A DNA stretch of 64,000 bases from Candidatus Eiseniibacteriota bacterium (lineage in GTDB: Bacteria > Orphanbacterota > Orphanbacteria > Orphanbacterales > Orphanbacteraceae). The stretch lies in NCBI GenBank assembly GCA_024276995.1, contig JAJRWB010000023.1, positions 1 to 64,000 on the forward strand. Direction: 5' to 3'. This document shows, piece after piece, positions 1-64,000 of this stretch (its first letter is position 1; the number at the start of each line of letters is the position of its first letter). The notes below the pieces were generated by a model that worked only from the letters and a program-made list of their open reading frames with translations, made no database searches and was not told the DNA's origin. A program made the translations under genes and the position numbers.

Positions 1-310
1 CAAGAAAACCACGAAGAAGAAAGCGACCAAGAAGAAGGCTCGCAAGAAAGCCACGAAGAAGAAAGCGACCAAGAAGAAAGCTCGCAAGAAAGCCACGAAG
101 AAGAAAGCGACAAAGAAGAAAGCTCGCAAGAAAGCCACGAAGAAGAAAGCGACCAAGAAGAAAGCTCGCAAGAAAGCCACGAAGAAGAAAGCGACCAAGA
201 AGAAAGCTCGCAAGAAAGCCACGAAGAAGAAAGCGACCAAGAAGAAGGCTCGCAAGAAAGCCACGAAGAAGAAAGCGACCCGGAAGAAAGCTCGCAAGAA
301 AGCGACCCGG
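1..310. repeat. 42-bp tandem coding repeat
   Basis: About seven head-to-tail copies of a 42-bp unit (14 codons) differ mostly at single bases (aaa/aag, acc/aca). The last copy is shortened and ends with acc-cgg (Thr-Arg) replacements. The array encodes the basic tail of the histone H1-like protein. It is a likely site of copy-number change by slippage or recombination, and of assembly collapse. Confidence 0.85.
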
Positions 311-322
311 AAGAAAAGGTAG
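2..322 (+). CDS. Histone H1-like lysine-rich tail (C-terminal part)
   Basis: The reading frame is open from the left window edge to a TAG at 320-322 and encodes only K, A, T and R in a regular 14-residue pattern (KKATKKKATKKKAR with small variants). Such tails occur in bacterial histone H1-like DNA-binding proteins (Hc1/AlgP type), where the basic repeats neutralise and compact DNA. The N-terminal part lies outside the window, so the globular or dimerising part cannot be seen. A hairpin terminator follows 51 bases after the stop. The frame assignment is secure because the other frames would give equally repetitive but unnatural proteins. A lysine-rich tail on some other protein is a less likely alternative. 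Confidence 0.75.
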   Translation, partial: KKTTKKKATKKKARKKATKKKATKKKARKKATKKKATKKKARKKATKKKATKKKARKKATKKKATKKKARKKATKKKATKKKARKKATKKKATRKKARKKATRKKR

Positions 323-373
323 TTTCCGGACTTCCACGGTCGCGGTCTTCCGCCGCGAGCCGTGTCTCTCGAG

Positions 374-394
374 CGGGCCCCTTTGCGGGGCCCG
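374..394 (+). terminator. Hairpin terminator after the H1-like gene
   Basis: A perfect 8-bp stem (CGGGCCCC and GGGGCCCG) with a 5-base loop is followed by TTCTCT. It sits 51 bases after the stop of the lysine-rich gene and 36 bases before the next start codon. The T-run is short, so termination may be partial. Confidence 0.55.
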
Positions 395-430
395 TTCTCT
401 ATGTGCCTTGTTCCGTGGAGGAGAAATCGG

Positions 431-1789
431 ATGAAGGCGGTGTATGAGCGGCGAACCGTGTTTTTCCCGTTGATCGCCGCCGTTCTACCCCTGCTCCTCT
501 GCTGCGGGGGTGATCGAAGACCGAGTGTTCTTCTTGTCACCATCGACACTCTTCGCGCCGATCGTCTCGGCTGCTATGGCGCCGGGCGCGTGAAGACGCC
601 CATCCTCGACAGGCTCGCCCGGGAAGGGGTGCTCTTCGCCGACTGCTCCAGCGTTATTCCGGAAACGTCGCCGGCCCATGTGTCGATTCTGAGTGGGCTC
701 CTCCCGAAGGATCACGGCACCCGTCAGAACGGCGTGGCGGTGGATACGTCCGTGGCGATGCTGCCGGCGATCCTGCGTCGTGCCGGATATGTCACAGCCG
801 GTTTCGTCAGCGGTTTTCCGCTCACCTCGAAATTCGGCTTCTCCACCGGCTTCGATCTCTTCGACGATCACATGGTCGACGGATACACCTCTCATAACGG
901 TGTGATCGAGGGTGTGGAACGGTCGGCGGAGAAGACCACCGATTCGTTTCTCTTCTGGCTGCGCAAAGTCGATCGCCCATTCTTCGCATGGGTTCATTAC
1001 TTCGATCCCCACTCGGCGTACGCGCCGCCCGGACCGTTCCGGCGGATGTACTATTCCGGTGATGAGCGGGACCTGCGAAACCGGAGCCTGGAAAATATCC
1101 CGATCCCTTCCTACCTGATGCTGAACAACGTCACCGACATCGATTACCCCGTGGCGCTCTATGAGGGGGAAGTGTCATACACCGACCATGAACTCGGCCG
1201 GCTGCTCGACGGCCTCGCCGGAAAGGGAATCCTCGACGACATGCTGATCGTTGTCGTGGGGGATCACGGCGAAAGCCTGACCGAGCACGATTACTACTTC
1301 GGTCACTCTCGATTTCTCTACGAGCAGTCGCTGCACGTGCCGCTTCTTTTCCGCTGGCCCGGCGTGATTCCCGAAGGGGAGATCGTGGAGGAGCCGGTGT
1401 CGATCATCGACGTGGCACGTGCCCTGCTCGATCTTCTCGGCAGGGGGGATGCACTTCCCTCGGCCGCGCCGGGCATAGTCCCGCTGATCGATGGCGCGCG
1501 GCGCGCCCCGTCGCCGCTCTTCCTGGAACGCTCGGTTCTCGCCGGGCCGGGCATGTCGGCGGTGCGCACCGGATCGTGGAAACTGATACACTCTCCCGAG
1601 AGTGGCGAGGAGCTGTACGATCTCGCCGCCGACCCCGCCGAATCGCGAAACGCCGTTGATACGAATCCGGCGCGTGCCGCCGCCCTCCGCGCACTCCTCG
1701 ATCGCTGGTCCGCCGGTCTTCCCGGGCGTTCCGACATACTCGATGAAAAGACCCGCGAAATGCTCAAGGGACTCGGTTACTTGAACTGA
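431..1789 (+). CDS. Exported sulfatase-fold hydrolase (alkaline phosphatase superfamily)
   Basis: 452 aa. The N-terminus is a signal peptide ending in a Leu-rich stretch and Cys-Cys-Gly-Gly, possibly a lipoprotein, so the enzyme should act outside the cytoplasm. Metal-ligand motifs of the sulfatase/phosphoglycerol transferase family are present: DTLRADRLGCYG near residue 38 and GDHGES with a following His in the middle. At the nucleophile site the formylglycine motif C/S-x-P-x-R is replaced by T-S-P-A-H, so this is unlikely to be a classical formylglycine sulfatase. A Thr nucleophile as in LtaS-type phosphotransferases is possible. The ATG at 431 was chosen over upstream in-frame starts because GGAGGAG lies 6-7 bases before it and the signal peptide begins there. 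It ends tail-to-tail with the antiporter gene (13-bp overlap). Substrate unknown. Confidence 0.85.
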   Translation: MKAVYERRTVFFPLIAAVLPLLLCCGGDRRPSVLLVTIDTLRADRLGCYGAGRVKTPILDRLAREGVLFADCSSVIPETSPAHVSILSGLLPKDHGTRQNGVAVDTSVAMLPAILRRAGYVTAGFVSGFPLTSKFGFSTGFDLFDDHMVDGYTSHNGVIEGVERSAEKTTDSFLFWLRKVDRPFFAWVHYFDPHSAYAPPGPFRRMYYSGDERDLRNRSLENIPIPSYLMLNNVTDIDYPVALYEGEVSYTDHELGRLLDGLAGKGILDDMLIVVVGDHGESLTEHDYYFGHSRFLYEQSLHVPLLFRWPGVIPEGEIVEEPVSIIDVARALLDLLGRGDALPSAAPGIVPLIDGARRAPSPLFLERSVLAGPGMSAVRTGSWKLIHSPESGEELYDLAADPAESRNAVDTNPARAAALRALLDRWSAGLPGRSDILDEKTREMLKGLGYLN

Positions 1790-3720
1790 TCCTCGGGATC
1801 GCGACCGATGATTCGGAGAACGAGAACGAGTGTGATCACTCCCGCGCCGAGGCAGATCGGCGCGGGGACTCCCCGCGCGGCCGGCAGGTATCCGCACAGA
1901 AGCGCCACGATCATCGATGTCACCGCGTACGGGATCTGGGTTCGCACATGATCGATATGGTCGACGGCGCTGCTCACCGACGAGAGGATCGTCGTATCCG
2001 ATATGGGTGAACAGTGGTCGCCGAAAATCGATCCTTCCAGCACGGCGCCGATGGAGACCACCGTGAGTCCGAAGGCGCCTAGCACGGATTCGGCGCCGAG
2101 TAGGTAGGCGAGCACGACCGAGTTCGGAAGGATGATCGCCATGGTCGACCATGACGAACCGGTGGAGAAGGAGACGAGACACGACAGGATGAAGAGCACC
2201 GTGGGATAGAGAAGAGGGGAGAGGCTCCGGCGGAAGAGGGCGACCAGGTAGTGGGCGGTTCCCAGGTCGGTGCAGACTCCGCCGATGCACCATGCGAGGA
2301 CGAGGATCACGATGGCGAAGAAAAGCGCCCGCGTGGAGCTGAACGCCGCGCGCGCGATCTCCGCGGGCGTCAGGATCCTCTGGGAGAGGAGGAGGATCGC
2401 CGCGAGAAAGAAACCGGTCCATGCGCCCGCCGCGATCGCCTTCGTGGAGGACGCGCCGGCGATCACTTCCCTGAGCGCCTGGAGAGAGAAGACTCCCCCC
2501 AGGCCGTAGGGCTTTTCGAGCGCGCTGTTTCCCGTGGTCCAGAGCATGACGAGAGTGACGAGCACCACAACGACGAGGGGAAGGAGCCCGTTCCACCAGC
2601 GGTAGGGCACGCCCTCTTTCGGTTGTACCCGAGTCATCGCGTCGGACACCATCGGCCTCGCCCCCGGCCGGCTGAGCTTCCCGGCGCACGCCCTTCTCCT
2701 CGCGGTGAGCATCGGTCCGAACTCCCGGCGCATGACGATCCCGGCGAGGATGAACAGGAGGGTGAATATCGAGTAGAACCGGTACGGAATCGTCCGGGCG
2801 AAAACGACGTACGGGTTCTCCGCGATCCCCACTTCCGTCAGCTGGGGGGCGAACTGGCTCACCTCGTATGCGATCCACGTGGAGAGGAGGGAGAGGCCCG
2901 CCACCGGGGCGGCGGTGGAATCGACGATATACGCGAGCTTCTCCCGGGCGATCCGGAAACGATCGGTGAGGGGGCGCATCGTGTTTCCCACGAGGATCGT
3001 GTTGGCGTAGTCGTCGAAGAAGATCACAATGCCCATGAGGTATGTCGCCGCCTGGGCCGACCGGCCCGACTTCACGATCCGCGTGATCATCCTCATCATC
3101 CCCTGGACGCCCCCCCCGCGGCTGATGATCCCCACGAGCGCCACGAGGCCGACGACGAAGCCGATGATTTCGATGCGAAAAGAATCGAGGAGCGCCTTTT
3201 GGATCACGTAGGTGCGCAGGAAGACCCACAGGCCGATGATCGGATTCCACCCCGCGACGATCGTCGATCCGAGCCAGACGCCGAGGGCGAGGGCGAAAAT
3301 CGTCCTCTGGAAGAGGAGCGCCACGAGGATGGCGAGAAAAGGGGGGAGGAGGGAGGTCCATGAGATATTCTTCCTCGATACCCGGTGTTCGACGCCCCCG
3401 TTCACGCTCCAGCGGACCGTGGAGAGTCGTTCCTCCGGCTCGAGCGTGATATCGAGCGCCGGCACGCCGGAACCTTCTTTCGTACAGCCTTCCGGAAGGA
3501 GGGCGCACACTTTATCGCGTGCCTCGTCCGCGATCGACGGAGGAAGATCGGCCGTGCCGGTCACGCGGACCGCGGCGCTTCGAGTGATGCCCGAACGACC
3601 CACCGCTTCTTCGAGAAGAGGATCGAGATTCTGTTCGAAGAGGTAAAGACGATCCGCTTCGGGAGCGAAGAGCGGGATCAGGAGGAGAAGGAGGAGCGTG
3701 CCGATACGAAGCCGTTTCAT
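1777..3720 (-). CDS. NhaC-family Na+/H+ antiporter with N-terminal periplasmic extension
   Basis: 647 aa. The C-terminal ~530 residues form a polytopic NhaC-type carrier with the typical conserved loops FFDDYANTILVGNTMRP and GSIFGDHCSPISDTTILSS and a serine-rich STGSSWSTMA segment. It should exchange Na+ (or a related cation or amine) for protons across the inner membrane. Unusually, it begins with a signal-peptide-like helix followed by about 90 mostly polar residues before the first carrier helix, suggesting an added periplasmic domain. The ATG at 3720 is used; an in-frame ATG 12 bases upstream is possible. It lies 28 bases downstream of the ccmH-like gene on the same strand, so co-transcription is likely. 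NhaC family membership is firm, the ion is not. Confidence 0.88.
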   Translation of the reverse strand: MKRLRIGTLLLLLLIPLFAPEADRLYLFEQNLDPLLEEAVGRSGITRSAAVRVTGTADLPPSIADEARDKVCALLPEGCTKEGSGVPALDITLEPEERLSTVRWSVNGGVEHRVSRKNISWTSLLPPFLAILVALLFQRTIFALALGVWLGSTIVAGWNPIIGLWVFLRTYVIQKALLDSFRIEIIGFVVGLVALVGIISRGGGVQGMMRMITRIVKSGRSAQAATYLMGIVIFFDDYANTILVGNTMRPLTDRFRIAREKLAYIVDSTAAPVAGLSLLSTWIAYEVSQFAPQLTEVGIAENPYVVFARTIPYRFYSIFTLLFILAGIVMRREFGPMLTARRRACAGKLSRPGARPMVSDAMTRVQPKEGVPYRWWNGLLPLVVVVLVTLVMLWTTGNSALEKPYGLGGVFSLQALREVIAGASSTKAIAAGAWTGFFLAAILLLSQRILTPAEIARAAFSSTRALFFAIVILVLAWCIGGVCTDLGTAHYLVALFRRSLSPLLYPTVLFILSCLVSFSTGSSWSTMAIILPNSVVLAYLLGAESVLGAFGLTVVSIGAVLEGSIFGDHCSPISDTTILSSVSSAVDHIDHVRTQIPYAVTSMIVALLCGYLPAARGVPAPICLGAGVITLVLVLRIIGRDPEDQFK

Positions 3721-3748
3721 GTCCCGTCCCATTCGGTCACGGCGGCAC

Positions 3749-4207
3749 TCAATCTTCTTCCCGGATCAATTTTTCCAGTTCGTCGTCCCCGCCTTCGCCG
3801 TCGCCCGGCGACGGGCGCGTTTCGCGCGGCGGTGGGGAAGGCGTCCGGTTGCGGCGAAGAACGGTAAAAACGGCGATCCCGCCGGCGAGAATCGCCGCCA
3901 CGGGGGCGGCGAAGGCGAGGCGGTTGATCCCCTCCTGCGGGGGCTCGGCGAGAATCTGCTCGCCGTAGCGCGCTACGAACTCGGTGCGGATCTCATCTTG
4001 TGTACGCCCGCCGGAAACCATGTCACGGATCTCTGCTTTCATCTCGTTCGCTTCGCTCGAATGGTGATCTTTCAGCGTTCCGCGGAAACAGCACGGCGCC
4101 ATGAACAGGTCGATCACTTCGTCGGCGTCCGGCGCGGCGCACCTCGGAGTATCGGGCGCAACCAGGAGCAGGAGAAGCGGCGCGAGCAACGGCAGATGGA
4201 AGCGCAA
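3749..4207 (-). CDS. ccmH: CcmH/NrfF-like cytochrome c maturation protein
   Basis: 152 aa. A signal peptide is followed by a short thiol domain, a helical part (MKAEIRDMVSGGRTQDEI, then FVARYGEQIL) and a single transmembrane anchor with a charged cytoplasmic tail. This is the layout of CcmH, which keeps apocytochrome CxxCH thiols reduced for heme ligation in the periplasm. The usual LRCxxC motif is replaced by adjacent cysteines (APCCFRGTL). No ATG fits. A TTG at 4207 has GGGAGG five bases upstream and starts the signal peptide directly, so it was preferred over a longer frame that runs into low-complexity Arg-rich sequence. A five-heme cytochrome is encoded 3.5 kb away, a plausible client, but no other ccm gene is in view. 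Confidence 0.7.
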   Translation of the reverse strand: MRFHLPLLAPLLLLLVAPDTPRCAAPDADEVIDLFMAPCCFRGTLKDHHSSEANEMKAEIRDMVSGGRTQDEIRTEFVARYGEQILAEPPQEGINRLAFAAPVAAILAGGIAVFTVLRRNRTPSPPPRETRPSPGDGEGGDDELEKLIREED

Positions 4208-4314
4208 ATGAACCTCCCGTGGGGGGAACGTGATAGGGGCAGTATAGGAAATCGGCCGGTGTTCTGACCACGAAAAAGGGAGTGCCACGGTTCGATTGCC
4301 CGTCGCGCCCCGAT

Positions 4315-5256
4315 TCAGCGCGCTCCCCGGGCGAGTTCGCTTTCCATTTTCTTCACCATTTCGATGATCTTCTGCACTTGCATCTCGAAGAGAAGGAGTT
4401 CCGCGTGGGGACCTTCCAGCGACGGATCGAGAATCTCGTACACCGAACGGGCGGATGTGAGGAGCGCCTCGAGGTGGTCCCTTACCGTCTCGCATTCGTC
4501 GAGAAGCGCGAGGCCCGGGGAACCGGCGAGCGGGGAAGGATCGGCGGCGTCGGGAACCGTTCCGGCGAGAAGCCTCTCGATATCCACCGTTTGATGGGTC
4601 GCGCCGCCGGCCGATCGGTCATCCATCCGGATCACGAGGCGCTCGGTCTCGTCGTTCCTGTTCTTCCATGGATAAACGAGTATGTCGAGTCGCCTCGCTT
4701 CGGCGCCGCCCCCCCGCTCCAAACGGATATCTTCGAGGAGAACCGATTCTCCCAGCCGGACGCACGATTCGAAGATTTCGAGAAGGGGTTTCCCCCGGTG
4801 ACCGTAGATCTCGCCGCTGTAGACTTCCCTCGCGAGCGGGTGGTACCGGAACGGCTTGCCGATCAGTTCCTCTTTCTCCTTCAGCGCGAGGAAGTGTCTT
4901 TGCGCGTGATTCATCGAGCGCACCGTGAGCACCCTGTCGAGAACGAGGATTCCCGAACTCATCGTTTCGAGCACTTCGTCGAAATACCAGCGCAGGTAGA
5001 GGAACTCCTCGCGAAGGAGCTTGAGGTGACCGGCGCCGTCGGCCGGCGCCGCCGGGCCGGTCATGCGCGCCGCCAGGAAGAAGTTGAAGAGCGAAAGCAC
5101 GCCGAAGGCGATCGTCCCGAAACTCGCGAGTCCGACGAGCGAAACGTTTCCGAGGCGGAAAAGGAGGTAGCAAACGAGCGCGAGGAGGACGTACTCTCCT
5201 CCGACGATCAGGATGATCCTGCCTGTGCTCCAGGGATTGTGTGCGGTGCCTGTCAT
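4315..5256 (-). CDS. Membrane-anchored PAS-domain sensor without a kinase domain
   Basis: 313 aa. Two N-terminal transmembrane helices (about residues 12-35 and 40-62) are followed by a helical linker (LLREEFLYLRWYFDEVLETM). A PAS-like domain comes next (SSGILVLDRVLTVRSMNHAQ, then about 120 residues), and the protein ends in a helical tail. PAS domains of this type head many NtrB-like kinases, but no HisKA or HATPase domain follows, so it may work with a separate partner or be a stand-alone signalling fragment. The ATG at 5256 opens the frame. It is the first gene of a minus-strand group with ccmH and the antiporter. Ligand and partner unknown. Confidence 0.65.
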   Translation of the reverse strand: MTGTAHNPWSTGRIILIVGGEYVLLALVCYLLFRLGNVSLVGLASFGTIAFGVLSLFNFFLAARMTGPAAPADGAGHLKLLREEFLYLRWYFDEVLETMSSGILVLDRVLTVRSMNHAQRHFLALKEKEELIGKPFRYHPLAREVYSGEIYGHRGKPLLEIFESCVRLGESVLLEDIRLERGGGAEARRLDILVYPWKNRNDETERLVIRMDDRSAGGATHQTVDIERLLAGTVPDAADPSPLAGSPGLALLDECETVRDHLEALLTSARSVYEILDPSLEGPHAELLLFEMQVQKIIEMVKKMESELARGAR

Positions 5257-5341
5257 TCCGGATTTGCCGTTGAAAGGTTTGGTAAACGGATTCGAATCAA
5301 GTATATCACAATGCGATGTTCCGGTGAGGCGCCGAATCTCC

Positions 5342-5370
5342 TTGATCGGGGTACGGGTCGCCCCTACAAT
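5342..5370 (+). promoter_or_regulatory. Sigma-70-type promoter for the small barrel gene
   Basis: TTGATC, a 17-base spacer and TACAAT lie about 60 bases upstream of the start at 5430. Both hexamers are close to consensus and the spacer is ideal. Confidence 0.55.
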
Positions 5371-5429
5371 CCCTTCGTCGTGATTCGGATCGGACCGCCC
5401 GGTTCGCGCTCGGGTTGGGAGGGAACGCC

Positions 5430-5894
5430 ATGGGCCGCGGAAAAACGATACTCGCCGTTCTTCTTCTCACCGCCGTCCTTTCGTCGCACTCTTTCGCGGC
5501 GGCGAACCGCGTGGGGGCGGGCTATTCGCTCTACCCGAAGCTGGGCGGCCTGCCGACCCTCCGCTACAGCGCATACAGTTTCTTCATCGAGGGGGGGGCG
5601 AAAATCGTCGATACCGGCTCGACGAGTTTTCGATTCGGGTCGAAACTCGCGCTGAGACCGTACGAATATCACGGCCTCCCGATCGAACTGGGCGGTTCGA
5701 TCGGTTTCGCCACCAATTATCTCGGCGGAGACGACACGCTCGTCCACGCCGGCCTTTTCCTGGGGATTTCTACGCTAGTGACCGACGAGGTGTCGGTGGG
5801 AATCGCCGCCTATCCGTTGGGGATCAGCTTCGGTCTGGCCGAGAACCTGACCGACTTCCTGACGCCGGTGTTCGACATCCACTTCCTCTTCTAG
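5430..5894 (+). CDS. Small exported outer-membrane beta-barrel-like protein
   Basis: 154 aa. A clear signal peptide (KTILAVLLLTAVLSSHSFAA) is followed by alternating Gly/aromatic beta-strands and a C-terminal Phe (DIHFLF), the usual end of outer-membrane barrels. About eight short strands could be drawn, as in small OmpA/OmpX-like barrels. The ATG at 5430 has GGGAGGGA just upstream; a TTG 15 bases earlier is less likely. It is monocistronic behind its own promoter. No family recognised; barrel assignment is inferred from composition and terminus. Confidence 0.65.
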   Translation: MGRGKTILAVLLLTAVLSSHSFAAANRVGAGYSLYPKLGGLPTLRYSAYSFFIEGGAKIVDTGSTSFRFGSKLALRPYEYHGLPIELGGSIGFATNYLGGDDTLVHAGLFLGISTLVTDEVSVGIAAYPLGISFGLAENLTDFLTPVFDIHFLF

Positions 5895-5915
5895 CGCTTC
5901 CGCCCGCATGCACCG

Positions 5916-6164
5916 CTAGCAAAGGCCGCAGAGGATCCCTCCGGCGGTGGTCGCGATCGCTCCGAAAAGAAGCAGCCCGATCGCGAGAGCGCCCACGATG
6001 AGAACAGGGAGCATGATGAGTACGAACGGAGCGGCGATCAGCCCCACGAGCAACGCTCCGACGATCTGGAAGGGGACGAGGATCAGGTGGAGGATGAACG
6101 CCCCCACCTTGAGCATCATCACGAACCCGACGATCACGAGGAACAGGATGAGCAATTCGAACAT
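5916..6164 (-). CDS. Small hydrophobic membrane protein
   Basis: 82 aa, almost entirely hydrophobic, with two or three transmembrane helices and a Gly/Ala-rich second half ending in CGLC. It has no recognisable domain. Preceding bases on its strand (GGAGGCAAGACCG) provide a ribosome site. It is convergent with the small barrel gene, only 21 bases between stops. Real-gene status rests on the coherent membrane-protein composition and the ribosome site. Confidence 0.55.
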   Translation of the reverse strand: MFELLILFLVIVGFVMMLKVGAFILHLILVPFQIVGALLVGLIAAPFVLIMLPVLIVGALAIGLLLFGAIATTAGGILCGLC

Positions 6165-6321
6165 CGGTCTTGCCTCCGACGGTTTTGAGGGATGGTTCGA
6201 TCCTTCTCTCGTCTTTCTCTACTATTCATAGACGCGGTTTATTCGCTTCAGGTTGCGAAAAAATCGAGGGGCGGTCGGTTTTTCGCTTCGCCTTACGCAT
6301 ATTACAAATACGATATATGAA

Positions 6322-7023
6322 TCAAGGGCGGCCACCTCTTTCACCCGAATTCGGGTCGTAAGGGATCGGGTCTCTCAAGTTGTTGTTGCGAAAGGCGATA
6401 AGGCGCAGGCGGCACGAATCGCAGATTCCGCAGGCTATTTCATCGTCCTGGTAGCAGGACCAGGTCAATCGGAAAGGAACCTTCAGATCGATCCCGAGGC
6501 GAACAATTTCCGTTTTCGACATATGAATGAGTGGGGTGCGGATTTCCATGTCCGCTCCACGGACGGTCCCGGTCCGGATCGCCTTTTCCATGGCGCGGAA
6601 GAATGATTCCCTGCAATCGGGGTATCCCGACGAATCTTCCTCCACCGCACCGGTGTAGATCGCTCCGGCGCCGGTCCGTTCGGCCCACGAGGCGGCGATC
6701 GCCACGAGATGCGCGTTGCGGAAAGGAACGTACGAATCGGGGACCGTGCCCTCTTCGATTCCGTCGGTGCGGACCGGCATCGACCGGTCGATCAGCGAAG
6801 AGCCGCCGATGGCGACGAGCGAGGAGATGTCGCACTCCAGCGTCTCCTCGATGCCGTAGTGGCGGGCGAGCGCCCGAAAACAGGCGAGTTCCTTCGACCC
6901 GGTTCTCTGGCCGTACGAGACGTGGAGGAACGCGGGGGAACTCTCCTTCATCGCCACCGCCGCGGTGACCGCGCTGTCCATGCCGCCGCTCAGGAGGACG
7001 ATCGATCGCCTGCGCACCGTCAC
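6322..7023 (-). CDS. queC: 7-cyano-7-deazaguanine synthase QueC
   Basis: 233 aa. QueC converts 7-carboxy-7-deazaguanine to preQ0 using ATP and ammonia, in queuosine and deazaguanine synthesis. The N-terminus holds the PP-loop ATP site (LLSGGMDSAV), then VPFRNAHLVAIAASWAE and a C-terminal zinc cluster (C, then CGICDSC followed by R), as expected for the full-length enzyme. The GTG start at 7023 overlaps the stop of the thioesterase gene (GTGA), so the two are translationally coupled. Other que genes are not in the window, so destination (tRNA or deazaguanine DNA modification) cannot be judged. Confidence 0.95.
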   Translation of the reverse strand: MTVRRRSIVLLSGGMDSAVTAAVAMKESSPAFLHVSYGQRTGSKELACFRALARHYGIEETLECDISSLVAIGGSSLIDRSMPVRTDGIEEGTVPDSYVPFRNAHLVAIAASWAERTGAGAIYTGAVEEDSSGYPDCRESFFRAMEKAIRTGTVRGADMEIRTPLIHMSKTEIVRLGIDLKVPFRLTWSCYQDDEIACGICDSCRLRLIAFRNNNLRDPIPYDPNSGERGGRP

Positions 7024-7451
7024 AGCGCCCCGGTGCCCGGCCGGGGATCGACGGCGTCGCGCAGATCGCGGGGGAGGGCGGTCGGTCTCAGATCACGGTT
7101 AATGCAGATATGGGTCGTTTCCCCCTCGGCGAGGAGTGTCGATCCCCGGGAGACCGTGTAGCGGAAAAGGATGCTCCTGCTGCGCACCTTTTCGACCCAC
7201 GTATCCACGGTGACCAGATCGTCGTAGCGGGCGGGAGAGAAGAGACGGTAGGCGACCGACGAGACGGGGAGGATAAAGCCTCTCTCTTCCCAGTCGCCAT
7301 ACGGTACGCCCCGTTCGCGCAGGAACGATGCCCGGCCCACCTCGAACCAGACGGGATAATTCGCGTAGTAGGCGAACCCCATCTGGTCGGTGTCGGCGTA
7401 GCGCACCCGGATATCGGTGGGCGTGGCGTGCGAGGGCACCTCGGGTTTCAT
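7020..7451 (-). CDS. YbgC/FadM-type acyl-CoA thioesterase
   Basis: 143 aa hotdog-fold thioesterase of the 4-hydroxybenzoyl-CoA/YbgC family. The active-site region RVRYADTDQMGFAYYANY carries the catalytic Asp, and the long helix follows (VWFEVGRASFLRERG). It should hydrolyse short- or medium-chain or aromatic acyl-CoA in the cytoplasm. The ATG at 7451 has GAAGGAG seven bases upstream. It is first in a two-gene unit with queC behind a good promoter. The pairing with queC has no obvious metabolic logic. Confidence 0.9.
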   Translation of the reverse strand: MKPEVPSHATPTDIRVRYADTDQMGFAYYANYPVWFEVGRASFLRERGVPYGDWEERGFILPVSSVAYRLFSPARYDDLVTVDTWVEKVRSRSILFRYTVSRGSTLLAEGETTHICINRDLRPTALPRDLRDAVDPRPGTGAL

Positions 7452-7512
7452 CGGTTCTCCTTCGCCGTGACGGGTGGCCCGGCCAGCGTGACCGTGAACG
7501 GAAGACGATGAA

Positions 7513-7541
7513 AGAGTAGCGCCGGTGGCGGGGGGGATCAA
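7513..7541 (-). promoter_or_regulatory. Sigma-70-type promoter for thioesterase-queC
   Basis: On the minus strand TTGATC, 17 bases and TACTCT (plus coordinates 7536-7541 and 7513-7518) precede the start codon at 7451 by about 60 bases. Confidence 0.5.
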
Positions 7542-7675
7542 GAGGGGAGAGACGGATCGGCGCGGCGACGGGTGTTGCCGCGCTCGGCGGGAAGCGGTGG
7601 AGAAGAATGGAGGATCTTTCCCGCCGATCGGATATGATCGACGAGCCGGAATCGTCCGGACCGGAAAGGGGATCG

Positions 7676-8941
7676 ATGGCGGGCTTATCGAGATGGAAGG
7701 GGACGCCGCTTCTGCTGGCGGGAGTTTTCGCCGCGGCGACTGTGTGTGTCTGCCGGGGCGGCGACATGGCGCGGAAGGCGTGGTCCGGGACGACGGGGAA
7801 TGAGAACGTGGAACCCCTCACGAAGCACTGGGAGAAGGTCATCCCGTACCAGGCTCCGCCGGAAGACCTTTCGTCGATCTCCGCCGAGGAGTGCGGGGAA
7901 TGCCATGAAGATATCTACGCGGAATGGAAAAGCTCCTTTCATGCCGTCGCGTGGGAAGATCCGCAATTTCAGTCGGAATGGGCCAAAGGGGATTCCCTTT
8001 GGGTCTGTATCAACTGCCACATTCCCCTCGAAAATCAGCAGCCCTACATCGTGACCGGGAAGATCGACGGCGACTATTTCCGTCCGGTGAAACGGAAGAA
8101 CCCGAGATACGATCCCCTGCTGCGCGAGGAATCGATCACCTGCGCCGTCTGCCATATCCGGGACGGTGCGGTCATCGGGCCGTTCGCCGATCCCGTGGAT
8201 GCGCCCCACGTGGTGAAGCAGGATACGGTTTTTCTCTCCCGCCGGATCTGTTTCGGCTGCCACAATGTGACCGATGTGATCGATCGGTCGCTCGTGTGTG
8301 TGTTCAACACCGGCAACGAGTGGAACGAGGGGCCTTACCGGGCGGCGGGCCGCGACTGCATCGTCTGTCACATGCCGGAGATCGAAAGACCCCTGGTAGC
8401 GGGAGGTCCGATCCGGAAAACCCGCAAGCACACCTGGATCGGTTCGGGCATCCCGAAATACTCGGCCGGGGAGGTGGAAGAGGTCGCGCCCGTCCCGGGA
8501 TACGTTCGCGCCATGGACGTCCGGGTCCACTCGAGCCGGGAGCTGTACGGTCCCGGCGATGACGCCTATCTTTCGGTCACCCTGATCAATCAGCGCGCCG
8601 GCCACACCATCCCCACCGGCGACCCGGAGTATTTCTACACTTTACGGATGGATGCCGTCGATACGGCCGGCCGCAGCCTCAAGAGCGTGGCCCACCGAAT
8701 CGGCCAGGAGTGGACTTGGTGGCCGGCGGCGGAAAAGACGGGCGACAACCGCCTCGACCCGCTCGAAAGCCGCACATATTCATTCATGATTCGAATACCG
8801 GATCGCCCGGAAAGGATCCGTTTCGAGGTGCGATTGGTGGTGCACCGGATTACCGGGGAAAACGCCGCCTTCAACGATCTGCCGGGACATTATCCGCTTT
8901 CGGCGTTGATATTTGAAAAGACAATGGAATTGAATCGATAA
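7676..8941 (+). CDS. Five-heme cytochrome c (cytochrome c-554-like)
   Basis: 421 aa. A signal sequence with Cys residues near its end (CVC at 24-26) could be a lipoprotein signal. Five CxxCH heme-attachment motifs follow at residues 73-77 (CGECH), 111-115 (CINCH), 156-160 (CAVCH), 192-196 (CFGCH) and 228-232 (CIVCH). The C-terminal ~170 residues are beta-rich and heme-free (VHSSRELYGPGDDAYLSV onward). The arrangement resembles the multiheme cytochrome c-554 group, periplasmic electron carriers. The ATG at 7676 has GGAAAGGGG upstream and begins the signal peptide; an in-frame ATG 42 bases earlier is less suitable. Electron donor and acceptor are not evident from the neighbours. Confidence 0.88.
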   Translation: MAGLSRWKGTPLLLAGVFAAATVCVCRGGDMARKAWSGTTGNENVEPLTKHWEKVIPYQAPPEDLSSISAEECGECHEDIYAEWKSSFHAVAWEDPQFQSEWAKGDSLWVCINCHIPLENQQPYIVTGKIDGDYFRPVKRKNPRYDPLLREESITCAVCHIRDGAVIGPFADPVDAPHVVKQDTVFLSRRICFGCHNVTDVIDRSLVCVFNTGNEWNEGPYRAAGRDCIVCHMPEIERPLVAGGPIRKTRKHTWIGSGIPKYSAGEVEEVAPVPGYVRAMDVRVHSSRELYGPGDDAYLSVTLINQRAGHTIPTGDPEYFYTLRMDAVDTAGRSLKSVAHRIGQEWTWWPAAEKTGDNRLDPLESRTYSFMIRIPDRPERIRFEVRLVVHRITGENAAFNDLPGHYPLSALIFEKTMELNR

Positions 8942-8964
8942 TTGAAGCACCGTCCGATCTCGGT

Positions 8965-9164
8965 GGAGAAAGCCCCCCCGCCCATGGTCCGTGAGGTTCC
9001 AGCCCCTCGATGCTGAGCTTGGAGGGACGCCGTAACACGGAGGGGGCAGGGGGCCGATGATCGTGTCATGGGAGGCCGTCCGGCGGAGGAATCCCGCCGC
9101 GTGCGTCCCGGCCGGGAAAGGGCACGGAAGAGGGAGGATCCGGCCGGGCAACCTCATGTAACCG
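8965..9164 (-). ncRNA. Candidate structured small RNA in a gene-free gap
   Basis: The 382 bases between the cytochrome and etfB hold no convincing gene, but a near-consensus minus-strand promoter sits at 9171-9199. The predicted transcript folds strongly. It has a GCCCGGCCGG/CCCGGCCGGG pair, a CGGCGG-CCGCCG hairpin, and a long helix joining GGCCCCCTGCCCCC-TCCGTG to CACGGA-(CCAT)-GGGCGGGGGGGC. That helix is followed directly by CTTTCTCC, so a length near 190-200 nt is expected. It lacks recognisable tmRNA, RNase P, SRP or tRNA motifs. A 6S-like regulator or an uncharacterised sRNA are both open. Ends are estimates from the promoter and the helix. Confidence 0.4.
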
Positions 9165-9170
9165 GCGCAT

Positions 9171-9199
9171 ATTATAGCAGTTCGCCCGCCGAAAAGCAA
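9171..9199 (-). promoter_or_regulatory. Strong leftward promoter with extended -10
   Basis: On the minus strand TTGCTT (9194-9199), 17 bases, then TGC-TATAAT (9171-9176). This is among the best promoters in the window, yet no credible coding gene follows it before the antisense end of the cytochrome gene. Confidence 0.6.
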
Positions 9200-9240
9200 G
9201 CAAGAATACGATAAACAGCACGAAATCCCCTAAACAGAAC

Positions 9241-9273
9241 CACCCGGTCTCTTGACACGCTTCGGGCCGGGTG
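9241..9273. repeat. Inverted repeat around the etfBA -35 box, possible operator
   Basis: CACCCGG (9241-9247) and CCGGGTG (9267-9273) are perfect inverted copies that bracket the -35 hexamer and end just before the -10. A regulator bound here would block polymerase; as a 7-bp match in GC-rich DNA it could also be chance. Confidence 0.3.
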
Positions 9274-9280
9274 ATAGCGT
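9252..9280 (+). promoter_or_regulatory. Sigma-70-type promoter for etfBA
   Basis: A perfect TTGACA at 9252-9257 is followed after 17 bases by TAGCGT at 9275-9280. The etfB start is 43 bases downstream with a GGAGGA ribosome site. Confidence 0.5.
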
Positions 9281-9323
9281 TTCGTTCGCCCGGATCAGCC
9301 CTGAAAGTGGATTTGGAGGAATC

Positions 9324-10112
9324 ATGAAGACGATTGTGTTTATCAAGGAGGTTCCCGAAACCCCCGATGGGGTAAAGATTTCCGATTCGGGACAGCTGGC
9401 CGTTGATGGTGACCGTGCGTTTCTCACCGACCCGATCGATCCTTACTCGGTGGAAACGGCGCTGAAGATCCGCGAGGAGAAGGGGGGCGAGGTGATCGTC
9501 GTCTCCGCCGGCTCCACGAGGGCGGAGAAGTTCCTGAAGGAGGCGCTCGCCATGGGGGCGGACGAGGCGGTTCTCCTATCGGGCGCCGAAATCGAGGGGG
9601 GCGACCCGACGGCGACCGCACGCGCGCTCGCCGCCGCCGTCCGGAAATCAGGCGATTTCGACCTCTTGGTGGTCGGGGATCGCGCCGCCGACGACAACTC
9701 GGCGGTGGTCGGTCCCGTCCTCGGCCAGCTTCTCGATATACCCGTTCTAACATATGTAAGCGAGGTCCGGGAGGTCGACGCCGACACGATCCGCGTGGTC
9801 CGCACCCTGGAGAAGGGGCGGGAGGTGGTGGAATCGTCGCTACCCGCGGTCGTATCGGTGGTGAAGGGGATTCACGAGCCTCGTTATCCCTCCCTCCTCG
9901 GCATACGCAAGGCTTCCAAGAGGGAAGTGCCCAAGTGGACCGCCGCCGATCTCGGCGAAGATCCAGCCCGGCTCGGTGCGGCGGGATCGCCGACGCGGAT
10001 GAGGAGCCTCGCTCCGCCTCCGGCGCCGTCGGGAGTCGAAATGATCGAAGGGGAGGTCGAAGAGGCGGCGAAGACGCTGGTGGCGAAGATTATCGACCGA
10101 AAGGTCCTCTAA
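9324..10112 (+). CDS. etfB: Electron transfer flavoprotein beta subunit
   Basis: 262 aa, the usual length for EtfB. EtfA/EtfB carries electrons from acyl-CoA and related dehydrogenases to the quinone pool through ETF dehydrogenase. The N-terminus IVFIKEVPETPDGVKI and the nucleotide-binding middle (LLVVGDRAADDNSAVVGPVL) fit the family, with the C-terminal arm that wraps EtfA. The ATG at 9324 has GGAGGA four bases upstream; the upstream in-frame extension covers the promoter and was rejected. etfA follows after 18 bases. No acyl-CoA dehydrogenase or etf-QO gene is in the window. Confidence 0.95.
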   Translation: MKTIVFIKEVPETPDGVKISDSGQLAVDGDRAFLTDPIDPYSVETALKIREEKGGEVIVVSAGSTRAEKFLKEALAMGADEAVLLSGAEIEGGDPTATARALAAAVRKSGDFDLLVVGDRAADDNSAVVGPVLGQLLDIPVLTYVSEVREVDADTIRVVRTLEKGREVVESSLPAVVSVVKGIHEPRYPSLLGIRKASKREVPKWTAADLGEDPARLGAAGSPTRMRSLAPPPAPSGVEMIEGEVEEAAKTLVAKIIDRKVL

Positions 10113-10130
10113 GCGCGGGAGAAGAATTCG

Positions 10131-11114
10131 ATGTCACGTTCCATCTGGGTCATTGCAGAGCGCGGCGCGTCAGGTGTCTCGCGCACAACGAAGGAAATCC
10201 TCGGCAAGGCGGGTGAACTCGCCGGCGAAGGGGGGATGACCGCCGTCTACTGCGGTGCGGACGCCTCCGGAATCGCCGAAGAATTGCAACGGTACGGCGC
10301 AGGGCGTGTTTGTCTCCTCGTGGACGGCGCATTCGAACATTACAACGCCGACCAGTTCGTCCATGCCCTGGCGGCGCTGGCGCGGGAGAAGGATCCCGAG
10401 ATCATTCTCGTGCCGGGGAGCATGAACGGAAGGGAACTCGCGGCGGCCCTCGCGGCGGCCCTCGGCGGCGGCGCGGTCCAAGAATGTATCGACATCCGCC
10501 GCGACGGCGATGCCGTTCTCGCCGACCGCGCCTTCCTCGGCGGCAACCTCACCGCGGTGGTGGAAAACCGTTCGGAAGGGCCGAAGGTCTTCTCCGTCAG
10601 GCCGAAGGCGTTCCCCCTTCCGGCGGAGGACGCCGGCAATGCGGCAGACATCGAAGAGGTGACACCCGTGCTCCGCGAGGGAGGGTCGCGGACGAAGAGG
10701 GTGGAGTTCCTCGCCGACGAGGGGAAGACGGTGAACCTCACCGACGCCGACGTGATCGTTTCGGGCGGGCGGGGACTCGGGACGGCCGAGGGTTTCGACG
10801 TGATCCGCGAACTCGCCGACGTTCTCGGTGGCGCGGTCGGCGCGTCGCGCGCCGTGGTGGACAACGGCTGGATCTCCTATCCTCACCAGGTGGGCCAAAC
10901 CGGGAAGACGGTGAAGCCGAAGCTCTACATCGCCTGCGGCATTTCGGGCGCCATCCAACACCTCGCCGGCATGCGCACATCCGATACGATCGTTGCGATC
11001 AACAAGGACGAGAACGCGCCGATCTTCAAGGTCGCCCATTTCGGAATCGTGGGGGATCTCTTCGAAGTGGTACCGCAGCTGACCGCACGGTTCCGGGAGG
11101 CGCTTCAAGGTTGA
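10131..11114 (+). CDS. etfA: Electron transfer flavoprotein alpha subunit
   Basis: 327 aa. The N-terminal domain is followed by the FAD-binding C-terminal domain, with the family signature around [37 protein letters not shown] and [20 protein letters not shown]. It pairs with EtfB to form the FAD-containing heterodimer in the cytoplasm. The start has a GGGAGAAG ribosome site. The gene ends 25 bases from the convergent sulfatase-like gene. Confidence 0.96.
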
Positions 11115-11122
11115 ATCGATTT

Positions 11123-11167
11123 CGCGCCGGAGGGCCCGGTTACCTTTTCCGGAGCCTCTCCGGCGCG
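11123..11167. terminator. Hairpin between convergent etfA and sulfatase-like genes
   Basis: Perfect 10-bp arms CGCGCCGGAG (11123-11132) and CTCCGGCGCG (11158-11167) enclose 25 bases; the right arm is inside the end of the sulfatase-like gene. There is no T-run, so it may be only a weak bidirectional terminator. Confidence 0.25.
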
Positions 11168-12954
11168 GGCGTTCTACCGATCCATTCCTCGATTTCGCGT
11201 CTCATCGACGCGACGATATCCGGATGATCCCCGGCGACGTTCTCTCGCTCTCCCGGGTCGGCCTCGAGGTCGAACAGCTCCGTTCGCCGTCCCTCCCCAG
11301 GCATGGGCGTCACGATCAGTTTCCACGCGCCGTCACGAAGGGCGACGCTCTTCCCCTCCACGCCGGAAATCGGCCTTCTCTCATTGAACAGCGGGGCGAG
11401 CGACTCGCCCGATTCGGCGAACACCGGGAGGTCCGCGCCCGATTCCGGTCTTTCGATCACGCCCATGAGGGAGCGCCCCTGGAGACCGATCGTCTTCTCC
11501 AGATGAAGCACGTCGAGCAGCGTCGGAACGATATCGATGGTCCGGACCTGGGTTCCGACGATTCCGTCCGGAAGGTTGGCCGCCGACACGAGGAAGGGCA
11601 CTCTCAGGTTCGCATCGTAGAGGAACTCGCCGTGGTCGAAGAAGTAATCGTTGTCGCCGAGACTTTCGCCGCTCGTGCCGGTCATGATGAACAGGCAGTT
11701 GTGGAAACGGTCGGTCTTCTCGAGGAACTGGACCAGTTCGCCCACCGCGGCGTCCATCCGGCTGATATCGCCGTCGTAGAGATCGACGGCGCGCGCGCTG
11801 TCGGCGGAGGAAAATCGCTTGAGGCCGAAAATGACACACCCCTTCGTCGGCACATAGTCGAATCGCGTTTTGAAAGGCCCTTCATACGCCCCGTCGCCGA
11901 AAGGAGAGAACGATTCTTCCGAGCCGTAGGGAACAGACGGGTCGGAGAAGTGGAGCCATAGGAAAAAGGGCCTCTCCTTTTGAAGGCCGACCCACTCCCC
12001 GCCGCGCCGGACGATCGACCGGGCATCCGCCCCGGGGGACGTTTCGAAACGGTCGAAGCCCTGGTCGAACCCGCCGTCTCCCGCCTCCGCCGGCAAAGAT
12101 GCGAACCCTCCCGTTACGTACCCCTTGTTGTGCAGCACCTCGGGGAACGTGATCTCCTGGCTGTGGAGCGCGTCTCCCAGGGCGCGAACGCCGGTGCTTC
12201 TCGACCAGCGCCCTGTGAAGATGCTCGCCAGCGCCTGCGTGGTTCGCGGCGAGGAGGTGAATGTCCGGTCGAAAAGGATCCCCCTCGCGGCGAGCCGGTC
12301 GAGGTTCGGCGTGGTCATTCTCGGATAGCCGTACTCGCTCATGTGATCGGGCCGGAGGGCGTTCACCGTGATGAGAATCACGTTCGGGCCCCGAGGGAAA
12401 TTCTTCGTGCGGTTGATGTAGTCGGCGCTGTTCGCCGCGCCGAGCAGGAAGAGGGTGACCAGGACGAGCCGGAACGGCACGAGGCGGACGATCGTTCCGA
12501 GGGCGGGAAAGATCTCGTAGATCAGCCTGCCCGCGCCGATGAGCAAAAGAACAAGGACGAAACGGTACGCCCAACCGAGGGCGATCCCTCTCGGCGTCGC
12601 GCCGTCGTCGGGCCACGGCCCGACGAGAGTCTCCTGGTGGCAGACGATCACGATGAGACCGGCGAGGGCGAGCACCGACGCGACCGCCCGGAAAGCGCGC
12701 GGCATGAGGCGGCTCATGAAGAAGAGAAGCAGCGCCGCGGGAACGCCCACCGAAACGACGAGGAAGAAAACGCTGTTCAACCTCTCGACGAACGTGGCGA
12801 GCGCCTCGTTGGTGAGATGGTTGGCGACGTACTCGTTGGCGCCGATGCCTGAAAGGCCGGAGGCGATCCCCCCGATGAGTCCGGCGAGGGCGATCAGCGA
12901 GATCCCCCGCTTGACCGTTTCGATCGATTCCCGCCCCCTCTTCGACCGCAGCAT
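11140..12954 (-). CDS. Membrane sulfatase-fold protein lacking catalytic metal ligands
   Basis: 604 aa. About four or five transmembrane helices (residues 15-175) are followed by a periplasmic sulfatase/phosphoglycerol-transferase-like domain. The fold is recognisable (TTPNLDRLAARGILFDRTF, IFTGRW, SRMDAAVGELVQFLE), but key residues are changed. Asn198 replaces the first metal Asp (ITVNALRPDHMS). The nucleophile segment reads TTQALASIFTG, and the DHG metal motif is TSG at 427-429 (GTSGESLG). It is therefore probably a pseudoenzyme: a binding, scaffold or regulatory protein. The start has AGGAGGGA directly upstream and a TTGGCA-17-TATAAA promoter further out. Fold high confidence, function unknown. 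Confidence 0.85.
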   Translation of the reverse strand: MLRSKRGRESIETVKRGISLIALAGLIGGIASGLSGIGANEYVANHLTNEALATFVERLNSVFFLVVSVGVPAALLLFFMSRLMPRAFRAVASVLALAGLIVIVCHQETLVGPWPDDGATPRGIALGWAYRFVLVLLLIGAGRLIYEIFPALGTIVRLVPFRLVLVTLFLLGAANSADYINRTKNFPRGPNVILITVNALRPDHMSEYGYPRMTTPNLDRLAARGILFDRTFTSSPRTTQALASIFTGRWSRSTGVRALGDALHSQEITFPEVLHNKGYVTGGFASLPAEAGDGGFDQGFDRFETSPGADARSIVRRGGEWVGLQKERPFFLWLHFSDPSVPYGSEESFSPFGDGAYEGPFKTRFDYVPTKGCVIFGLKRFSSADSARAVDLYDGDISRMDAAVGELVQFLEKTDRFHNCLFIMTGTSGESLGDNDYFFDHGEFLYDANLRVPFLVSAANLPDGIVGTQVRTIDIVPTLLDVLHLEKTIGLQGRSLMGVIERPESGADLPVFAESGESLAPLFNERRPISGVEGKSVALRDGAWKLIVTPMPGEGRRTELFDLEADPGERENVAGDHPDIVASMRREIEEWIGRTPAPERLRKR

Positions 12955-12999
12955 CTTCCCTCCTGTCCCTTCGGTCGCCGAAAAAAACCGGCGATCCTA

Positions 13000-13028
13000 T
13001 TTATACCTTTCGCCGGGAGGTCTGCCAA
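13000..13028 (-). promoter_or_regulatory. Sigma-70-type promoter for the sulfatase-like pseudoenzyme gene
   Basis: On the minus strand TTGGCA (13023-13028), 17 bases, TATAAA (13000-13005), about 45 bases before the start codon at 12954. Confidence 0.6.
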
Positions 13029-13062
13029 TCTCTTTGTTCACGGGATCGGCGCCGAATGACTC

Positions 13063-13091
13063 TTGACGGTGGCGGTGCGGCCCCCTATTAT
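13063..13091 (+). promoter_or_regulatory. Sigma-70-type promoter for the bactofilin gene
   Basis: TTGACG, 17 bases, TATTAT, 35 bases before the bactofilin start codon. It is divergent from the promoter at 13000-13028. Confidence 0.65.
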
Positions 13092-13126
13092 GGTCGGGCG
13101 TAAACCTATTTCCATGGAGTGTTCCT

Positions 13127-13555
13127 ATGGCCAGAACCGATTTCGATGATATTACCGCCGCCTCCATTCTCGCGGAAGGATGCTCCTTCAACGGGACGAT
13201 CGACGTGAAAGGAAGCATCCGGGTGGACGGCGCCTTCGAAGGAAAGCTCCTGATCTCCGATACCCTCGTGATCGGCAGGAATGGCAGGGTGAACGCCGAT
13301 GTCGAGACGGGGCGCGCCAACATCGCCGGATCACTCAAGGGCGAGATCAACGCCCGCGACGGCGTGAAGCTCCAGGCGGGATCGCGGTTCGAGGGGAATA
13401 TCTTCACCAAGAACCTGATCATCGAGGAGGGTGTCTACTTCGACGGCGGTTGCTGGCGTTCGGTGGAGAGCCGGGACCGGAGGAAGAAGCCGGCCGTTCC
13501 GGGACGTGAAATGCCGGGCGTGAAGAAAGAGACGGCGCCGGCGAACGCCGGCTGA
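13127..13555 (+). CDS. Bactofilin cytoskeletal protein
   Basis: 142 aa. The central ~100 residues are the bactofilin (DUF583) right-handed beta-helix with the rhythmic pattern GCSFNGTIDVKGSIRVDGAF and RVNADVETGRANIAGSLKG. It has short polar ends and no membrane helix. Bactofilins polymerise without nucleotide into filaments at the inner membrane and position cell-wall or polar proteins. The ATG has GGAG upstream. A GCCGGC-GAAC-GCCGGC hairpin spans the last codons and may limit readthrough into the convergent kinase gene. It stands alone, without the peptidase partner seen in some species. Confidence 0.92.
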   Translation: MARTDFDDITAASILAEGCSFNGTIDVKGSIRVDGAFEGKLLISDTLVIGRNGRVNADVETGRANIAGSLKGEINARDGVKLQAGSRFEGNIFTKNLIIEEGVYFDGGCWRSVESRDRRKKPAVPGREMPGVKKETAPANAG

Positions 13556-13590
13556 GAATCGTATCGGCCCGGCGCACGGGTCGGCGCGGA

Positions 13591-13761
13591 TCAGGGGGCG
13601 GATTTCTTTCCCGCACCGTCCGGATCACGCGGCAGCGTCACGGTGAAGACGCTTCCCTTGCCCGATTCGGATGCCACCCTTATCGATCCGTGCTGCTGCT
13701 CGACGATTTCCTTCGCCAGGGAAAGACCGATTCCCGCGCCTCCGTGGGCGCGCGTTTCCTA
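13591..13761 (-). pseudogene. Detached C-terminal end of the histidine kinase, after an in-frame TAG
   Basis: Downstream of the TAG at 13759-13761 the same frame stays open for 55 codons to TGA at 13591-13593. It encodes ETRAHGGAGIGLSLAKEIV and then SESGKGSVFTVTLP, the perfectly preserved G2 box and last beta-strand of a HATPase domain. Joined to the upstream part the protein would be 439 residues, a normal length. The stop can arise from a Ser TCG codon by one C-to-A change. There is no ribosome site or start codon for separate expression. Confidence 0.85.
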
Positions 13762-14910
13762 GCCGTCCACTTGGCGGAACGTCTCGAAGATACTCTCTTG
13801 GTCTTCTACGGGGATGCCGATCCCGTCGTCGGTGACGGAGATGGAAACACCTTCCTCCTCCACCGCGCTCGACACCACGACACGCCCTCTTCTCTTCGAG
13901 AACTTGATCGCGTTGTCGAGCAGGTTTCGCAGAACCCTCCTCGTCCGGGCGACGTCGAACCGTATCTCCGGGAGAACCGGGTTGAGTTCCATATGGAAGC
14001 GCAGATCCTTCTCCTCGATATCATGGCGGAACTGCTCGGTCACCTCCTGGATCAGGTCGTTCAGGTTTCCCTTCTCGGGTTTGAGCGTAAGCGGGTGGTC
14101 GGAGATCTCGGACAGGTCGAGTATCTGGTCGATCAGGTCGGAGAGCTTGTCGCTTTGCTGGATGATGTTCTGCGAGAACTCCCGGAGCTGATCGGGGGGA
14201 AGATCAGGGTAACTGAGACACTGGGCGAATCCGGTGATGCACGTGAGGGGAGTCCGCAGTTCGTGTCCCACGTTGGAGAGGAACTCGTTTTTCAGGGAAT
14301 CGAGTTCCTTCAGCCGCCTGTTCGAGTCGGCGAGGGTGACGTTCACGTTACGGAGATCTTCGTAAAGCTGCACGTTGTCGATCACAATGCCCGCGAGGTC
14401 GAGAATCGACTGGAGCATTTCCGCGTCGAAGGGGGTGATCTCCTTCGAATCGATCCGGTTCCCGAGAAGGGCGATCCCCTTCAGTTCCCCTTTCGCCCGG
14501 ATCGGCGCCGCGTAATGGATCCTATTCTGCTCGAGGAAGGCGATCACTTCGCTTTCGCGCTTCGGAAGGCCTTCCTGGCGTAGGGAGGCGATCCCTCCCG
14601 CCGCCTTCAGCCTTCTCGCGAATACCCCCGACGGGGCGAGGGTGAGCCTGCCGGCCACGTCGGCGTCCCGGATGCCGCGGCAAAAGACATGGAACGAATC
14701 GTTCTCCCGGTCCCGGGTGAGAAGCACGGCGCGCGACACAGAGAGGAGTCCCATCACCGTGAGGAGGACGAGTCCGTCGAGTCGCTCCACCTCCCGCACC
14801 GAAACGAGGGACCGGCTCAGTTCGAGAAGCGTCTCGAGACCGAGGATTCTCTTCCGGAGGGTGCGCGGTTCGGCGTCCTCCATCGTGCCGTACAGATCCA
14901 TTCCCGCCAT
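13759..14910 (-). CDS. GAF-domain histidine kinase, interrupted before its G2 box
   Basis: 383 aa to a TAG stop. A GAF-like sensory domain (about residues 25-185) leads through a short coiled coil (LADSNRRLKELDSLKNEF) to a HisKA domain with phospho-acceptor His216 (VGHELRTPL). The HATPase domain has an N box (LLDNAIKFSK), a G1 box (DDGIGIP) and an F box (IFETFRQVDG). The frame stops at codon 384 exactly where the usual VDGS-x-TRxHGG sequence continues. The same frame downstream still encodes the complete G2 box and end. As read, the product would bind ATP poorly. It is the last gene of the minus-strand partner-switching group, 16 bases after the STAS gene. No response regulator is adjacent. 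Confidence 0.8.
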   Translation of the reverse strand: MAGMDLYGTMEDAEPRTLRKRILGLETLLELSRSLVSVREVERLDGLVLLTVMGLLSVSRAVLLTRDRENDSFHVFCRGIRDADVAGRLTLAPSGVFARRLKAAGGIASLRQEGLPKRESEVIAFLEQNRIHYAAPIRAKGELKGIALLGNRIDSKEITPFDAEMLQSILDLAGIVIDNVQLYEDLRNVNVTLADSNRRLKELDSLKNEFLSNVGHELRTPLTCITGFAQCLSYPDLPPDQLREFSQNIIQQSDKLSDLIDQILDLSEISDHPLTLKPEKGNLNDLIQEVTEQFRHDIEEKDLRFHMELNPVLPEIRFDVARTRRVLRNLLDNAIKFSKRRGRVVVSSAVEEEGVSISVTDDGIGIPVEDQESIFETFRQVDG

Positions 14911-14926
14911 CGATCGGCTCCCCGGT

Positions 14927-15316
14927 TCAGGTGGTGGCGTCGACGCTCGCGCCGAGAAGCGTCTTCATGGCGCTCTCTTTCCGGTCGCGAAGATCGAGGA
15001 ATTCGAGGACGTTCAGAACGTCGAAGATCCTCCGAATCGCCTCCGGTACGCCGAGAAAGACGACGCCTCCTCCTTCTCCGTTCAACTCCTCCACCAGGGA
15101 TAGGAAAATCCCGATCCCGGCGGAACCGATGAACGATACTTTCTCCAGATCGACGAGGAACCGCTTCGAACCGGCCGCTCGGCAACGCTCGATTTCGGCG
15201 AGCACCTGAGGCAGCCCCTCGGCGTCGAATCTTCCTTCCAACTCGAGAAGAGAGACGATCGGATCGTTGTGGATCGTCTCTTCCCGCAATCGCAGACCCG
15301 CTGCTTTTTCCGTCAT
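14927..15316 (-). CDS. STAS-domain anti-sigma factor antagonist
   Basis: 129 aa. A single STAS domain has the phosphorylatable serine region VSFIGSAGIGIF (Ser65 likely). Such proteins (SpoIIAA/RsbV-like) bind the anti-sigma kinase when dephosphorylated and release its target. The ATG at 15316 overlaps the stop of the kinase gene (ATGA), giving coupled translation. The phosphatase gene that would activate it is two genes upstream. The canonical Asp before Ser is Gly here, so phosphorylation should be tested rather than assumed. Confidence 0.9.
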   Translation of the reverse strand: MTEKAAGLRLREETIHNDPIVSLLELEGRFDAEGLPQVLAEIERCRAAGSKRFLVDLEKVSFIGSAGIGIFLSLVEELNGEGGGVVFLGVPEAIRRIFDVLNVLEFLDLRDRKESAMKTLLGASVDATT

Positions 15317-15906
15317 GCCGTATCTCCTCCCCGCATTGCGAACAGTCCCGCGTCCCGGTAGCCGTTGCGCGCCAGTTCCTTCAGGATGAAGAAACGGTTC
15401 TCGCCCGACGGCAGCCGCCGGTAGCGCATACGGTTCACCGACTTCCGGATGATCTGGAGGCCGAACCCGCGGCCCCGCCTTCTCACGTTCGGATCCCTTA
15501 CGTCGGGGGGCGGGATCATCTCCGGATCGATACCCGTGCCGTGATCGATGAACGCGATACACACTCTCCGGAGTCCGAGAGAAATCCTTATCAGAATACG
15601 CGCCTCCGGATCGAATCCGTAGGCGTGCTCGATGATATTCAGGCTCGTTTCATACGCCGAGATCTCCAGTGCCTGGAGATCGACCTCGGTGAGGCCGTGG
15701 CATTCGCCGATGGTGTTGAGAAAGGCGCAGAGCGGTCCCACCGCCTCGATACGCGCCGGAATCGAGAGTTCATAGGTCGCCCCGTTCGGCTTGTCGAGTA
15801 TCGTGGGAACCTCCTCTCCGTCGGGAGATCGGGGGCACGCCGCGGAACCGGCCGATGCGGCGGCGCGAGGGTCTTCCTCATCCCTCATGAGCGGTCCTTT
15901 CCCCAT
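15313..15906 (-). CDS. RsbW-like anti-sigma factor serine kinase
   Basis: 197 aa. A polar N-terminal ~40 residues is followed by a GHKL ATPase of the SpoIIAB/RsbW type: N box ETSLNIIEHAYG, G1 box DHGTGIDP and G2 box RGRGFGLQIIRKSV. It should phosphorylate the STAS protein and sequester a sigma factor or another target. The ATG at 15906 follows the phosphatase stop by one base (TAA-T-ATG); an ATG six codons later has a better ribosome site and may also be used. No sigma-factor gene is in the window, so the controlled target is unknown. Confidence 0.88.
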   Translation of the reverse strand: MGKGPLMRDEEDPRAAASAGSAACPRSPDGEEVPTILDKPNGATYELSIPARIEAVGPLCAFLNTIGECHGLTEVDLQALEISAYETSLNIIEHAYGFDPEARILIRISLGLRRVCIAFIDHGTGIDPEMIPPPDVRDPNVRRRGRGFGLQIIRKSVNRMRYRRLPSGENRFFILKELARNGYRDAGLFAMRGGDTA

Positions 15907-15907
15907 A

Positions 15908-17503
15908 TTATCGGTCTCCGGGCGACAACACTTGACCGGTGGAGGACAGCCCCGAAGCGGCCCCGTTTCGCACGGCGAGGCGCTTGAGGGCGAGCAGGGT
16001 GATGTCGTCGCTCTGCGCCATGCCGCGGGAGAATTCGCGGATCCCTTCCACGACGCTGCTCACGATCCGTTCCGACGTCTGCTCGTAATCGGCGCGGACG
16101 ATCTCGAGGAGCGAATCGATTCCGAACTCCTCCATCTCCGAATTGGTCGCCTCGTTGACGCCGTCGGTGTACTGGACGAATCCGTCGCCCGGCTCGAGAA
16201 TAAGCGCTTGGTTTAGGATCTTATCGTCGAACGTCTTTCCGGCGTAGACACCCAGCGGGGGGCCGGTGGTGCGCATGAGGCTCTGCAGTCCGGAGCGGGC
16301 GCTGAAGTGGACGAGCGGATTGTGGCCGGCGCCGGCGAAGGTGAGCTTGCCGGTGGGGAGATGGAGAATGCCGTAGAACATGGTGATGAACGTCCCCCGG
16401 CGCATATTCGGGCAGAGCATCCGGTTCAGCTCGATGAGCGTTTCCGAAGGCGACGAGTAGCGCGGGCCGTGGGTGCGTAGCAGCGCGCTCGTCATCGCCA
16501 TCACCACGAGGCCGGGAATCCCCTTGCCCGACACGTCCGCAACGGTGAGACCGACGTTCTCGTCGTCGAGCGGGATGAGATCGTAATAGTCTCCCCCCAC
16601 CTGCATCGCCGACTGGTGGAAACCGGTCACGTCGTAACCGGGGAGGGCGAGGTTCTTCTTCGGGAGGAGTCTCTCCTCGATCTGGCGGGCGATTTCGATC
16701 TCCTTGTCGAGGCGCTCCTGTTCCACCAAGTTCTTCTGCGCTTCCTTGATCCGTTCCGTCATCCGGTTGAACTGCCACGCCAGTCGCCCCACCTCGGTGC
16801 GGCTTTTTACGCGGATCTTGTAGTCGAGGTTCCCCCGGGCGATCTCCTCCGAGCCGACGGTGAGCTTGTTGATCGGCCGGACGATGTTGGACACGAGAAA
16901 GTAGGTGACCACGAGCCCGATGACGAGGATACCGGCGAGAACTTGGACGGTGCTCATGCTCGCTTCGCGGATCACTTTCTTGATGTAGTCGTTCCGCATG
17001 CCGAGGTACGCCCGCCCGACGGTGGAGCCGTCCTGGTAGAGCACCGGCACCGACACCTCGACGACTTCGCCGTTCGTGCGGAAGCGCTCCCCCCGGCTCT
17101 TCTGGATCAGCGTGTTCGCCTCCACCAGGCCGGGGTACTCCTTGTACGGGGTGTCCACGTCTTGCAGGTCGCTCGCACCGCGGATCGTGCCGTTCGGATC
17201 GACAATGTAGGCGTACGCCATTTCCGGGTTTTCGCTGAGAATGTCCTTGATGAGCGGCGTGAGGACGAACTCGGGAAACTCATCGAGCAGCGGCGCGGCG
17301 CTCAGCGACGCGAGGCTCCTGCATTGCGCCAAGATCCGCCGCTCCGCTTCCTGCTCGAGGAAGCCCTTCTCCCGGGCGAGGATGATCTTCGCAGACGCCG
17401 TGGTGAGGATGGTGAGAAGGATCATCACCGACAGGGCGAAGATCAGCTGGAGACTGTAGGTCTTCCCCGGTCTTACCTGTTCGTTATCGGTCGGTGCTTC
17501 CAC
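15908..17503 (-). CDS. Membrane receptor phosphatase, HAMP plus SpoIIE/RsbU PP2C
   Basis: 531 aa. TM helix 1 (residues 18-45), a periplasmic sensor of dCache-like appearance (about 45-190), TM helix 2 (AGILVIGLVVTYFLV), a HAMP domain (VRPINKLTVGSEEIARGNLD) and a coiled coil lead to a C-terminal PP2C/SpoIIE phosphatase. The catalytic motifs are present: QVGGDYYD, VADVSGKGIPG, GAGHNP, QYTDGVNEA and SDDITLL. It should dephosphorylate the STAS antagonist on an extracellular cue and so switch the partner module. It overlaps the upstream barrel-TPR gene by 20 bases and is followed immediately by the kinase gene. Confidence 0.93.
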   Translation of the reverse strand: MEAPTDNEQVRPGKTYSLQLIFALSVMILLTILTTASAKIILAREKGFLEQEAERRILAQCRSLASLSAAPLLDEFPEFVLTPLIKDILSENPEMAYAYIVDPNGTIRGASDLQDVDTPYKEYPGLVEANTLIQKSRGERFRTNGEVVEVSVPVLYQDGSTVGRAYLGMRNDYIKKVIREASMSTVQVLAGILVIGLVVTYFLVSNIVRPINKLTVGSEEIARGNLDYKIRVKSRTEVGRLAWQFNRMTERIKEAQKNLVEQERLDKEIEIARQIEERLLPKKNLALPGYDVTGFHQSAMQVGGDYYDLIPLDDENVGLTVADVSGKGIPGLVVMAMTSALLRTHGPRYSSPSETLIELNRMLCPNMRRGTFITMFYGILHLPTGKLTFAGAGHNPLVHFSARSGLQSLMRTTGPPLGVYAGKTFDDKILNQALILEPGDGFVQYTDGVNEATNSEMEEFGIDSLLEIVRADYEQTSERIVSSVVEGIREFSRGMAQSDDITLLALKRLAVRNGAASGLSSTGQVLSPGDR

Positions 17504-19526
17504 CTGAAAGTTCTTTCGCTTTCTCCATGGCGAGCCGGGCGCGTCTCAGGTAGGTGAGCGCCTTCTCGTCGCGGGGATCGACGGCGAGGATCTTCTCCCA
17601 CTCCGTGATCGCCTCCGCGAGCTGCCCGCTCGTGTACTGCTCCATTCCGAGGAAGAGATACGCCTGCTTCAGGTACGACTCGACGTTCTCGTAGTCGGGC
17701 AGCAGACCGTAGACGAACTCGAAATAGCGAATCGCCTCGCGGTTCTTCCGCTGCCTGAACTCCTCGACGCCGGCGCGGTACATCCGCTCCGCTTCCCGCC
17801 GTTCGTCGGCGGTCACCTCCCGACGCACCGGACGCTTCTCTTCGGCCGTCTTCGCGGCGTCATTCTTCGTCGCATCTTTCGGCCTGTTCAACCGGGCGAT
17901 CGCGCGTTTCAGATCGCTCCGTTGCGGGCGAAGGAGGAGCGCTTCACGGTACCGCGCCACGGCCGTCTCGCCGTCGCCCCGGTCGGCATACCACTTCCCT
18001 TCGTCCACGAGCGTTCCCACGCGCACATCGATGAGCGAATCGGTGCGCGCCAGGTATTTCCGAGCATCGGCATTGTCCGGCTCCATCTGGAGGGCCGATT
18101 CGAAAGAGCGCGTCGCCTCGGTGAAGTTGGAGAGCGCCAGGAACTCGATCCCCTGGGTGAGATTGAGGCTTACCTCGGTATCGCGCGCCGTGTTCCGGTT
18201 GAGAAGGTCGGTGGCGTCGCTCAGGCGCGCGGCGGCGTCGGGATTGTCGGGATCGACGGCGAGGGCGGCGCTGAACTCGGCGATCGCGTCGAGAAGATTG
18301 TTCTCCCGGCGGAGGCGATCCCCCTCGGCGATGTGACGGAGCACTTTCGCGCTGTCGAGCAGGGCGAGGGCCTCGGTATTTTCTCCATCCCACAGGAGGG
18401 CCCTGTCGAACCACGACTGCGCGTCGGCGTAGGCGCCCGCCTCGAGATTCTTCTTCCCCTCCCGGATGTGAGACCGGATCTGTTCGCGCTCGTTCCTCTC
18501 GATCTCCTCCTGGGTGCGCCGCGCGAGGGTCTCCTCCTCGATGCGCTCCCTCTCGGCGCGGAGCCTGTCGAGGCTCGATCCGAACGCCATGGTCAGCTCG
18601 ATCCGGTGGGCGGCGCCCAGTTCCATCGAGCCGTACGAGTAATCGAGCGTCCCTCCGTGCAGCGCCATGCCGATGCCGCCGCCGATTTCATCCGGCCCCG
18701 CGCCGAAGCGGAAATCGATCCCCCTCGACGTGGTCAGCTCGGCGCCCATCTTCGTTCGCCCGCCGCTCCACTTTCCCTGGTCGAAGGTAAGGAGGAGCCG
18801 GAGCCTGTCGAGAAACGCCCCCCCCAGGGGAAGGGAGTACGCGACGCCGCTCCGTACGAGGGTGGGGAGGGTCTCCTCGTCGCTTTGAAGGGTCAGCCTC
18901 GGTTCTAGAACGTTCCGGATCGACAACCCGAACGAGAGGTTGCTCGTCGACCAGGCACGCCGGTCGGTTTCCGTCGGTCGATAGAGGAATCCGATGTCGG
19001 CGCCCGCGCCGGTGGCGGAGTACCCGTCGAGAGAATGGGTCTCGATCTTCAGGTTCGCTCCGAAGCGGACCGGTCCGAAGGGGGGAAGGGCGTAGCCGAG
19101 AATCCACTCGTTCTGGGAGTCGGAGAACTCGCCGAGCGCCTCGCCGGTGGCGTCGTACTTCGCGATTCCTCCGACGCCGTAGCGGAGATTCCCGAAAGCG
19201 ACGGTTCCCAGGTCGAGAAAGGGATGAACGTATCCGACGAAGGTGTAACGATTGTCGCTCACGAAAGGCGAGGTATAAAAGAACGAGACCTGTTTCATCG
19301 TCTGTCCCGCGAGGCCGGCCGGGTTCCAGGCGAGCGCCGAGGGTCCGTCGGCGAGGGCGACGTACGCGCCGCCGAGGGAAAGGGCGCGCGCCCCCACGCC
19401 GAAGGCGAAGGGCGACTCGGTGCCCGCGCTTCCGCCGGCGAGGACGGGAGACGCGACAAGGATGAGCACGAGCGCCGCGGCGGCGGCCGCCCGGTCAGTT
19501 GAGAACGGCGATCTTGTGAATCGCAT
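17484..19526 (-). CDS. PorV/UPF0164-type outer-membrane barrel fused to TPR repeats
   Basis: 680 aa. A signal peptide is followed by a PorV/PorQ-like N-terminal region (FAFGVGARALSLGGAYVALADGPSALAWNPAGLA is the family hallmark, residues about 40-75) and a barrel of beta-strands to about 320. A charged coiled-coil linker (LRAERERIEEETLARRTQEE) precedes about six TPR-like helical repeats to the C-terminus. PorV proteins collect type IX cargo at the outer membrane; TPRs would add periplasmic protein contacts. The gene overlaps the end of the giant exported protein with a sorting tail by 32 bases, a natural cargo. It also overlaps the phosphatase gene downstream. Confidence 0.82.
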   Translation of the reverse strand: MRFTRSPFSTDRAAAAAALVLILVASPVLAGGSAGTESPFAFGVGARALSLGGAYVALADGPSALAWNPAGLAGQTMKQVSFFYTSPFVSDNRYTFVGYVHPFLDLGTVAFGNLRYGVGGIAKYDATGEALGEFSDSQNEWILGYALPPFGPVRFGANLKIETHSLDGYSATGAGADIGFLYRPTETDRRAWSTSNLSFGLSIRNVLEPRLTLQSDEETLPTLVRSGVAYSLPLGGAFLDRLRLLLTFDQGKWSGGRTKMGAELTTSRGIDFRFGAGPDEIGGGIGMALHGGTLDYSYGSMELGAAHRIELTMAFGSSLDRLRAERERIEEETLARRTQEEIERNEREQIRSHIREGKKNLEAGAYADAQSWFDRALLWDGENTEALALLDSAKVLRHIAEGDRLRRENNLLDAIAEFSAALAVDPDNPDAAARLSDATDLLNRNTARDTEVSLNLTQGIEFLALSNFTEATRSFESALQMEPDNADARKYLARTDSLIDVRVGTLVDEGKWYADRGDGETAVARYREALLLRPQRSDLKRAIARLNRPKDATKNDAAKTAEEKRPVRREVTADERREAERMYRAGVEEFRQRKNREAIRYFEFVYGLLPDYENVESYLKQAYLFLGMEQYTSGQLAEAITEWEKILAVDPRDEKALTYLRRARLAMEKAKELSGGSTDR

Positions 19527-22500
19527 GTTCCCTCCCTCCGTCCGGGTACTTCAGCTCCACGGCGCCGATGTATACGCCGCTGATCACCGCATTGCCGTCT
19601 CCGTTCCTTCCGTCCCACTCGATCTCCACGAGGCCCGGAGCGGGGATATCCCGTTCCAGAGTGCGCACGCTGTTTCCGAGGCCGGTGAAGATCCGCACCG
19701 TCGCCCTGCACGAGGATCGTGCATAGAAGGCGATGGTCGTCGCCCCCCGCCGGGACGAGAAGGGATTCGGATAGTTCCTGAGGCTCTCCTCGAAGTCCTT
19801 CCCCGCGAGATGAGTGAAAAGCGACGGACTGCTCCCGGTATCGGCGAGGGAGCGCGCCACGGCGGGACCGTCCTCGGCGAGAACGATTCCTTCTTTTTCA
19901 AATGCGATGCGGAACGCCTCTGCGGAGACCGATTCGACGAGCGTGAGGTCGACGGTCACGTCGATCGTGTCTCCCGGTGCCAATTCGAGGGCGGGGGCGA
20001 ACGTGAAGCGGATCCGTTCGTTCTCCAGCGCGCCGTCGACGGTCCGTCCCGAGTCCCCGGCGGTCAGTTCCGCGCGGGAGAAGATCGTCGCGGCGTCGGC
20101 AACGGCGTCGTCGCGGTCTTCGACCGCGAAGTCGAGGCGCTCCAGGTGGAGGGCGGATTCCCCCTCTCCGCCGGCGGCGAGGAGGCGAAGCGCGGCGGCG
20201 CCGGGGAGGTCCGCTCCGCCGATGGTGGTCGGTGGAAGATCGAGGTCGGCCCAGTAGAGCAGTTCATCGCTCTGGCGCCTGACGCGGAGCGGGGCCGACC
20301 GGAACGGGTCGCCGGCGGAGCCGTCGAGGATCACCGTCACCGGCGTCGCTTCATTCACCTCGATAATTTCCAGGTCGCCGGGCGAGACGACGAAGGTGTA
20401 ATCCCCCGGCGGCGCGCTCGATCGGATATCCACCTCGACGACGAGTTCGATCGAATCCCCGGCGGCGAGGCGGAGCGTATCGCTCCCGCCGAGGGGGATC
20501 GCCAGTGTCGCCGATCGGTCGTCGAGGGGCGCAAGCGAAGCGACGGCCGTTCCGCCGGAGAGGACGGTGGCGCGGTCGAGAAGAGAGAGCACTTCCACCG
20601 AGTCGCCGGCGCCGTCTTCGATGTGGAAACGAAGTTCGTCTACGGAAACATCCGACCGGTCGGCGCCTTGGTCGTGGCGGACATTGAAGCGGAGCACTTC
20701 CCGGTCGGTCGTCTGGGGGAGGACGTACGACGTGTCGGTCGCCGCGCGGGAGACGACCGTGATCGAATCGGTCCGTTCCACGACGCTGGTGACGAGCGGT
20801 TCGTCGAGGGTGAGTTCGTAGCCGATGCTCATCTGTCCCGCCCCTACGGGATCAATGAAGAGGGAATCGACGATGCCGAAGCGGACGATGCCGAAGACCG
20901 CGTCGGTCGAAACGTGGCCCGTCATCTCGATCTCCACCGTGCTGCGCGGCGGGAGGACGATCTCCGGGTCGAGATCGAAACGGAGGAGCGAGTCGGTTCG
21001 TGTCCAGGAGGCGGAGTCGAAGTGGGGAACGGCGGCGCCTCTCTGGGAGATGGTGATCGAATCGAATGGGAATTGTTCGTCGGTGAAGACCATCGTGAGA
21101 ACGCCGATGGTGATGTCCGCCGGGTTGGCGGAGTTTTGTTCGCTCGTGAGGTCGAAGTCGATGAGCGGCACGTTGTGGGCGTCCCGGTTGATCTGCGCGG
21201 GGAGGACATGGGCGACGTCGACCTGCATTCCCGTGGGCGGGTCGATGATCTCCGCGACGGCGGAGTAGACCGGATCGGCGGCGTCCCACGGGACGGCTTC
21301 TTTCGAGTTGGCATCCGTCGCGTGAAGGGCGACGGCCGGGTCGAGGATGATCCGAAAGTTCACCACGTCGGAAATGAGGCCGACGTCGAAGAAAAGATCG
21401 AGGGAGCGCTGGCCGCCGGGCTCGAGCCTGAGGGGCTCATCGAAGAGAACGGGCACCTCCGTGTCGTCGAGGGAGTCGCCGGGCGCGCCGCCGGCGACGC
21501 GCCCGTTCTCGCGAACCATGATGCCGTCGAGAAATGCCGACGCGTCGATCGGCGCTCCTTCGCCGTTGTCGAAGCGAAGTCGCACGCCGTCGATTTCGAT
21601 CGGCGCGCGGCCCGAGGCGGTATCGCCGTGGGAGAAAGTAAGCCGCATGGCGGAGATGTCGTCGTCCCCGCGGAGGATCTCGGGCGGAAAAGTCGACACC
21701 GCGTCGAGCGCCACCGCCGAAGGGGGTGTTTCGACGCGCACCTCCTCCGATTCGACCGCGAACGTCGTGTCCGCCTCGCCGTTCTCTCCCGCCCTGCCGC
21801 GGGCGGTTCCGACGAAGCGGAGCGAGCCGGCCGAGTCGGATCGCACCGTCCAGGTGAAGCGCGCGGATCCGCCCGGCGGGAGAACGGCGGCGCTGTCGAG
21901 AGAGGGAGCGGCAAGGATCGTGACCGGCACGCCGTCGGTGCCGAAGGAATCGGGACTCGCGTCGTAGAGGGTCAGCGTGTCGCCCACGTTCTCCACTTTC
22001 AACGTGACGTCGAACGACTGTCCCACCGAAACGGCGCCGGGAAGATCTTCATCGAACGATGCGAACAGCGGCGCCGTGGTGACGACGAATTCGGCGCCGG
22101 ATGAGACCGCGCCGTCGACGGGACCGTCGTTCGACGACGCGAAATCGAGCCCGCCGGAGGGAAGGCGCATCCGCACCGTGCGCGAGTCGGCCGCCGTCGC
22201 GGTCATGTCGAGCCGGATGTTGAGCCGGAGGCCTCCTTCACCGACGACAAGGCCTAGGCTCGTCCTCACCCAGGAGGCCCCGGTGAACACGAGATCGGCC
22301 ACGACCGTGTCCGCACCGGGCGTGCCGGTGGTGAGAAAGACCCTGTCGATGTCCGCGCTCCCGGCGGTGCCGTCCGCGTTGTCCACTTCGATGGTGTTCA
22401 GCGTGTCGCCGGCGCAGCCGTTCGCCGGCACGGTGAAACTCATGACGAGACGATCGACGGCGCCGGGTGTGAGCGCTCCGCCTTCCACCGGTTCGATGTC

Positions 22501-25500
22501 GATCTGCGCCGCCGAAAGGCCGTCCACGATGATCGCCGTGGCCGGCTCCACCGGAAACGCCCCCGCCACGGCAACGTCGGAATCGAAAGTGAAAGAGGAT
22601 TCGTCGGCGATGCGGACGAGGATTTCGTCACCGTCGGAAACGCAGCCGGTGGCGATGTCCGCTTTCAACGAGAGAACGACGCTTCCGGAGGGCGGAAGTT
22701 CCACGCCGATCGAGTCGAATCGTGCGGCGCCGTCGCTGAAGGAAGCGCTCGGTGGGGGATCGGTCGATCCGCTCTGTTCGAGGCGGATCGCGCTGAGCAG
22801 GGAATCGGGATCGCCTGAGAGGCTCGTCGAGAGGTTCGCCAAGGTGAGCCCCGAGAGCACGACCGCGGTCGAGTCGAGGTTGGTCAGCGTGAAGCGGAGG
22901 ATCTCTTCGTCCTCGGCGCCGGGGAGGAATGAGGAGGCGGAACTCCCGTGGGCATCGCTCAGAACGATGCCGGTGGCGCCGCCGATGATACGCACCACGG
23001 GCGAAAGCGCCGGCTGGTCGATCGGCCCGTCGTTGGCGGAGGCCATCTGGACGCCCCCCACGGGCACGGAGAGCTGGACCACGCCGCCTCCCAGCGGGGT
23101 TTCCACCACGTCGACGGTGACGAAGAAGAGGGTGCCGCCCGGAGGCACCGTCCTGTCGATTCCGGTGCGGGTCCAGCCGCTTCCCGTCCAGAAGAGGGTT
23201 CCCATATCCTCATCATCGCCGCCGTCGTCGAACCGGCCGTTCCCCCCGTCCGCCCACAGACGCACTTCGGCGATATCGTCCGTCGAGCCGCCGTTTTCCA
23301 CGGTGAGTGATTTCAGCTGGTCGGCGAGGTAGCCGTTGGACGGGAGGTGCAGCTCCATGGCGAGAGAGTCGTCGGCGCCCGCGGGGAGTTCGCCCGGAGC
23401 CGAGCCGGTCAGCGCGAGCTGCGCCGCCACGAAACCGTCGACGAAGTGGCTCCCCGGTGAATCGGCCGGGAACGAAGCCTGCACGGTGCTCCCTTGGTCG
23501 AAGTCGATATCGGCCGCCGAGCCGACCGTCGCGTCGAGTTCGATGCCGTCGGGCGCGTTGTCGATGGAAAGATCGCCGAACAGTTCGAGAATCGTCGTGT
23601 CGCCCTGGGCGATCGCCTCGATGAAGGCGTCGAACGTCGCCGTGGAGTCGCTGAAACGCGCCCCGTCGAGGAGGACGTCTCCGGCGTTCCACTTTCCGTC
23701 GCCGTTCCTGTCGGCCACGAGGTAGAGGGAATCCCATACGGCGTCTCTTTCGGCCGCCGTTCCGGAAGCGCTCGTCGAGTTCTTTACGGTGAGGGAGGAA
23801 AGGGTTCGCGTGTTCGTGTACAGGTTGACCAGACTAAGCCGGAGGAGGGGGATCGAGTCGGCGCCCGGGTGGACGACCGACGGGTCGACGGCGAGCGGCT
23901 CGACGAGGATGTACGGCGGGAGAATATGAAGCTTGTTCGCCCCGGTCCGCACCGTGGCGGAGTAGGCGGCGCCGTTCCCGTCGGTTCCGGAAAGAGCGAG
24001 GTCGATATCATACTCTCCAGGTGTGAAGTTTTCGGGGAGTGACGCGGCGCCGAAGAAGAGAGACGTCACCGAGCTGTCCGGAAGAAGGAGTGCACCGGTG
24101 GAAAGGTCGGTGGAGAAGGTCGCCGCCCCGTCGCTCACGGTGAGGTGCGAACCGCCGTCGAGCTGGATCGCCGTTCCCCCTTCGTTTTTCAGGCCGATCC
24201 AGAACCCGGTGCTCTGTCCCGCCACCGCGGCGGAAGGGAAGAGGGAACGGTCGACGTCGACGAGTCGGGGTGGCGCGGTGACGGTCCAGCCGCCGTCGGC
24301 GCCGGAGTTCGAATTGCCGAGCGCCGTGCCGATCCCGGCGAGAATGCCGGTCACCGTTCCGCCCACCGTGACGGCGACGCCGGTGGTGGCCGCGGAATCG
24401 ACGTCCACCGCCAGGAGAAGCGTGTCGGTGTCGCCGTCGGCGAGCGTGTCGGGCGTGTATGCCGCGCTCACCGCGTATTCGGAGGAGACGTTGCCGGAAG
24501 ATGTGGTGAAATCGAGGCTCACCACGAGACCGGTCACCGGCGAGCCGCTCGTGTTCGTTACCACCGCCGAAACGGGAACGCCTGTCTCCCCGGCGGATAC
24601 GCCGTCGCGCGATTCGATCACGCCGTCGAGGGTGAGCCCGCTGTTGGAGAGCACGGTGACCGACGCGCTGTCCGACGCCGCGCCGGCGGAGGCGATCGCC
24701 CAACCGGTGCCCGGGGAGAGTCCCGTGAACACGCCGTCGCCGTCGATGGCGCCCGCTTCGCCGCCGGCCGACCACGTGGGCGGATCGGACGTGATGTTTC
24801 CGTGACCGTCGCGCACCGTGGCGGAGAAGGCGACCGACTGGCCCGCCACGAGGGTCACGCTCGAAGGGGTGACGGCGACCGATGCGGGTGCTCCGGGAAG
24901 CACCGTGATCGTCCCGCTCGAGCCGCTCACCCCGCCCGACGTGACCGTGATCGTGTCGCTCCCGGCGGTCGCCGGGCTGAACAGGCCGCTCGCGCCGTCG
25001 ATCGATCCGATCGATTCGCCGCCGCTCCAGGCGAGAACGCCCGGGTCGGCCAGGGCGATGCCGAGCCGATCGAAGCCGGTCGCGGTGAACTGGAGGGTCG
25101 AGTCGCTGCTCACCTGGGCGGTGTGGGGACTCACCACGAGCGTCGCGAGTACGCCCGGCGTCACGGTGATCGACGCCGTATCGGACATTCCCCCGCTCTC
25201 TCCGATGACCGTGCCCGATCCCGTATCCGCGGGAGCGAACAGCCCGGCGGTGTCGACCGTACCGATCCCTCCCGTCACGGACCAGGCCACCGTGTCGGGA
25301 ACGAACCAGTTGAAGTCTTCGTCGATCCCCAGAGCGTTGAAGTCGACCGTCGAATCGGCGGTGATCGACGCCGACGACGGGGTGATGGCGAAATAGACGG
25401 GCGCGCCGTGCAACACGGTGACCCGCGCGCTGTCGATCACTCCTCCGGTTAAGGCGCGGACGAAACCGGAACCGGTCGCCCCGGCTTGGAAGAGACCCGT

Positions 25501-26394
25501 CGCCGTATCGAGCGTTCCGCCGATCCCGGAGAGGGACCACGCGGGCGCGATGACGACCTCGTTGCCGCCCGAGTCGAACCCCCTGGCCGAGAATTGCAGC
25601 GAATCGTCCGCCGTGATCGTGTCGCCCGCGGGCGACACGTCGATACCCGCGAGCACGCCGTGAACCAGGAGAGTCAGCGTGTCGCCGTCTCCGGGGATTC
25701 CGTTGCCGTCTCCCTCGGGAATCGCCTGGGCGGCGTAGCCGGTGGCGGCGTTGTCGGCGTAGGGCGCTATCGTGAAGATCGCCGGATCGACCGGCGCGGG
25801 CACCGAGAGGGAGAAGTCGATCTCCAACAGGTTCCCGGCGCTGAGGACGGAAGGGAAGGTGACGATCACGCTGTCGGTGGTGCTACCGTCGCTATAGGCG
25901 AAGGGGACGCCGTCCAGGCGCATGCCGGTCACCGATGGGCCGGAGAATCCCGCCGGGAGGGGAATGAAATACCGGTCCACGCCGGTGTCGTTCCCGTTTC
26001 CGGTGAATACGAACTGCGTGTAAACCGTGAAGTCCGCCGAGCCGCCTCCGTCGATTCCGGACGGGCGCATCTCCGCGACCGCGGAAGTGAAGGCGGGAAG
26101 GTTGTCCCCCGGCGGGGCGAATGTGAGCGTGACCTCCGGAAGTTCGCCCGTGCCACCCTCCGTCGAGCCGAGGATGAGATTCACCTTGGCGGCGGCCGTC
26201 TTGAGTGTTCCCTCACCCCCGGGATTCCCGCCGCCGCTTAAAGAGACCACGCCGATATCGATATCGATCGGTGTCAGCTTCTTTTCCGCGGCCGAGCGGA
26301 GGAGGATGCCGTGATTCGTTCCCGGGTTGTCGAGCCAGTATTGGACGAGGGAAGTGATATCGAGCCGCGCCCGGCCGCCGGCGTCGCGGACCAC
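19495..26394 (-). CDS. Giant exported Ig-repeat surface protein with sorting tail (main part)
   Basis: 2299 codons from the first in-frame start after an internal TAA. The first ~40 residues finish a DNRLRE-type lectin-like domain (RLDITSLVQYWLDNPGTNHG). About four bacterial Ig-like (Big) repeats of ~88 residues follow between 245 and 600. After them come long CARDB-like and alternating beta-sandwich modules, including two related units containing LPSNGYL/VPANGC and FASSNDGPVDG/MASANDGPIDQ. The last 93 residues are a FlgD-like sorting domain beginning NYPNPF and ending IHKIAVLN. The composition is acidic, Ser/Thr/Gly-rich and Cys-poor, as for a long adhesin or stalk. The signal peptide is on the upstream fragment, so export needs readthrough or repair of the TAA. 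The PorV-like gene overlaps its end. Confidence 0.8.
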   Translation of the reverse strand: MVRDAGGRARLDITSLVQYWLDNPGTNHGILLRSAAEKKLTPIDIDIGVVSLSGGGNPGGEGTLKTAAAKVNLILGSTEGGTGELPEVTLTFAPPGDNLPAFTSAVAEMRPSGIDGGGSADFTVYTQFVFTGNGNDTGVDRYFIPLPAGFSGPSVTGMRLDGVPFAYSDGSTTDSVIVTFPSVLSAGNLLEIDFSLSVPAPVDPAIFTIAPYADNAATGYAAQAIPEGDGNGIPGDGDTLTLLVHGVLAGIDVSPAGDTITADDSLQFSARGFDSGGNEVVIAPAWSLSGIGGTLDTATGLFQAGATGSGFVRALTGGVIDSARVTVLHGAPVYFAITPSSASITADSTVDFNALGIDEDFNWFVPDTVAWSVTGGIGTVDTAGLFAPADTGSGTVIGESGGMSDTASITVTPGVLATLVVSPHTAQVSSDSTLQFTATGFDRLGIALADPGVLAWSGGESIGSIDGASGLFSPATAGSDTITVTSGGVSGSSGTITVLPGAPASVAVTPSSVTLVAGQSVAFSATVRDGHGNITSDPPTWSAGGEAGAIDGDGVFTGLSPGTGWAIASAGAASDSASVTVLSNSGLTLDGVIESRDGVSAGETGVPVSAVVTNTSGSPVTGLVVSLDFTTSSGNVSSEYAVSAAYTPDTLADGDTDTLLLAVDVDSAATTGVAVTVGGTVTGILAGIGTALGNSNSGADGGWTVTAPPRLVDVDRSLFPSAAVAGQSTGFWIGLKNEGGTAIQLDGGSHLTVSDGAATFSTDLSTGALLLPDSSVTSLFFGAASLPENFTPGEYDIDLALSGTDGNGAAYSATVRTGANKLHILPPYILVEPLAVDPSVVHPGADSIPLLRLSLVNLYTNTRTLSSLTVKNSTSASGTAAERDAVWDSLYLVADRNGDGKWNAGDVLLDGARFSDSTATFDAFIEAIAQGDTTILELFGDLSIDNAPDGIELDATVGSAADIDFDQGSTVQASFPADSPGSHFVDGFVAAQLALTGSAPGELPAGADDSLAMELHLPSNGYLADQLKSLTVENGGSTDDIAEVRLWADGGNGRFDDGGDDEDMGTLFWTGSGWTRTGIDRTVPPGGTLFFVTVDVVETPLGGGVVQLSVPVGGVQMASANDGPIDQPALSPVVRIIGGATGIVLSDAHGSSASSFLPGAEDEEILRFTLTNLDSTAVVLSGLTLANLSTSLSGDPDSLLSAIRLEQSGSTDPPPSASFSDGAARFDSIGVELPPSGSVVLSLKADIATGCVSDGDEILVRIADESSFTFDSDVAVAGAFPVEPATAIIVDGLSAAQIDIEPVEGGALTPGAVDRLVMSFTVPANGCAGDTLNTIEVDNADGTAGSADIDRVFLTTGTPGADTVVADLVFTGASWVRTSLGLVVGEGGLRLNIRLDMTATAADSRTVRMRLPSGGLDFASSNDGPVDGAVSSGAEFVVTTAPLFASFDEDLPGAVSVGQSFDVTLKVENVGDTLTLYDASPDSFGTDGVPVTILAAPSLDSAAVLPPGGSARFTWTVRSDSAGSLRFVGTARGRAGENGEADTTFAVESEEVRVETPPSAVALDAVSTFPPEILRGDDDISAMRLTFSHGDTASGRAPIEIDGVRLRFDNGEGAPIDASAFLDGIMVRENGRVAGGAPGDSLDDTEVPVLFDEPLRLEPGGQRSLDLFFDVGLISDVVNFRIILDPAVALHATDANSKEAVPWDAADPVYSAVAEIIDPPTGMQVDVAHVLPAQINRDAHNVPLIDFDLTSEQNSANPADITIGVLTMVFTDEQFPFDSITISQRGAAVPHFDSASWTRTDSLLRFDLDPEIVLPPRSTVEIEMTGHVSTDAVFGIVRFGIVDSLFIDPVGAGQMSIGYELTLDEPLVTSVVERTDSITVVSRAATDTSYVLPQTTDREVLRFNVRHDQGADRSDVSVDELRFHIEDGAGDSVEVLSLLDRATVLSGGTAVASLAPLDDRSATLAIPLGGSDTLRLAAGDSIELVVEVDIRSSAPPGDYTFVVSPGDLEIIEVNEATPVTVILDGSAGDPFRSAPLRVRRQSDELLYWADLDLPPTTIGGADLPGAAALRLLAAGGEGESALHLERLDFAVEDRDDAVADAATIFSRAELTAGDSGRTVDGALENERIRFTFAPALELAPGDTIDVTVDLTLVESVSAEAFRIAFEKEGIVLAEDGPAVARSLADTGSSPSLFTHLAGKDFEESLRNYPNPFSSRRGATTIAFYARSSCRATVRIFTGLGNSVRTLERDIPAPGLVEIEWDGRNGDGNAVISGVYIGAVELKYPDGGREHAIHKIAVLN

Positions 26395-26421
26395 CGTGGA
26401 AGCGATCGAAGTCGTGTCGAA

Positions 26422-26838
26422 TTAACCGCCCGCGAGGTTCCACAGCTTCCCCTTTTCCCTCTCGTTCCAGGTAACCCCACCCGTGTCGCTCGAACCCTCG
26501 ACCCACTCGGAAGCGAGCCGGTGCGCGAGGAGCACGATCGAGTCGCCGGCCGCGCCTTTGAAATCTCGAACGTAAAGAGAAAGCTCGGCGGAGAGGAGAA
26601 CGGTTCCGGGAAGAACCGCCGGTGTATCGAAACCGATCAGGCTGCGCCGGTACTTTCCCTTGATTCCCACCACGAGGCTGTCGGCGGAACCGTATGGCGT
26701 ATCGGGGAATTTCTCGGAAATCCAGCTGTCTCGTCCCTGCGTCGAATCGAGGGACCACACGACGGTTACCGGGTCGGCGGAGCAGAGTCCGGCGGCAAGG
26801 AGGAGCCAAACGAAGGAATGGCGAAGACGTTCAGGCAC
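26422..26838 (-). pseudogene. N-terminal part of the giant surface protein, cut by an in-frame TAA
   Basis: A signal peptide (VPERLRHSFVWLLLAAGLCSA) is followed by most of a DNRLRE-type beta-sandwich domain (RRSLIGFDTPAVLPGTVLLS, LSLYVRDF, HRLASEWVEGSSDTGGVTW). It stops at TAA (26422-26424) within ...NLAGG-stop-FDTTSIAS. The frame is unchanged on both sides, and the stop falls where family members read G-G-D/E-[FY]-D. Together the parts would give about 2447 residues. GTG at 26838 with GAAGGGA upstream is the preferred start; ATGs at 26880 and 26901 are alternatives. Without readthrough only a short secreted domain would be made. Confidence 0.75.
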
Positions 26839-26951
26839 GAAGAGTCCCTTCGAGGGCGGATTCCGATCCCGGTGTTCCATCTCTACTGAAATTCGACTCA
26901 TCCGGACAAATCTTGATATGCGGCGCCGCCGTCGGGTGTGCAGATTGCGAC

Positions 26952-26978
26952 CGGAGTGCGCATAAATGAGGCACTCCG
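26952..26978. repeat. Perfect 8-bp inverted repeat upstream of the giant gene
   Basis: CGGAGTGC and GCACTCCG enclose 11 bases, lying 114 bases before the chosen start. No T-run follows. It may be a leader hairpin or an operator, or a terminator for the sulfatase-like gene ending at 27108. The rest of 26902-27107 shows nothing else. Confidence 0.3.
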
Positions 26979-27107
26979 CGGAAGTCGGTGCGAGACCGGT
27001 TTTTCAATTCGTTGAATGGAAACAGGTTACAGTGTTCCGCCCCGACGCCGACGCCGTGTCCGTTCTCCCGGTATCCACTGTCTGCAGGAGTCGTGCCGAA
27101 GGAGGGA

Positions 27108-28865
27108 TCAGAAGTAACCGAGCGCCTCGAGCCGTTTCTTTTCGGATTCTCCGAGATCGATCGTCTCGCGGGAAGCTCCCCCCGGATCTTTCCAGATCAT
27201 CACTTCGCCCGGGCGGGGCGCGGCGTTTCCGGCGGGGCGCTCGAGCGTCGGCCCGTTCACCGCGGCGGGATCGATGCCGAAGGACGGTTTCGGAGGATGG
27301 GCGCCGTTCGGGCCGATCCGGATCCGGTCCGCGTTCTCCTCGCCGTCGACGCGGATCGAGAACGTGACGGCGCAGCCGGGCGGCTCGCAGGTGAAGGCGA
27401 TCCCCCCCGCTTCGGCGGAAAGAGCGGTGAAAAAGATCATCGTGTCGGTCGCCCGGACGAGGCGCACCGACCGGCCGCCGACGGGAACGACGTCGACGAG
27501 CATCCCGTCGGCCTTCACCGTTCCCTCCACGGCGATCGTATCGCCCGGCGTTCCCGCCCAGGAGATCATCCAGGCGCCCGGAGGACGTTCTTCCCCGATC
27601 TTTTCGGCGAGGGAGTCCGACTCGGCGGGGAAGTCGCCGGCGCGATCGGTTGTTTCGGCCCGATCCTCCAACGGGCGGTAGAGCGCCGCGCCGCCCCCGC
27701 TCCAGATGTATTTCGACCCGCCCCGGAGGGCGGCCCTCCCGTACCGTGCCTCCCGCGTGGTGCCCGCGAAGAGCACACGGCCGCCGTCCCCCCCGCCCCG
27801 GACGGAGTCGTAGAGCGAACGCCCGCGCGCCCCGGGCTCGGCGGCGATGTCCGCCCTCTGGAGAAGGGAGGGAAGGATGTCGATGACGCTTACCGGTTCG
27901 CCGATCCTCACGCCCCGTCCGACACGCGATCGGTCACGCAGAATCATCGGTACATGAAGCACTTCGTCGTAAAACGTGAATGCGTGACCCATGGAACGGT
28001 GATCCTGGAACTCTTCGCCGTGGTCCGCCGTGATGATCACCACCGAACGGTCGGGTGGCGCCACATCGTCGAACACCGCGAGCAACGTGTCGATCCACGC
28101 GTCGACGTAACGGATCTCACCGTCGTAGAGTCCCTCCAGATATGAAAGTTCTCGCGGGGCGAGAAGCGAATCGGGGGAAAGATAGCGGCGGATCGTCTCG
28201 TACGACCCATCGATACTGGATAGCGTTTCACCTGTGAATCGATATTTCCATCCTTCTGGAGCGCCGTATTCCCAGTGGGGATCGAAGAAGTGGACCATCA
28301 GGAAGAACGGCTTCGCCGGGTCGGCCGACCGGAGGATCTCCACCGCCTTTCCGGCGACTTGCGCCGCCACCGGTTCCCGTCCGGCGTCGAAACGGTAATC
28401 CTTCGTGATGCCGAACTCCTCGAACCGGTCGAAACCGTCGTCGAATCGGTAGAGACTCGATGTGTAGATATGGCTCACCACGGCGGCGGTGGCGTATCCG
28501 TTCCCGCGCAGGATCTCGGCGAGCGTCCGGACGCCGGCGTCGAGGGGGAAGCGGTCGTTCGATGCGCCGTGTTCCCACGGGTAGAGGGATGTGACGATCG
28601 AGCCGAAGGCGGGGAGCGTCCAGGGCGCGGTGGTGTACGCCCGTTCGAAGAGCACTCCCTCGCGGGCGAGGGAGTCGAGCCGCGGCGTGGTCGGGCGGCT
28701 GTAGCCGTAGCACGAGGCGTGGTCGGCCCGAAAGGTGTCGACTACCACGAGAAGGATGTCGGGCCGCTCATTTCGCCCGCATCCCGAGCCGCACAGCGAC
28801 GCCGCAAGCAGTGCCGAGGCGGCGAGGCCGCGGGCGATCACCCGTCTGAGGCGTACCGGTTCCAT
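27108..28865 (-). CDS. Exported sulfatase-fold hydrolase, Thr-nucleophile type
   Basis: 585 aa. A signal peptide ending near SLCGSGCGRN may be a lipoprotein signal. The sulfatase-like catalytic domain spans residues about 35-420, with intact metal motifs (VVVDTFRADHASCYGY and TADHGEEFQDH) but T-L-P-A-F instead of C/S-x-P-x-R at the nucleophile. A beta-rich C-terminal extension of ~150 residues follows (about 430-560). It is thus expected to be a metal-dependent phospho- or sulfoesterase using Thr, not a formylglycine sulfatase. The ATG at 28865 lies six bases after an extended -10 (TGC-TATATT) and has no ribosome site, suggesting a leaderless message. It is divergent from the decarboxylase gene. 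Confidence 0.85.
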   Translation of the reverse strand: MEPVRLRRVIARGLAASALLAASLCGSGCGRNERPDILLVVVDTFRADHASCYGYSRPTTPRLDSLAREGVLFERAYTTAPWTLPAFGSIVTSLYPWEHGASNDRFPLDAGVRTLAEILRGNGYATAAVVSHIYTSSLYRFDDGFDRFEEFGITKDYRFDAGREPVAAQVAGKAVEILRSADPAKPFFLMVHFFDPHWEYGAPEGWKYRFTGETLSSIDGSYETIRRYLSPDSLLAPRELSYLEGLYDGEIRYVDAWIDTLLAVFDDVAPPDRSVVIITADHGEEFQDHRSMGHAFTFYDEVLHVPMILRDRSRVGRGVRIGEPVSVIDILPSLLQRADIAAEPGARGRSLYDSVRGGGDGGRVLFAGTTREARYGRAALRGGSKYIWSGGGAALYRPLEDRAETTDRAGDFPAESDSLAEKIGEERPPGAWMISWAGTPGDTIAVEGTVKADGMLVDVVPVGGRSVRLVRATDTMIFFTALSAEAGGIAFTCEPPGCAVTFSIRVDGEENADRIRIGPNGAHPPKPSFGIDPAAVNGPTLERPAGNAAPRPGEVMIWKDPGGASRETIDLGESEKKRLEALGYF

Positions 28866-28871
28866 CACCGG

Positions 28872-28877
28872 AATATA
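28872..28877 (-). promoter_or_regulatory. Extended -10 element placed for a leaderless transcript
   Basis: On the minus strand TGC-TATATT ends six bases before the ATG at 28865, so transcription would begin at or next to the start codon. No -35 match is seen. Confidence 0.4.
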
Positions 28878-28911
28878 GCATGAATCGTCTGGCCGGTGAG
28901 GCGAGCGCCTG

Positions 28912-28917
28912 TATACT
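28912..28917 (+). promoter_or_regulatory. -10 element placed for a leaderless transcript
   Basis: TATACT ends six bases before the decarboxylase ATG at 28924, the same geometry as the divergent promoter at 28872-28877. No good -35 and no ribosome site are seen. Confidence 0.4.
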
Positions 28918-28923
28918 GTTCCC

Positions 28924-30372
28924 ATGGATCACGACGGAAAGAAGAAGCCGGCTCGTCCCGGAGAGGTGCCGATCGACCGTTTCCGAGAGGCGGGATACCG
29001 CGCCGTCGACTGGATCGGCGATTACCTCGAGAAGACGAGGGAGTATGCGGTCCTTCCCGACTGCGCCGAGGGGGACCTTCTCGCCCGTCTTCCCGAGGAG
29101 ATGCCCGAGGAGGGAGAGTCTTTCGAGGCGATCGAGAAGGACTTCCGGGAGCGGATCGTTCCGGCGGTGACCCACTGGAACCACCCGCGCTTCTTCGCCT
29201 ACTTCTCCATCACCGGTTCCGCCCCGGGTATCCTCGGGGAACTGTACTCGGCGGCGCTTAACACGAACGGCATGAAATGGGCCTCCTGCCCCGCGTCGGT
29301 GGAACTGGAGAAGAGGGTCCTCCAATGGCTCGCGAGGGCCGTCGGGCTTCCCGGCGATTTCAGCGGGATCGTCGTCGATCTCGCCTCCACCGCGACACTC
29401 CTCTCCCTCGCCGTGGCCCGCGAAAGGGCGTGTGGTTTCCGCAGCCGGAAGGAAGGTTTCGACGCGAAGCGTGAGAAACTTGTGTTATACACTTCAAGAG
29501 AATCCCACGTATCGGTGGAGAAGGCGGCCATCGTGCTCGGCCTCGGTCTCGACGCGGTGCATGCCGTCGATACGGATGACGAGTACCGCCTCGATCCGGC
29601 GGCGCTCTCTGCGGCGATCGACGCCGACCGCGCGGCGGGGCGGAAACCGTTCGCCGTCGTCGCCACCCTCGGCACCACGGTGACCACCAGTGTCGATCCC
29701 GCCGGGGCGATCGCCGATATCGCCCGGCGGGAGCAGCTCTGGTTCCACGTCGACGCGGCGTACGCGGGGCCGGCGGCGATGCTTCCAGAAAAGCGTCTCC
29801 TCTTCGACGGTTGGGAGCGGGCCGATTCGATCGTGTTCAATCCCCACAAATGGCTCTTCGTTCCGATCGACGCGAGCGCCCTTTTCTTCCGCGATCCCCG
29901 CGCCTGGCGCCACGCCTTCTCCGTGGTGCCCGATTATCTCGCCTCCGACGGAGACGCCGACGATCCGATGGACTACGGGTTCCAGCTCGGGCGGCGGTTC
30001 CGGGCGCTCAAGCTCTGGTTCGTTCTCCGTACGTACGGGAGGCGGGGACTCGTCGCGAACATCCGGCACCATATCGCCCTGGCGGCCGACCTCGCAGGCA
30101 GGATCGACCGTTCGGCGCGATGGGAGAGAGTGGCGCCCGTCCACTTTTCCACCGTCTGTTTCCGCTTCACCGGGGGAGGGGAGGGCGAATCATCCGATCG
30201 GGCGAACCGGGAGATTTTCGACCGGCTCAACCGGAGCGGTATCGCTCACATCTCCCGGGCGGTGGTGGGGGGGCGATTCGTTCTCCGCCTCACTTTCGGT
30301 AACCTGAAGACCACCGGCGCGGACGTCGACGAGGTGTGGCGGGCGCTCGAGGAGATGGCGGGACGATCTTGA
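28924..30372 (+). CDS. PLP-dependent aromatic amino acid decarboxylase (group II)
   Basis: 482 aa, typical for the DOPA/tryptophan/tyrosine decarboxylase family. These enzymes release CO2 from aromatic L-amino acids to give amines in the cytoplasm. Landmarks are the N-terminal dimerisation region with VTHWNHPRFFAYF, the cofactor pocket HVDAAYAGPAA, and the Schiff-base lysine in NPHKWLF (about residue 305). The FGLRVSV-like substrate loop ends at RFVLRLTFGN. The preferred aromatic substrate cannot be told from sequence alone. It is divergent from a sulfatase-like gene and closely followed by a VanZ-like gene. Confidence 0.92.
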   Translation: MDHDGKKKPARPGEVPIDRFREAGYRAVDWIGDYLEKTREYAVLPDCAEGDLLARLPEEMPEEGESFEAIEKDFRERIVPAVTHWNHPRFFAYFSITGSAPGILGELYSAALNTNGMKWASCPASVELEKRVLQWLARAVGLPGDFSGIVVDLASTATLLSLAVARERACGFRSRKEGFDAKREKLVLYTSRESHVSVEKAAIVLGLGLDAVHAVDTDDEYRLDPAALSAAIDADRAAGRKPFAVVATLGTTVTTSVDPAGAIADIARREQLWFHVDAAYAGPAAMLPEKRLLFDGWERADSIVFNPHKWLFVPIDASALFFRDPRAWRHAFSVVPDYLASDGDADDPMDYGFQLGRRFRALKLWFVLRTYGRRGLVANIRHHIALAADLAGRIDRSARWERVAPVHFSTVCFRFTGGGEGESSDRANREIFDRLNRSGIAHISRAVVGGRFVLRLTFGNLKTTGADVDEVWRALEEMAGRS

Positions 30373-30437
30373 CCGGGAGTGCGCTCCTTGGTAACGTAAC
30401 GCGCTTCTACCCGATGTACGCGGAGGGAATGGCGGGG

Positions 30438-30818
30438 GTGTCCGGCAAGAGACGATACGGGATCCTGGCGACCGCGCTGGTGTGGACGGCGCTCATGGTG
30501 ACCGGGTCATCGATCCGGTCGATCCCGCCCGAAGTGGCCCCCCTCTTCGCTTTCGACAAGGTGCTCCACTTCCTGGCGTACGCCGGTTTTTCCTGGCTCT
30601 GGGGAGCGGTGCTCCGCGCGTTCCGTCCGGAGATCCTTCCCCCGCGGCGGTGGTACTTGATCGTGCTGCTCGGCGCACTTTGGGGGGCGCTCGACGAGAC
30701 GTACCAGGGCTTTTTCGGCCGCACCCGGGATCCCTTCGACTGGTGCGCCGACGTGATCGGCGTCTCCTTCGCCCAGGCGGTCCAGGAGATCCGCGCCAGG
30801 CTGAAGAAAGGGGGCTGA
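30438..30818 (+). CDS. VanZ-like small membrane protein
   Basis: About 126 aa with four hydrophobic segments. The family pattern is visible: first helix, then DKVLHFLAYAGFSWLW, then LLGALWGALDETYQGFFGRTRDPFDWCADVIGVSFA. VanZ-like proteins are integral membrane proteins of unclear function, one of which gives teicoplanin resistance. The start is uncertain. GTG at 30438 has GGAGGG ten bases upstream; ATG at 30429 is too close to it and ATG at 30414 has no ribosome site. Its stop is one base before the hisS GTG. Confidence 0.8.
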   Translation: MSGKRRYGILATALVWTALMVTGSSIRSIPPEVAPLFAFDKVLHFLAYAGFSWLWGAVLRAFRPEILPPRRWYLIVLLGALWGALDETYQGFFGRTRDPFDWCADVIGVSFAQAVQEIRARLKKGG

Positions 30819-30819
30819 T

Positions 30820-32106
30820 GTGGAACGGTTCAGGGAAGTGCGCGGCACGAAAGACCTGCGCCCGGGCGAGATCGAGCGATGGCACTACCTCGAGAAGATC
30901 GTGCGCACCGTGATGGACCGCTACGGCTACCTCGAGATCCGGACACCGATGTTCGAGTCGACGGAGCTGTTCAGTCGCTCGATCGGCTCGGACACCGATA
31001 TCGTTCAGAAGGAGATGTACACCTTCCCCGACCGCAAGGGGAGGAGCCTCACCCTTCGGCCGGAGGGGACGGCGTCGGTGGCGCGGTCGTATCTCCAGCA
31101 CAATATGGGACGGGGAAAAGCGGTGACGAAGCTCTACTACATGGGGCCGATGTTCCGCTACGAAAGGCCGCAGAAGGGACGGTTCCGCCAGTTCCACCAG
31201 TTCGGTACCGAGGCGATCGGATCGCCCGCGGCCTGGTACGACACGGAGACGATCTCCGTATTCTACGAGATTCTCGACGCCGCCGGTCTCGGACCGCTCA
31301 CGGTGAGGCTCGGTTCGGTGGGTGATCCCGGGTGCAGGCCCGCGTACACTTCCCTCCTGAAGGAATATCTCCGTGCGCGGAGCGATGAGCTTTGCGGGAA
31401 CTGCAAGGAGAGAATGGAGAAGAACCCCCTTCGGGTGCTCGACTGCAAGAACCGGTCGTGCGGCGGAGCGATCGAAAGCGCGCCTTCCCTCCTCGATCAT
31501 CTGTGCGAGCCGTGCACGGCCCATCTCGGGGAGGTCCGCTCGACGCTCGAGAAAGGGGGCATTCCTTTCGAGCTCGACCGGTCGCTCGTCCGCGGGCTCG
31601 ATTATTACTCGCGCACGGTGTTCGAGATCCACCACGATGAACTGGGGGCCCAAAGTGCTCTGGGAGGGGGAGGCCGCTACGACGGTCTCCTCGAGGATCT
31701 CGGCGGGCCGCCGACGCCGGGGGTCGGCTTCTCCGCCGGCATGGAGAGGATCATCACCGTGGCGGAGTCTCTCGAAATCGAATGGGACGGGGGGGACGAG
31801 CCGATGATCTATGTCGCTCCCGTGGAGGAAACGGCCGCAGGCGATGTTTTTCCCCTCGTCCGCCGTCTCCGCCGGAGATGGAAAACGGAGGGTGTGCGCG
31901 AAGTGCGCAACCTCAAGACGGTGCTCAAGAGGGCGAGCCGCGCGGGTGCGGGAATCGTTCTTCTTCTCGGAGCAGGCGGTGCTTTGACGGTGAAGAGAAT
32001 GGACACGGGGGACGAGACCGGCGTGTCGGTCGACCACCTGGAGGAGGAGGTCGAAGACCTCCGGAAGGCGATCGCCGCACGGCGATCGGAGGAGAGGGAT
32101 TCGTGA
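30820..32106 (+). CDS. hisS: Histidyl-tRNA synthetase
   Basis: 428 aa class II synthetase that charges tRNA-His. Motif 2 (RYERPQKGRFRQFHQF), the TLRPEGT loop, the histidine-A loop GLDYYSRTVFE, motif 3 (GVGFSAGMERI) and the C-terminal anticodon-binding domain are present. The GTG at 30820 follows the VanZ-like stop by one base. Its own stop overlaps the aspS ATG (TGATG), so hisS and aspS are coupled, a common bacterial pair. Confidence 0.97.
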   Translation: MERFREVRGTKDLRPGEIERWHYLEKIVRTVMDRYGYLEIRTPMFESTELFSRSIGSDTDIVQKEMYTFPDRKGRSLTLRPEGTASVARSYLQHNMGRGKAVTKLYYMGPMFRYERPQKGRFRQFHQFGTEAIGSPAAWYDTETISVFYEILDAAGLGPLTVRLGSVGDPGCRPAYTSLLKEYLRARSDELCGNCKERMEKNPLRVLDCKNRSCGGAIESAPSLLDHLCEPCTAHLGEVRSTLEKGGIPFELDRSLVRGLDYYSRTVFEIHHDELGAQSALGGGGRYDGLLEDLGGPPTPGVGFSAGMERIITVAESLEIEWDGGDEPMIYVAPVEETAAGDVFPLVRRLRRRWKTEGVREVRNLKTVLKRASRAGAGIVLLLGAGGALTVKRMDTGDETGVSVDHLEEEVEDLRKAIAARRSEERDS

Positions 32107-33869
32107 TGGAGAGGAGTCGGACGCACACGTGCGGAGAACTTCGAAAGGAGCACGCCGGCGAGGCGGCGGTGCTCATGGGATGGGTACACCGCGTGCGCGA
32201 CCAGGGAGGGATCGTCTTTATCGATCTGAGAGATCGCTACGGGACGACGCAGGTCGTCGTCGAACCGGGCGGGCCCGTTTCCCTCGACGTGGCGCGGGAG
32301 TTCAAGAGAGAGTACGTGGCCGAGGTGCGCGGCACGGTGCGCCTGCGGCCGGAGGAGATGGCGAACCGGAATCTTCAGACCGGCGAGGTGGAACTCGTGG
32401 CGGAGGAACTCGTCCTGCTGAACCGGTGCGTCACGCCGCCGTTCGTGGTGGAAGACGACACCGACGCAAGCGAGGAGATCCGCCTCCAGTACCGCTTTCT
32501 CGATCTGCGGCGGCCGAAGATGCAAAAGCTGATCGAGTTGCGGCACCACGCCGCCGGCGTCGTGCGCCGCTACCTTTCGGACAAGGGGTTTCTTGAAATC
32601 GAAACGCCCCTCCTCGTGCGGAACTCGCCCGAGGGGGCGCGCGATTTCCTCGTCCCGAGCCGTCTTTCCAAAGGAAAGTTCTACTCCCTTCCCCAGTCGC
32701 CGCAGATCTACAAACAGATCCTCATGGTGTCCGGGTGCGACCGCTATTTTCAGATCGCGAAATGTCTTCGCGACGAGGATCTTCGCGCAGACCGCCAGCC
32801 GGAGTTCTCCCAGATCGACATCGAGCTTTCGTTCACCACCGAAGGGGAAGTGTTCGACATCATGGACGGTCTCCTCGCGGCGATCTGGAAAGAAGCGGGG
32901 GGGGGCGATATTTCGACGCCCATCCCGGTGATCTCCCACGCCGAGGCGATGGCGAAATACGGCAGCGACAAGCCCGATATCCGTTTCGGAATGGAAATTC
33001 AGGATATAAGTGAATTGGCGGCCCGATCCGAGTTCCGTGCATTCCGCGCGGTGATCGAGGGGGGCGGGACGGTTCGTGCGATCGCCGCGCCGGGGGGCGC
33101 CTCCCTTTCACGCAGGGAGATCGACGGTCTCGAGGAGACGGCGAAGCGGGCCGGAGCGAAGGGGCTCGCGTGGTGCCGCGTATCGGAGGGGAAGCTCGAC
33201 GGGGGCGTGGGGCGCTTCTTCGATCACGAAGCGCTGACCGCCGCGGCGGGCGCCTCTACAGGAGACCTGGTGGTCATGGTGGCGGCCGACGAGAAGACCG
33301 CCCTCTCGTCGCTCGGTCAGGTGCGGCTCGCCCTCGGCGGGCGGCTCGCCCCGCCGTCGGCGGGAGATTTCCGCTTCCTATGGGTCAACCGCTTTCCCCT
33401 CTTCGAGTGGGATGACGAAGGAGAACGGTGGGAGCCGGCGCACCATATGTTCACCTTGCCTTACGATGATGAGATCGAGTTTCTCGAAACGGATCCCGGG
33501 AGAGTGCATGCCCGGCTCTATGACATGACGCTCAACGGCGTGGAGATCGCGTCCGGTTCGATCCGCTGCCACGACCCCGAACTGCAGCGGCGGATCATGT
33601 CGGTGGTGGGAATCCGCGGCGAGGAGGCCGACAGGCGATTCGGCTTCCTTCTGAACGCACTTAGCTACGGGGCGCCCCCGCACGGCGGGATCGCCTTCGG
33701 ATGGGACAGGCTGATCACCCTTCTCGCCGGCGGCGACTCGATCCGCGATGTGATCCCTTTCCCGAAAACGACGAGCGGCCTCTCACCGATGGACGGCAGC
33801 CCCTCCGACGTCGAAGAGGAGCTTCTCGCCGATCTCGGCCTTCGTCTCCTGCCGCGAAAAGAGGATTGA
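32106..33869 (+). CDS. aspS: Aspartyl-tRNA synthetase (bacterial type)
   Basis: 587 aa. An N-terminal OB-fold anticodon domain (CGELRKEHAGEAAVLMGWVH) precedes the class II core: QSPQIYKQ, motif 2 FRDEDLRADRQPEFSQIDIE, a bacterial GAD insertion (about 285-415) and motif 3 GGIAFGWDRL. It charges tRNA-Asp and possibly tRNA-Asn. Positions that separate discriminating from non-discriminating enzymes read RDQGG and PEEMANRN, which match neither well-known pattern clearly. The ATG overlaps the hisS stop by one base; upstream in-frame starts lie within hisS and were rejected. Confidence 0.97.
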   Translation: MERSRTHTCGELRKEHAGEAAVLMGWVHRVRDQGGIVFIDLRDRYGTTQVVVEPGGPVSLDVAREFKREYVAEVRGTVRLRPEEMANRNLQTGEVELVAEELVLLNRCVTPPFVVEDDTDASEEIRLQYRFLDLRRPKMQKLIELRHHAAGVVRRYLSDKGFLEIETPLLVRNSPEGARDFLVPSRLSKGKFYSLPQSPQIYKQILMVSGCDRYFQIAKCLRDEDLRADRQPEFSQIDIELSFTTEGEVFDIMDGLLAAIWKEAGGGDISTPIPVISHAEAMAKYGSDKPDIRFGMEIQDISELAARSEFRAFRAVIEGGGTVRAIAAPGGASLSRREIDGLEETAKRAGAKGLAWCRVSEGKLDGGVGRFFDHEALTAAAGASTGDLVVMVAADEKTALSSLGQVRLALGGRLAPPSAGDFRFLWVNRFPLFEWDDEGERWEPAHHMFTLPYDDEIEFLETDPGRVHARLYDMTLNGVEIASGSIRCHDPELQRRIMSVVGIRGEEADRRFGFLLNALSYGAPPHGGIAFGWDRLITLLAGGDSIRDVIPFPKTTSGLSPMDGSPSDVEEELLADLGLRLLPRKED

Positions 33870-33916
33870 TCCGGGGCATAACGGCGATCGACCGCCGGTC
33901 CCGCCGGGGGCGCGCC

Positions 33917-36343
33917 TTATCGGATGAGAATCATCTTTTTCGTGAAGTTTCCGCTTTCGCTTCGCAGCCGGGAGAAGTAGAGGCCGCTTCCCACCTCGGT
34001 GCCGGCGTCGTCGCGTCCGTCCCACAGCACCTGATGGGTTCCGCCCGGCATCGATCCCGAAAAGAGCGATCGCACCCGCCTTCCGGATGCGTCAAAGACG
34101 TCGAGATCGACCTTCCCCGCCGACGATAGATCGAAGAAGATCATGGTCGTCGGGTTGAACGGATTCGGGCGATTTCCGATTAGGCGGCTTCGTGCCGGCG
34201 CGACATCTTCGGCCGCGGCGACCGCCACGTTCGTCACCGCCGGTTCGATGATCTCGAAGTCGTCGAGGCCCGACTCGACCGATGTATCGGCGTTCCTGTC
34301 GGTGATCGAGATCTTCACGCGGAACTGGGACGTGAGAGAAACGTAGTCGAGAACGCGGAATTCGAACCGGTGCCACGGCCTTGCCGGCCAGAGGAGTTGG
34401 CTCGTCAGCGAATCGACGGTGACCCAGGTGACGCCGCCGTCCGATGAGACCGACGTGACGCAGGCGTCGCCGTCCACGGCATTCTTGCCGATGTTCACCG
34501 AAAAGAATCGCTCGAAGCCGACCACCGGATCGGCGGCGGCGGACAGATCGATCACCGGCGAGAGGAGCGACGTGGTGCCGTCCACTTCGTTGATATCGAT
34601 CGGGTCGTAGAGCACCCCCTGCTCGGTAAGGTAGCAAAGCGTTCCGCCCGGCGAATGATCCTTCGTCGGCACGAGGAAGCCGATTTCCCTGCCGATCGGC
34701 TCGGCGCGCTCCCACACGCCGTCGGTGGCGTCATCGCCGGGGGCGCCGACCGTCCATCCCTTGTCGGTCTCGAAATCGTCGCTGAAGATCGACGCGGTAA
34801 GATAGAAGTCGACCGTCGACGGTGTTCCCGCGGAAACCACCGCTCCGAGGAGCGAGGGGTTTCGACCGAGGAGTGTCGCCTCGATCTCCCACGTTCCTTC
34901 CGGCACGGCGGCGATCGTGTACGCACCGGCCGCGTCGGTGGTATCCGAGTACTCCAGCGGATCGATCGCCGGATCGACTCCGGTGAGGGCGACGAACGCG
35001 CCGGCGAGAGGGGTGCCGCCGTCGGTGCGGACGATCCCGGCGATCGAGCCCTTCGGAGCAACAGTCATCGAAACGCTGACCGTCGTGTCGAGGCCGGTCA
35101 CGATATTCATCGGCAGGGTCACCGGGAGGAAGCCGTATCGATCGATGAGCACCTGGTTGCTCCCAGGCGCCGTGTGGATCGAAAACGAGCCGTCCGAAAT
35201 AGAGGTCTGGTCGAATGTTCCCGCCTGCAGCGTGATTCTGGCGTCCGGTACGGGGGAAAGGTCGGCGGCGGAGACGATCGTGCCCGTCACGTTTCCGTAC
35301 GTCGGGTCATGACGCACGACGAACAGCCCGTTCCCGATGTCGCTCGCGTAGATCGCCCCCGAGAGGGTGTAGGGAAAGACGCCCCAGCATCCCTTGAACC
35401 CCGTGCCGGCGGCGAGATAGGTGTCGTAATAGCCGGTCTCCTGCGGTGATGTCGGATCGGTGATGTCCAGTAGGCGAACCCCTTCGGTGTAGTAGGAAAT
35501 CACGGCGGAGTTGCCGTTCACCATGGCGTTGTGGATGATCGAGCCGGACGGTCCCGCGCCGTAGCTCGCCACCTGGGTGATCGAGGAGAGATTGCCGATG
35601 TCCCAGATTCTCAGGTGGCCGTCGGCCAACTCGTCGGTGCTCAGAAGGTGGGCGCCGCTCTCGGTCGGCCAGACGTTGTGGGTGAAAGCGCCCGAGTAAC
35701 CTGTGGCGGAAAGGAGTGTCGGCGACGCGGCGCTTGCGACGTCGTAGATACGGAACTCGCCCTGGTAGATCGCGCCGCCGTAGAAGATGTTGTTTCGCAC
35801 CATGCAGTCGTGAAAATAGGGACTCGAAATGAGACCGATTTCCACCGGTGCGGTCGGGTTTGTCAGATCGAGAATGTGGGTGCCGCTTCCCGTGCCGACG
35901 ACGTATACCCGGGCGGCGACCGTATCGATGAACAGGTTGTGGGCGGTGGAGAAGGTGCTCTTGTAAGTCGCCGCGAGCACGGGAGCATCCGGATTCGACA
36001 GGTCGATGATCTGCATTCCCGACCCGGCGCCGCCCCCCTCGGTGGTGACGTACGCGTAAGTGGAATACGTCTTCAGATCACGCCAATCCGACTTCGGTCC
36101 CCCGATGAATCCCTTCAGCAACGGCGTTTCCGGAACGGTGACATTGTAGACCGCCGTGCCGTAGTCGGTGCCGATGAGAGCGTATTCCCTCCCGTCCGGC
36201 GCATTGTATCCCCAGATGTCCGCGTAGCCGATGAATTCGTCCACCTGACTGAGCAGTTCCATGTTGTGAAGTCGGGAGGCGTCGGCAAGCGGTGCGGCGG
36301 CCAGAAGCGCCGCGATCATGGCGACCAGGAGGTTTCTGCGCAT
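33917..36343 (-). CDS. Exported choice-of-anchor-B/LVIVD beta-propeller protein with sorting tail
   Basis: 808 aa. A signal peptide (MRRNLLVAMIAALLAAAPLADA) is followed by LVIVD-type repeats forming a beta-propeller (about 30-365; motifs MQIIDLSNPDAPVLA, THILDLTNPTAPVEI, VRLLDITDPTSP). Two carboxypeptidase-regulatory-like beta-sandwich domains span about 370-530. A jelly-roll domain opening SDDFETDKGWTVG runs from 535 to 715. The last 85 residues are a FlgD-like sorting domain starting NRPNPFNPTT. It is likely displayed on or released from the cell surface through a type IX-like route. It stands alone between aspS and glycosyltransferases. Ligand unknown. Confidence 0.85.
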   Translation of the reverse strand: MRRNLLVAMIAALLAAAPLADASRLHNMELLSQVDEFIGYADIWGYNAPDGREYALIGTDYGTAVYNVTVPETPLLKGFIGGPKSDWRDLKTYSTYAYVTTEGGGAGSGMQIIDLSNPDAPVLAATYKSTFSTAHNLFIDTVAARVYVVGTGSGTHILDLTNPTAPVEIGLISSPYFHDCMVRNNIFYGGAIYQGEFRIYDVASAASPTLLSATGYSGAFTHNVWPTESGAHLLSTDELADGHLRIWDIGNLSSITQVASYGAGPSGSIIHNAMVNGNSAVISYYTEGVRLLDITDPTSPQETGYYDTYLAAGTGFKGCWGVFPYTLSGAIYASDIGNGLFVVRHDPTYGNVTGTIVSAADLSPVPDARITLQAGTFDQTSISDGSFSIHTAPGSNQVLIDRYGFLPVTLPMNIVTGLDTTVSVSMTVAPKGSIAGIVRTDGGTPLAGAFVALTGVDPAIDPLEYSDTTDAAGAYTIAAVPEGTWEIEATLLGRNPSLLGAVVSAGTPSTVDFYLTASIFSDDFETDKGWTVGAPGDDATDGVWERAEPIGREIGFLVPTKDHSPGGTLCYLTEQGVLYDPIDINEVDGTTSLLSPVIDLSAAADPVVGFERFFSVNIGKNAVDGDACVTSVSSDGGVTWVTVDSLTSQLLWPARPWHRFEFRVLDYVSLTSQFRVKISITDRNADTSVESGLDDFEIIEPAVTNVAVAAAEDVAPARSRLIGNRPNPFNPTTMIFFDLSSAGKVDLDVFDASGRRVRSLFSGSMPGGTHQVLWDGRDDAGTEVGSGLYFSRLRSESGNFTKKMILIR

Positions 36344-36516
36344 CGATTCCCTTTCCCTGTTGGGGGGCGCTGTTTCAAGACGGTTGAATCGAACCGAGAA
36401 TCAGGTGTGAGCCGGCGGAGGAGCGCAATTCGACCACACGAACAAGTTGATATTACCAGATTCCGGAAGGGAGGGCAACCGTCACCGTACGAACAGCCTG
36501 GTGGCGAACGATCGGT

Positions 36517-37242
36517 TCAGTCCCGCCGCCGCGGAGGCGCCGCGGCGTATTTCGCGATCGTGCCGAGAATCTTGTATCCCGCAAGGAGGGTTCCCTTCAC
36601 CGTGCCGCTGATCTTCGACTTTCCGATCCGTTTCCTGTAGGTGGCGGGCACTTCGATCACTTTCATGCCGTGTCGGTACGCCTTCACTTGCATCTCCACC
36701 GTCCAGCCGTAGTCTCGATCCTCCATGCAGATGATCTCCAGGGAATCGCGCCTCATGGCGCGGAACGGTCCGAGATCGGTGGCGTTCTCTTTCCAGATCA
36801 GCCGGATCAGGAACGCGGCGAGACGGTTTCCGAAGCGCTGCTGTGCGGTGAGCGCTCCCGGTTCCGCCCGGCCGAGAACACGCGATCCGATCACCAAGTC
36901 GGCGCCGCCGGCGATCCCGTCGAGAAGGTCGATCGCCTCCGCCGCCACGTCCGACCGGTCGGCGTCGGCGAAGAGCACCACGTCGACCTCGTCGAGCGTT
37001 GCGATGCCGGCGAGGCATGCCGAACCGTAGCCGCGCCGTTCCTCGCGCACGACCCGGGCGCCCGCGCGAACGGCCACATCGCCCGTCCCGTCGGTGGAAC
37101 CGTTGTCGCACACCACCAGATCGTCGATCATCTTCTCGCCGCGTTCCCCCGCGAGGCCGAGCAGATCGGACACTACGAGACCTACCGACGGCGCCTCGTT
37201 GAACGCGGGGATGACGCACCCGACCCGCAAACCTTCATACAT
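36517..37242 (-). CDS. Family 2 glycosyltransferase (DPM1/polyprenyl-phosphate type)
   Basis: 241 aa. A GT-A domain with VIPAFNEAPSVG, VVCDNGSTDGTG and the metal motif FADADRSD resembles enzymes that load a sugar onto polyprenyl phosphate. A late amphipathic stretch (GTLLAGYKILGTIAKYA) may touch the membrane. The ATG at 37242 lies within the stop region of the upstream membrane glycosyltransferase (8-bp overlap), so both are co-translated. The product could be the lipid-linked donor used by that partner. Sugar unknown. Confidence 0.88.
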   Translation of the reverse strand: MYEGLRVGCVIPAFNEAPSVGLVVSDLLGLAGERGEKMIDDLVVCDNGSTDGTGDVAVRAGARVVREERRGYGSACLAGIATLDEVDVVLFADADRSDVAAEAIDLLDGIAGGADLVIGSRVLGRAEPGALTAQQRFGNRLAAFLIRLIWKENATDLGPFRAMRRDSLEIICMEDRDYGWTVEMQVKAYRHGMKVIEVPATYRKRIGKSKISGTVKGTLLAGYKILGTIAKYAAAPPRRRD

Positions 37243-38656
37243 TATACGTTTCGCCGCCTCCGCCTCCGTCCGATCGTTCCGTGGCGTCGCCGACGATACG
37301 CACGCCCGCATCGCCGCGGAGCAGGTCCCACACGATGAAGAAGAGTACCGGCAAGATCGCCGCCGTTTGGAGATACGGATTCTCCACCCAACCCGTCCCG
37401 ATACGTTCGGCGATAAGAATTTCGTATGTAAATGGGATGGTGACGGTCCAAACGAGGAACGCCCGGACGTAGCGCACGGCGAGGAAGGGGAGAAGCCAGG
37501 TGAGATACCAAGGGTGGATCGTCGGCTGGATCAGCAGGAATGCACCGAGCGTCCAGACGGCGATCCCCGCCGGGGCCGCGCCGAGAAGCACGGCCGTGAT
37601 TCCCCCGCCGACCACAAGCGTGACGGCGATGAGACGGCCCATCCGTTTCTCCTCCACCGAGCCGGCGTGGAGGAGCCTATCCCACCGCCGCTCCATCAGT
37701 CTTCCGGGAAGCGCCCCCCAGGAATCGACGTGAAGCGCTCTGTGGAGCACGCCGTTGAACTCCCACTCCGCCTGGTAGAGCCGGAGCGATTCGAAGGCGG
37801 TACGTCCGGCGGCGGCGTACGGAAGGGCGAGGAGAATCGCCACTACGACGGCGGCACTCACTCGGGTGAGTCGGCCGCGGAGCGCGAGGAAGGCGATCCC
37901 CACCGGGGCGACGATCAGCTTAGTCAAGAACGCGGCGGCGAAGAACACTCCCGACAGGATGCGCCGGTGGAAAAGGATGCACCCGGCGGCGGCGGCGGCG
38001 AGGCCGACGCCTGCGGCGTCCACATGACCCGATCCGTAGAACTCCACCACCGCCAGCGGAGACCATGCGTAGATGAGGAACGCGGGGCCGCGCCGGCGCG
38101 CATAGAGCGCCGCGGCGAGAATCGCCCCGCCCGCCATCTCCACGAGAAGGAGGGTGAGCTTCCAGGCGACCATCGGTCCCCTCTCCTGGAGACCGGGAAG
38201 GGTGGCGGCGGCCGCCGCCAGGCGGGAGAGGAGTTGCGCCGTCGGCGGATAGATTGTCTTAAGCTCGGCGTGATTGATCCGGGGCCAGACGGCGTCGTCC
38301 CTCAGCGGAGCGAGACGCTCGTCGGTGGGGGCGAAACGGTACGGGTTGATCCCCGCTTCCTGCACGCGACCGTCCCAGATGTTGCGATACGCGTCGTCCG
38401 ACAGGGACGGGGCGAGGGGGATCACCGTGAGACGGAAGATGAGGGCCACGACGAAAATCGCCGTCATCTGCGCCATTGAAAGCCTCGTCCCTCGCTTGAG
38501 CACGTGATGGGAGACGAAGAAGTGGATCCCCCCGCCGATAATGAGGATCCACATCCAGCGGAGCACGTCGAGGGCGGGAGAAAGTTCCACGTAACCGCAA
38601 AGGAGGAGGCATTCGATCGCCGTCGCGCCGATCCAGATCAGGATATAACTGCCCAA
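37235..38656 (-). CDS. Polytopic membrane glycosyltransferase (mannosyltransferase-like)
   Basis: 473 aa with about eleven transmembrane helices. The first periplasmic loop carries the conserved acidic motif LAPSLSDDAYRNIWDGRV, then INPYRFAP, as in GT-C/GT87-like enzymes that use polyprenyl-phosphate sugars. LIQPTIHPWYLTWLLPF is another family landmark. It should transfer a sugar to an acceptor on the outer face of the inner membrane. The start is TTG at 38656 with GGGGGA upstream. It is co-translated with the small family 2 enzyme that follows. Confidence 0.82.
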   Translation of the reverse strand: MGSYILIWIGATAIECLLLCGYVELSPALDVLRWMWILIIGGGIHFFVSHHVLKRGTRLSMAQMTAIFVVALIFRLTVIPLAPSLSDDAYRNIWDGRVQEAGINPYRFAPTDERLAPLRDDAVWPRINHAELKTIYPPTAQLLSRLAAAAATLPGLQERGPMVAWKLTLLLVEMAGGAILAAALYARRRGPAFLIYAWSPLAVVEFYGSGHVDAAGVGLAAAAAGCILFHRRILSGVFFAAAFLTKLIVAPVGIAFLALRGRLTRVSAAVVVAILLALPYAAAGRTAFESLRLYQAEWEFNGVLHRALHVDSWGALPGRLMERRWDRLLHAGSVEEKRMGRLIAVTLVVGGGITAVLLGAAPAGIAVWTLGAFLLIQPTIHPWYLTWLLPFLAVRYVRAFLVWTVTIPFTYEILIAERIGTGWVENPYLQTAAILPVLFFIVWDLLRGDAGVRIVGDATERSDGGGGGETYNV

Positions 38657-38697
38657 TACGGATCCCCCCGGGAGGAAACGGCGCCGGAAACCGCTCT

Positions 38698-38726
38698 ATT
38701 CTCCGCCATGTCGCCCCGGGGATCAA
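38698..38726 (-). promoter_or_regulatory. Probable promoter for the membrane glycosyltransferase pair
   Basis: On the minus strand TTGATC (38721-38726), 17 bases, GAGAAT (38698-38703), 42 bases before the TTG start. Confidence 0.4.
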
Positions 38727-38780
38727 CCGAAACCACCGCCGTCGCTCCCGCGCGGGACACCCGACCACCGACGGAGTTCC

Positions 38781-38809
38781 TTGAACCGCACAGACCGTTT
38801 CTCTACTAT
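38781..38809 (+). promoter_or_regulatory. Sigma-70-type promoter for the processive glycosyltransferase gene
   Basis: TTGAAC, 17 bases, TACTAT; about 60 bases of leader precede the start at 38876. It is divergent from the promoter at 38698-38726. Confidence 0.55.
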
Positions 38810-38875
38810 TCACCCCGGGATCGTAAGAAGCGGGCGCCATGATGCACCAACGAGGGGCGTCTTTGGAGCAAAAGA

Positions 38876-40327
38876 ATGGCAGGCTGGTCGGACATCGTTA
38901 TCACGTTCTATGTGATCGCCATGGCGTTCCTCGCGCTCTTCGGCGTGCATCGCTATTCCCTCCTCTATCTCTATCTCCGCAATCGTATTCCCCATCCCGA
39001 GCTTCCCCCGCAGGTGGACGGTCTGCCGAAGGTCACGGTTCAGCTTCCTATTTATAATGAAAGGTATGTGATCGACCGGCTCCTCGACTCGGTGGTGGCG
39101 ATCGATTACCCTCGCTCCCTATTCGAAGTGCAGGTTCTCGACGACTCCACCGACGATACGAGCGACATGGTGGCGGTGAAGGTGGAGTCTCTCCGCGCGG
39201 CGGGCCACGATATCGTGCAGATCCGCCGGAGCGATCGTACCGGCTTCAAGGCGGGGGCGCTGCAGAACGGACTCGAGAAGGCGAAGGGGGAGCTGGTGGC
39301 GGTATTCGACGCCGACTTCACCCCCGATCCGCTCTTCCTCCGCCGCGTGGTGCCTCACTTCCAGGACGAGTCGGTCGGCATGGTGCAGACGCGGTGGGAT
39401 CACCTGAACCGGGATTACTCCCTCCTTACCCGGATCCAGTCGATCCTCCTCGACGGCCATTTCGTGGTGGAGCATATCGCCCGAAGCCGTACGGGGCGTT
39501 TCTTCAACTTCAACGGCACCGCGGGAATCTGGAGGAAAAGCTGTATCGAGTCGGCGGGAGGGTGGCACTTCGATACGCTGACCGAAGACCTCGACCTGAG
39601 TTACCGCGCCCAGCTGAAGAAGTGGCACTTCGTCTATCTCGACGGCGTCACGTCGCCCGCGGAGCTTCCCGTGGAGATGAACGCCTTCAAGAGCCAGCAG
39701 CACCGGTGGGCGAAAGGGTCGATCCAGACCGCTCTCAAACTGCTCCCCGAAATCTGGAGGAGCGCCGTGCCGCTGAAGGTGAAGGTCGAGGCGACGGCGC
39801 ACCTGAGTTCCAACCTGGCGTACGCGGTGATGATCATCCCGGTGTTTCTCATCTTTCCGGTGCTCATACTGCAGGCGTCGAACGAAATCTATCGTGCCGT
39901 CTTCTTCTATTCCGTCGTCTTCTTCGCTTCCACGCTGTCGGTAACGCTCTTCTACCTGGCGGCGGAGAAGCGTGCCACCGGTTCGGCGCGCGCGGCGCTG
40001 AAATACCTGCCCGGTCTGATGTCGCTCGGCATCGGCATGACGCTGAACAACGCGCGCGCCGTGTTCGAGGCGCTCGCCCGCAAGAGCACGCCCTTCCTGA
40101 GAACGCCGAAATACAATGTCGTCGGCCGGAAGGATCTGTGGAAGAAGAAGATCTACAAGGCCCGCTGGTCGACGCTCTCCTTGATCGAGATGGTTCTTGC
40201 GGTATATTTTTTCGTATCGGTATTCTATGCCCTCACGGCCGGCCTCTATCTCGCCGTTCCGATTCTGCTTCTTTTCCTCTTCGGGTTCCTCTATGTGGGG
40301 GTACTCTCGATGCTCCACCGCGCCTGA
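38876..40327 (+). CDS. Processive family 2 glycosyltransferase, cellulose synthase/mannan-like
   Basis: 483 aa. An N-terminal membrane helix precedes a GT-A domain with VTVQLPIYNE, VLDDSTDDT, the DxD motif FDADF, the TED catalytic base (DTLTEDLDLSY) and the QxxRW motif of processive synthases (QQHRWAKGS). Four or more C-terminal helices could form a polymer channel. The layout is that of CslA-type or bacterial cellulose-synthase-like enzymes making a beta-linked polysaccharide and moving it across the inner membrane. No PilZ domain or accessory synthase genes are adjacent. The ATG has GGAG eight bases upstream. Confidence 0.9.
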   Translation: MAGWSDIVITFYVIAMAFLALFGVHRYSLLYLYLRNRIPHPELPPQVDGLPKVTVQLPIYNERYVIDRLLDSVVAIDYPRSLFEVQVLDDSTDDTSDMVAVKVESLRAAGHDIVQIRRSDRTGFKAGALQNGLEKAKGELVAVFDADFTPDPLFLRRVVPHFQDESVGMVQTRWDHLNRDYSLLTRIQSILLDGHFVVEHIARSRTGRFFNFNGTAGIWRKSCIESAGGWHFDTLTEDLDLSYRAQLKKWHFVYLDGVTSPAELPVEMNAFKSQQHRWAKGSIQTALKLLPEIWRSAVPLKVKVEATAHLSSNLAYAVMIIPVFLIFPVLILQASNEIYRAVFFYSVVFFASTLSVTLFYLAAEKRATGSARAALKYLPGLMSLGIGMTLNNARAVFEALARKSTPFLRTPKYNVVGRKDLWKKKIYKARWSTLSLIEMVLAVYFFVSVFYALTAGLYLAVPILLLFLFGFLYVGVLSMLHRA

Positions 40328-40339
40328 TACATCACATGA

Positions 40340-42757
40340 TCAGGTATTTCGCGAGGCGGTGAACGCCGCGGCAGCCGCCGCGAGATAGCAGGCGGCGGCG
40401 ACGATCATGAGCACGGCGAAACCGATTTTCACCGCCAGGAAGAGCCCGCCGATACTGCCGAGCACCGACGCCGAGCCGTTGATCCCCCACGCCCACGGCA
40501 CGAAATCGCCCGACCGCCCTTCGAGGAGGCGGATTCCGCTCGGGAAGGGGATGCCCATGCAGAAGCCGAGCGGAGCGACGAGGAGCGCGACCAGGGCGAA
40601 GCGGCCTGCCGCGGGGGCGTGAAGGAGGACGGGGGCGACGGCGGGAATGAAAAGGACGAAGAGAACGGCGTAGACGAACACCGCCGCGCCGGCGATGGCG
40701 ATCGCCCTCGCCGGTGTGGGCGCGAGACGATCGGAGGCGAGCGAGCCGATGCCGGACGATACGAGGAGAATGCTCAATATGGCGGCGAATGAATACGAGG
40801 GGTGGCCGAGATAAAGGACGAACTTCTGCAGCAGGTTCATTTCGATGGCGATGTAGCCGAAACCGATCGACGCGAAAAGGAGGATCAGCGGCCCCGATCC
40901 GGACACGCCGATGCCGCGCCGGCGGATGAGAAGAAGGGGGGCGGCGATGAGAAGCGCCGTGAAGGCGAGCAGGAGGGTGAGGCGGCGGAAGAACTTTCCC
41001 CCCACCATGGTGGGAAGGAAGAAGAAGGGGGCGTCGTCGGTGGCGAAACGGAAACCGGCGAGGAACCTACCCGCGAACTTTTCGTCGCTCAGCGCGCCGG
41101 GCCAGTTCTCGATGAGGTGGGAGTACGCGTTTCGCATCGAACCGCTCCCGTCGTAGAGAACTCCCTGTCGCTCGAAAAACGGCTTGCTGTAGTACATCGC
41201 CCACGGGATGCCCGGAAGATGGGTCCCCCACAACCGGTGACCGATCGGGAAGAGGAGTCCCACGAGGGGCTGATCGAACCGCGACGTGATCTCCTTCACT
41301 TCCGCGGTGGTGAAGGGCGACTTCTTTACTAGTATATTATTATAGCCGCCGCTCATGGTGACGAGAATCTGCGCCGCCGGATCGACCGCGCCTTCCTCGT
41401 CGAGCAGCTTGAGCGACATGGCGAGCGCCCTTAATGCCCAGTTGGAGAAATCCGGGTAAGTGAGTGAAAGGATGCCGTCCGGTTTCAGGTGGTCGTAGTA
41501 GTCGTGGAACGCCTCCATCGTATAGAGGTAGTTCTCCGACAGATTCTGGATCGCACCCACCGAGCCGAGGAGGTACGTGTCGACGCCGGTGAGCTGGATC
41601 ACGTCGTACCGTTCGCCGGTGCGGCGGACGAAGTGGCGGCCCTCGTCGTGAACGAGGCGCACCTCGGGCCGGTTGTAGAGGCCGCCGACAAACCGGTCGA
41701 AATCCTCCTTCACCAACCGGATGCTCGTCTTGTTCATCTCCACGGCGCTCACGCGCTTTGGACGGAAATGGGCCGCCACCGCCACGTCGGGACCGCCGCC
41801 GAGGCCGATGATCAGGATGTCGGCGTCTTTCTTCGTCCAATAGGCGATGCCGAGGAGGGTTCGTTCCGGAAAAACGAGATCCTCGTACGGCTTATCGAAA
41901 CCGAGGAGGATCGACGGCGCGTCGCCGTCCTGGGTGAGCAGCTTGTAACGAGCCCGGTCGGGTAGACGGATCTCCTCCCCTTCCACCGAGGTGATGTCGA
42001 TGCGCGCCACCGGATCCCACTTCTGGTAGTCGAGGCGCACCTTCTCTCCCTGGTAGTCGCGCAGCAGCGTGAGCATCTGCGGAACGCACGGGACGATCGG
42101 GCTCGGACCGCGCCAGAGAAACGCCAGAAGCGCGGTGAAGACAATCGATGCGACCGGGAGGATCCAATCGGAGCGGGACGGTTTTCCCCGGAGGAAAAGG
42201 AACGATCCGGCGGCACTCGCCGCGGCGAGGAGGAGAATCCCCTTTTCCACCCCCGCTCCCGCCATCAGGAAGAGGAAGAGGAAGCAGCCGATGCCCGATC
42301 CGAGAAGATCGAAGAAGTAGAGGGTTCCGATCTTTTCGCGCCGCGTCATGCAAAGGAGGGAGATCAGGACGCTGGCGAGGAAGAACGGGATCACGCACGC
42401 CAGCGACGCGGCGGAGTAGATTGCGTAATAGGCGACGGTGCTTCTCTCGGCCGCCGGGCCGAGGGGAAGAATCCGGAAGAGGAGCACCGGGAGCACTCCC
42501 GCCGCGCCGATCCCGGTCATGAGAAGCGGGAAGAGGCGCTCCGCCGACGGTCCGATCTTCTCGCGCGCCGCCGCGACGAGTGCCCCGCCGGCGCCGAAGC
42601 CGAGCATGCCGATGCCGATCACCCAGTATGCTTCGTAGTTGTTGAACAGGAGCGAAATGAATCGGGTGAAGAGGAGTTCGAGGGAAAGGGTGATGGCGGT
42701 GGCGGCCATCAGGGCGAAGTTCATTCTTCTGAAGCCGCTCTTCGCGGTGCCGTGCAC
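40340..42757 (-). CDS. Polytopic membrane protein with spermidine-synthase-like methyltransferase-fold domain
   Basis: About 805 aa. Some seven N-terminal helices (about 15-240) are followed by a Rossmann AdoMet-like domain (DILIIGLGGGPDVAVAAHF, then VSAVEMNKTSIRLVKEDF, about 330-560) and further helices to the end. The domain resembles spermidine synthases, but the catalytic Asp region reads YDVIQLTGVDT instead of YDVI-x-D-S/T-x-DP, so polyamine synthesis is unlikely. Start uncertain: TTG 42760 or GTG 42757 follow GGAGG by 7 and 10 bases; an ATG at 42724 and one far upstream at 42826 exist. A second protein of this class is encoded at 49630. Function unknown. Confidence 0.75.
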   Translation of the reverse strand: MHGTAKSGFRRMNFALMAATAITLSLELLFTRFISLLFNNYEAYWVIGIGMLGFGAGGALVAAAREKIGPSAERLFPLLMTGIGAAGVLPVLLFRILPLGPAAERSTVAYYAIYSAASLACVIPFFLASVLISLLCMTRREKIGTLYFFDLLGSGIGCFLFLFLMAGAGVEKGILLLAAASAAGSFLFLRGKPSRSDWILPVASIVFTALLAFLWRGPSPIVPCVPQMLTLLRDYQGEKVRLDYQKWDPVARIDITSVEGEEIRLPDRARYKLLTQDGDAPSILLGFDKPYEDLVFPERTLLGIAYWTKKDADILIIGLGGGPDVAVAAHFRPKRVSAVEMNKTSIRLVKEDFDRFVGGLYNRPEVRLVHDEGRHFVRRTGERYDVIQLTGVDTYLLGSVGAIQNLSENYLYTMEAFHDYYDHLKPDGILSLTYPDFSNWALRALAMSLKLLDEEGAVDPAAQILVTMSGGYNNILVKKSPFTTAEVKEITSRFDQPLVGLLFPIGHRLWGTHLPGIPWAMYYSKPFFERQGVLYDGSGSMRNAYSHLIENWPGALSDEKFAGRFLAGFRFATDDAPFFFLPTMVGGKFFRRLTLLLAFTALLIAAPLLLIRRRGIGVSGSGPLILLFASIGFGYIAIEMNLLQKFVLYLGHPSYSFAAILSILLVSSGIGSLASDRLAPTPARAIAIAGAAVFVYAVLFVLFIPAVAPVLLHAPAAGRFALVALLVAPLGFCMGIPFPSGIRLLEGRSGDFVPWAWGINGSASVLGSIGGLFLAVKIGFAVLMIVAAACYLAAAAAAFTASRNT

Positions 42758-42884
42758 CAATCGGTTTCCTCCGTGACCGGTTCTCCCCGTGGGTTCGTCC
42801 GCCGGCGAGCGGACGAAGAAGTTCATTGTAGAGGGCGTGGGAGCCGGCGGCAAGGGAGATGGGAGGAGGGGGCGGGCGGATGGT

Positions 42885-43088
42885 GCGCCCACTCCCCTGC
42901 GGCGGCGACCACCCGCCGGGAGGCCGCTGCGGTCACTCCCTTTCGGGAGCGACCTCGCTTCTCCGCTCGGCCGGCCCATCGCGGCTCCTGGCGGACCCGG
43001 GGCGGGCCCACCCTGAACCGTGACAGGGCCCGCCGGCCTTGCTGCGAAGCCTCCCGGACGGGTGGTCGCCGCGGCGGGGGAGTGGCGC
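42885..43088. repeat. 204-bp near-palindromic element with 40-bp arms
   Basis: The left arm (42885-42924) and right arm (43049-43088) are inverted near-copies. The shared core is gcgaccacccg-(t)-ccgggaggc, flanked by matching ACTCCCC and GCGCC, with only single-base differences and one-base indels. Nested inside are a perfect 9-bp inverted repeat (GGCGGGCCC 43001-43009, GGGCCCGCC 43026-43034) and a terminator-like hairpin at 42931-42954 with a CTCCC-TTTC-GGGAG core. No open frame of note is inside. It occupies most of the 364-base gap between the membrane protein and the brxL fragment and looks like a MITE-type or structural element. Confidence 0.65.
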
Positions 43089-43121
43089 GTTGGGGGGGGA
43101 GGAGAAGAAGAAAGAGTATAG

Positions 43122-43416
43122 GTGGGAGAGCAGAACCTCTACGTGCGGGCCAAAGAGCTGGTGGGCGACCGCGATCCCCGCTCTCATGAGTTCTCGATTC
43201 AGATGAGAGCGATGGATGCGGATAAAAGCGGGGTGGGAGTCGGTCTGCCGGTGCTGATCGCGTTGGTCGGTGCGCTTCTGGAGCGAAACACGCGGGGGGG
43301 CACCATCATTGTCGGTTCCCTCAACCTCGGGGGTACGGTACGACCTCTGGACGAAGCTCAACATCGAGTTCTATGGCGATTCGGCGGACGCGGTCTTCAA
43401 GGCGCTGATCGAATGA
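43122..43416 (+). pseudogene. brxL: Decayed C-terminal fragment of a BrxL-type Lon-like protease gene
   Basis: The first frame encodes EQNLYVRAKELVGDRDPRSH, then MRAMDADKSGVGVGLPVLIA and GGTIIVGSLNLGGTV, the conserved proteolytic end of BREX-system BrxL. It then jumps to another frame that gives DLWTKLNIEFYGD and SADAVFKALIE, the normal end, with TGA at 43414. About 30 residues normally between these parts are missing, so a deletion not divisible by three broke the gene. The N-terminal AAA+ part is absent too; a stop lies just before the fragment. BrxL belongs to BREX anti-phage systems. No other BREX gene is nearby. Family identification is from memory of the motif, not from a search. Confidence 0.7.
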
Positions 43417-43429
43417 GAAGGGGGGGCGA

Positions 43430-44284
43430 GTGATCTACCTCTTCGATACGAGTGGAGTGAACCGCCTTTACGATGACCCTGATGGAACGGCCTTGATCAC
43501 GGCCTTGAAGGCGACAAATCAGATCTGGGTATCATCACTCAACATCGTGGAGGCTGGATGCACCGCGGACGAGGAACGTCGGAATTCTCTTCTCTGTCTG
43601 CTGAAGAAGATGACCGGTGACGGCAGCCCACTGGAAGTTCCGACACTCCTGATTCGGCGGTACATTTCAGCATACTTCCAGCGCACTCCGTCCGCGAACT
43701 GCTCTGTCGGAGAAGAAACGGATTCCCTGTGGCAGATTCTCAATGCTCCGGACTCGGTCGATGAAGATCAACGCCGGCAACTCTACGCTTGGCATCAGGA
43801 ACTCGAAAAAGAATTCTCCCTGACCCATAAGAATGCCCGGCCGCATTTTCAGAGCTACTTTCGGGGTGAATGTTCTCGGCCGTCGCGTGCGGCTGATCTG
43901 ATTCGCGTATACATGGCGGATGAAATGCTAAAACATGATGTTGTAAATCGAATCTATCGCCGCGGGGTCGGAGAGGACTTACCCAGATCCGAGGTGGCCG
44001 ATCTCCTCCTGGCTGTGCCGGAACTTGCAGGCTTTCTTCTTGCCTGGGCGTATTCGATCCAGAAGCGCACCGTGGCAATCGAGAACTACGGTCGGAAGAA
44101 CGCCGGAATCCTCGACCTTTGGTATGCAGTCTACCTGCCCAGAATCGCAAGGTTCGTGACGGATGATTGCGAACAGTACAAGGCGCTCCGTTTCGTCGCC
44201 AAGGCCGTGGCACCGGGATGTGAAGTTATTCGATATCACTCTTTCAGGGACCGAACCGTGATTGGCAAGAAGAACAACGCCTGA
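43430..44284 (+). CDS. Large PIN-domain protein, probable ribonuclease
   Basis: 284 aa. The first residues MIYLFDTSGVNRLYDD hold the first PIN Asp. Glu in SSLNIVEAG, Asp in GILDLWYAVYLP and Asp-Asp in RFVTDDCEQY complete a likely metal site, with a ~170-residue helical insertion between. PIN nucleases act as toxins or RNA-processing enzymes; no antitoxin gene is next to it and the length exceeds the usual 130-150. The GTG start has AAGGGGGG upstream and lies 14 bases after the brxL fragment. Base composition falls well below the surroundings in places (one 60-base line counts 27 G+C), pointing to recent acquisition. A strong terminator follows. Confidence 0.7.
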   Translation: MIYLFDTSGVNRLYDDPDGTALITALKATNQIWVSSLNIVEAGCTADEERRNSLLCLLKKMTGDGSPLEVPTLLIRRYISAYFQRTPSANCSVGEETDSLWQILNAPDSVDEDQRRQLYAWHQELEKEFSLTHKNARPHFQSYFRGECSRPSRAADLIRVYMADEMLKHDVVNRIYRRGVGEDLPRSEVADLLLAVPELAGFLLAWAYSIQKRTVAIENYGRKNAGILDLWYAVYLPRIARFVTDDCEQYKALRFVAKAVAPGCEVIRYHSFRDRTVIGKKNNA

Positions 44285-44377
44285 ATCGCCCGAGCCGATC
44301 CTGTTCAATGGTCAGGGTTCCTTCCGGCCCGGACGTTATCCTTCTCAGATTACTCTCAGCGATGGGAGTTGATAGGG

Positions 44378-44410
44378 GAGGGGGGCGGGAGCAGCCCCCC
44401 CGCCCCCCTC
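44378..44410 (+). terminator. Strong rho-independent terminator after the PIN gene
   Basis: A perfect 12-bp stem (GAGGGGGGCGGG and CCCGCCCCCCTC) with a 9-base loop is followed by TTTTCCCTTT. It separates the PIN gene from the convergent ric gene. Confidence 0.8.
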
Positions 44411-44423
44411 TTTTCCCTTTCCC

Positions 44424-45101
44424 TTACGCCTCGCCCGACAGCGCCCGTGGAAAGAGGATGTTGTTCTCGAGGTGGATATGCTCGTGGAGCGCCGTCTCCA
44501 GCTCCGCGAGGCCGTGCCAGAGGGCGCGCCACGTGTTGCACGCCTCTTCCGGTACGTTGTAGTCGCCCGTCAGTTGGCGAAGATGCCGGAGGGCGTCGCC
44601 CGCCGACTCGTGCTCACGCTCCATCACGGTGATCGGCCCGTGCGCCATGGCGCCCTGCCCGGAAAGGATCATCGGGAAGAGGATCTGCTCTTCTTTCATC
44701 ATGTGCTTGTCGAGTTCCGCCTTCAGCTGCAGAAACGTCGAATGAACTTCGGAGAACATCTTCGGGTTCTTCTCGCCGTGCACGTCAAGCACTTTCGCCG
44801 TCATCTGTTCGAGCCTGGGAAGTTCCGCGGCGAGGGGCTTATGATATGTGTCGATGATATGTTCGATCAGGCGATCGAGCGGCGCGTCGTCGAACCGCTC
44901 CGGAGCGGCGGTGCTCCCGGAGATCTCCTTTTCGATCTCGGCGAGAACGGTGTCGACATCCGTCGCACCGCACGCGTCGGCAAGCGGTTTACCCCCGCCG
45001 CAGCAGAAGTCGATGCCGTGCCTGTCGAAGACCCGGGTGGCGGCGGGATACTCGGTCGCAATCTTCCCCACCGTCGTGTTTCTGTCGATATTCATTTTCA
45101 T
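44424..45101 (-). CDS. ric: Di-iron Fe-S cluster repair protein (RIC/YtfE/ScdA)
   Basis: 225 aa. An N-terminal ScdA domain with the Cys-Cys motif (HGIDFCCGGGKPLADAC) precedes a hemerythrin-like four-helix domain. That domain supplies His and Glu ligands to a di-iron centre (LIEHIIDTYHKPL, HMMKEEQILFP, EREHESAGDALRHLR, HEHIHLENNILFP). RIC proteins restore iron-sulfur clusters damaged by nitric oxide or peroxide in the cytoplasm. The ATG has AAAGGAG upstream. It lies 28 bases after the TetR gene on the same strand, so it is probably under the same operator. Confidence 0.95.
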   Translation of the reverse strand: MKMNIDRNTTVGKIATEYPAATRVFDRHGIDFCCGGGKPLADACGATDVDTVLAEIEKEISGSTAAPERFDDAPLDRLIEHIIDTYHKPLAAELPRLEQMTAKVLDVHGEKNPKMFSEVHSTFLQLKAELDKHMMKEEQILFPMILSGQGAMAHGPITVMEREHESAGDALRHLRQLTGDYNVPEEACNTWRALWHGLAELETALHEHIHLENNILFPRALSGEA

Positions 45102-45129
45102 TTCTCCTTTCCTCGGTATAGCAGGGGAT

Positions 45130-45759
45130 TCATTCCTTCATCGGTGAATGCGATATCGTCCGCGCCCCGCCGGGCGGGGCGAGAAGCGTCGCGAGCGCAT
45201 CGAGCACGTCGTCGGCGCCGCGGGCGATCGAGCGATGGACCCCCGGCATGCCGATCAGGGCGTGGATCGTGCCGACCACGGGAACGAGGAGTGTTTCCGC
45301 ATCGATATCGCCGCGGATCTCACCGCCCGCTACACCCTCCTTCAGGGCGGCGAGCATGAATTTCCTCGAGCGTGCGACGATCGTCCTGAGAATCTCGACG
45401 CCCTCTTCCGGAATCGCCAGGTACGCCTGCTCCGAGCGGAGGAACCACGCCAGCCCCGGGTCGGCGCCGAGCAGACGCACCCGGTTTTGGGCGAGCGCGA
45501 GGAGCCGTTCGAGTGGGGGGAGGTTCGGGTCGGGAAAGGTTCTCGCGATTCTTTCCGCCGCGTGACGCACCGTCTCCAGGAGCATCTCGTCTCGGCTGTG
45601 AAAGTGCCGGAAGAGCGCCCCCGACGTGACGCCCACCTCCTTCGCGAGGGCCGTCGTGGTGAGCGCCGCCATCCCCCGGCGGCCGACGATCTTCAGCACC
45701 GCCCGGATGATTTCCTCTTTCCGTGTCGCCGTCGGTTTTCTCCGGTTCTCCGTTTTCAT
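45130..45759 (-). CDS. TetR-family repressor
   Basis: 209 aa. The N-terminal helix-turn-helix (RKEEIIRAVLKIVGRRGMAA, LTTTALAKEVGVTSGALFRHF) precedes an all-helical ligand-binding domain with no obvious cofactor motif. Autorepression is expected because a perfect operator palindrome fills the promoter spacer just upstream of its start. ric follows in the same orientation, so the pair is likely induced by nitrosative, oxidative or metal stress. The inducer is unknown. Family certain, role inferred from context. Confidence 0.92.
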   Translation of the reverse strand: MKTENRRKPTATRKEEIIRAVLKIVGRRGMAALTTTALAKEVGVTSGALFRHFHSRDEMLLETVRHAAERIARTFPDPNLPPLERLLALAQNRVRLLGADPGLAWFLRSEQAYLAIPEEGVEILRTIVARSRKFMLAALKEGVAGGEIRGDIDAETLLVPVVGTIHALIGMPGVHRSIARGADDVLDALATLLAPPGGARTISHSPMKE

Positions 45760-45765
45760 GCCTTG

Positions 45766-45794
45766 AATGTAAGTAACTTCTTACTTACAAGCAA
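45766..45794 (-). promoter_or_regulatory. Promoter of tetR-ric
   Basis: On the minus strand TTGCTT (45789-45794), 17 bases, TACATT (45766-45771), just before the TetR start at 45759. The spacer is the operator itself, and the short leader leaves almost no room for a ribosome site. Confidence 0.6.
45768..45789. promoter_or_regulatory. TetR operator palindrome
   Basis: TGTAAGTAA and TTACTTACA are perfect inverted 9-mers separated by CTTC, AT-rich in a GC-rich region. The site covers the whole spacer and touches both hexamers of the tetR-ric promoter, the classic arrangement for tight repression by a TetR dimer. Confidence 0.85.
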
Positions 45795-45814
45795 GGAGAA
45801 ACGGCGGGCGACGA

Positions 45815-45844
45815 TTGACACCCTTTCCCTGATTGCCCTACATT
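45815..45844 (+). promoter_or_regulatory. Promoter of the phoH-pgpH-ybeY run
   Basis: A perfect TTGACA, 18 bases, TACATT. Transcription would start near 45851, which rules out phoH starts upstream of that point and supports the ATG at 45893. Confidence 0.6.
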
Positions 45845-45892
45845 GGACCTGATCGTGGCCGCAGTCCCCGGAACCGGCTCCGGCAGGAGGTG

Positions 45893-46924
45893 ATGCGCCC
45901 GGTGAGCGCCAAGGTGGTCAAACGACTCCATCTGGTGGAGGTCGACCCGATCGAAGTGTTCGGTCGAAACGATGTCTTCCTTCGCCATATCCAGGACGCA
46001 TTCTCCCACGTCCAGATCGTCGGGCGGGGGGCGGATCTCTTCCTCGAGGGGGAGGAGGCCTCGGTCGAGTGCGTGGAGGGCCTTTTCCTCGACATGATCT
46101 CCATGGTGAAGTCGGGCCGGACGCTCCAGGAGTCGGACATCCGCTACTTCACCAGCCTCGCCCTCGAGGAGGGGGGAGGGGAGATCTCCCGCCTCTACGA
46201 TTCGAAGAAGAAATACTTCCATCTGAAGAAGCAGGTGAAGCCGAAGACCCTCGGCCAGGAGCGATACGTCAGCGCCCTCGAGAAGCACGATGTCGTCTTC
46301 GCCATCGGTCCGGCCGGAACGGGCAAGACCTACCTCGCTGTGGCGGCCGCCGTGTCGGCGCTTCGGAGGCGACAGGTGAACCGGATCGTGCTCGTCCGCC
46401 CCGCCGTCGAGGCGGGGGAGAATCTCGGCTTTTTGCCGGGGGACTTCCAGGAGAAGGTCGATCCGTACCTTCGACCACTCTATGACGCACTGCACGACCT
46501 GATGGGCGCCGACCGGATCCAGCGCTCTCTCGACATGGGGATCCTCGAGGTCGCTCCCCTGGCGTACATGCGCGGCCGGACGATGAACGACGCCTTCGTC
46601 ATCCTCGACGAGGCGCAGAACACCACCATCGGGCAGATGAAGATGTTTCTCACCCGGCTCGGCGCGAATTCGCGGGCGGTGATCACCGGCGACGTGACCC
46701 AGGTCGATCTGCCCGATCCTTCCGACTCCGGTCTCGTCCGGATCCAGCCGATACTGCAGGAAGTGCCCGAAATCGGCTTTCTCTACCTGACGCACCGGGA
46801 TGTGGTGAGGCATCACCTGGTGCAGCAGATCATCCGCGCCTTCGACGACCACGCCGCCGGAAACGGGAGCGGACCGTCGGAGCGAAAAGAGCCGGCCGAA
46901 GAGAAGCGGGAACGGAAGGAATGA
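45893..46924 (+). CDS. phoH: PhoH-family ATPase
   Basis: 343 aa. An N-terminal ~110 residues of KH-like fold lead into the PhoH ATPase with Walker A GPAGTGKT (residues 139-146), IVLVRPAVEAGENLGFLPGD, Walker B AFVILDEAQN and the sensor TRLGANSRAVITGD. PhoH proteins are cytoplasmic ATPases linked to RNA handling and commonly sit next to ybeY. The ATG at 45893 has AGGAGG upstream and lies after the predicted transcription start. The stop overlaps the pgpH ATG (ATGA). Confidence 0.93.
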   Translation: MRPVSAKVVKRLHLVEVDPIEVFGRNDVFLRHIQDAFSHVQIVGRGADLFLEGEEASVECVEGLFLDMISMVKSGRTLQESDIRYFTSLALEEGGGEISRLYDSKKKYFHLKKQVKPKTLGQERYVSALEKHDVVFAIGPAGTGKTYLAVAAAVSALRRRQVNRIVLVRPAVEAGENLGFLPGDFQEKVDPYLRPLYDALHDLMGADRIQRSLDMGILEVAPLAYMRGRTMNDAFVILDEAQNTTIGQMKMFLTRLGANSRAVITGDVTQVDLPDPSDSGLVRIQPILQEVPEIGFLYLTHRDVVRHHLVQQIIRAFDDHAAGNGSGPSERKEPAEEKRERKE

Positions 46925-49212
46925 AGATTTTTCCCATGAAATCGGCGACGCGGGGCGCGAGAAGAAATGCCCCGGCTCGAAAGAAAAGGGGCGGCCTCTT
47001 CCGCCTGCGAGCGTGGTTCCGTCTTCACGGCCGGTTCCTCCGGCGCGGCGCCATCGCCGCCGTTACGGTGGCGGTGATCATGGCGCTCTATGTCGGCCCC
47101 GGAGCGCCGAAGGGCTATCTCCTCACCGAGGGGCAGATAGCGAAGAGCAACATCATCGCGCCCTTCGATTTTCCCGTACTGAAGAACCAGGCCGATCTCG
47201 ACAGGGAGCGCGCCGCGGAAGCGCGGAAGGTGCTCCCCGTGGTCCGCTACAGCGACGAAATGACCGAGACGATCCGTGGCAAGCTTCGCGATTTCTTCTT
47301 CGAACTCGAAAGCATCATCGATACCGAAGGCGAGGTGGCCGAGCAGCACGGGATGATCAGTGATCTCGATGTTCCGTTCACCGAATCGGCGCGAAACGTA
47401 CTTCTCGATCTCGCGAGCGAGACGAAACTCCGCCAGGAGGTCACACTCTTTTTCGACGACGTACTCGATGCGGGCGTGCTCACCGACAAGGATCTCTTCC
47501 GTGAGACGGGCCACGAAAGGGTGAGCGTCATCCGCGACGGTGAGGAATACACCCTCGGTCTCGACCAGTTCCACGACGTGGAAGAACTGAAACTGCTCGC
47601 CACCGAGCGGGGGAGGGTGGTGTTCGGCGAGAACAACGCCCTGCTCACCACGTTCTACGAGGTGGTCGATCACTTCCGGGCGGCGAACCTCTTCTACGAT
47701 GTCACCGAGACCGCCAGTCGCCAGGAGGCGCGCAAGAAGAGTGTGTCGCCTTACACCGAGATCTTTCTGAAGGACCAGAAGATCATCGGCGCTCACGAGC
47801 GGGTGACGAAAAGGCACGTGCAGATTCTCGAGTCGATGACGAAGAAACTCGCCGACGAAGTGTCGGACGTCAAGCCGTGGCTCAAGATCTACCCGCACCT
47901 GGGGCGCTTTCTCGTCATCGTCACGGTGATCGCCCTTTTCTCCGTCTTCCTCAGCCGTCACCGGAAGAAGATCTACGCCAGTGACCGGAAGCTGATTCTC
48001 ATTTCGGTCATCGCCGTTACCGGCATCGGCTTGACGGCGCTGATCAACACCTTCGATCTTTCCCCCTACCTCTTCCCGGTGGTGCTGGTGGCGATGCTCG
48101 CCACCATGCTCTTCGATGAGCGTGTCGGCATGGGACTGGTGGGCGCCTACCTTGTGGTGATCGGCCTTGTGGAGGGGCTTCCTCTACCGCTCCTGTTCAC
48201 CCTCGCCGTGGCCGGCTCGGCGGCGTGCTACGGAATCTCCGGCCTCAGGGAACGGAAGAGTTTCTGGTACACCCTCGGCTACATCGCCGCTGCCTATATC
48301 ATCTCGATCAGCGCCACCGATTTTCTCCATCTCGCGCCGAGCGCCGAGACGATCCGCCGGTGCGGATTCGGCCTGCTCAGCGCGTTCACCTGTGCGGGAC
48401 TCGCCATGATCGCCCTGCCCGTCTTCGAATCGCTCTTCCGCGTGACTACGAATATCACTCTCCTGGAGCTGTCCGACCTGAACCGGCCGCTTCTCAAGAA
48501 CCTCTCTCTCTTCGCGCCCGGCACGTACCACCACTCGATCATGGTGGGGAACTTGAGCGAGGCCGCCGCGGAGCAGATCGGCGCCAACTCCCTCCTCGCC
48601 CGGGTGTGCGCCTACTACCACGATATCGGGAAGATGTCGAAACCGGAGTACTTCGTCGAGAACCAGGTCGGCATGGAGAATAAGCACGATAAGCTCTCGC
48701 CGAAGATCAGCGCGCTCATCCTCGTATCCCACGTCCGCGAAGGGGTGGAGATGGCGCGCAAGGAAGGGCTGCCGGCGGAGATTATCAGCGCGATCCGGGA
48801 GCACCACGGCACGACGTGCATGGCCTTTTTCTACGACAAGGCGAAGAAATCGTCCCCCGAGGCGGAGGTGCCCGAGGGCGATTTCCGCTACCCCGGACCG
48901 AAGCCGGGAACGAAGGAAAATGGTATCATCATGCTGGCCGACGTGTGCGAGGCGTGCGTCCGCGCCCTCGATGATCCGACACCGGCACGGATCCGGCAGA
49001 GAATCACGCAGGTGACGAACAGGAAATTCGAAGAAGGCCAGCTCGACGATTGCGACCTCACCTTCCGGGAACTGAGGCTGATTCAGGGGAGTTTCATCCC
49101 GATCCTGACCAGCTCGCTCCATTCCCGGATTCGCTATCCGGACGAGATGCGCCGGGAGGAGGCACAGCTCGCGGTTGGAGATCTACTCAGAAAACCTCCT
49201 GAAAAACTATGA
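46921..49212 (+). CDS. pgpH: 7TM-HD membrane phosphohydrolase (PgpH type)
   Basis: 763 aa. A cytoplasmic basic N-terminus, one membrane helix (~residue 45), a long extracytoplasmic 7TMR-HDED domain (about 65-310), seven helices (about 320-500) and a cytoplasmic HD domain. The catalytic signatures are YHHSIMVGNLSEAAAEQIGA, VCAYYHDIGKMSKPEYF, ILVSHVREGVEMA and IREHHGT. In Listeria PgpH hydrolyses the second messenger c-di-AMP, the likely role here. It overlaps phoH by 4 bases and ybeY by 38, matching the conserved phoH-pgpH-ybeY order of other bacteria. No c-di-AMP cyclase gene is in the window. Confidence 0.93.
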   Translation: MKIFPMKSATRGARRNAPARKKRGGLFRLRAWFRLHGRFLRRGAIAAVTVAVIMALYVGPGAPKGYLLTEGQIAKSNIIAPFDFPVLKNQADLDRERAAEARKVLPVVRYSDEMTETIRGKLRDFFFELESIIDTEGEVAEQHGMISDLDVPFTESARNVLLDLASETKLRQEVTLFFDDVLDAGVLTDKDLFRETGHERVSVIRDGEEYTLGLDQFHDVEELKLLATERGRVVFGENNALLTTFYEVVDHFRAANLFYDVTETASRQEARKKSVSPYTEIFLKDQKIIGAHERVTKRHVQILESMTKKLADEVSDVKPWLKIYPHLGRFLVIVTVIALFSVFLSRHRKKIYASDRKLILISVIAVTGIGLTALINTFDLSPYLFPVVLVAMLATMLFDERVGMGLVGAYLVVIGLVEGLPLPLLFTLAVAGSAACYGISGLRERKSFWYTLGYIAAAYIISISATDFLHLAPSAETIRRCGFGLLSAFTCAGLAMIALPVFESLFRVTTNITLLELSDLNRPLLKNLSLFAPGTYHHSIMVGNLSEAAAEQIGANSLLARVCAYYHDIGKMSKPEYFVENQVGMENKHDKLSPKISALILVSHVREGVEMARKEGLPAEIISAIREHHGTTCMAFFYDKAKKSSPEAEVPEGDFRYPGPKPGTKENGIIMLADVCEACVRALDDPTPARIRQRITQVTNRKFEEGQLDDCDLTFRELRLIQGSFIPILTSSLHSRIRYPDEMRREEAQLAVGDLLRKPPEKL

Positions 49213-49633
49213 TGTGGCGACCGGTCTTTTCGCCGGCGTGGCGACAAAGATCCTCACCGACCTCCTGGGATCGGACGGGGAGGCGAGTGTCGTTTTTATC
49301 TCCGATGGACGTATCCGTGAACTGAACCGGACCTACAGGGGGGTCGACCGCCCCACCGACGTTCTTTCCTTCGCCATGGATGATGACGGAATGAACCGCG
49401 GCGTGATCGGAGACGTGTATATATCACTCGATACAGCGAAGCGCCAGGCGATGGAAAGGGGAGTTTCCTTCGATGAGGAGCTTCTCAGGCTGATGATTCA
49501 TGGGCTGCTCCACCTCGCGGGGCATACCCATGACGCCGAGGAGGACGGGGCGCGGATGCGCGCCCTCGAGGAGAAGTACATCGCCGTTCATGGCGGCACG
49601 ATTGAAGGGAAAGGAGAGACCGACGCACCATGA
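49175..49633 (+). CDS. ybeY: Endoribonuclease YbeY
   Basis: 152 aa, normal length. The zinc site is HGLLHLAGHTHD, preceded by the conserved LNRTYRGVDRPTDVLSFAMD and GDVYISLDTA. YbeY trims the 16S rRNA 3' end and takes part in ribosome quality control. The start is TTG at 49175 within the end of pgpH; the usual N-terminal strand begins there. A later GTG would lose it. The stop overlaps the next ATG (ATGA). Confidence 0.94.
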   Translation: MEIYSENLLKNYDVATGLFAGVATKILTDLLGSDGEASVVFISDGRIRELNRTYRGVDRPTDVLSFAMDDDGMNRGVIGDVYISLDTAKRQAMERGVSFDEELLRLMIHGLLHLAGHTHDAEEDGARMRALEEKYIAVHGGTIEGKGETDAP

Positions 49634-52476
49634 CCCGCAGCAGGACACCCGTATCCTTGATCGTTTCGACCTTTCTTTCCGGCGCCGCGGCGCTGATCTT
49701 CCTCCTCCTGTGGACGAGATCGATACCGGCCTTGTTCGGCGTCACCGCCGGCGCGCGCGTCACGGCGCTCACCCTGCTATTGGCGGGACTCTTTTTCGGG
49801 GCACTCCGGGGCGCTTCGATCGCATCACGACGCGAAGAGCGGCCCGGGGGACTCCCGCTGCTCCTCGCGGCGCTCGCCGTCTATGGACTCGTCGAACCGC
49901 TCCTCTTCCGCGCCGCGACCACGATCTTTCCCCTCACGGTGCGTTCCCTGGGTGGCGGGGGCGTGGTGGAGGGCGTGGTCCGCGCGCTCCTCTGCGCCAT
50001 CCTCGTCATCCCTCCCGCGGCGCTCATCGGGGCGATCCTGCCGGTGGCGACAAGCCGTTTCGCGACGCTCTTCGGAGTGTACGCCGCCGGGGGCGCCGCC
50101 GGTGTTCTCACCGCCATCGTCTTTCTCATCGGCCCCCTGGGGGCGGCGGCGACGAACCTCGTCGCGGTGGTGCTCGCCGCGGCGGCCGCACTGCTCGCAC
50201 GGTTGCTGGGCGGCTCGCCGGGCGGCGACGAAGCCGGCGACGTCGTGCCCGAGGAGACTCCCGCGCGGGATGATGCCGCGCGCAAGGATGCCGGCGGCGC
50301 GGCGGCGGTCACCCTCTTCCTTTCCGGGCTCGCGGTGATGATCTGTTTCATCGCATGGGCGCGCGCCCTCTCCTTCGTCATCGGCGATTCGGTCTATGCC
50401 GCGGCGGTCCGGCTCTCCCTGGTTCTCGCCGCAGCCGCTCTCGGCGTGGCGGCGACATCCCTCGTCGGGCGAAAGATCGGCTCGGCTCGGTCGGCGCTTT
50501 CCGTCGTGTTCTACCTGTTCGCCGCGGCCACTCTCGTCACCGGCGCGCTGGTCGACCGTCTCCCCGCACTTTTCATTTCGCTCTTCATCAGGTGGGGCGA
50601 TCGGTTCGGGGGATACCTCGCGATCCTCTTCGTGATCGCGTCGATTGTGATCTTTTTCCCGATGCTGCTTTGGGGCGCCGTCCCTCCCCTCGCCTGCCGG
50701 TTGCGCGCCCGTCGTTCGTATGGGGCGGTAAGGGGGCTCGCATCGATCTGGCCCGCCATCGTTGCGGGCGGCGCAGTTGGACTGCCGGTCGCGACGTTCG
50801 CACTGATTCCCGTCATGGGAACGAGAAGAACGCTGATAGCCGGCGCGCTCGTCGCCTTGGCGGCGGGAACGATCGAATCCGACCTTTTCCGCAAAGCGAA
50901 AGGGAAAGGCCGATTCGTCCTGCCCGTCGCGGCGGTGGTGATCTTTATCGTTTTCGCCTTTCGCACCGGCCCATGGGATCGTTACCGGCTGAACGCGGGC
51001 TTCTACGACCACCCCCGCTATTCGATCGGCAATATATCGAGGAAGGGATTCTCGGAATCGATCTATTCCCACGATATCCGTGAATTGCGCGAAGGACCCT
51101 CGGTGGCGGTGGTGGTGGGCCAGGGAATAGCCGACCTCGCCCTCCAAGTGAACGGCCGGATGGAAAGCTCCACCGAATTCGATTTCGTCGCGAACACCCT
51201 CGCGGGCGAGATCCCGATGCTCCTTCACGACGATCCGAGGAAGATCCTCCTCATCGGCCTGGGTAACGGCGTCACCCTCGGGTCGGTGGCGGCCTACCCG
51301 GAGGTGGAGGTGACCTGCGTGGAGAAGAGTACCGAGGTGATCGGGGCGATCGGCGAGTTCCACGAGTGGAACCAGGGTGCGGATCGAAAACCGAACACCC
51401 GCATCGTTCACGCCGACGGGAGGAACTTCCTCCGTTCGGATGCCGGCAGCTACGACGTGATCATCGCCGAGCCGTCGAAACCGTACTTGCCCGACGCGGC
51501 GATTCTCTACCACCGGGAGACATACGAGGCGATGCTCGATCGACTGGAGGACGGCGGCATCGCCTGCCTGTCGTTCGACTATTATGGAATCGCGGAAGAA
51601 TCGTTCCGTTCGATCATCCGCACTTTTCTCGATGTCTTCCAATACGCGCAGCTGTGGAACGTCGATAATAGGATGATTCTCCTCGGGTCGGCGTCACCGC
51701 TGCAGATCGACGTCTCCACCATGCAGAGGCGGCTGAACCTCCCGGCGATCGGCTCGGACCTCGCCCGGGTGAAACTCGACTCTCCCTATCTGCTGCTCGG
51801 CCACTTCGTTTTCGGCGAAAAAGAGGCGCGGCAATTCGCCGGCGACGGGCCGATCGTGACCGACGGTCATTCACGCATCGAGTTCGAGATTCCGAGAGAC
51901 CTCGAGGAAACGGGCCACGAGAAAGCGTTCGACGCGATGATCGCCCTGCAACCGAAATACAACGCCTACCCTCTCAAGGGACACCTTCTCCAGGACGGCG
52001 ACCGGATCTGGTTCATCCTGGCGCGGTATCGCTTTTCTTCCCCCATCCGGTGGGCCGGCGTGTTCGCCACGATGGAGAGGAACGCCATTCCCTCCGAGCG
52101 CGCCGGGGCCGAGGCGGGAAGCTATCTCCTCGCCTACCGGACCGAGGCGGCGCTCACCGGCGAGAAGGGGGAGGAGTTCGGGATCACCGCCTTTTCCCGC
52201 GCCGTCTTTCCTCCCGACAAGCTCGACCGCACCATCGACATGGCGGCCGAAGGCCTGTCGGAGAAGGGACGGACTCGGGTGAACGGACACGTGGCGAGCT
52301 GGGGAACCGGCATGGTCGGTGGGAGGCCGCTCGCCGTGGTGACCTGGTTCTGCCGGGAGAATCACCTCCAATACCTGCTCCGGCTGGCCGGAAGGGAAGA
52401 GGATTCCCCCGCCGATCTGAAGGACGCCCTCGTTTCCGGTTCGATGTGCGATCACAAACCGGAGGAGGCATACTAG
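49630..52476 (+). CDS. Large membrane protein with spermidine-synthase-like domain
   Basis: 948 aa. About twelve to fourteen transmembrane helices (residues 8-445) are followed by a Rossmann domain (KILLIGLGNGVTLGSVAA, VEVTCVEKSTEVIGAIGEF, RIVHADGRNFLRSDAG) and a C-terminal part of ~230 residues. The aminopropyltransferase catalytic Asp motif is changed to YDVIIAEPSKPY. It is therefore spermidine-synthase-like in fold only. It occupies the place between ybeY and the CorC-like gene and is co-translated with ybeY. It shares its architecture, though little sequence, with the protein at 40340-42757. Function unknown. Confidence 0.82.
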   Translation: MTRSRTPVSLIVSTFLSGAAALIFLLLWTRSIPALFGVTAGARVTALTLLLAGLFFGALRGASIASRREERPGGLPLLLAALAVYGLVEPLLFRAATTIFPLTVRSLGGGGVVEGVVRALLCAILVIPPAALIGAILPVATSRFATLFGVYAAGGAAGVLTAIVFLIGPLGAAATNLVAVVLAAAAALLARLLGGSPGGDEAGDVVPEETPARDDAARKDAGGAAAVTLFLSGLAVMICFIAWARALSFVIGDSVYAAAVRLSLVLAAAALGVAATSLVGRKIGSARSALSVVFYLFAAATLVTGALVDRLPALFISLFIRWGDRFGGYLAILFVIASIVIFFPMLLWGAVPPLACRLRARRSYGAVRGLASIWPAIVAGGAVGLPVATFALIPVMGTRRTLIAGALVALAAGTIESDLFRKAKGKGRFVLPVAAVVIFIVFAFRTGPWDRYRLNAGFYDHPRYSIGNISRKGFSESIYSHDIRELREGPSVAVVVGQGIADLALQVNGRMESSTEFDFVANTLAGEIPMLLHDDPRKILLIGLGNGVTLGSVAAYPEVEVTCVEKSTEVIGAIGEFHEWNQGADRKPNTRIVHADGRNFLRSDAGSYDVIIAEPSKPYLPDAAILYHRETYEAMLDRLEDGGIACLSFDYYGIAEESFRSIIRTFLDVFQYAQLWNVDNRMILLGSASPLQIDVSTMQRRLNLPAIGSDLARVKLDSPYLLLGHFVFGEKEARQFAGDGPIVTDGHSRIEFEIPRDLEETGHEKAFDAMIALQPKYNAYPLKGHLLQDGDRIWFILARYRFSSPIRWAGVFATMERNAIPSERAGAEAGSYLLAYRTEAALTGEKGEEFGITAFSRAVFPPDKLDRTIDMAAEGLSEKGRTRVNGHVASWGTGMVGGRPLAVVTWFCRENHLQYLLRLAGREEDSPADLKDALVSGSMCDHKPEEAY

Positions 52477-52480
52477 CGAT

Positions 52481-53776
52481 TTGAGTTTCTTCGTGGCCAT
52501 GAGCGGAGCGGCGATCCTTCTTTTCGGGGTCAACCTGTTTCTTTGGGCTGTGCAGAGCGCATTCTTCTATTTTCCCCGCCCGGTACTCGAGGTGCTCCAG
52601 GAAAAAGGGGAATGCACGAAAAGGGAGACACAGCTCCTCGAGATGCTCGCCAATCCCCGCCGTCTCGACCTGATCATTCGATTCACGAATATCGGGGTAC
52701 GGGTTCTTTTCGTCGGCGTAACGTTTCTCCTCGTGCTGCGCGCCGCCGGGCGGCTCGGTCTGCCGCTGATCGTCGCCGCGGCGATCCACCTCGTGCTCGC
52801 CACGGTTCTTCTCGGCGCCGGCGAGATGCTCTGCCGCTCCCTCGCGATCCGAGGCGCCGAGAGGTTCACCTTTTTCGCCGTGCCGGCGGTCCGTTTCCTA
52901 AGACTCCTCACCGGCCCTCCCCTCGGTCTCCTCTTCGGCGTGATGCGCCGCGCCGCTTCCCGGCTCGGCCTGAAGAGGATCGTCCCCTACCTGACGGTGG
53001 AAGAGATGATCGCCGTGGTGGAGGCGGGCGAGGAGGAAGGGGTGATCGAGGCCGAGGAGCGTGAGATGTTTCACTCGATCTTCGACCTCGCCGACACTTC
53101 CGTTAGGGAAGTGATGGTGCCGCGCGTCGACATGGTGGCGGTGGAAAGGGACGAGCCGATCGGGGACGTCCTGGAGAAAATCAGCGAATGCGGACACTCC
53201 CGCATCCCTGTTTTCGAGAAAAACAGCGACAGGATCGTCGGCATTCTCTACGCGAAAGATCTGCTGAGGATCGCCCGCTCGGCCGAGTGGGATCGCCCGG
53301 CCGGGGAGGTGATGCGCGAACCGTTCTTCGTTCCCGAAGGGAAAGCGGTAGACGATCTTCTCAGAGAGTTCCGGGAGGAGAAGGTTCACCTCGCCGTGGT
53401 GAAGGATGAGTACGGCGGGACCGCGGGGATCGTCACTCTCGAGGACGTGATCGAGGAGATCGTCGGCGAGATTCAGGACGAGTACGATCCGGACGACATC
53501 CTCTTCGTCCCCCACGGCGATTCGACCGCGGTGGTGAACGGCAAGATCTCCATTGACGATCTGAACGAGCGGTTTACAATCAGCCTTCCCGCGGATCGCC
53601 ATGAAACGTTGGGCGGTTATCTGTACGACCTGATCGACCGTATTCCTTCCGAGGGGGAGGTGATCCGAGAGAACGGGCTCGAGTTCACCGTCGAAAAGGT
53701 GAATCGTCAGAGAATCTCGAGCGTTCGGATCCGCAAGAATCCAGCGGTGGAAGAAGAAACTCCCGATCAGCGGTGA
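52481..53776 (+). CDS. CorC/HlyC-type membrane CBS-domain protein
   Basis: 431 aa. The N-terminal ~170 residues hold about four hydrophobic segments (a divergent CNNM/DUF21 domain). A tandem CBS pair spans roughly 205-330 (VMVPRVDMVAVERDEPIGDV, HSRIPVFEKNSDRIVGILYAKD, VKDEYGGTAGIVTLEDVIEEIVGEI). A CorC-HlyC C-terminal domain follows (ETLGGYLYDLIDRIPSEGE). Relatives act in Mg2+/Co2+ efflux or resistance. It lies 4 bases after the previous gene and starts with TTG; GGAGG is 13 bases upstream. mgtE, another Mg2+ protein with CBS domains, is two genes downstream. Confidence 0.88.
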   Translation: MSFFVAMSGAAILLFGVNLFLWAVQSAFFYFPRPVLEVLQEKGECTKRETQLLEMLANPRRLDLIIRFTNIGVRVLFVGVTFLLVLRAAGRLGLPLIVAAAIHLVLATVLLGAGEMLCRSLAIRGAERFTFFAVPAVRFLRLLTGPPLGLLFGVMRRAASRLGLKRIVPYLTVEEMIAVVEAGEEEGVIEAEEREMFHSIFDLADTSVREVMVPRVDMVAVERDEPIGDVLEKISECGHSRIPVFEKNSDRIVGILYAKDLLRIARSAEWDRPAGEVMREPFFVPEGKAVDDLLREFREEKVHLAVVKDEYGGTAGIVTLEDVIEEIVGEIQDEYDPDDILFVPHGDSTAVVNGKISIDDLNERFTISLPADRHETLGGYLYDLIDRIPSEGEVIRENGLEFTVEKVNRQRISSVRIRKNPAVEEETPDQR

Positions 53777-53824
53777 TCCGCTCCCCCACGGGGGAGGCCG
53801 GTTTTCACCGCCCGGAGGTAACGG

Positions 53825-54457
53825 GTGAGCAACGGCGTGATGATCAGGCTGCGCAACTATTTCGCCACGGGGCTGCTCGTGATGCTACCCGTGGTGGTCA
53901 CCGGGTACGTCCTATGGAAGGTGTTCCGCTGGGGGGACAGTTTTCTCGGCGGGCTGATCGGCGACCTCTCGGGCTACCAGGTGCCGGGTGCCGGATTCGC
54001 GGCGACCATACTGGCGATCTGGTTCGTCGGGCTGCTCGCCTCGAACTTCATCGGCAGAAGACTGATCGCCCTGGGCGAATGGATTCTCGCGCGGATCCCC
54101 TTCGTCTACAAGATCTACACCGGGGTGCAGCAGATCGCCGCGGTGCTCCTCGCGGAGAAGCGGCAGATTTTCCAACAGGCGGTGATGCTCGAGTATCCCC
54201 GCAAGGGGATCTACTCGATCGCGTTCATCACGAACCGGACATCGACGAGATTTCCGGTGGAAGAGGCGAAACCGATGGTTTCCATCTTCCTGCCCACCAC
54301 TCCGAATCCCACGTCCGGTTTTCTCCTCATCCTTCCGGAAGAAGACGTGATTCCTCTTTCCATGACTGTTGAGGAAGCGATCAAGCTCGTGATCTCGGGG
54401 GGATCGGTCATGCCGCCGGGCGGGGGAAGCGCTCTCTCCCCCCGGCGCGGATCGTGA
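53825..54457 (+). CDS. DUF502 membrane protein
   Basis: 210 aa. Two N-terminal transmembrane helices (about 12-35 and 58-80) are followed by the conserved RIPFVYKIYTGVQQIAAVLL segment, a soluble beta-rich part and the family motif FLPTTPNPTSGFLLILPEED. DUF502 proteins are widespread and uncharacterised in bacteria. Start GTG at 53825 with GGAGGTAA upstream. It lies between the CorC-like and mgtE genes on the same strand. Confidence 0.92.
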   Translation: MSNGVMIRLRNYFATGLLVMLPVVVTGYVLWKVFRWGDSFLGGLIGDLSGYQVPGAGFAATILAIWFVGLLASNFIGRRLIALGEWILARIPFVYKIYTGVQQIAAVLLAEKRQIFQQAVMLEYPRKGIYSIAFITNRTSTRFPVEEAKPMVSIFLPTTPNPTSGFLLILPEEDVIPLSMTVEEAIKLVISGGSVMPPGGGSALSPRRGS

Positions 54458-54470
54458 GAGAGGATCGACC

Positions 54471-55820
54471 ATGGACCGCTCGCTACCCGAACTGACCGAT
54501 GCCGTTGTCGAACGGATCGATGCCGGCCGGTTCGATGAACTCGGGGCTCTCTTCGAAAAGGAACATCCCGGCGATATCGCCGAAGTGCTGAATTACGTCG
54601 ACGAGGAGCACAAGGCGAAGGTCTTCCGGCACGTTCCGGCTGCGATGGCGCCCGACGTGCTCGCCAACGTGCGCGACGCCACCCTCACGTCGCTTCTCAC
54701 CGGACTGTCGGACAAGGAGATCTCGGAAGCGGTCAACGAACTGCCCACCGACGAGGCGGCGGACATTATCGGTGAACTCGACGACGAGGACGCCAGCCGC
54801 GTGCTCAACATGCTCGAGGAGGAGGACAAGGAGAGCCTGAGGGAACTGCTCCGCTACCCGGAGGAGAGTGCCGGCGGGATCATGGAGAGCGAGTTCGTCG
54901 CCGTGCCCGAGGGGGTGACGGTGGCGGAGGCGCTCCAGGAGCTGCGGGAGGTGGCGGAGAAGGTCGAGCGGGTGCACAACGTTTACGCCGTCGACGACCA
55001 CGGGAAACTGGTGGGAATCCTCGAGCTATGGAGGCTCGCCATCTCGTACGACCTGCAGAAAGTGACGCCCCTGATCGATAGGGAATTCATCTCCGTGCCG
55101 GTGGATATGGACCAGGAGGAAGTGGCCGCCCTCGCCACGAGGTATGAACTCGTCGAGATCCCCGTGGTCGACGCCGGCGGGCGCCTCGTGGGACGGATCA
55201 CCTTCGACGACCTGCTCGACGTGATCGAGGAAGAAGCGACCGAGGACATGGCGCGCATGGCGGGCACCCGCCAGGGGGACGTGCACGAGGAATCGGTGTG
55301 GCGCATCACGTTGCTGAGGATTCCTTGGCTCTTCACCGGGCTTGTGGGGGGCATCGGTTCCGCTTTCCTGATGAGTCGGTTCACCCTCGAACTGGAGAGC
55401 ACCCTCGCTCTCGCCTTCTTCGTTCCGGTGATCACCGCCATGGGGGGCAACGTGGGGATCCAATGCTCCGCCGTGGTGGTGCGCTCACTCGCTCTCGGAG
55501 AACTCGAGGCGTACCACATGGGCAGGAGGATCATCCGCGAAGTGCTGGTGGCGCTCATCAACGGGATCGTCCTCGGCGGGATTCTGACCGCCGTGGCGCT
55601 CGCCTGGAAGGGAGATCTCCGGCTTGGGCGTATCATCGGCATTTCACTTTTCCTGTGCATCCTGTGGGCGTCCGCCACCGGGACGCTCGTCCCGATGGCG
55701 CTCCGGAAACTCCATTTCGATCCCGCCCTTGCGTCGGGTCCGTTCATCACCACCATGAACGACGTGGTCAACCTGCTGATCTACTTCACCGTGGCGTCGG
55801 TCATCCTTTCGGGCGGCTGA
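54471..55820 (+). CDS. mgtE: Magnesium channel/transporter MgtE
   Basis: 449 aa. The N-terminal superhelical MgtE-N domain (about 1-125), two CBS domains (about 130-255) and a connecting helix precede five transmembrane helices with the pore signature [18 protein letters not shown]. The acidic N and CBS domains sense cytosolic Mg2+ and gate the pore. Full-length, ribosome site GAGAGAGGA. The recO GTG follows after 2 bases. With the CorC-like gene it suggests a Mg2+ homeostasis pair within the housekeeping run. Confidence 0.96.
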
Positions 55821-55822
55821 CC

Positions 55823-56584
55823 GTGGCGATCGAGAAGGACGACGCCCTCATTCTCGACAGGCGCAGACTCGGCGAATCGAGTCTCATCGTCACTCTCTTC
55901 ACGGCGAACCGGGGCATCGTGCGGGCGGTGGCGAAGGGCGCCCGCCGGGCGCGGAGCCGCTTCGGCGGAACGGTCGAGCCTACGAATCTCGTCTACGCCG
56001 TCTACTACAGGAAAGAGAACCGCGATCTCCAGCTTCTCGCCCAGTGCGACGTGGTCCGGTCATTTCCCCGCTTGAGGGAGAGTCTCTTGCGGCTCGCATA
56101 TGCCTATGCCATAATCAACTGCCTCATCGGTCTCAAGAGGGAAGAGGGACCCGCCGGGGAACTGTTTCGTTTGGCGGCGGAAGCGCTCGGCCGGATGGAA
56201 AGGTGCGACGCATCTCTTCTCGAAGGGGCGCTCTGGTCGTTCCTCCTCCCGGCGCTCGACGACGCCGGTTTCCGGCCGGAACTGGGGCGCTGCCTTCACT
56301 GCGGCCGCGACGTCGGCGCCGATGCCGACGCGCGATTCGACGCCCGCGCCGGGGGGATCGTCTGTCTCGGCCACGGCGGCGGGGGATTGACCCTTTCCGC
56401 CGGCGCGAGACATCTCCTCGAACGCTCCGCCGCGGGCGACGGAGAAGATATTCGTCCCGCTCTGCGCGAAGCGGCAGAGGGACGGGAAGCGCTTCGCCGC
56501 TTTCTCGTGGAGCACGGCCTCGGCCGGTCGCCGTTCCGGCCGCTCGAGGATCTGGTCGGCGGCGTGGAGGAAGAAACGTTTTGA
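55823..56584 (+). CDS. recO: DNA repair protein RecO
   Basis: 253 aa. An N-terminal OB fold ([31 protein letters not shown]) precedes a helical domain with a zinc-binding cysteine cluster (CLHCGRDVG, then IVC). RecO works with RecR (and RecF) to load RecA on SSB-coated single-stranded DNA. The GTG at 55823 is 2 bases after the mgtE stop; upstream in-frame starts fall inside mgtE. The stop overlaps the glyQ TTG (TTGA). Confidence 0.93.
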
Positions 56585-57462
56585 CGTTCCAGGAAATCAT
56601 CATGGCCTTGGAGGAGTTCTGGAGCCGGAGAGGGTGCGTGATCGCCACGCCCTACAACTCCGAGGTGGGCGCGGGTACGTTCAACCCGGCGACGTTCCTC
56701 CGCGTTCTCGGCCCCGAGCCCTGGAGCGCCGCGTACGTCGAGTTCTCGAAGCGACCGAAAGACGGCCGATACGCTCTGAAGCCGAATCGCGTCCAGGGAT
56801 TCCACCAGTACCAGGTGATCCTCAAACCCGCCCCGGCGGACGTGCAGGACCTATATATCGAATCGCTCCGGGCGATCGGCATCGACCTTTCCCGCCACGA
56901 CCTGAGATTCGTCGAGGACGACTGGGAGTCGCCCACCCTCGGCGCGTGGGGCCTCGGTTGGGAGGTGTGGCTCGACGGCATGGAGGTGACGCAGTTCACC
57001 TACTTCCAGCAGACCGGGAGCATCGATCTCGATCCGGTCTCCGTGGAACTGACATACGGCCTCGAGCGGCTCGCCATGTTCATCCAGGAAGTGGATTCCA
57101 TCTTCGACATCCGGTGGAACGACCGGTTCACCTGGGGTGACGTGATGCGTGAATCGGAAGTCGATTTCTGTTCTTTGAACTTCAAGGAAGCGGACATCGA
57201 CTTCCATCTCCGACTCTTCCGGTTCTACGAAGAAGAAGCGATCCGGCTGATCGATCTCGGCCATCTCTTCCCGGCGTACGATTGCGTGATCAAATGCAGC
57301 CACGCGTTCAATATGCTCGAGGCGCGGGGCGCGATCAGCGTGACCGAGCGTACCGGGTATATCGGCCGCATCCGCGCCATGGCACGCCGGACGGCGCTCG
57401 CCTACGTGGAGCGGAGAGAGAAAAGCGGCTTTCCCCTCCTCCGGAAAGGAAGCGCGTCGTGA
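56581..57462 (+). CDS. glyQ: Glycyl-tRNA synthetase alpha subunit
   Basis: 293 aa, usual length. Class II core of the alpha2beta2 type enzyme: [65 protein letters not shown]. It supplies the catalytic site for glycine activation. TTG start overlaps the recO stop (TTGA) and has GGAGG about ten bases before. The stop overlaps the glyS GTG (GTGA), so alpha and beta are coupled. Confidence 0.97.
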
Positions 57463-59564
57463 AGGCGGACCTGCTCATCGAAATCGGGACCGAGGAGATT
57501 CCCGCGTCGTATGTGTCGCCGGCGGCAGCCCATTTCACAAGGGCGTTCCTGGATATGCTCGAGGAGGAGAGAATCGGCCGCGGGGCGGCGGCGGAGTTTT
57601 CCACGCCCCGCAGGATCGCCCTGCTCGTGACCGGCGTGGAGGAGATGCAGCGCGAGTCTCGGCGGGAGGTGACCGGGCCTCCCGCGCGGATCGCTTTCGA
57701 CGCCGACGGAAAGCCGACGAAAGCGGCCGAGGGCTTCGCGAAGACGAACGGCGTCTCCCTCGACGAGCTGCGGGTGGTGGAGACGCCCAAGGGGAAGTAC
57801 GTCGCCGTCACGGTCCTGGAGACGCCGCGACCGGCGCGCGACGTGATCGGCGACATTCTTCCCGGCGTGATCTCGTCGATTCCCTTTCCCAAGACGATGC
57901 GTTGGGAGGAAAGCGGATTTCTATTCGCTCGACCGATCCGGTGGATCGTTCTTCTTTACGGCGACGATGTGATCCCCATCGAGATCGCGGGGGTGAAGAG
58001 CGGCCGCGCCAGCAGGGGCCACAGGATCCTCCACGGCGCGCCGGTAGAGATCCCTTCTCCCGCCGCATATGAGGCGGCGCTCAAGGGGGCGTTCGTCATC
58101 CCGTCGGCGAAGGAGCGCAAGGCTCGGATCGAAAGAGAGATCGAGCGGGTCGCCGGCGAAGGGGGGGAGTCGATTCTTCCCGATCCGGGACTGGTCGATC
58201 AGGTGAATTTCCTCGTCGAGTACCCCCACGCCCTGTCGGGCCGTTTCGACAGGCGCTACCTCGAACTGCCGGAGAAGGTGGTGATCACCGCCATGCGCTC
58301 CCATCAGAGGTACTTCGCCCTCCGGGACCGGAAAGGTTCGCTGGCGCCGCGCTTCATCACCGTGGCGAACGGCACGGCGAAGAACGAACCGGACGTGCGC
58401 GCCGGCAATGAGCGTGTGCTTGCGGCGCGACTCGCCGACGCCGAGTTCTACTGGAACGAGGACCGGTCGGTTTCCCTCGCCGACAGGACGGCTCGTCTCG
58501 ACAGGCTTCTCTGGCAGAAAGGGCTCGGCTCGATGCTCGACAAGACGGAACGTATCGGAAGAATCGCCTCGGCGGTTGTGAAGCGATGCGCGCCGGAGAT
58601 GTCCGACACGGTGAGTCGGGCGGCTCTTCTCTCCAAGGCGGACCTCACCACCGAGATGATCCGGGACGGGAAGGAGTTCACCGCCCTCCAGGGATATATG
58701 GGCATGGAGTACGCCCGCGAGTCGGGCGAGAGCGACGATGTGGCGCTCGCCCTTTTCGAGCAGTACCTCCCGCGGTTTTCCGAGGACGATCTTCCATCGT
58801 CGATCCCCGGCGCGATCCTCTCGCTCGCCGACAGGGCCGACACTCTTGCGGGTTGCCTCGCCATCGGCAAGGCGCCCACCGGCTCGCGCGATCCGTATGC
58901 GCTACGCAGGCACGCGCGCGCGATTCTGAGAATCCTCGCCGGCGGCGCCGTCGCGTTTCCCCTCACCGACCTGGTCGGCGCCGCGGTCGAGGGGTACGGC
59001 GGGATCGTGAAGAATCCCGCCGCCGTGAAGGAGGCGTGCCTCGGTTTTCTCGCCGGTCGGATGAAGAATCTTCTCACCGAAAAGGGTTTCCCGTACGACG
59101 TGGTCGACGCGGTGCTCGCCGGCGGGCTCGACGACCCCGCCGACGTGGAGCGCCGGACCGCGGCGATCACCGCTTTCAGGGAGAGTGACACGTTCACCGG
59201 GCTGATCCTCGGTTTTCGCCGTGTGGTGAACATCCTGAAGAAGGCGGAGGAAGGGGCGGGGGAAGTCGACCGGGCGCTTTTGAGGGAGGATGCCGAAAAG
59301 AGACTTCACGCCGCGGTGGAGGAGATGATTCCGAGCCTCGAGGAAGCGATCGGCGCCCGGCGCTACCGCACGGCGATGGAACTTCTTCTCGCCCTGCGCG
59401 GCACGATCGACGACTTCTTCGACGGTGTGCTCGTCATGGATCCCGACGACGCCGTGAGGTCGAACCGCATCGCTCTTTTGAGGCGGATCGCTCATCTTTT
59501 CAACGAACTGGCCGATCTTTCCAAGGTGGTCCTCGAGGGCGAAACCGATCCCGCGAAGGGATAG
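57459..59564 (+). CDS. glyS: Glycyl-tRNA synthetase beta subunit
   Basis: 701 aa. The N-terminus [19 protein letters not shown] and internal [31 protein letters not shown] and [11 protein letters not shown] are diagnostic. The C-terminal half holds HD-like and anticodon-binding domains that recognise tRNA-Gly. GTG at 57459 overlaps the glyQ stop. It closes the recO-glyQ-glyS group seen in many bacteria. Confidence 0.97.
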
Positions 59565-59579
59565 ATCCCGGAGTTTTAC

Positions 59580-60290
59580 ATGATCAGCGAAATCAGTATC
59601 GTCTTCCCCGCCTACAACGAGGAAGGGAACGTCGACGAGGCGGCGCGGCGCGCCGTGGCTGCGGCGGAATCGGCGGGTATCGACGACTACGAAGTGATCT
59701 TCGTGGACGACGGGAGCAGCGACTCTACGGCGGAGAAAGTGGAGGCGCTCCACGGGAAGAACGAAAAGATCCGCCTGATTCGGCACGACGGCAACAAGGG
59801 CTATGCCATGGCGCTCAAGACCGGGTTCACGTCGGCGACGAAGAAGTACATCTTCTATTCCGACGCCGATAACCAGTTCGATCTCGGCGAGCTGAAGAAC
59901 TTCCTCCCCGCCATCGAGGATTACGACATGGTGTGCGGTTTCCGGATCTACAGGTTCGATCCCTTCTCCCGGCTCGTCCTTTCGTGGGCGTATAATCTTC
60001 TCGCGCGGATCATCTTCCGGATCCGGGTGCGGGATATCGACTGCGCGTTCAAACTCTTTCGCCGTGAAGTGTTCGACCGGATCGACATCGAATCGAAGAA
60101 GTTCTTCGTCGACACCGAGATCCTCGCGAAGGGAAAGAAATACGGTATGACGATGACGGAGATCGGTGTCCGCCACTACCCTAGGACCGAGGGAAGCTCC
60201 ACCGTCCGGCCGAGCCACGTGATCTCCACCATTGCCGAACTCGTGGAGATGTGGTTCCGCATCTACGTCCATTCGGACAGAGGGAAATGA
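59580..60290 (+). CDS. Family 2 glycosyltransferase, polyprenyl-phosphate type
   Basis: 236 aa. A GT-A domain with SIVFPAYNEEGNVDEAARR, VIFVDDGSSDST and FYSDADNQFDL resembles dolichyl- or undecaprenyl-phosphate sugar synthases but has no C-terminal membrane helices. It starts 15 bases after glyS and its stop overlaps the ATG of the YfhO-like gene (ATGA). It probably makes the lipid-linked sugar used by the membrane proteins that follow. Confidence 0.88.
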   Translation: MISEISIVFPAYNEEGNVDEAARRAVAAAESAGIDDYEVIFVDDGSSDSTAEKVEALHGKNEKIRLIRHDGNKGYAMALKTGFTSATKKYIFYSDADNQFDLGELKNFLPAIEDYDMVCGFRIYRFDPFSRLVLSWAYNLLARIIFRIRVRDIDCAFKLFRREVFDRIDIESKKFFVDTEILAKGKKYGMTMTEIGVRHYPRTEGSSTVRPSHVISTIAELVEMWFRIYVHSDRGK

Positions 60291-62707
60291 AAGGGAAAGA
60301 GCTTCTCCGTTCCCTGGCGCCCTTCCTGATCCTGGCGGCGGCGCTGTTGATTCTCTACCCCATGGATCTGGCACCCGGGCGGTTCCTCGTCACGTACGAC
60401 GCGGCGAATTTCGCCCCTTGGGACGACGCGCCGCCGGCGCCTTCGTTCAACCCCGACTGCCTCCAATCCTATTATCCACGCAGGGTGCTTTCACGCGAGG
60501 CGCTCCTCGCCGGGCGGATTCCCCTTTGGGACCCCACTTCGTTCTGCGGGCAGCCTTTTCTCGCAAATTTCCAATCGGGCGTCTTCTACCCGGTCAACCT
60601 CCTCCTTCTTCCCCTTTCGGCGGAGCGGGCGCTCGGCGCGTACGTGTGGCTTCATCTCCTCCTCGCGGCGGTGGGGATGTATCTTTTCCTCTCGTCGATC
60701 CGTGTCTCGTCCGTCCCGTCACTCGCGGGGGCCCTCCTTTTCGCGGCCAACGGCGCCCTCGCCGTTCGCACGGGGCAGAGCACCATGCTCGCCACGCCGG
60801 CCTGGATACCGCTGCTGCTCTTCCTCGCGGGGCGGGTCGCCCGCGGCGGCAATCCGCTCCCCCTGGCGTTGGCGTGGACGTGCATGGTGCTCTCCGGGTT
60901 CCCTCCCATTCTCGCGTACGGCGCGCTTCTCATCCTCCCGTGGGCGCTCTGGTGCTGGTGGCCAGGGCGGAAGGAAAGAGGGGGCGCGAAACTTCTCTCC
61001 CTGGCGGGGGGATTCGCCCTCGGGACCGGCATGGCGGCGGCGCAGCTCCTTCCGACGCTCGAGTTCATCTCGCAGTCGGGCCGGATCCGGTTCGCCTATG
61101 AAACACTTCTTTCCAGTTCGTGGCATCCCGCCATGCTGATCCGCCTCTTGTTGCCCCGCTTCTTCGGCTCCCCGCTCGACGGGACCGACTGGTTCCACCT
61201 GCTGAGCCGGGGGAACGGTCACTACTTCCAATCGTTCATCTCCACCGGGGCTTACGCCGGTGCGGGTACCCTCCTCCTCGCGGCGGCGGGGGCGGCGGTG
61301 TGGCGCTCGAGCCGCACGGCGCGGTTCTTTCTTTTCGCCGGCGGCACCGGCGCACTCGTCCTCTTCGGAACGCCCCTTCTCCGGGTGGTCTCCCTCGTTC
61401 CGGGACTCGGCGGCGCCCGGGTCGACCGGGTGGTCCACATCCCGGTGATCGCCCTGGTGGTGCTCGCATCGATCGGGCTCGACCGCGCGGCGCGGGGCGA
61501 AACGGCGCGGCGGACGCTCATCGCCGGCTGGGCCGTTCTCCTTCTCGCCGGCGTGGGGCTTACGCTCATGCGCGATTCCGCGGCTCTCGCCCTTGCCGGG
61601 CCTCCCGTTCTCCCCTACCTTGCCCGTCTTTCCCCGATGTCCGGCGCGCTCTTGCCGCTCGCTTTCCTGACCGCCGTGGCGTTCGTCGTGGTTTTCGCCG
61701 CCGGCGCACCACGGCGCGGGTGGATGATTCCGCTCGCGGCGATTCTTCTCGTGGGGGACGCGGCGATCGACTCGCGCCGGTGTCATGTGACGATGCCCGG
61801 GGAGAAACTCCCCCGCGAGACGCCCGGCGTCCGTTTCCTCGTCGACCGGAGCGACAGGGGACGGGTCGTGCGCTATGAGGACGACGTCCTCCCTCCGAGT
61901 CTCCCCGGCCTATTCGGCGTGAGCGACGTGGCGGGATACAACGCGCTCACCATCCGTTCGTACCGCGGCTACTATGCCGCCATGGCGCCGCCGTCGGTGA
62001 AGGAGAGGAGGATCAATCCGCTCAAGGCGGTGGTCTCGGTCCACTCGCCCCTTCTCGACAGGGTGGCGGGAAGATGGGTGATCAGCGCGTGCGGAACGAC
62101 GCCCCCCGACCTGCCCGTAATGTACGACGCCGAGATGACGGTCTTCGAAAACGAAGACGCCTACCCGAGGGCGTATCTCACCTACCGCCTCGCCGCGGTG
62201 AACAGCCCCCGCCAGGCGTTCGAACTGCTATCGAACCCGTCGACGCCCCGGCTGACCACCACTCTCGAGAGGGAGGAGGTTCATCTCGAAAAGGACGAAA
62301 AGAAGTGGAGCACCGTCGGCTCGTGGCTCGATGCCCATGGCGGGGCGGAGACCTCCTTCGCGCCCGCCGATCGTCTCGACGACCGCGTGAGATTCGTCGT
62401 CGATGAACCGGAGCGGATCGTCATCGACTGCGCCTCCCGGGGAGGGAGGATGCTCGTCCTCTCCGACTGCTACTACCCGGGATGGGTCGCGACGGTGGAT
62501 GGAGAAGAGACGCCGATCCACAGGGTGAACCGCACCGTCCGCGGCGTCGTGCTTCCCGCCGGCGTCCATCGGGTGGAGTTCCGCTATGATCCTCCCTCGT
62601 TCCGGCGCGGTGTCGCCGTTTCCCTCGGATCGCTCCTCATCGCCGCCGCGGCGGCGCTCCTTTCCTTGCGTCGGGCGGGGGAGAAGGGTAGCCTCCGGAA
62701 AGCATGA
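60287..62707 (+). CDS. YfhO-like polytopic membrane protein
   Basis: 806 aa with about twelve or more transmembrane helices and large extracytoplasmic parts. The first loop contains TYDAANFAPWDDAPP, YYPRRVLSREALLAGRIPLW and PTSFCGQPFLANFQSGVFYP, as in YfhO/GT-C-like proteins that add sugars to surface polymers such as lipoteichoic acid in Firmicutes. A beta-rich domain occurs near the C-terminus (VLSDCYYPGWVATVDGEETP, HRVNRTVRGVVLPAGVHRVEF), then a final helix. Coupled by ATGA overlaps to the glycosyltransferase before it and to a paralogue after it. Confidence 0.87.
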   Translation: MKGKELLRSLAPFLILAAALLILYPMDLAPGRFLVTYDAANFAPWDDAPPAPSFNPDCLQSYYPRRVLSREALLAGRIPLWDPTSFCGQPFLANFQSGVFYPVNLLLLPLSAERALGAYVWLHLLLAAVGMYLFLSSIRVSSVPSLAGALLFAANGALAVRTGQSTMLATPAWIPLLLFLAGRVARGGNPLPLALAWTCMVLSGFPPILAYGALLILPWALWCWWPGRKERGGAKLLSLAGGFALGTGMAAAQLLPTLEFISQSGRIRFAYETLLSSSWHPAMLIRLLLPRFFGSPLDGTDWFHLLSRGNGHYFQSFISTGAYAGAGTLLLAAAGAAVWRSSRTARFFLFAGGTGALVLFGTPLLRVVSLVPGLGGARVDRVVHIPVIALVVLASIGLDRAARGETARRTLIAGWAVLLLAGVGLTLMRDSAALALAGPPVLPYLARLSPMSGALLPLAFLTAVAFVVVFAAGAPRRGWMIPLAAILLVGDAAIDSRRCHVTMPGEKLPRETPGVRFLVDRSDRGRVVRYEDDVLPPSLPGLFGVSDVAGYNALTIRSYRGYYAAMAPPSVKERRINPLKAVVSVHSPLLDRVAGRWVISACGTTPPDLPVMYDAEMTVFENEDAYPRAYLTYRLAAVNSPRQAFELLSNPSTPRLTTTLEREEVHLEKDEKKWSTVGSWLDAHGGAETSFAPADRLDDRVRFVVDEPERIVIDCASRGGRMLVLSDCYYPGWVATVDGEETPIHRVNRTVRGVVLPAGVHRVEFRYDPPSFRRGVAVSLGSLLIAAAAALLSLRRAGEKGSLRKA

Positions 62708-64000
62708 AAGGCCATCGTCTATTACCGCTCCTCCACCTCGCGGTGGCGCTCCTCTTCTTCCGGGGCGCGGCGTTCCATGATCGTTTCGAAATGCCGTGCA
62801 ATCCGAACCGATGGTCTCCTTGGAGCGCCCACGTCACGGCGGAGGAAGCGGCGCCGCCGGCGGTGAACACCGATTGCGCCCTCGCGTATTACCCGCGCCG
62901 CGTGTTCGCCACCGAGTCGATCCGCGGGGGGGACCTCCCTCTGTGGGATCCATACTCCTTCACGGGGCAACCGTTCCTCGCGAATTTCCAGTCGGCCCTT
63001 CTCTACCCGGTCAATTTGCCCTTGTATCTCCTCGATCCGAAAAGCGCCATGGGGTGGTTCCTGATTATCCACATCGCCCTGGCGGGATGGTTCGCATCCC
63101 TTCTCGCGAGGAAGCTCGGTCTTTCGCCCGGCGCGGCAACCGCCGCGGGGGTCGTGTTCCAGCTGAATTCCTTCTTCCTCAGTCGCGCCGGCCATCCCAC
63201 GTTCGTCGCCTCCGGTGTCTGGGCCCCGCTGGCGTTGTGCGCCGCGATCGACGTCGTGCGAAAGCCCTCGGGTCGTTCCGCGGCACATCTCGCAGTCGCC
63301 CTCGCCATGGCGGCGCTCGCCGGGTTTCCCCAGACGGCGATCCATATCTATTATATGGTCGCCTGGTTCTTCGCCGCCGCACTCCTGGCGCGCTACGGCC
63401 GTGCGCGAAGCGGCGCGTTCCTCCTCGCCGCCGCCGGTTCGATTCTGCTCTCGTTCGCCCTGGGCGCATTCCAGTTCCTTCCGACGGCGGAGTTTCTGAA
63501 GCTCTCGACGCGCGCGCCGATCGACTTTCCCACCTTCCTTTCGGGCACCCATCACCCCGCCATGCTGCTGCGAATGCTCGTGCCCGACTTCTTCGGCAAT
63601 CCCTTCCAGGGGAATCTCTGGTCGACCCTTCTTTCCACGGGAAACGGATATTTTCGCCAGAATTATGTTTCAACTATAAATTATATGGGCGTTCTCCCTC
63701 TCGTGATCGGCGTGTACGGCGTTTTCACGGGGAGGAAGAAACTCTTCTTCGCGGCATTGCTTCTCCTTCCGCTCCTGGTGATCTGGGGGACTCCGCCGGC
63801 GCAGGCGGCGTGGCATCTCCCCGGCTTCCGCTTTTCCCGCGTCGACCGGTTGATCGTCCTCCCCTTCCTTGCGCTTTCGATCGGTTTCGGGGCGGGGGTG
63901 GATCGAATCGTGCGCGCCGGCCGCGTCCCGCCGGGCGTGACCGCCGGTATCGCGGCGGCCCTCGCGGCGGCGGCGGCGATCGGCGTCTTCCGCGACGCGA
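62704..64000 (+). CDS. Second YfhO-like membrane protein (cut by window edge)
   Basis: 432 codons are visible. The same opening pattern as its neighbour is present (TDCALAYYPRRVFATESIRG, PLWDPYSFTGQPFLANFQSA, LYPVNLPLYLLDP), followed by MLLRMLVPDFFGNPFQGNLW, so it is a tandem paralogue. The ATG at 62704 overlaps the previous stop (ATGA). The C-terminal beta-rich domain, if present, lies outside. Two adjacent copies suggest two related transfer steps on one surface glycan. Confidence 0.87.
   Translation, partial: MKGHRLLPLLHLAVALLFFRGAAFHDRFEMPCNPNRWSPWSAHVTAEEAAPPAVNTDCALAYYPRRVFATESIRGGDLPLWDPYSFTGQPFLANFQSALLYPVNLPLYLLDPKSAMGWFLIIHIALAGWFASLLARKLGLSPGAATAAGVVFQLNSFFLSRAGHPTFVASGVWAPLALCAAIDVVRKPSGRSAAHLAVALAMAALAGFPQTAIHIYYMVAWFFAAALLARYGRARSGAFLLAAAGSILLSFALGAFQFLPTAEFLKLSTRAPIDFPTFLSGTHHPAMLLRMLVPDFFGNPFQGNLWSTLLSTGNGYFRQNYVSTINYMGVLPLVIGVYGVFTGRKKLFFAALLLLPLLVIWGTPPAQAAWHLPGFRFSRVDRLIVLPFLALSIGFGAGVDRIVRAGRVPPGVTAGIAAALAAAAAIGVFRDA

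Follow-up and report, generated by a model that had tools for sequence, protein, structure and literature searches.

A predicted small structured RNA gene divergent from etfB in an uncultured bacterial phylum

What is transcribed, if anything, from a promoter-like sequence that lies beside the electron transfer flavoprotein gene etfB and points away from it into DNA with no credible gene? The element is located on the minus strand (9199-8965) of the 64,000-nucleotide stretch analyzed here, hereafter the window, and a first-pass annotation of that DNA had proposed a promoter-driven, structured non-coding element outside the RNA families recognizable by eye. This proposal is supported by a comparison of seven genomes of an uncultured phylum, which represent five genera of one family (G000 being the genome of the window), as both promoter and structure are conserved, the latter with covariation, and Rfam gives no match. 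Each of the seven has a counterpart oriented divergently to etfB, and at the DNA level the conservation comprises a sigma70 extended -10 promoter, an A/T-rich upstream element, a core of 90-120 nt and a T-rich tail. Based on these comparisons we consider that the minus strand between 9199 and 8965 is very likely, with a probability of roughly 0.88, to be a stand-alone small structured RNA gene of a family absent from Rfam. The features discussed below are collected in Table 1.

Table 1. Coordinates of the putative small-RNA gene, its parts and neighbors in the window, and of housekeeping RNAs elsewhere in the same genome (G000).
Feature	Position	Strand	Basis or remark
A/T-rich element TTTATCGTATTCTTGC, directly 5' of the -35, UP-element position	9200-9215	-	conserved TTTA
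sigma70-type extended -10 promoter	9171-9199	-	layout kept in 7/7 genomes
TTGCTT (-35)	9199-9194	-	17-nt spacer, then -10
TGC at spacer end	9179-9177	-	read from sequence
TATAAT (-10)	9176-9171	-	predicted start near 9164
5' hairpin between promoter and conserved core	9062-9163	-	private to the window genome
Conserved small-RNA core	8965-9059	-	covariance model match and covariation
P1 5' arm (CCCCCTGCCC)	9044-9053	-	folds of all members, P1 covariation
P2 5' arm (TCCGTG)	9036-9041	-	folds, covariation
Apical hairpin P3	9002-9028	-	centroid fold; arms about 9028-9022 and 9008-9002
P2 3' arm (CACGGA)	8988-8993	-	folds, covariation
P1 3' arm (GGGCGGGGGG)	8974-8983	-	folds, covariation
T-rich tail CTTTCTCC after P1	8965-8972	-	terminator-like but weak in the window
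Multiheme cytochrome gene, convergent	7607-8941	+	Pfam
etfB (electron transfer flavoprotein), divergent neighbor	9324-10112	+	Pfam ETF, E 9e-37
etfA, after etfB	10131-11114	+	gene order
6S RNA (RF00013)	G000:C71:944-1127		60.1 bits
SRP RNA (RF00169)	G000:C12:78076-78176		
RNase P RNA (RF00010)	contig C75		
tmRNA (RF00023)	contig C49		

Promoter and relatives of the element

The promoter originally read by eye as TTGCTT-17-TGC-TATAAT was recovered on the minus strand (9199-9171), and its layout recurs in all seven genomes: TTG is followed by a spacer of 17 nt that carries TG one base ahead of the -10, and the -10 hexamer reads TATAAT, GATAAT, CATAAT, CATACT or CATGCT. Judged by sequence only, the element thus has the promoter of its own that characterizes an independently transcribed small RNA. 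A single occurrence of the motif TGNTATAAT was counted in the 64-kb window, where 0.13 would be expected. The -35 of the window is poor, and a generic promoter scan of the window did not list the promoter at 9199-9171, because TTGCTT matches TTGACA at only three of six positions. A TTTA is found 16-18 nt before the -35 in every genome, as TTTATC in six of the seven, and in G004, with etfB about 1.1 kb distant, the upstream element is still found at the RNA promoter, which indicates that it is part of the RNA gene rather than of etfB. The predicted RNA is probably transcribed, strongly and constitutively.

A DNA search with the whole gap over 60 genomes gave no match outside the window's own genome, because the RNA is too diverged, and only the comparison of gene order around etfB revealed the relatives, whose copies were located by examining, genome by genome, the DNA upstream of etfB. 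The element reads CCTCCTGCCTCCCTCGTG...CACGAGCCAAGGGCGGGAGG in G003 and G006 and is similar in G002, and the copies of G000, G004, G001 and G005 are more diverged. A covariance model built from G002, G003 and G006 only (R1), with the window left out, finds the window core exactly (9059-8965, minus strand; 35.8 bits, E 3e-7), this being the sole match in the window genome (E 1.4e-5 at whole-genome scale), and it also finds the copy of G004 (32.5 bits, E 2e-6). Over 290 genomes R1 matches only G000, G002, G003, G004 and G006, at one place each, beside etfB. A second model that also includes the window and G004 (R2) gave no convincing match outside the phylum over 386 genomes; the one additional hit, in the unrelated genome G272, amounts to no more than a 36-nt hairpin and was rejected. 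The copies of G001 and G005 are not significant with either model (8.3 and 6.3 bits with R2, E 1.9 and 5.9), and they are regarded as putative members of the family on the basis of position, promoter, motif and pairing, not of the model. In fact, they match CCTGCTTCCCTCGTG at 13 of 15 positions, a value reached in one of 2000 shuffles of the region. When 84,980 species genomes were searched with a degenerate pattern, only G004 and G006 were matched within the phylum, and a match in Luteimonas, which scores 7.6 bits with the model, was discarded as chance.

Pairwise comparisons locate the constraint in the core. Between G001 and G005 the core is identical at 87 of 90 positions, with differences only at its edges, and outside it identity amounts to 75% in a 40-nt block overlapping the promoter spacer and to 78% just downstream. 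Likewise, the cores of G003 and G006 share 107 of 112 positions, with flanking blocks ranging from 68% to 98%, the lowest values being found between genes, immediately upstream of the promoter and farther downstream.

Helices of the core and the 5' hairpin

The core of 90-120 nt has the same plan in the seven genomes, and in every member the single-sequence fold has P1 and P2, separated by a small internal loop, and then an apical hairpin region, after which comes the T-rich tail. P1 is long and GC-rich, P2 is of the CUCGUG/CACGAG type, and in five members the internal loop has CC on its 5' side and YCAW on its 3' side. P1 and P2 covary: the P2 arms are TCCGTG/CACGGA in the window and CTCGTG/CACGAG in G002, G003 and G006, and the outer part of P1 has a different sequence in G001 and G005 (GGAGC/GCUCC) with its pairing kept. 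The compensatory changes that the first-pass annotation suggested seeking in the same gap of relatives are therefore present in both helices. In a structural alignment of five sequences, which was adjusted to the structure and is biased in its favor, standard pairs make up 96.5% of the pair cells against 41-53% with slid partners, and in six pairs both partners have changed, compared with 2.7 pairs in shuffles that ignore relatedness. MAFFT alone shifts the P1 3' arm of G001 and G005 by one base, and owing to this misalignment the RNAalifold counts on the MAFFT alignment were not used. The position of P3 is common to the relatives but its sequence is not well aligned; no covariation was found among the three sequences aligned there, in which P3 is invariant, and this hairpin is consequently supported by folding only.

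Several long complementary arms had been noticed in the stretch, and two large hairpins are indeed predicted, of which only the second (9059-8965) is conserved. The first folds at -47.2 kcal/mol (z -2.4), and a DNA search of the rest of its genome and of 59 others did not find it again. From the -10 to the conserved CTGC there are 121 nt in the window genome and 20-39 nt in the six relatives; the extra stretch corresponds to this private hairpin, and the conserved RNA is thus limited to 9059-8965. The window genome carries an added private hairpin of about 100 nt at the 5' end of the RNA, and its transcript would include it as about half of the proposed length.

Folding by itself is weak evidence for an RNA in the window, where the 3' core has a z of -2.6 (-3.2 to -4.3 for the cores of the relatives) and the whole 216-nt stretch, at -1.8, is only slightly better than shuffles. 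Since GC-rich sequence folds easily and the stretch sits just past the stop of the convergent cytochrome gene, it could be asked whether we are dealing with a mere terminator or GC-rich palindrome between converging genes, preceded by a chance promoter. We regard this as very improbable, because interior sequence and helices are conserved, the helices covary and the same promoter lies upstream in seven genomes, and because the convergent cytochrome gene is absent at this place in G001, G003 and G004.

The structure is conserved in the absence of a shared reading frame, as seen from the covariance model, the folds, the covariation and a frame scan. Open frames do exist on the minus strand, the one starting at TTG 9199 having 139 aa, and a short coding gene might be hidden among them; yet no Pfam match was obtained, the P2 arms are spaced by about 40, 42, 63 and 65 nt, values whose differences are not divisible by three, no ATG-started and stop-closed frame of at least 12 aa lies inside any predicted transcript, and the changes fit pairing, not codons. 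The earlier statement that the stretch holds no credible gene stands: the frame opened by the ATG that follows the -10 is 34 aa long and is found in no relative, and the conserved protein whose presence there would have spoken against an RNA was not found. That ATG had been placed a few bases after the predicted start; it precedes the predicted start of the transcript. A coding gene is in our view extremely improbable.

Genomic context, 3' end and known RNA families

In all seven genomes etfB is next to the RNA, in G004 within about 1.1 kb. The extra sequence of about 1.1 kb between both in G004 has a long inverted repeat (CTGGGGACACAATACGTAACTC...GAGTTACGTATTGTATCCCCAG) and resembles a mobile or repetitive element of small size. 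On the other side, the cytochrome gene of the window is MtrC/MtrF-like, with cytochrome c7/c554 Pfam matches, and occupies the place of a PDZ-domain gene of G001, G003 and G004; in G000, G001 and G004 the genes that come next, for a 4HBT thioesterase and QueC, keep a common order. A second hairpin, AAGGGGAG...CTCCCCTTCGGCTGATCTC, is found downstream of the RNA in G002, G003 and G006 (at about 2635-2690 in L006, with L007 and L008 having it at the equivalent position), and none was observed in the window. This hairpin may be another element, or it may terminate something else.

The last helix had been described as ending in CTTTCTCC, and this is the case at 8972-8965 of the minus strand. The tails of the relatives read TTTTTTT (G002, G005), CTTTTTCT (G001) and CCTTTTCG (G006), so that the T-tract is good in G001, G002 and G005, whereas the window tail has few T's, and a generic scanner listed no intrinsic terminator at the 3' end of the window RNA. 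Given the T-rich tail that follows it, P1 probably doubles as an intrinsic terminator.

A terminator-like P1 plus tail would also suit a cis-regulatory leader, that is, a riboswitch or attenuator of a downstream gene, ancestrally the PDZ-domain gene, in which P1 acts as the terminator. Such a same-strand gene follows in G001, G003 and G004 and, by reading of the DNA, in G002, G005 and G006. In the window, however, the next gene is convergent (7607-8941, plus strand) and the PDZ-domain gene is absent from that place, so that the element is not the 5' region of a co-directional gene under its control, although promoter and RNA are kept. Moreover, the distance from the RNA to the PDZ-domain gene ranges from about 0.1 kb to several hundred nucleotides, and inspection by eye revealed no alternative pairing that would form an antiterminator. 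A leader is accordingly judged improbable. Being kept without the downstream PDZ-domain gene in the window genome and with etfB about 1.1 kb off in G004, the RNA seems to be a unit of its own, and its status as a stand-alone small-RNA gene is well supported by the comparison of sequences.

Size, strong promoter, single copy and conservation throughout the phylum are also what one would find if the element were a divergent or missing copy of 6S RNA, SRP RNA, RNase P RNA, tmRNA or Y RNA. We hold this to be scarcely credible. The first four are all found elsewhere in the genome, in line with the earlier remark that tmRNA, RNase P and SRP do not match here, and for these four the explanation is refuted; a TROVE/Ro protein, the partner of Y RNAs, is found in none of the seven genomes. 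The search with Rfam models including 6S that had been recommended gave no match in the window at the gathering score, and at permissive thresholds only chance matches in the window and its relatives. The 6S RNA of this phylum scores 36-69 bits, near or below the Rfam cut-off in several members, and automated annotation will therefore miss some. Like 6S RNA, the element is small, structured and present in single copy, and a long terminal helix closes it, but it is shorter and has a small internal loop in place of the large open-promoter-like bubble. The architecture of the element is shared by bacterial Y RNAs, which measure about 100 nt, pair at their ends and contain an internal loop; the difference lies in the Ro protein, not found here. 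The evidence is of the same kind as that for candidate RNA motifs from comparative genomics (e.g. Weinberg et al. 2010, PMC2864571), namely a conserved non-coding structure with covariation, but the RNA described here matches no Rfam member. In the literature searched, no etfB-linked intergenic small RNA of this kind is described.

A possible mode of action

Regulation in trans without Hfq is the preferred but unproven role. Hfq was found in none of the seven genomes, in a search whose positive controls worked, and the RNA does not fall among the Hfq-dependent small RNAs. We hypothesize that it could act as a trans-regulatory RNA in which the likeliest contact surface would be the strand CUGCYYYCC(C)UCGUG, which is conserved, rich in pyrimidines and complementary to purine-rich ribosome-binding sites. 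Such an anti-Shine-Dalgarno mechanism is put forward tentatively and is itself somewhat doubtful. The conserved strand is C-rich, yet mostly paired inside P1 and P2, and perfect or near-perfect complements of the conserved 5' strand were no more frequent than matches to a reversed-pattern control. Among the matches listed for the genomes shown, the perfect complement in G001, G002, G004 and G005 corresponds to the RNA gene itself, and the window genome has one extra perfect match (G000:C81:18953), about 60 nt before a possible start codon.

In the Firmicutes, RoxS and FsrA bind their targets via C-rich regions, and etfB is among the known targets of RoxS (PMC8216469). The RNA resembles these trans-acting small RNAs, RoxS/RsaE and FsrA, in being small, stand-alone and structured, with pyrimidine- or C-rich stretches complementary to ribosome-binding sites, and differs in belonging to another phylum, in the lack of a sequence or Rfam match, and in that its C-rich strand is largely inside P1/P2. 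The parallel between RoxS and etfB should be taken as a resemblance and not as a test.

The main alternative mode would be a bound protein partner. A near-universal RNA of protein-binding or housekeeping type, conserved phylum-wide under a dedicated strong promoter and not acting by base pairing, could play a part like that of 6S or Y RNA with an unrelated sequence, a role that we consider unlikely.

With regulation in trans as the preferred role, the element is a concrete and testable candidate for a small-RNA gene in an uncultured phylum without detected Hfq, conserved beside electron transfer flavoprotein genes. The comparison of seven genomes has turned a structure spotted by eye in one of them into a family, and it yields a covariance model, a promoter and predicted ends that may be sought in metatranscriptomes.
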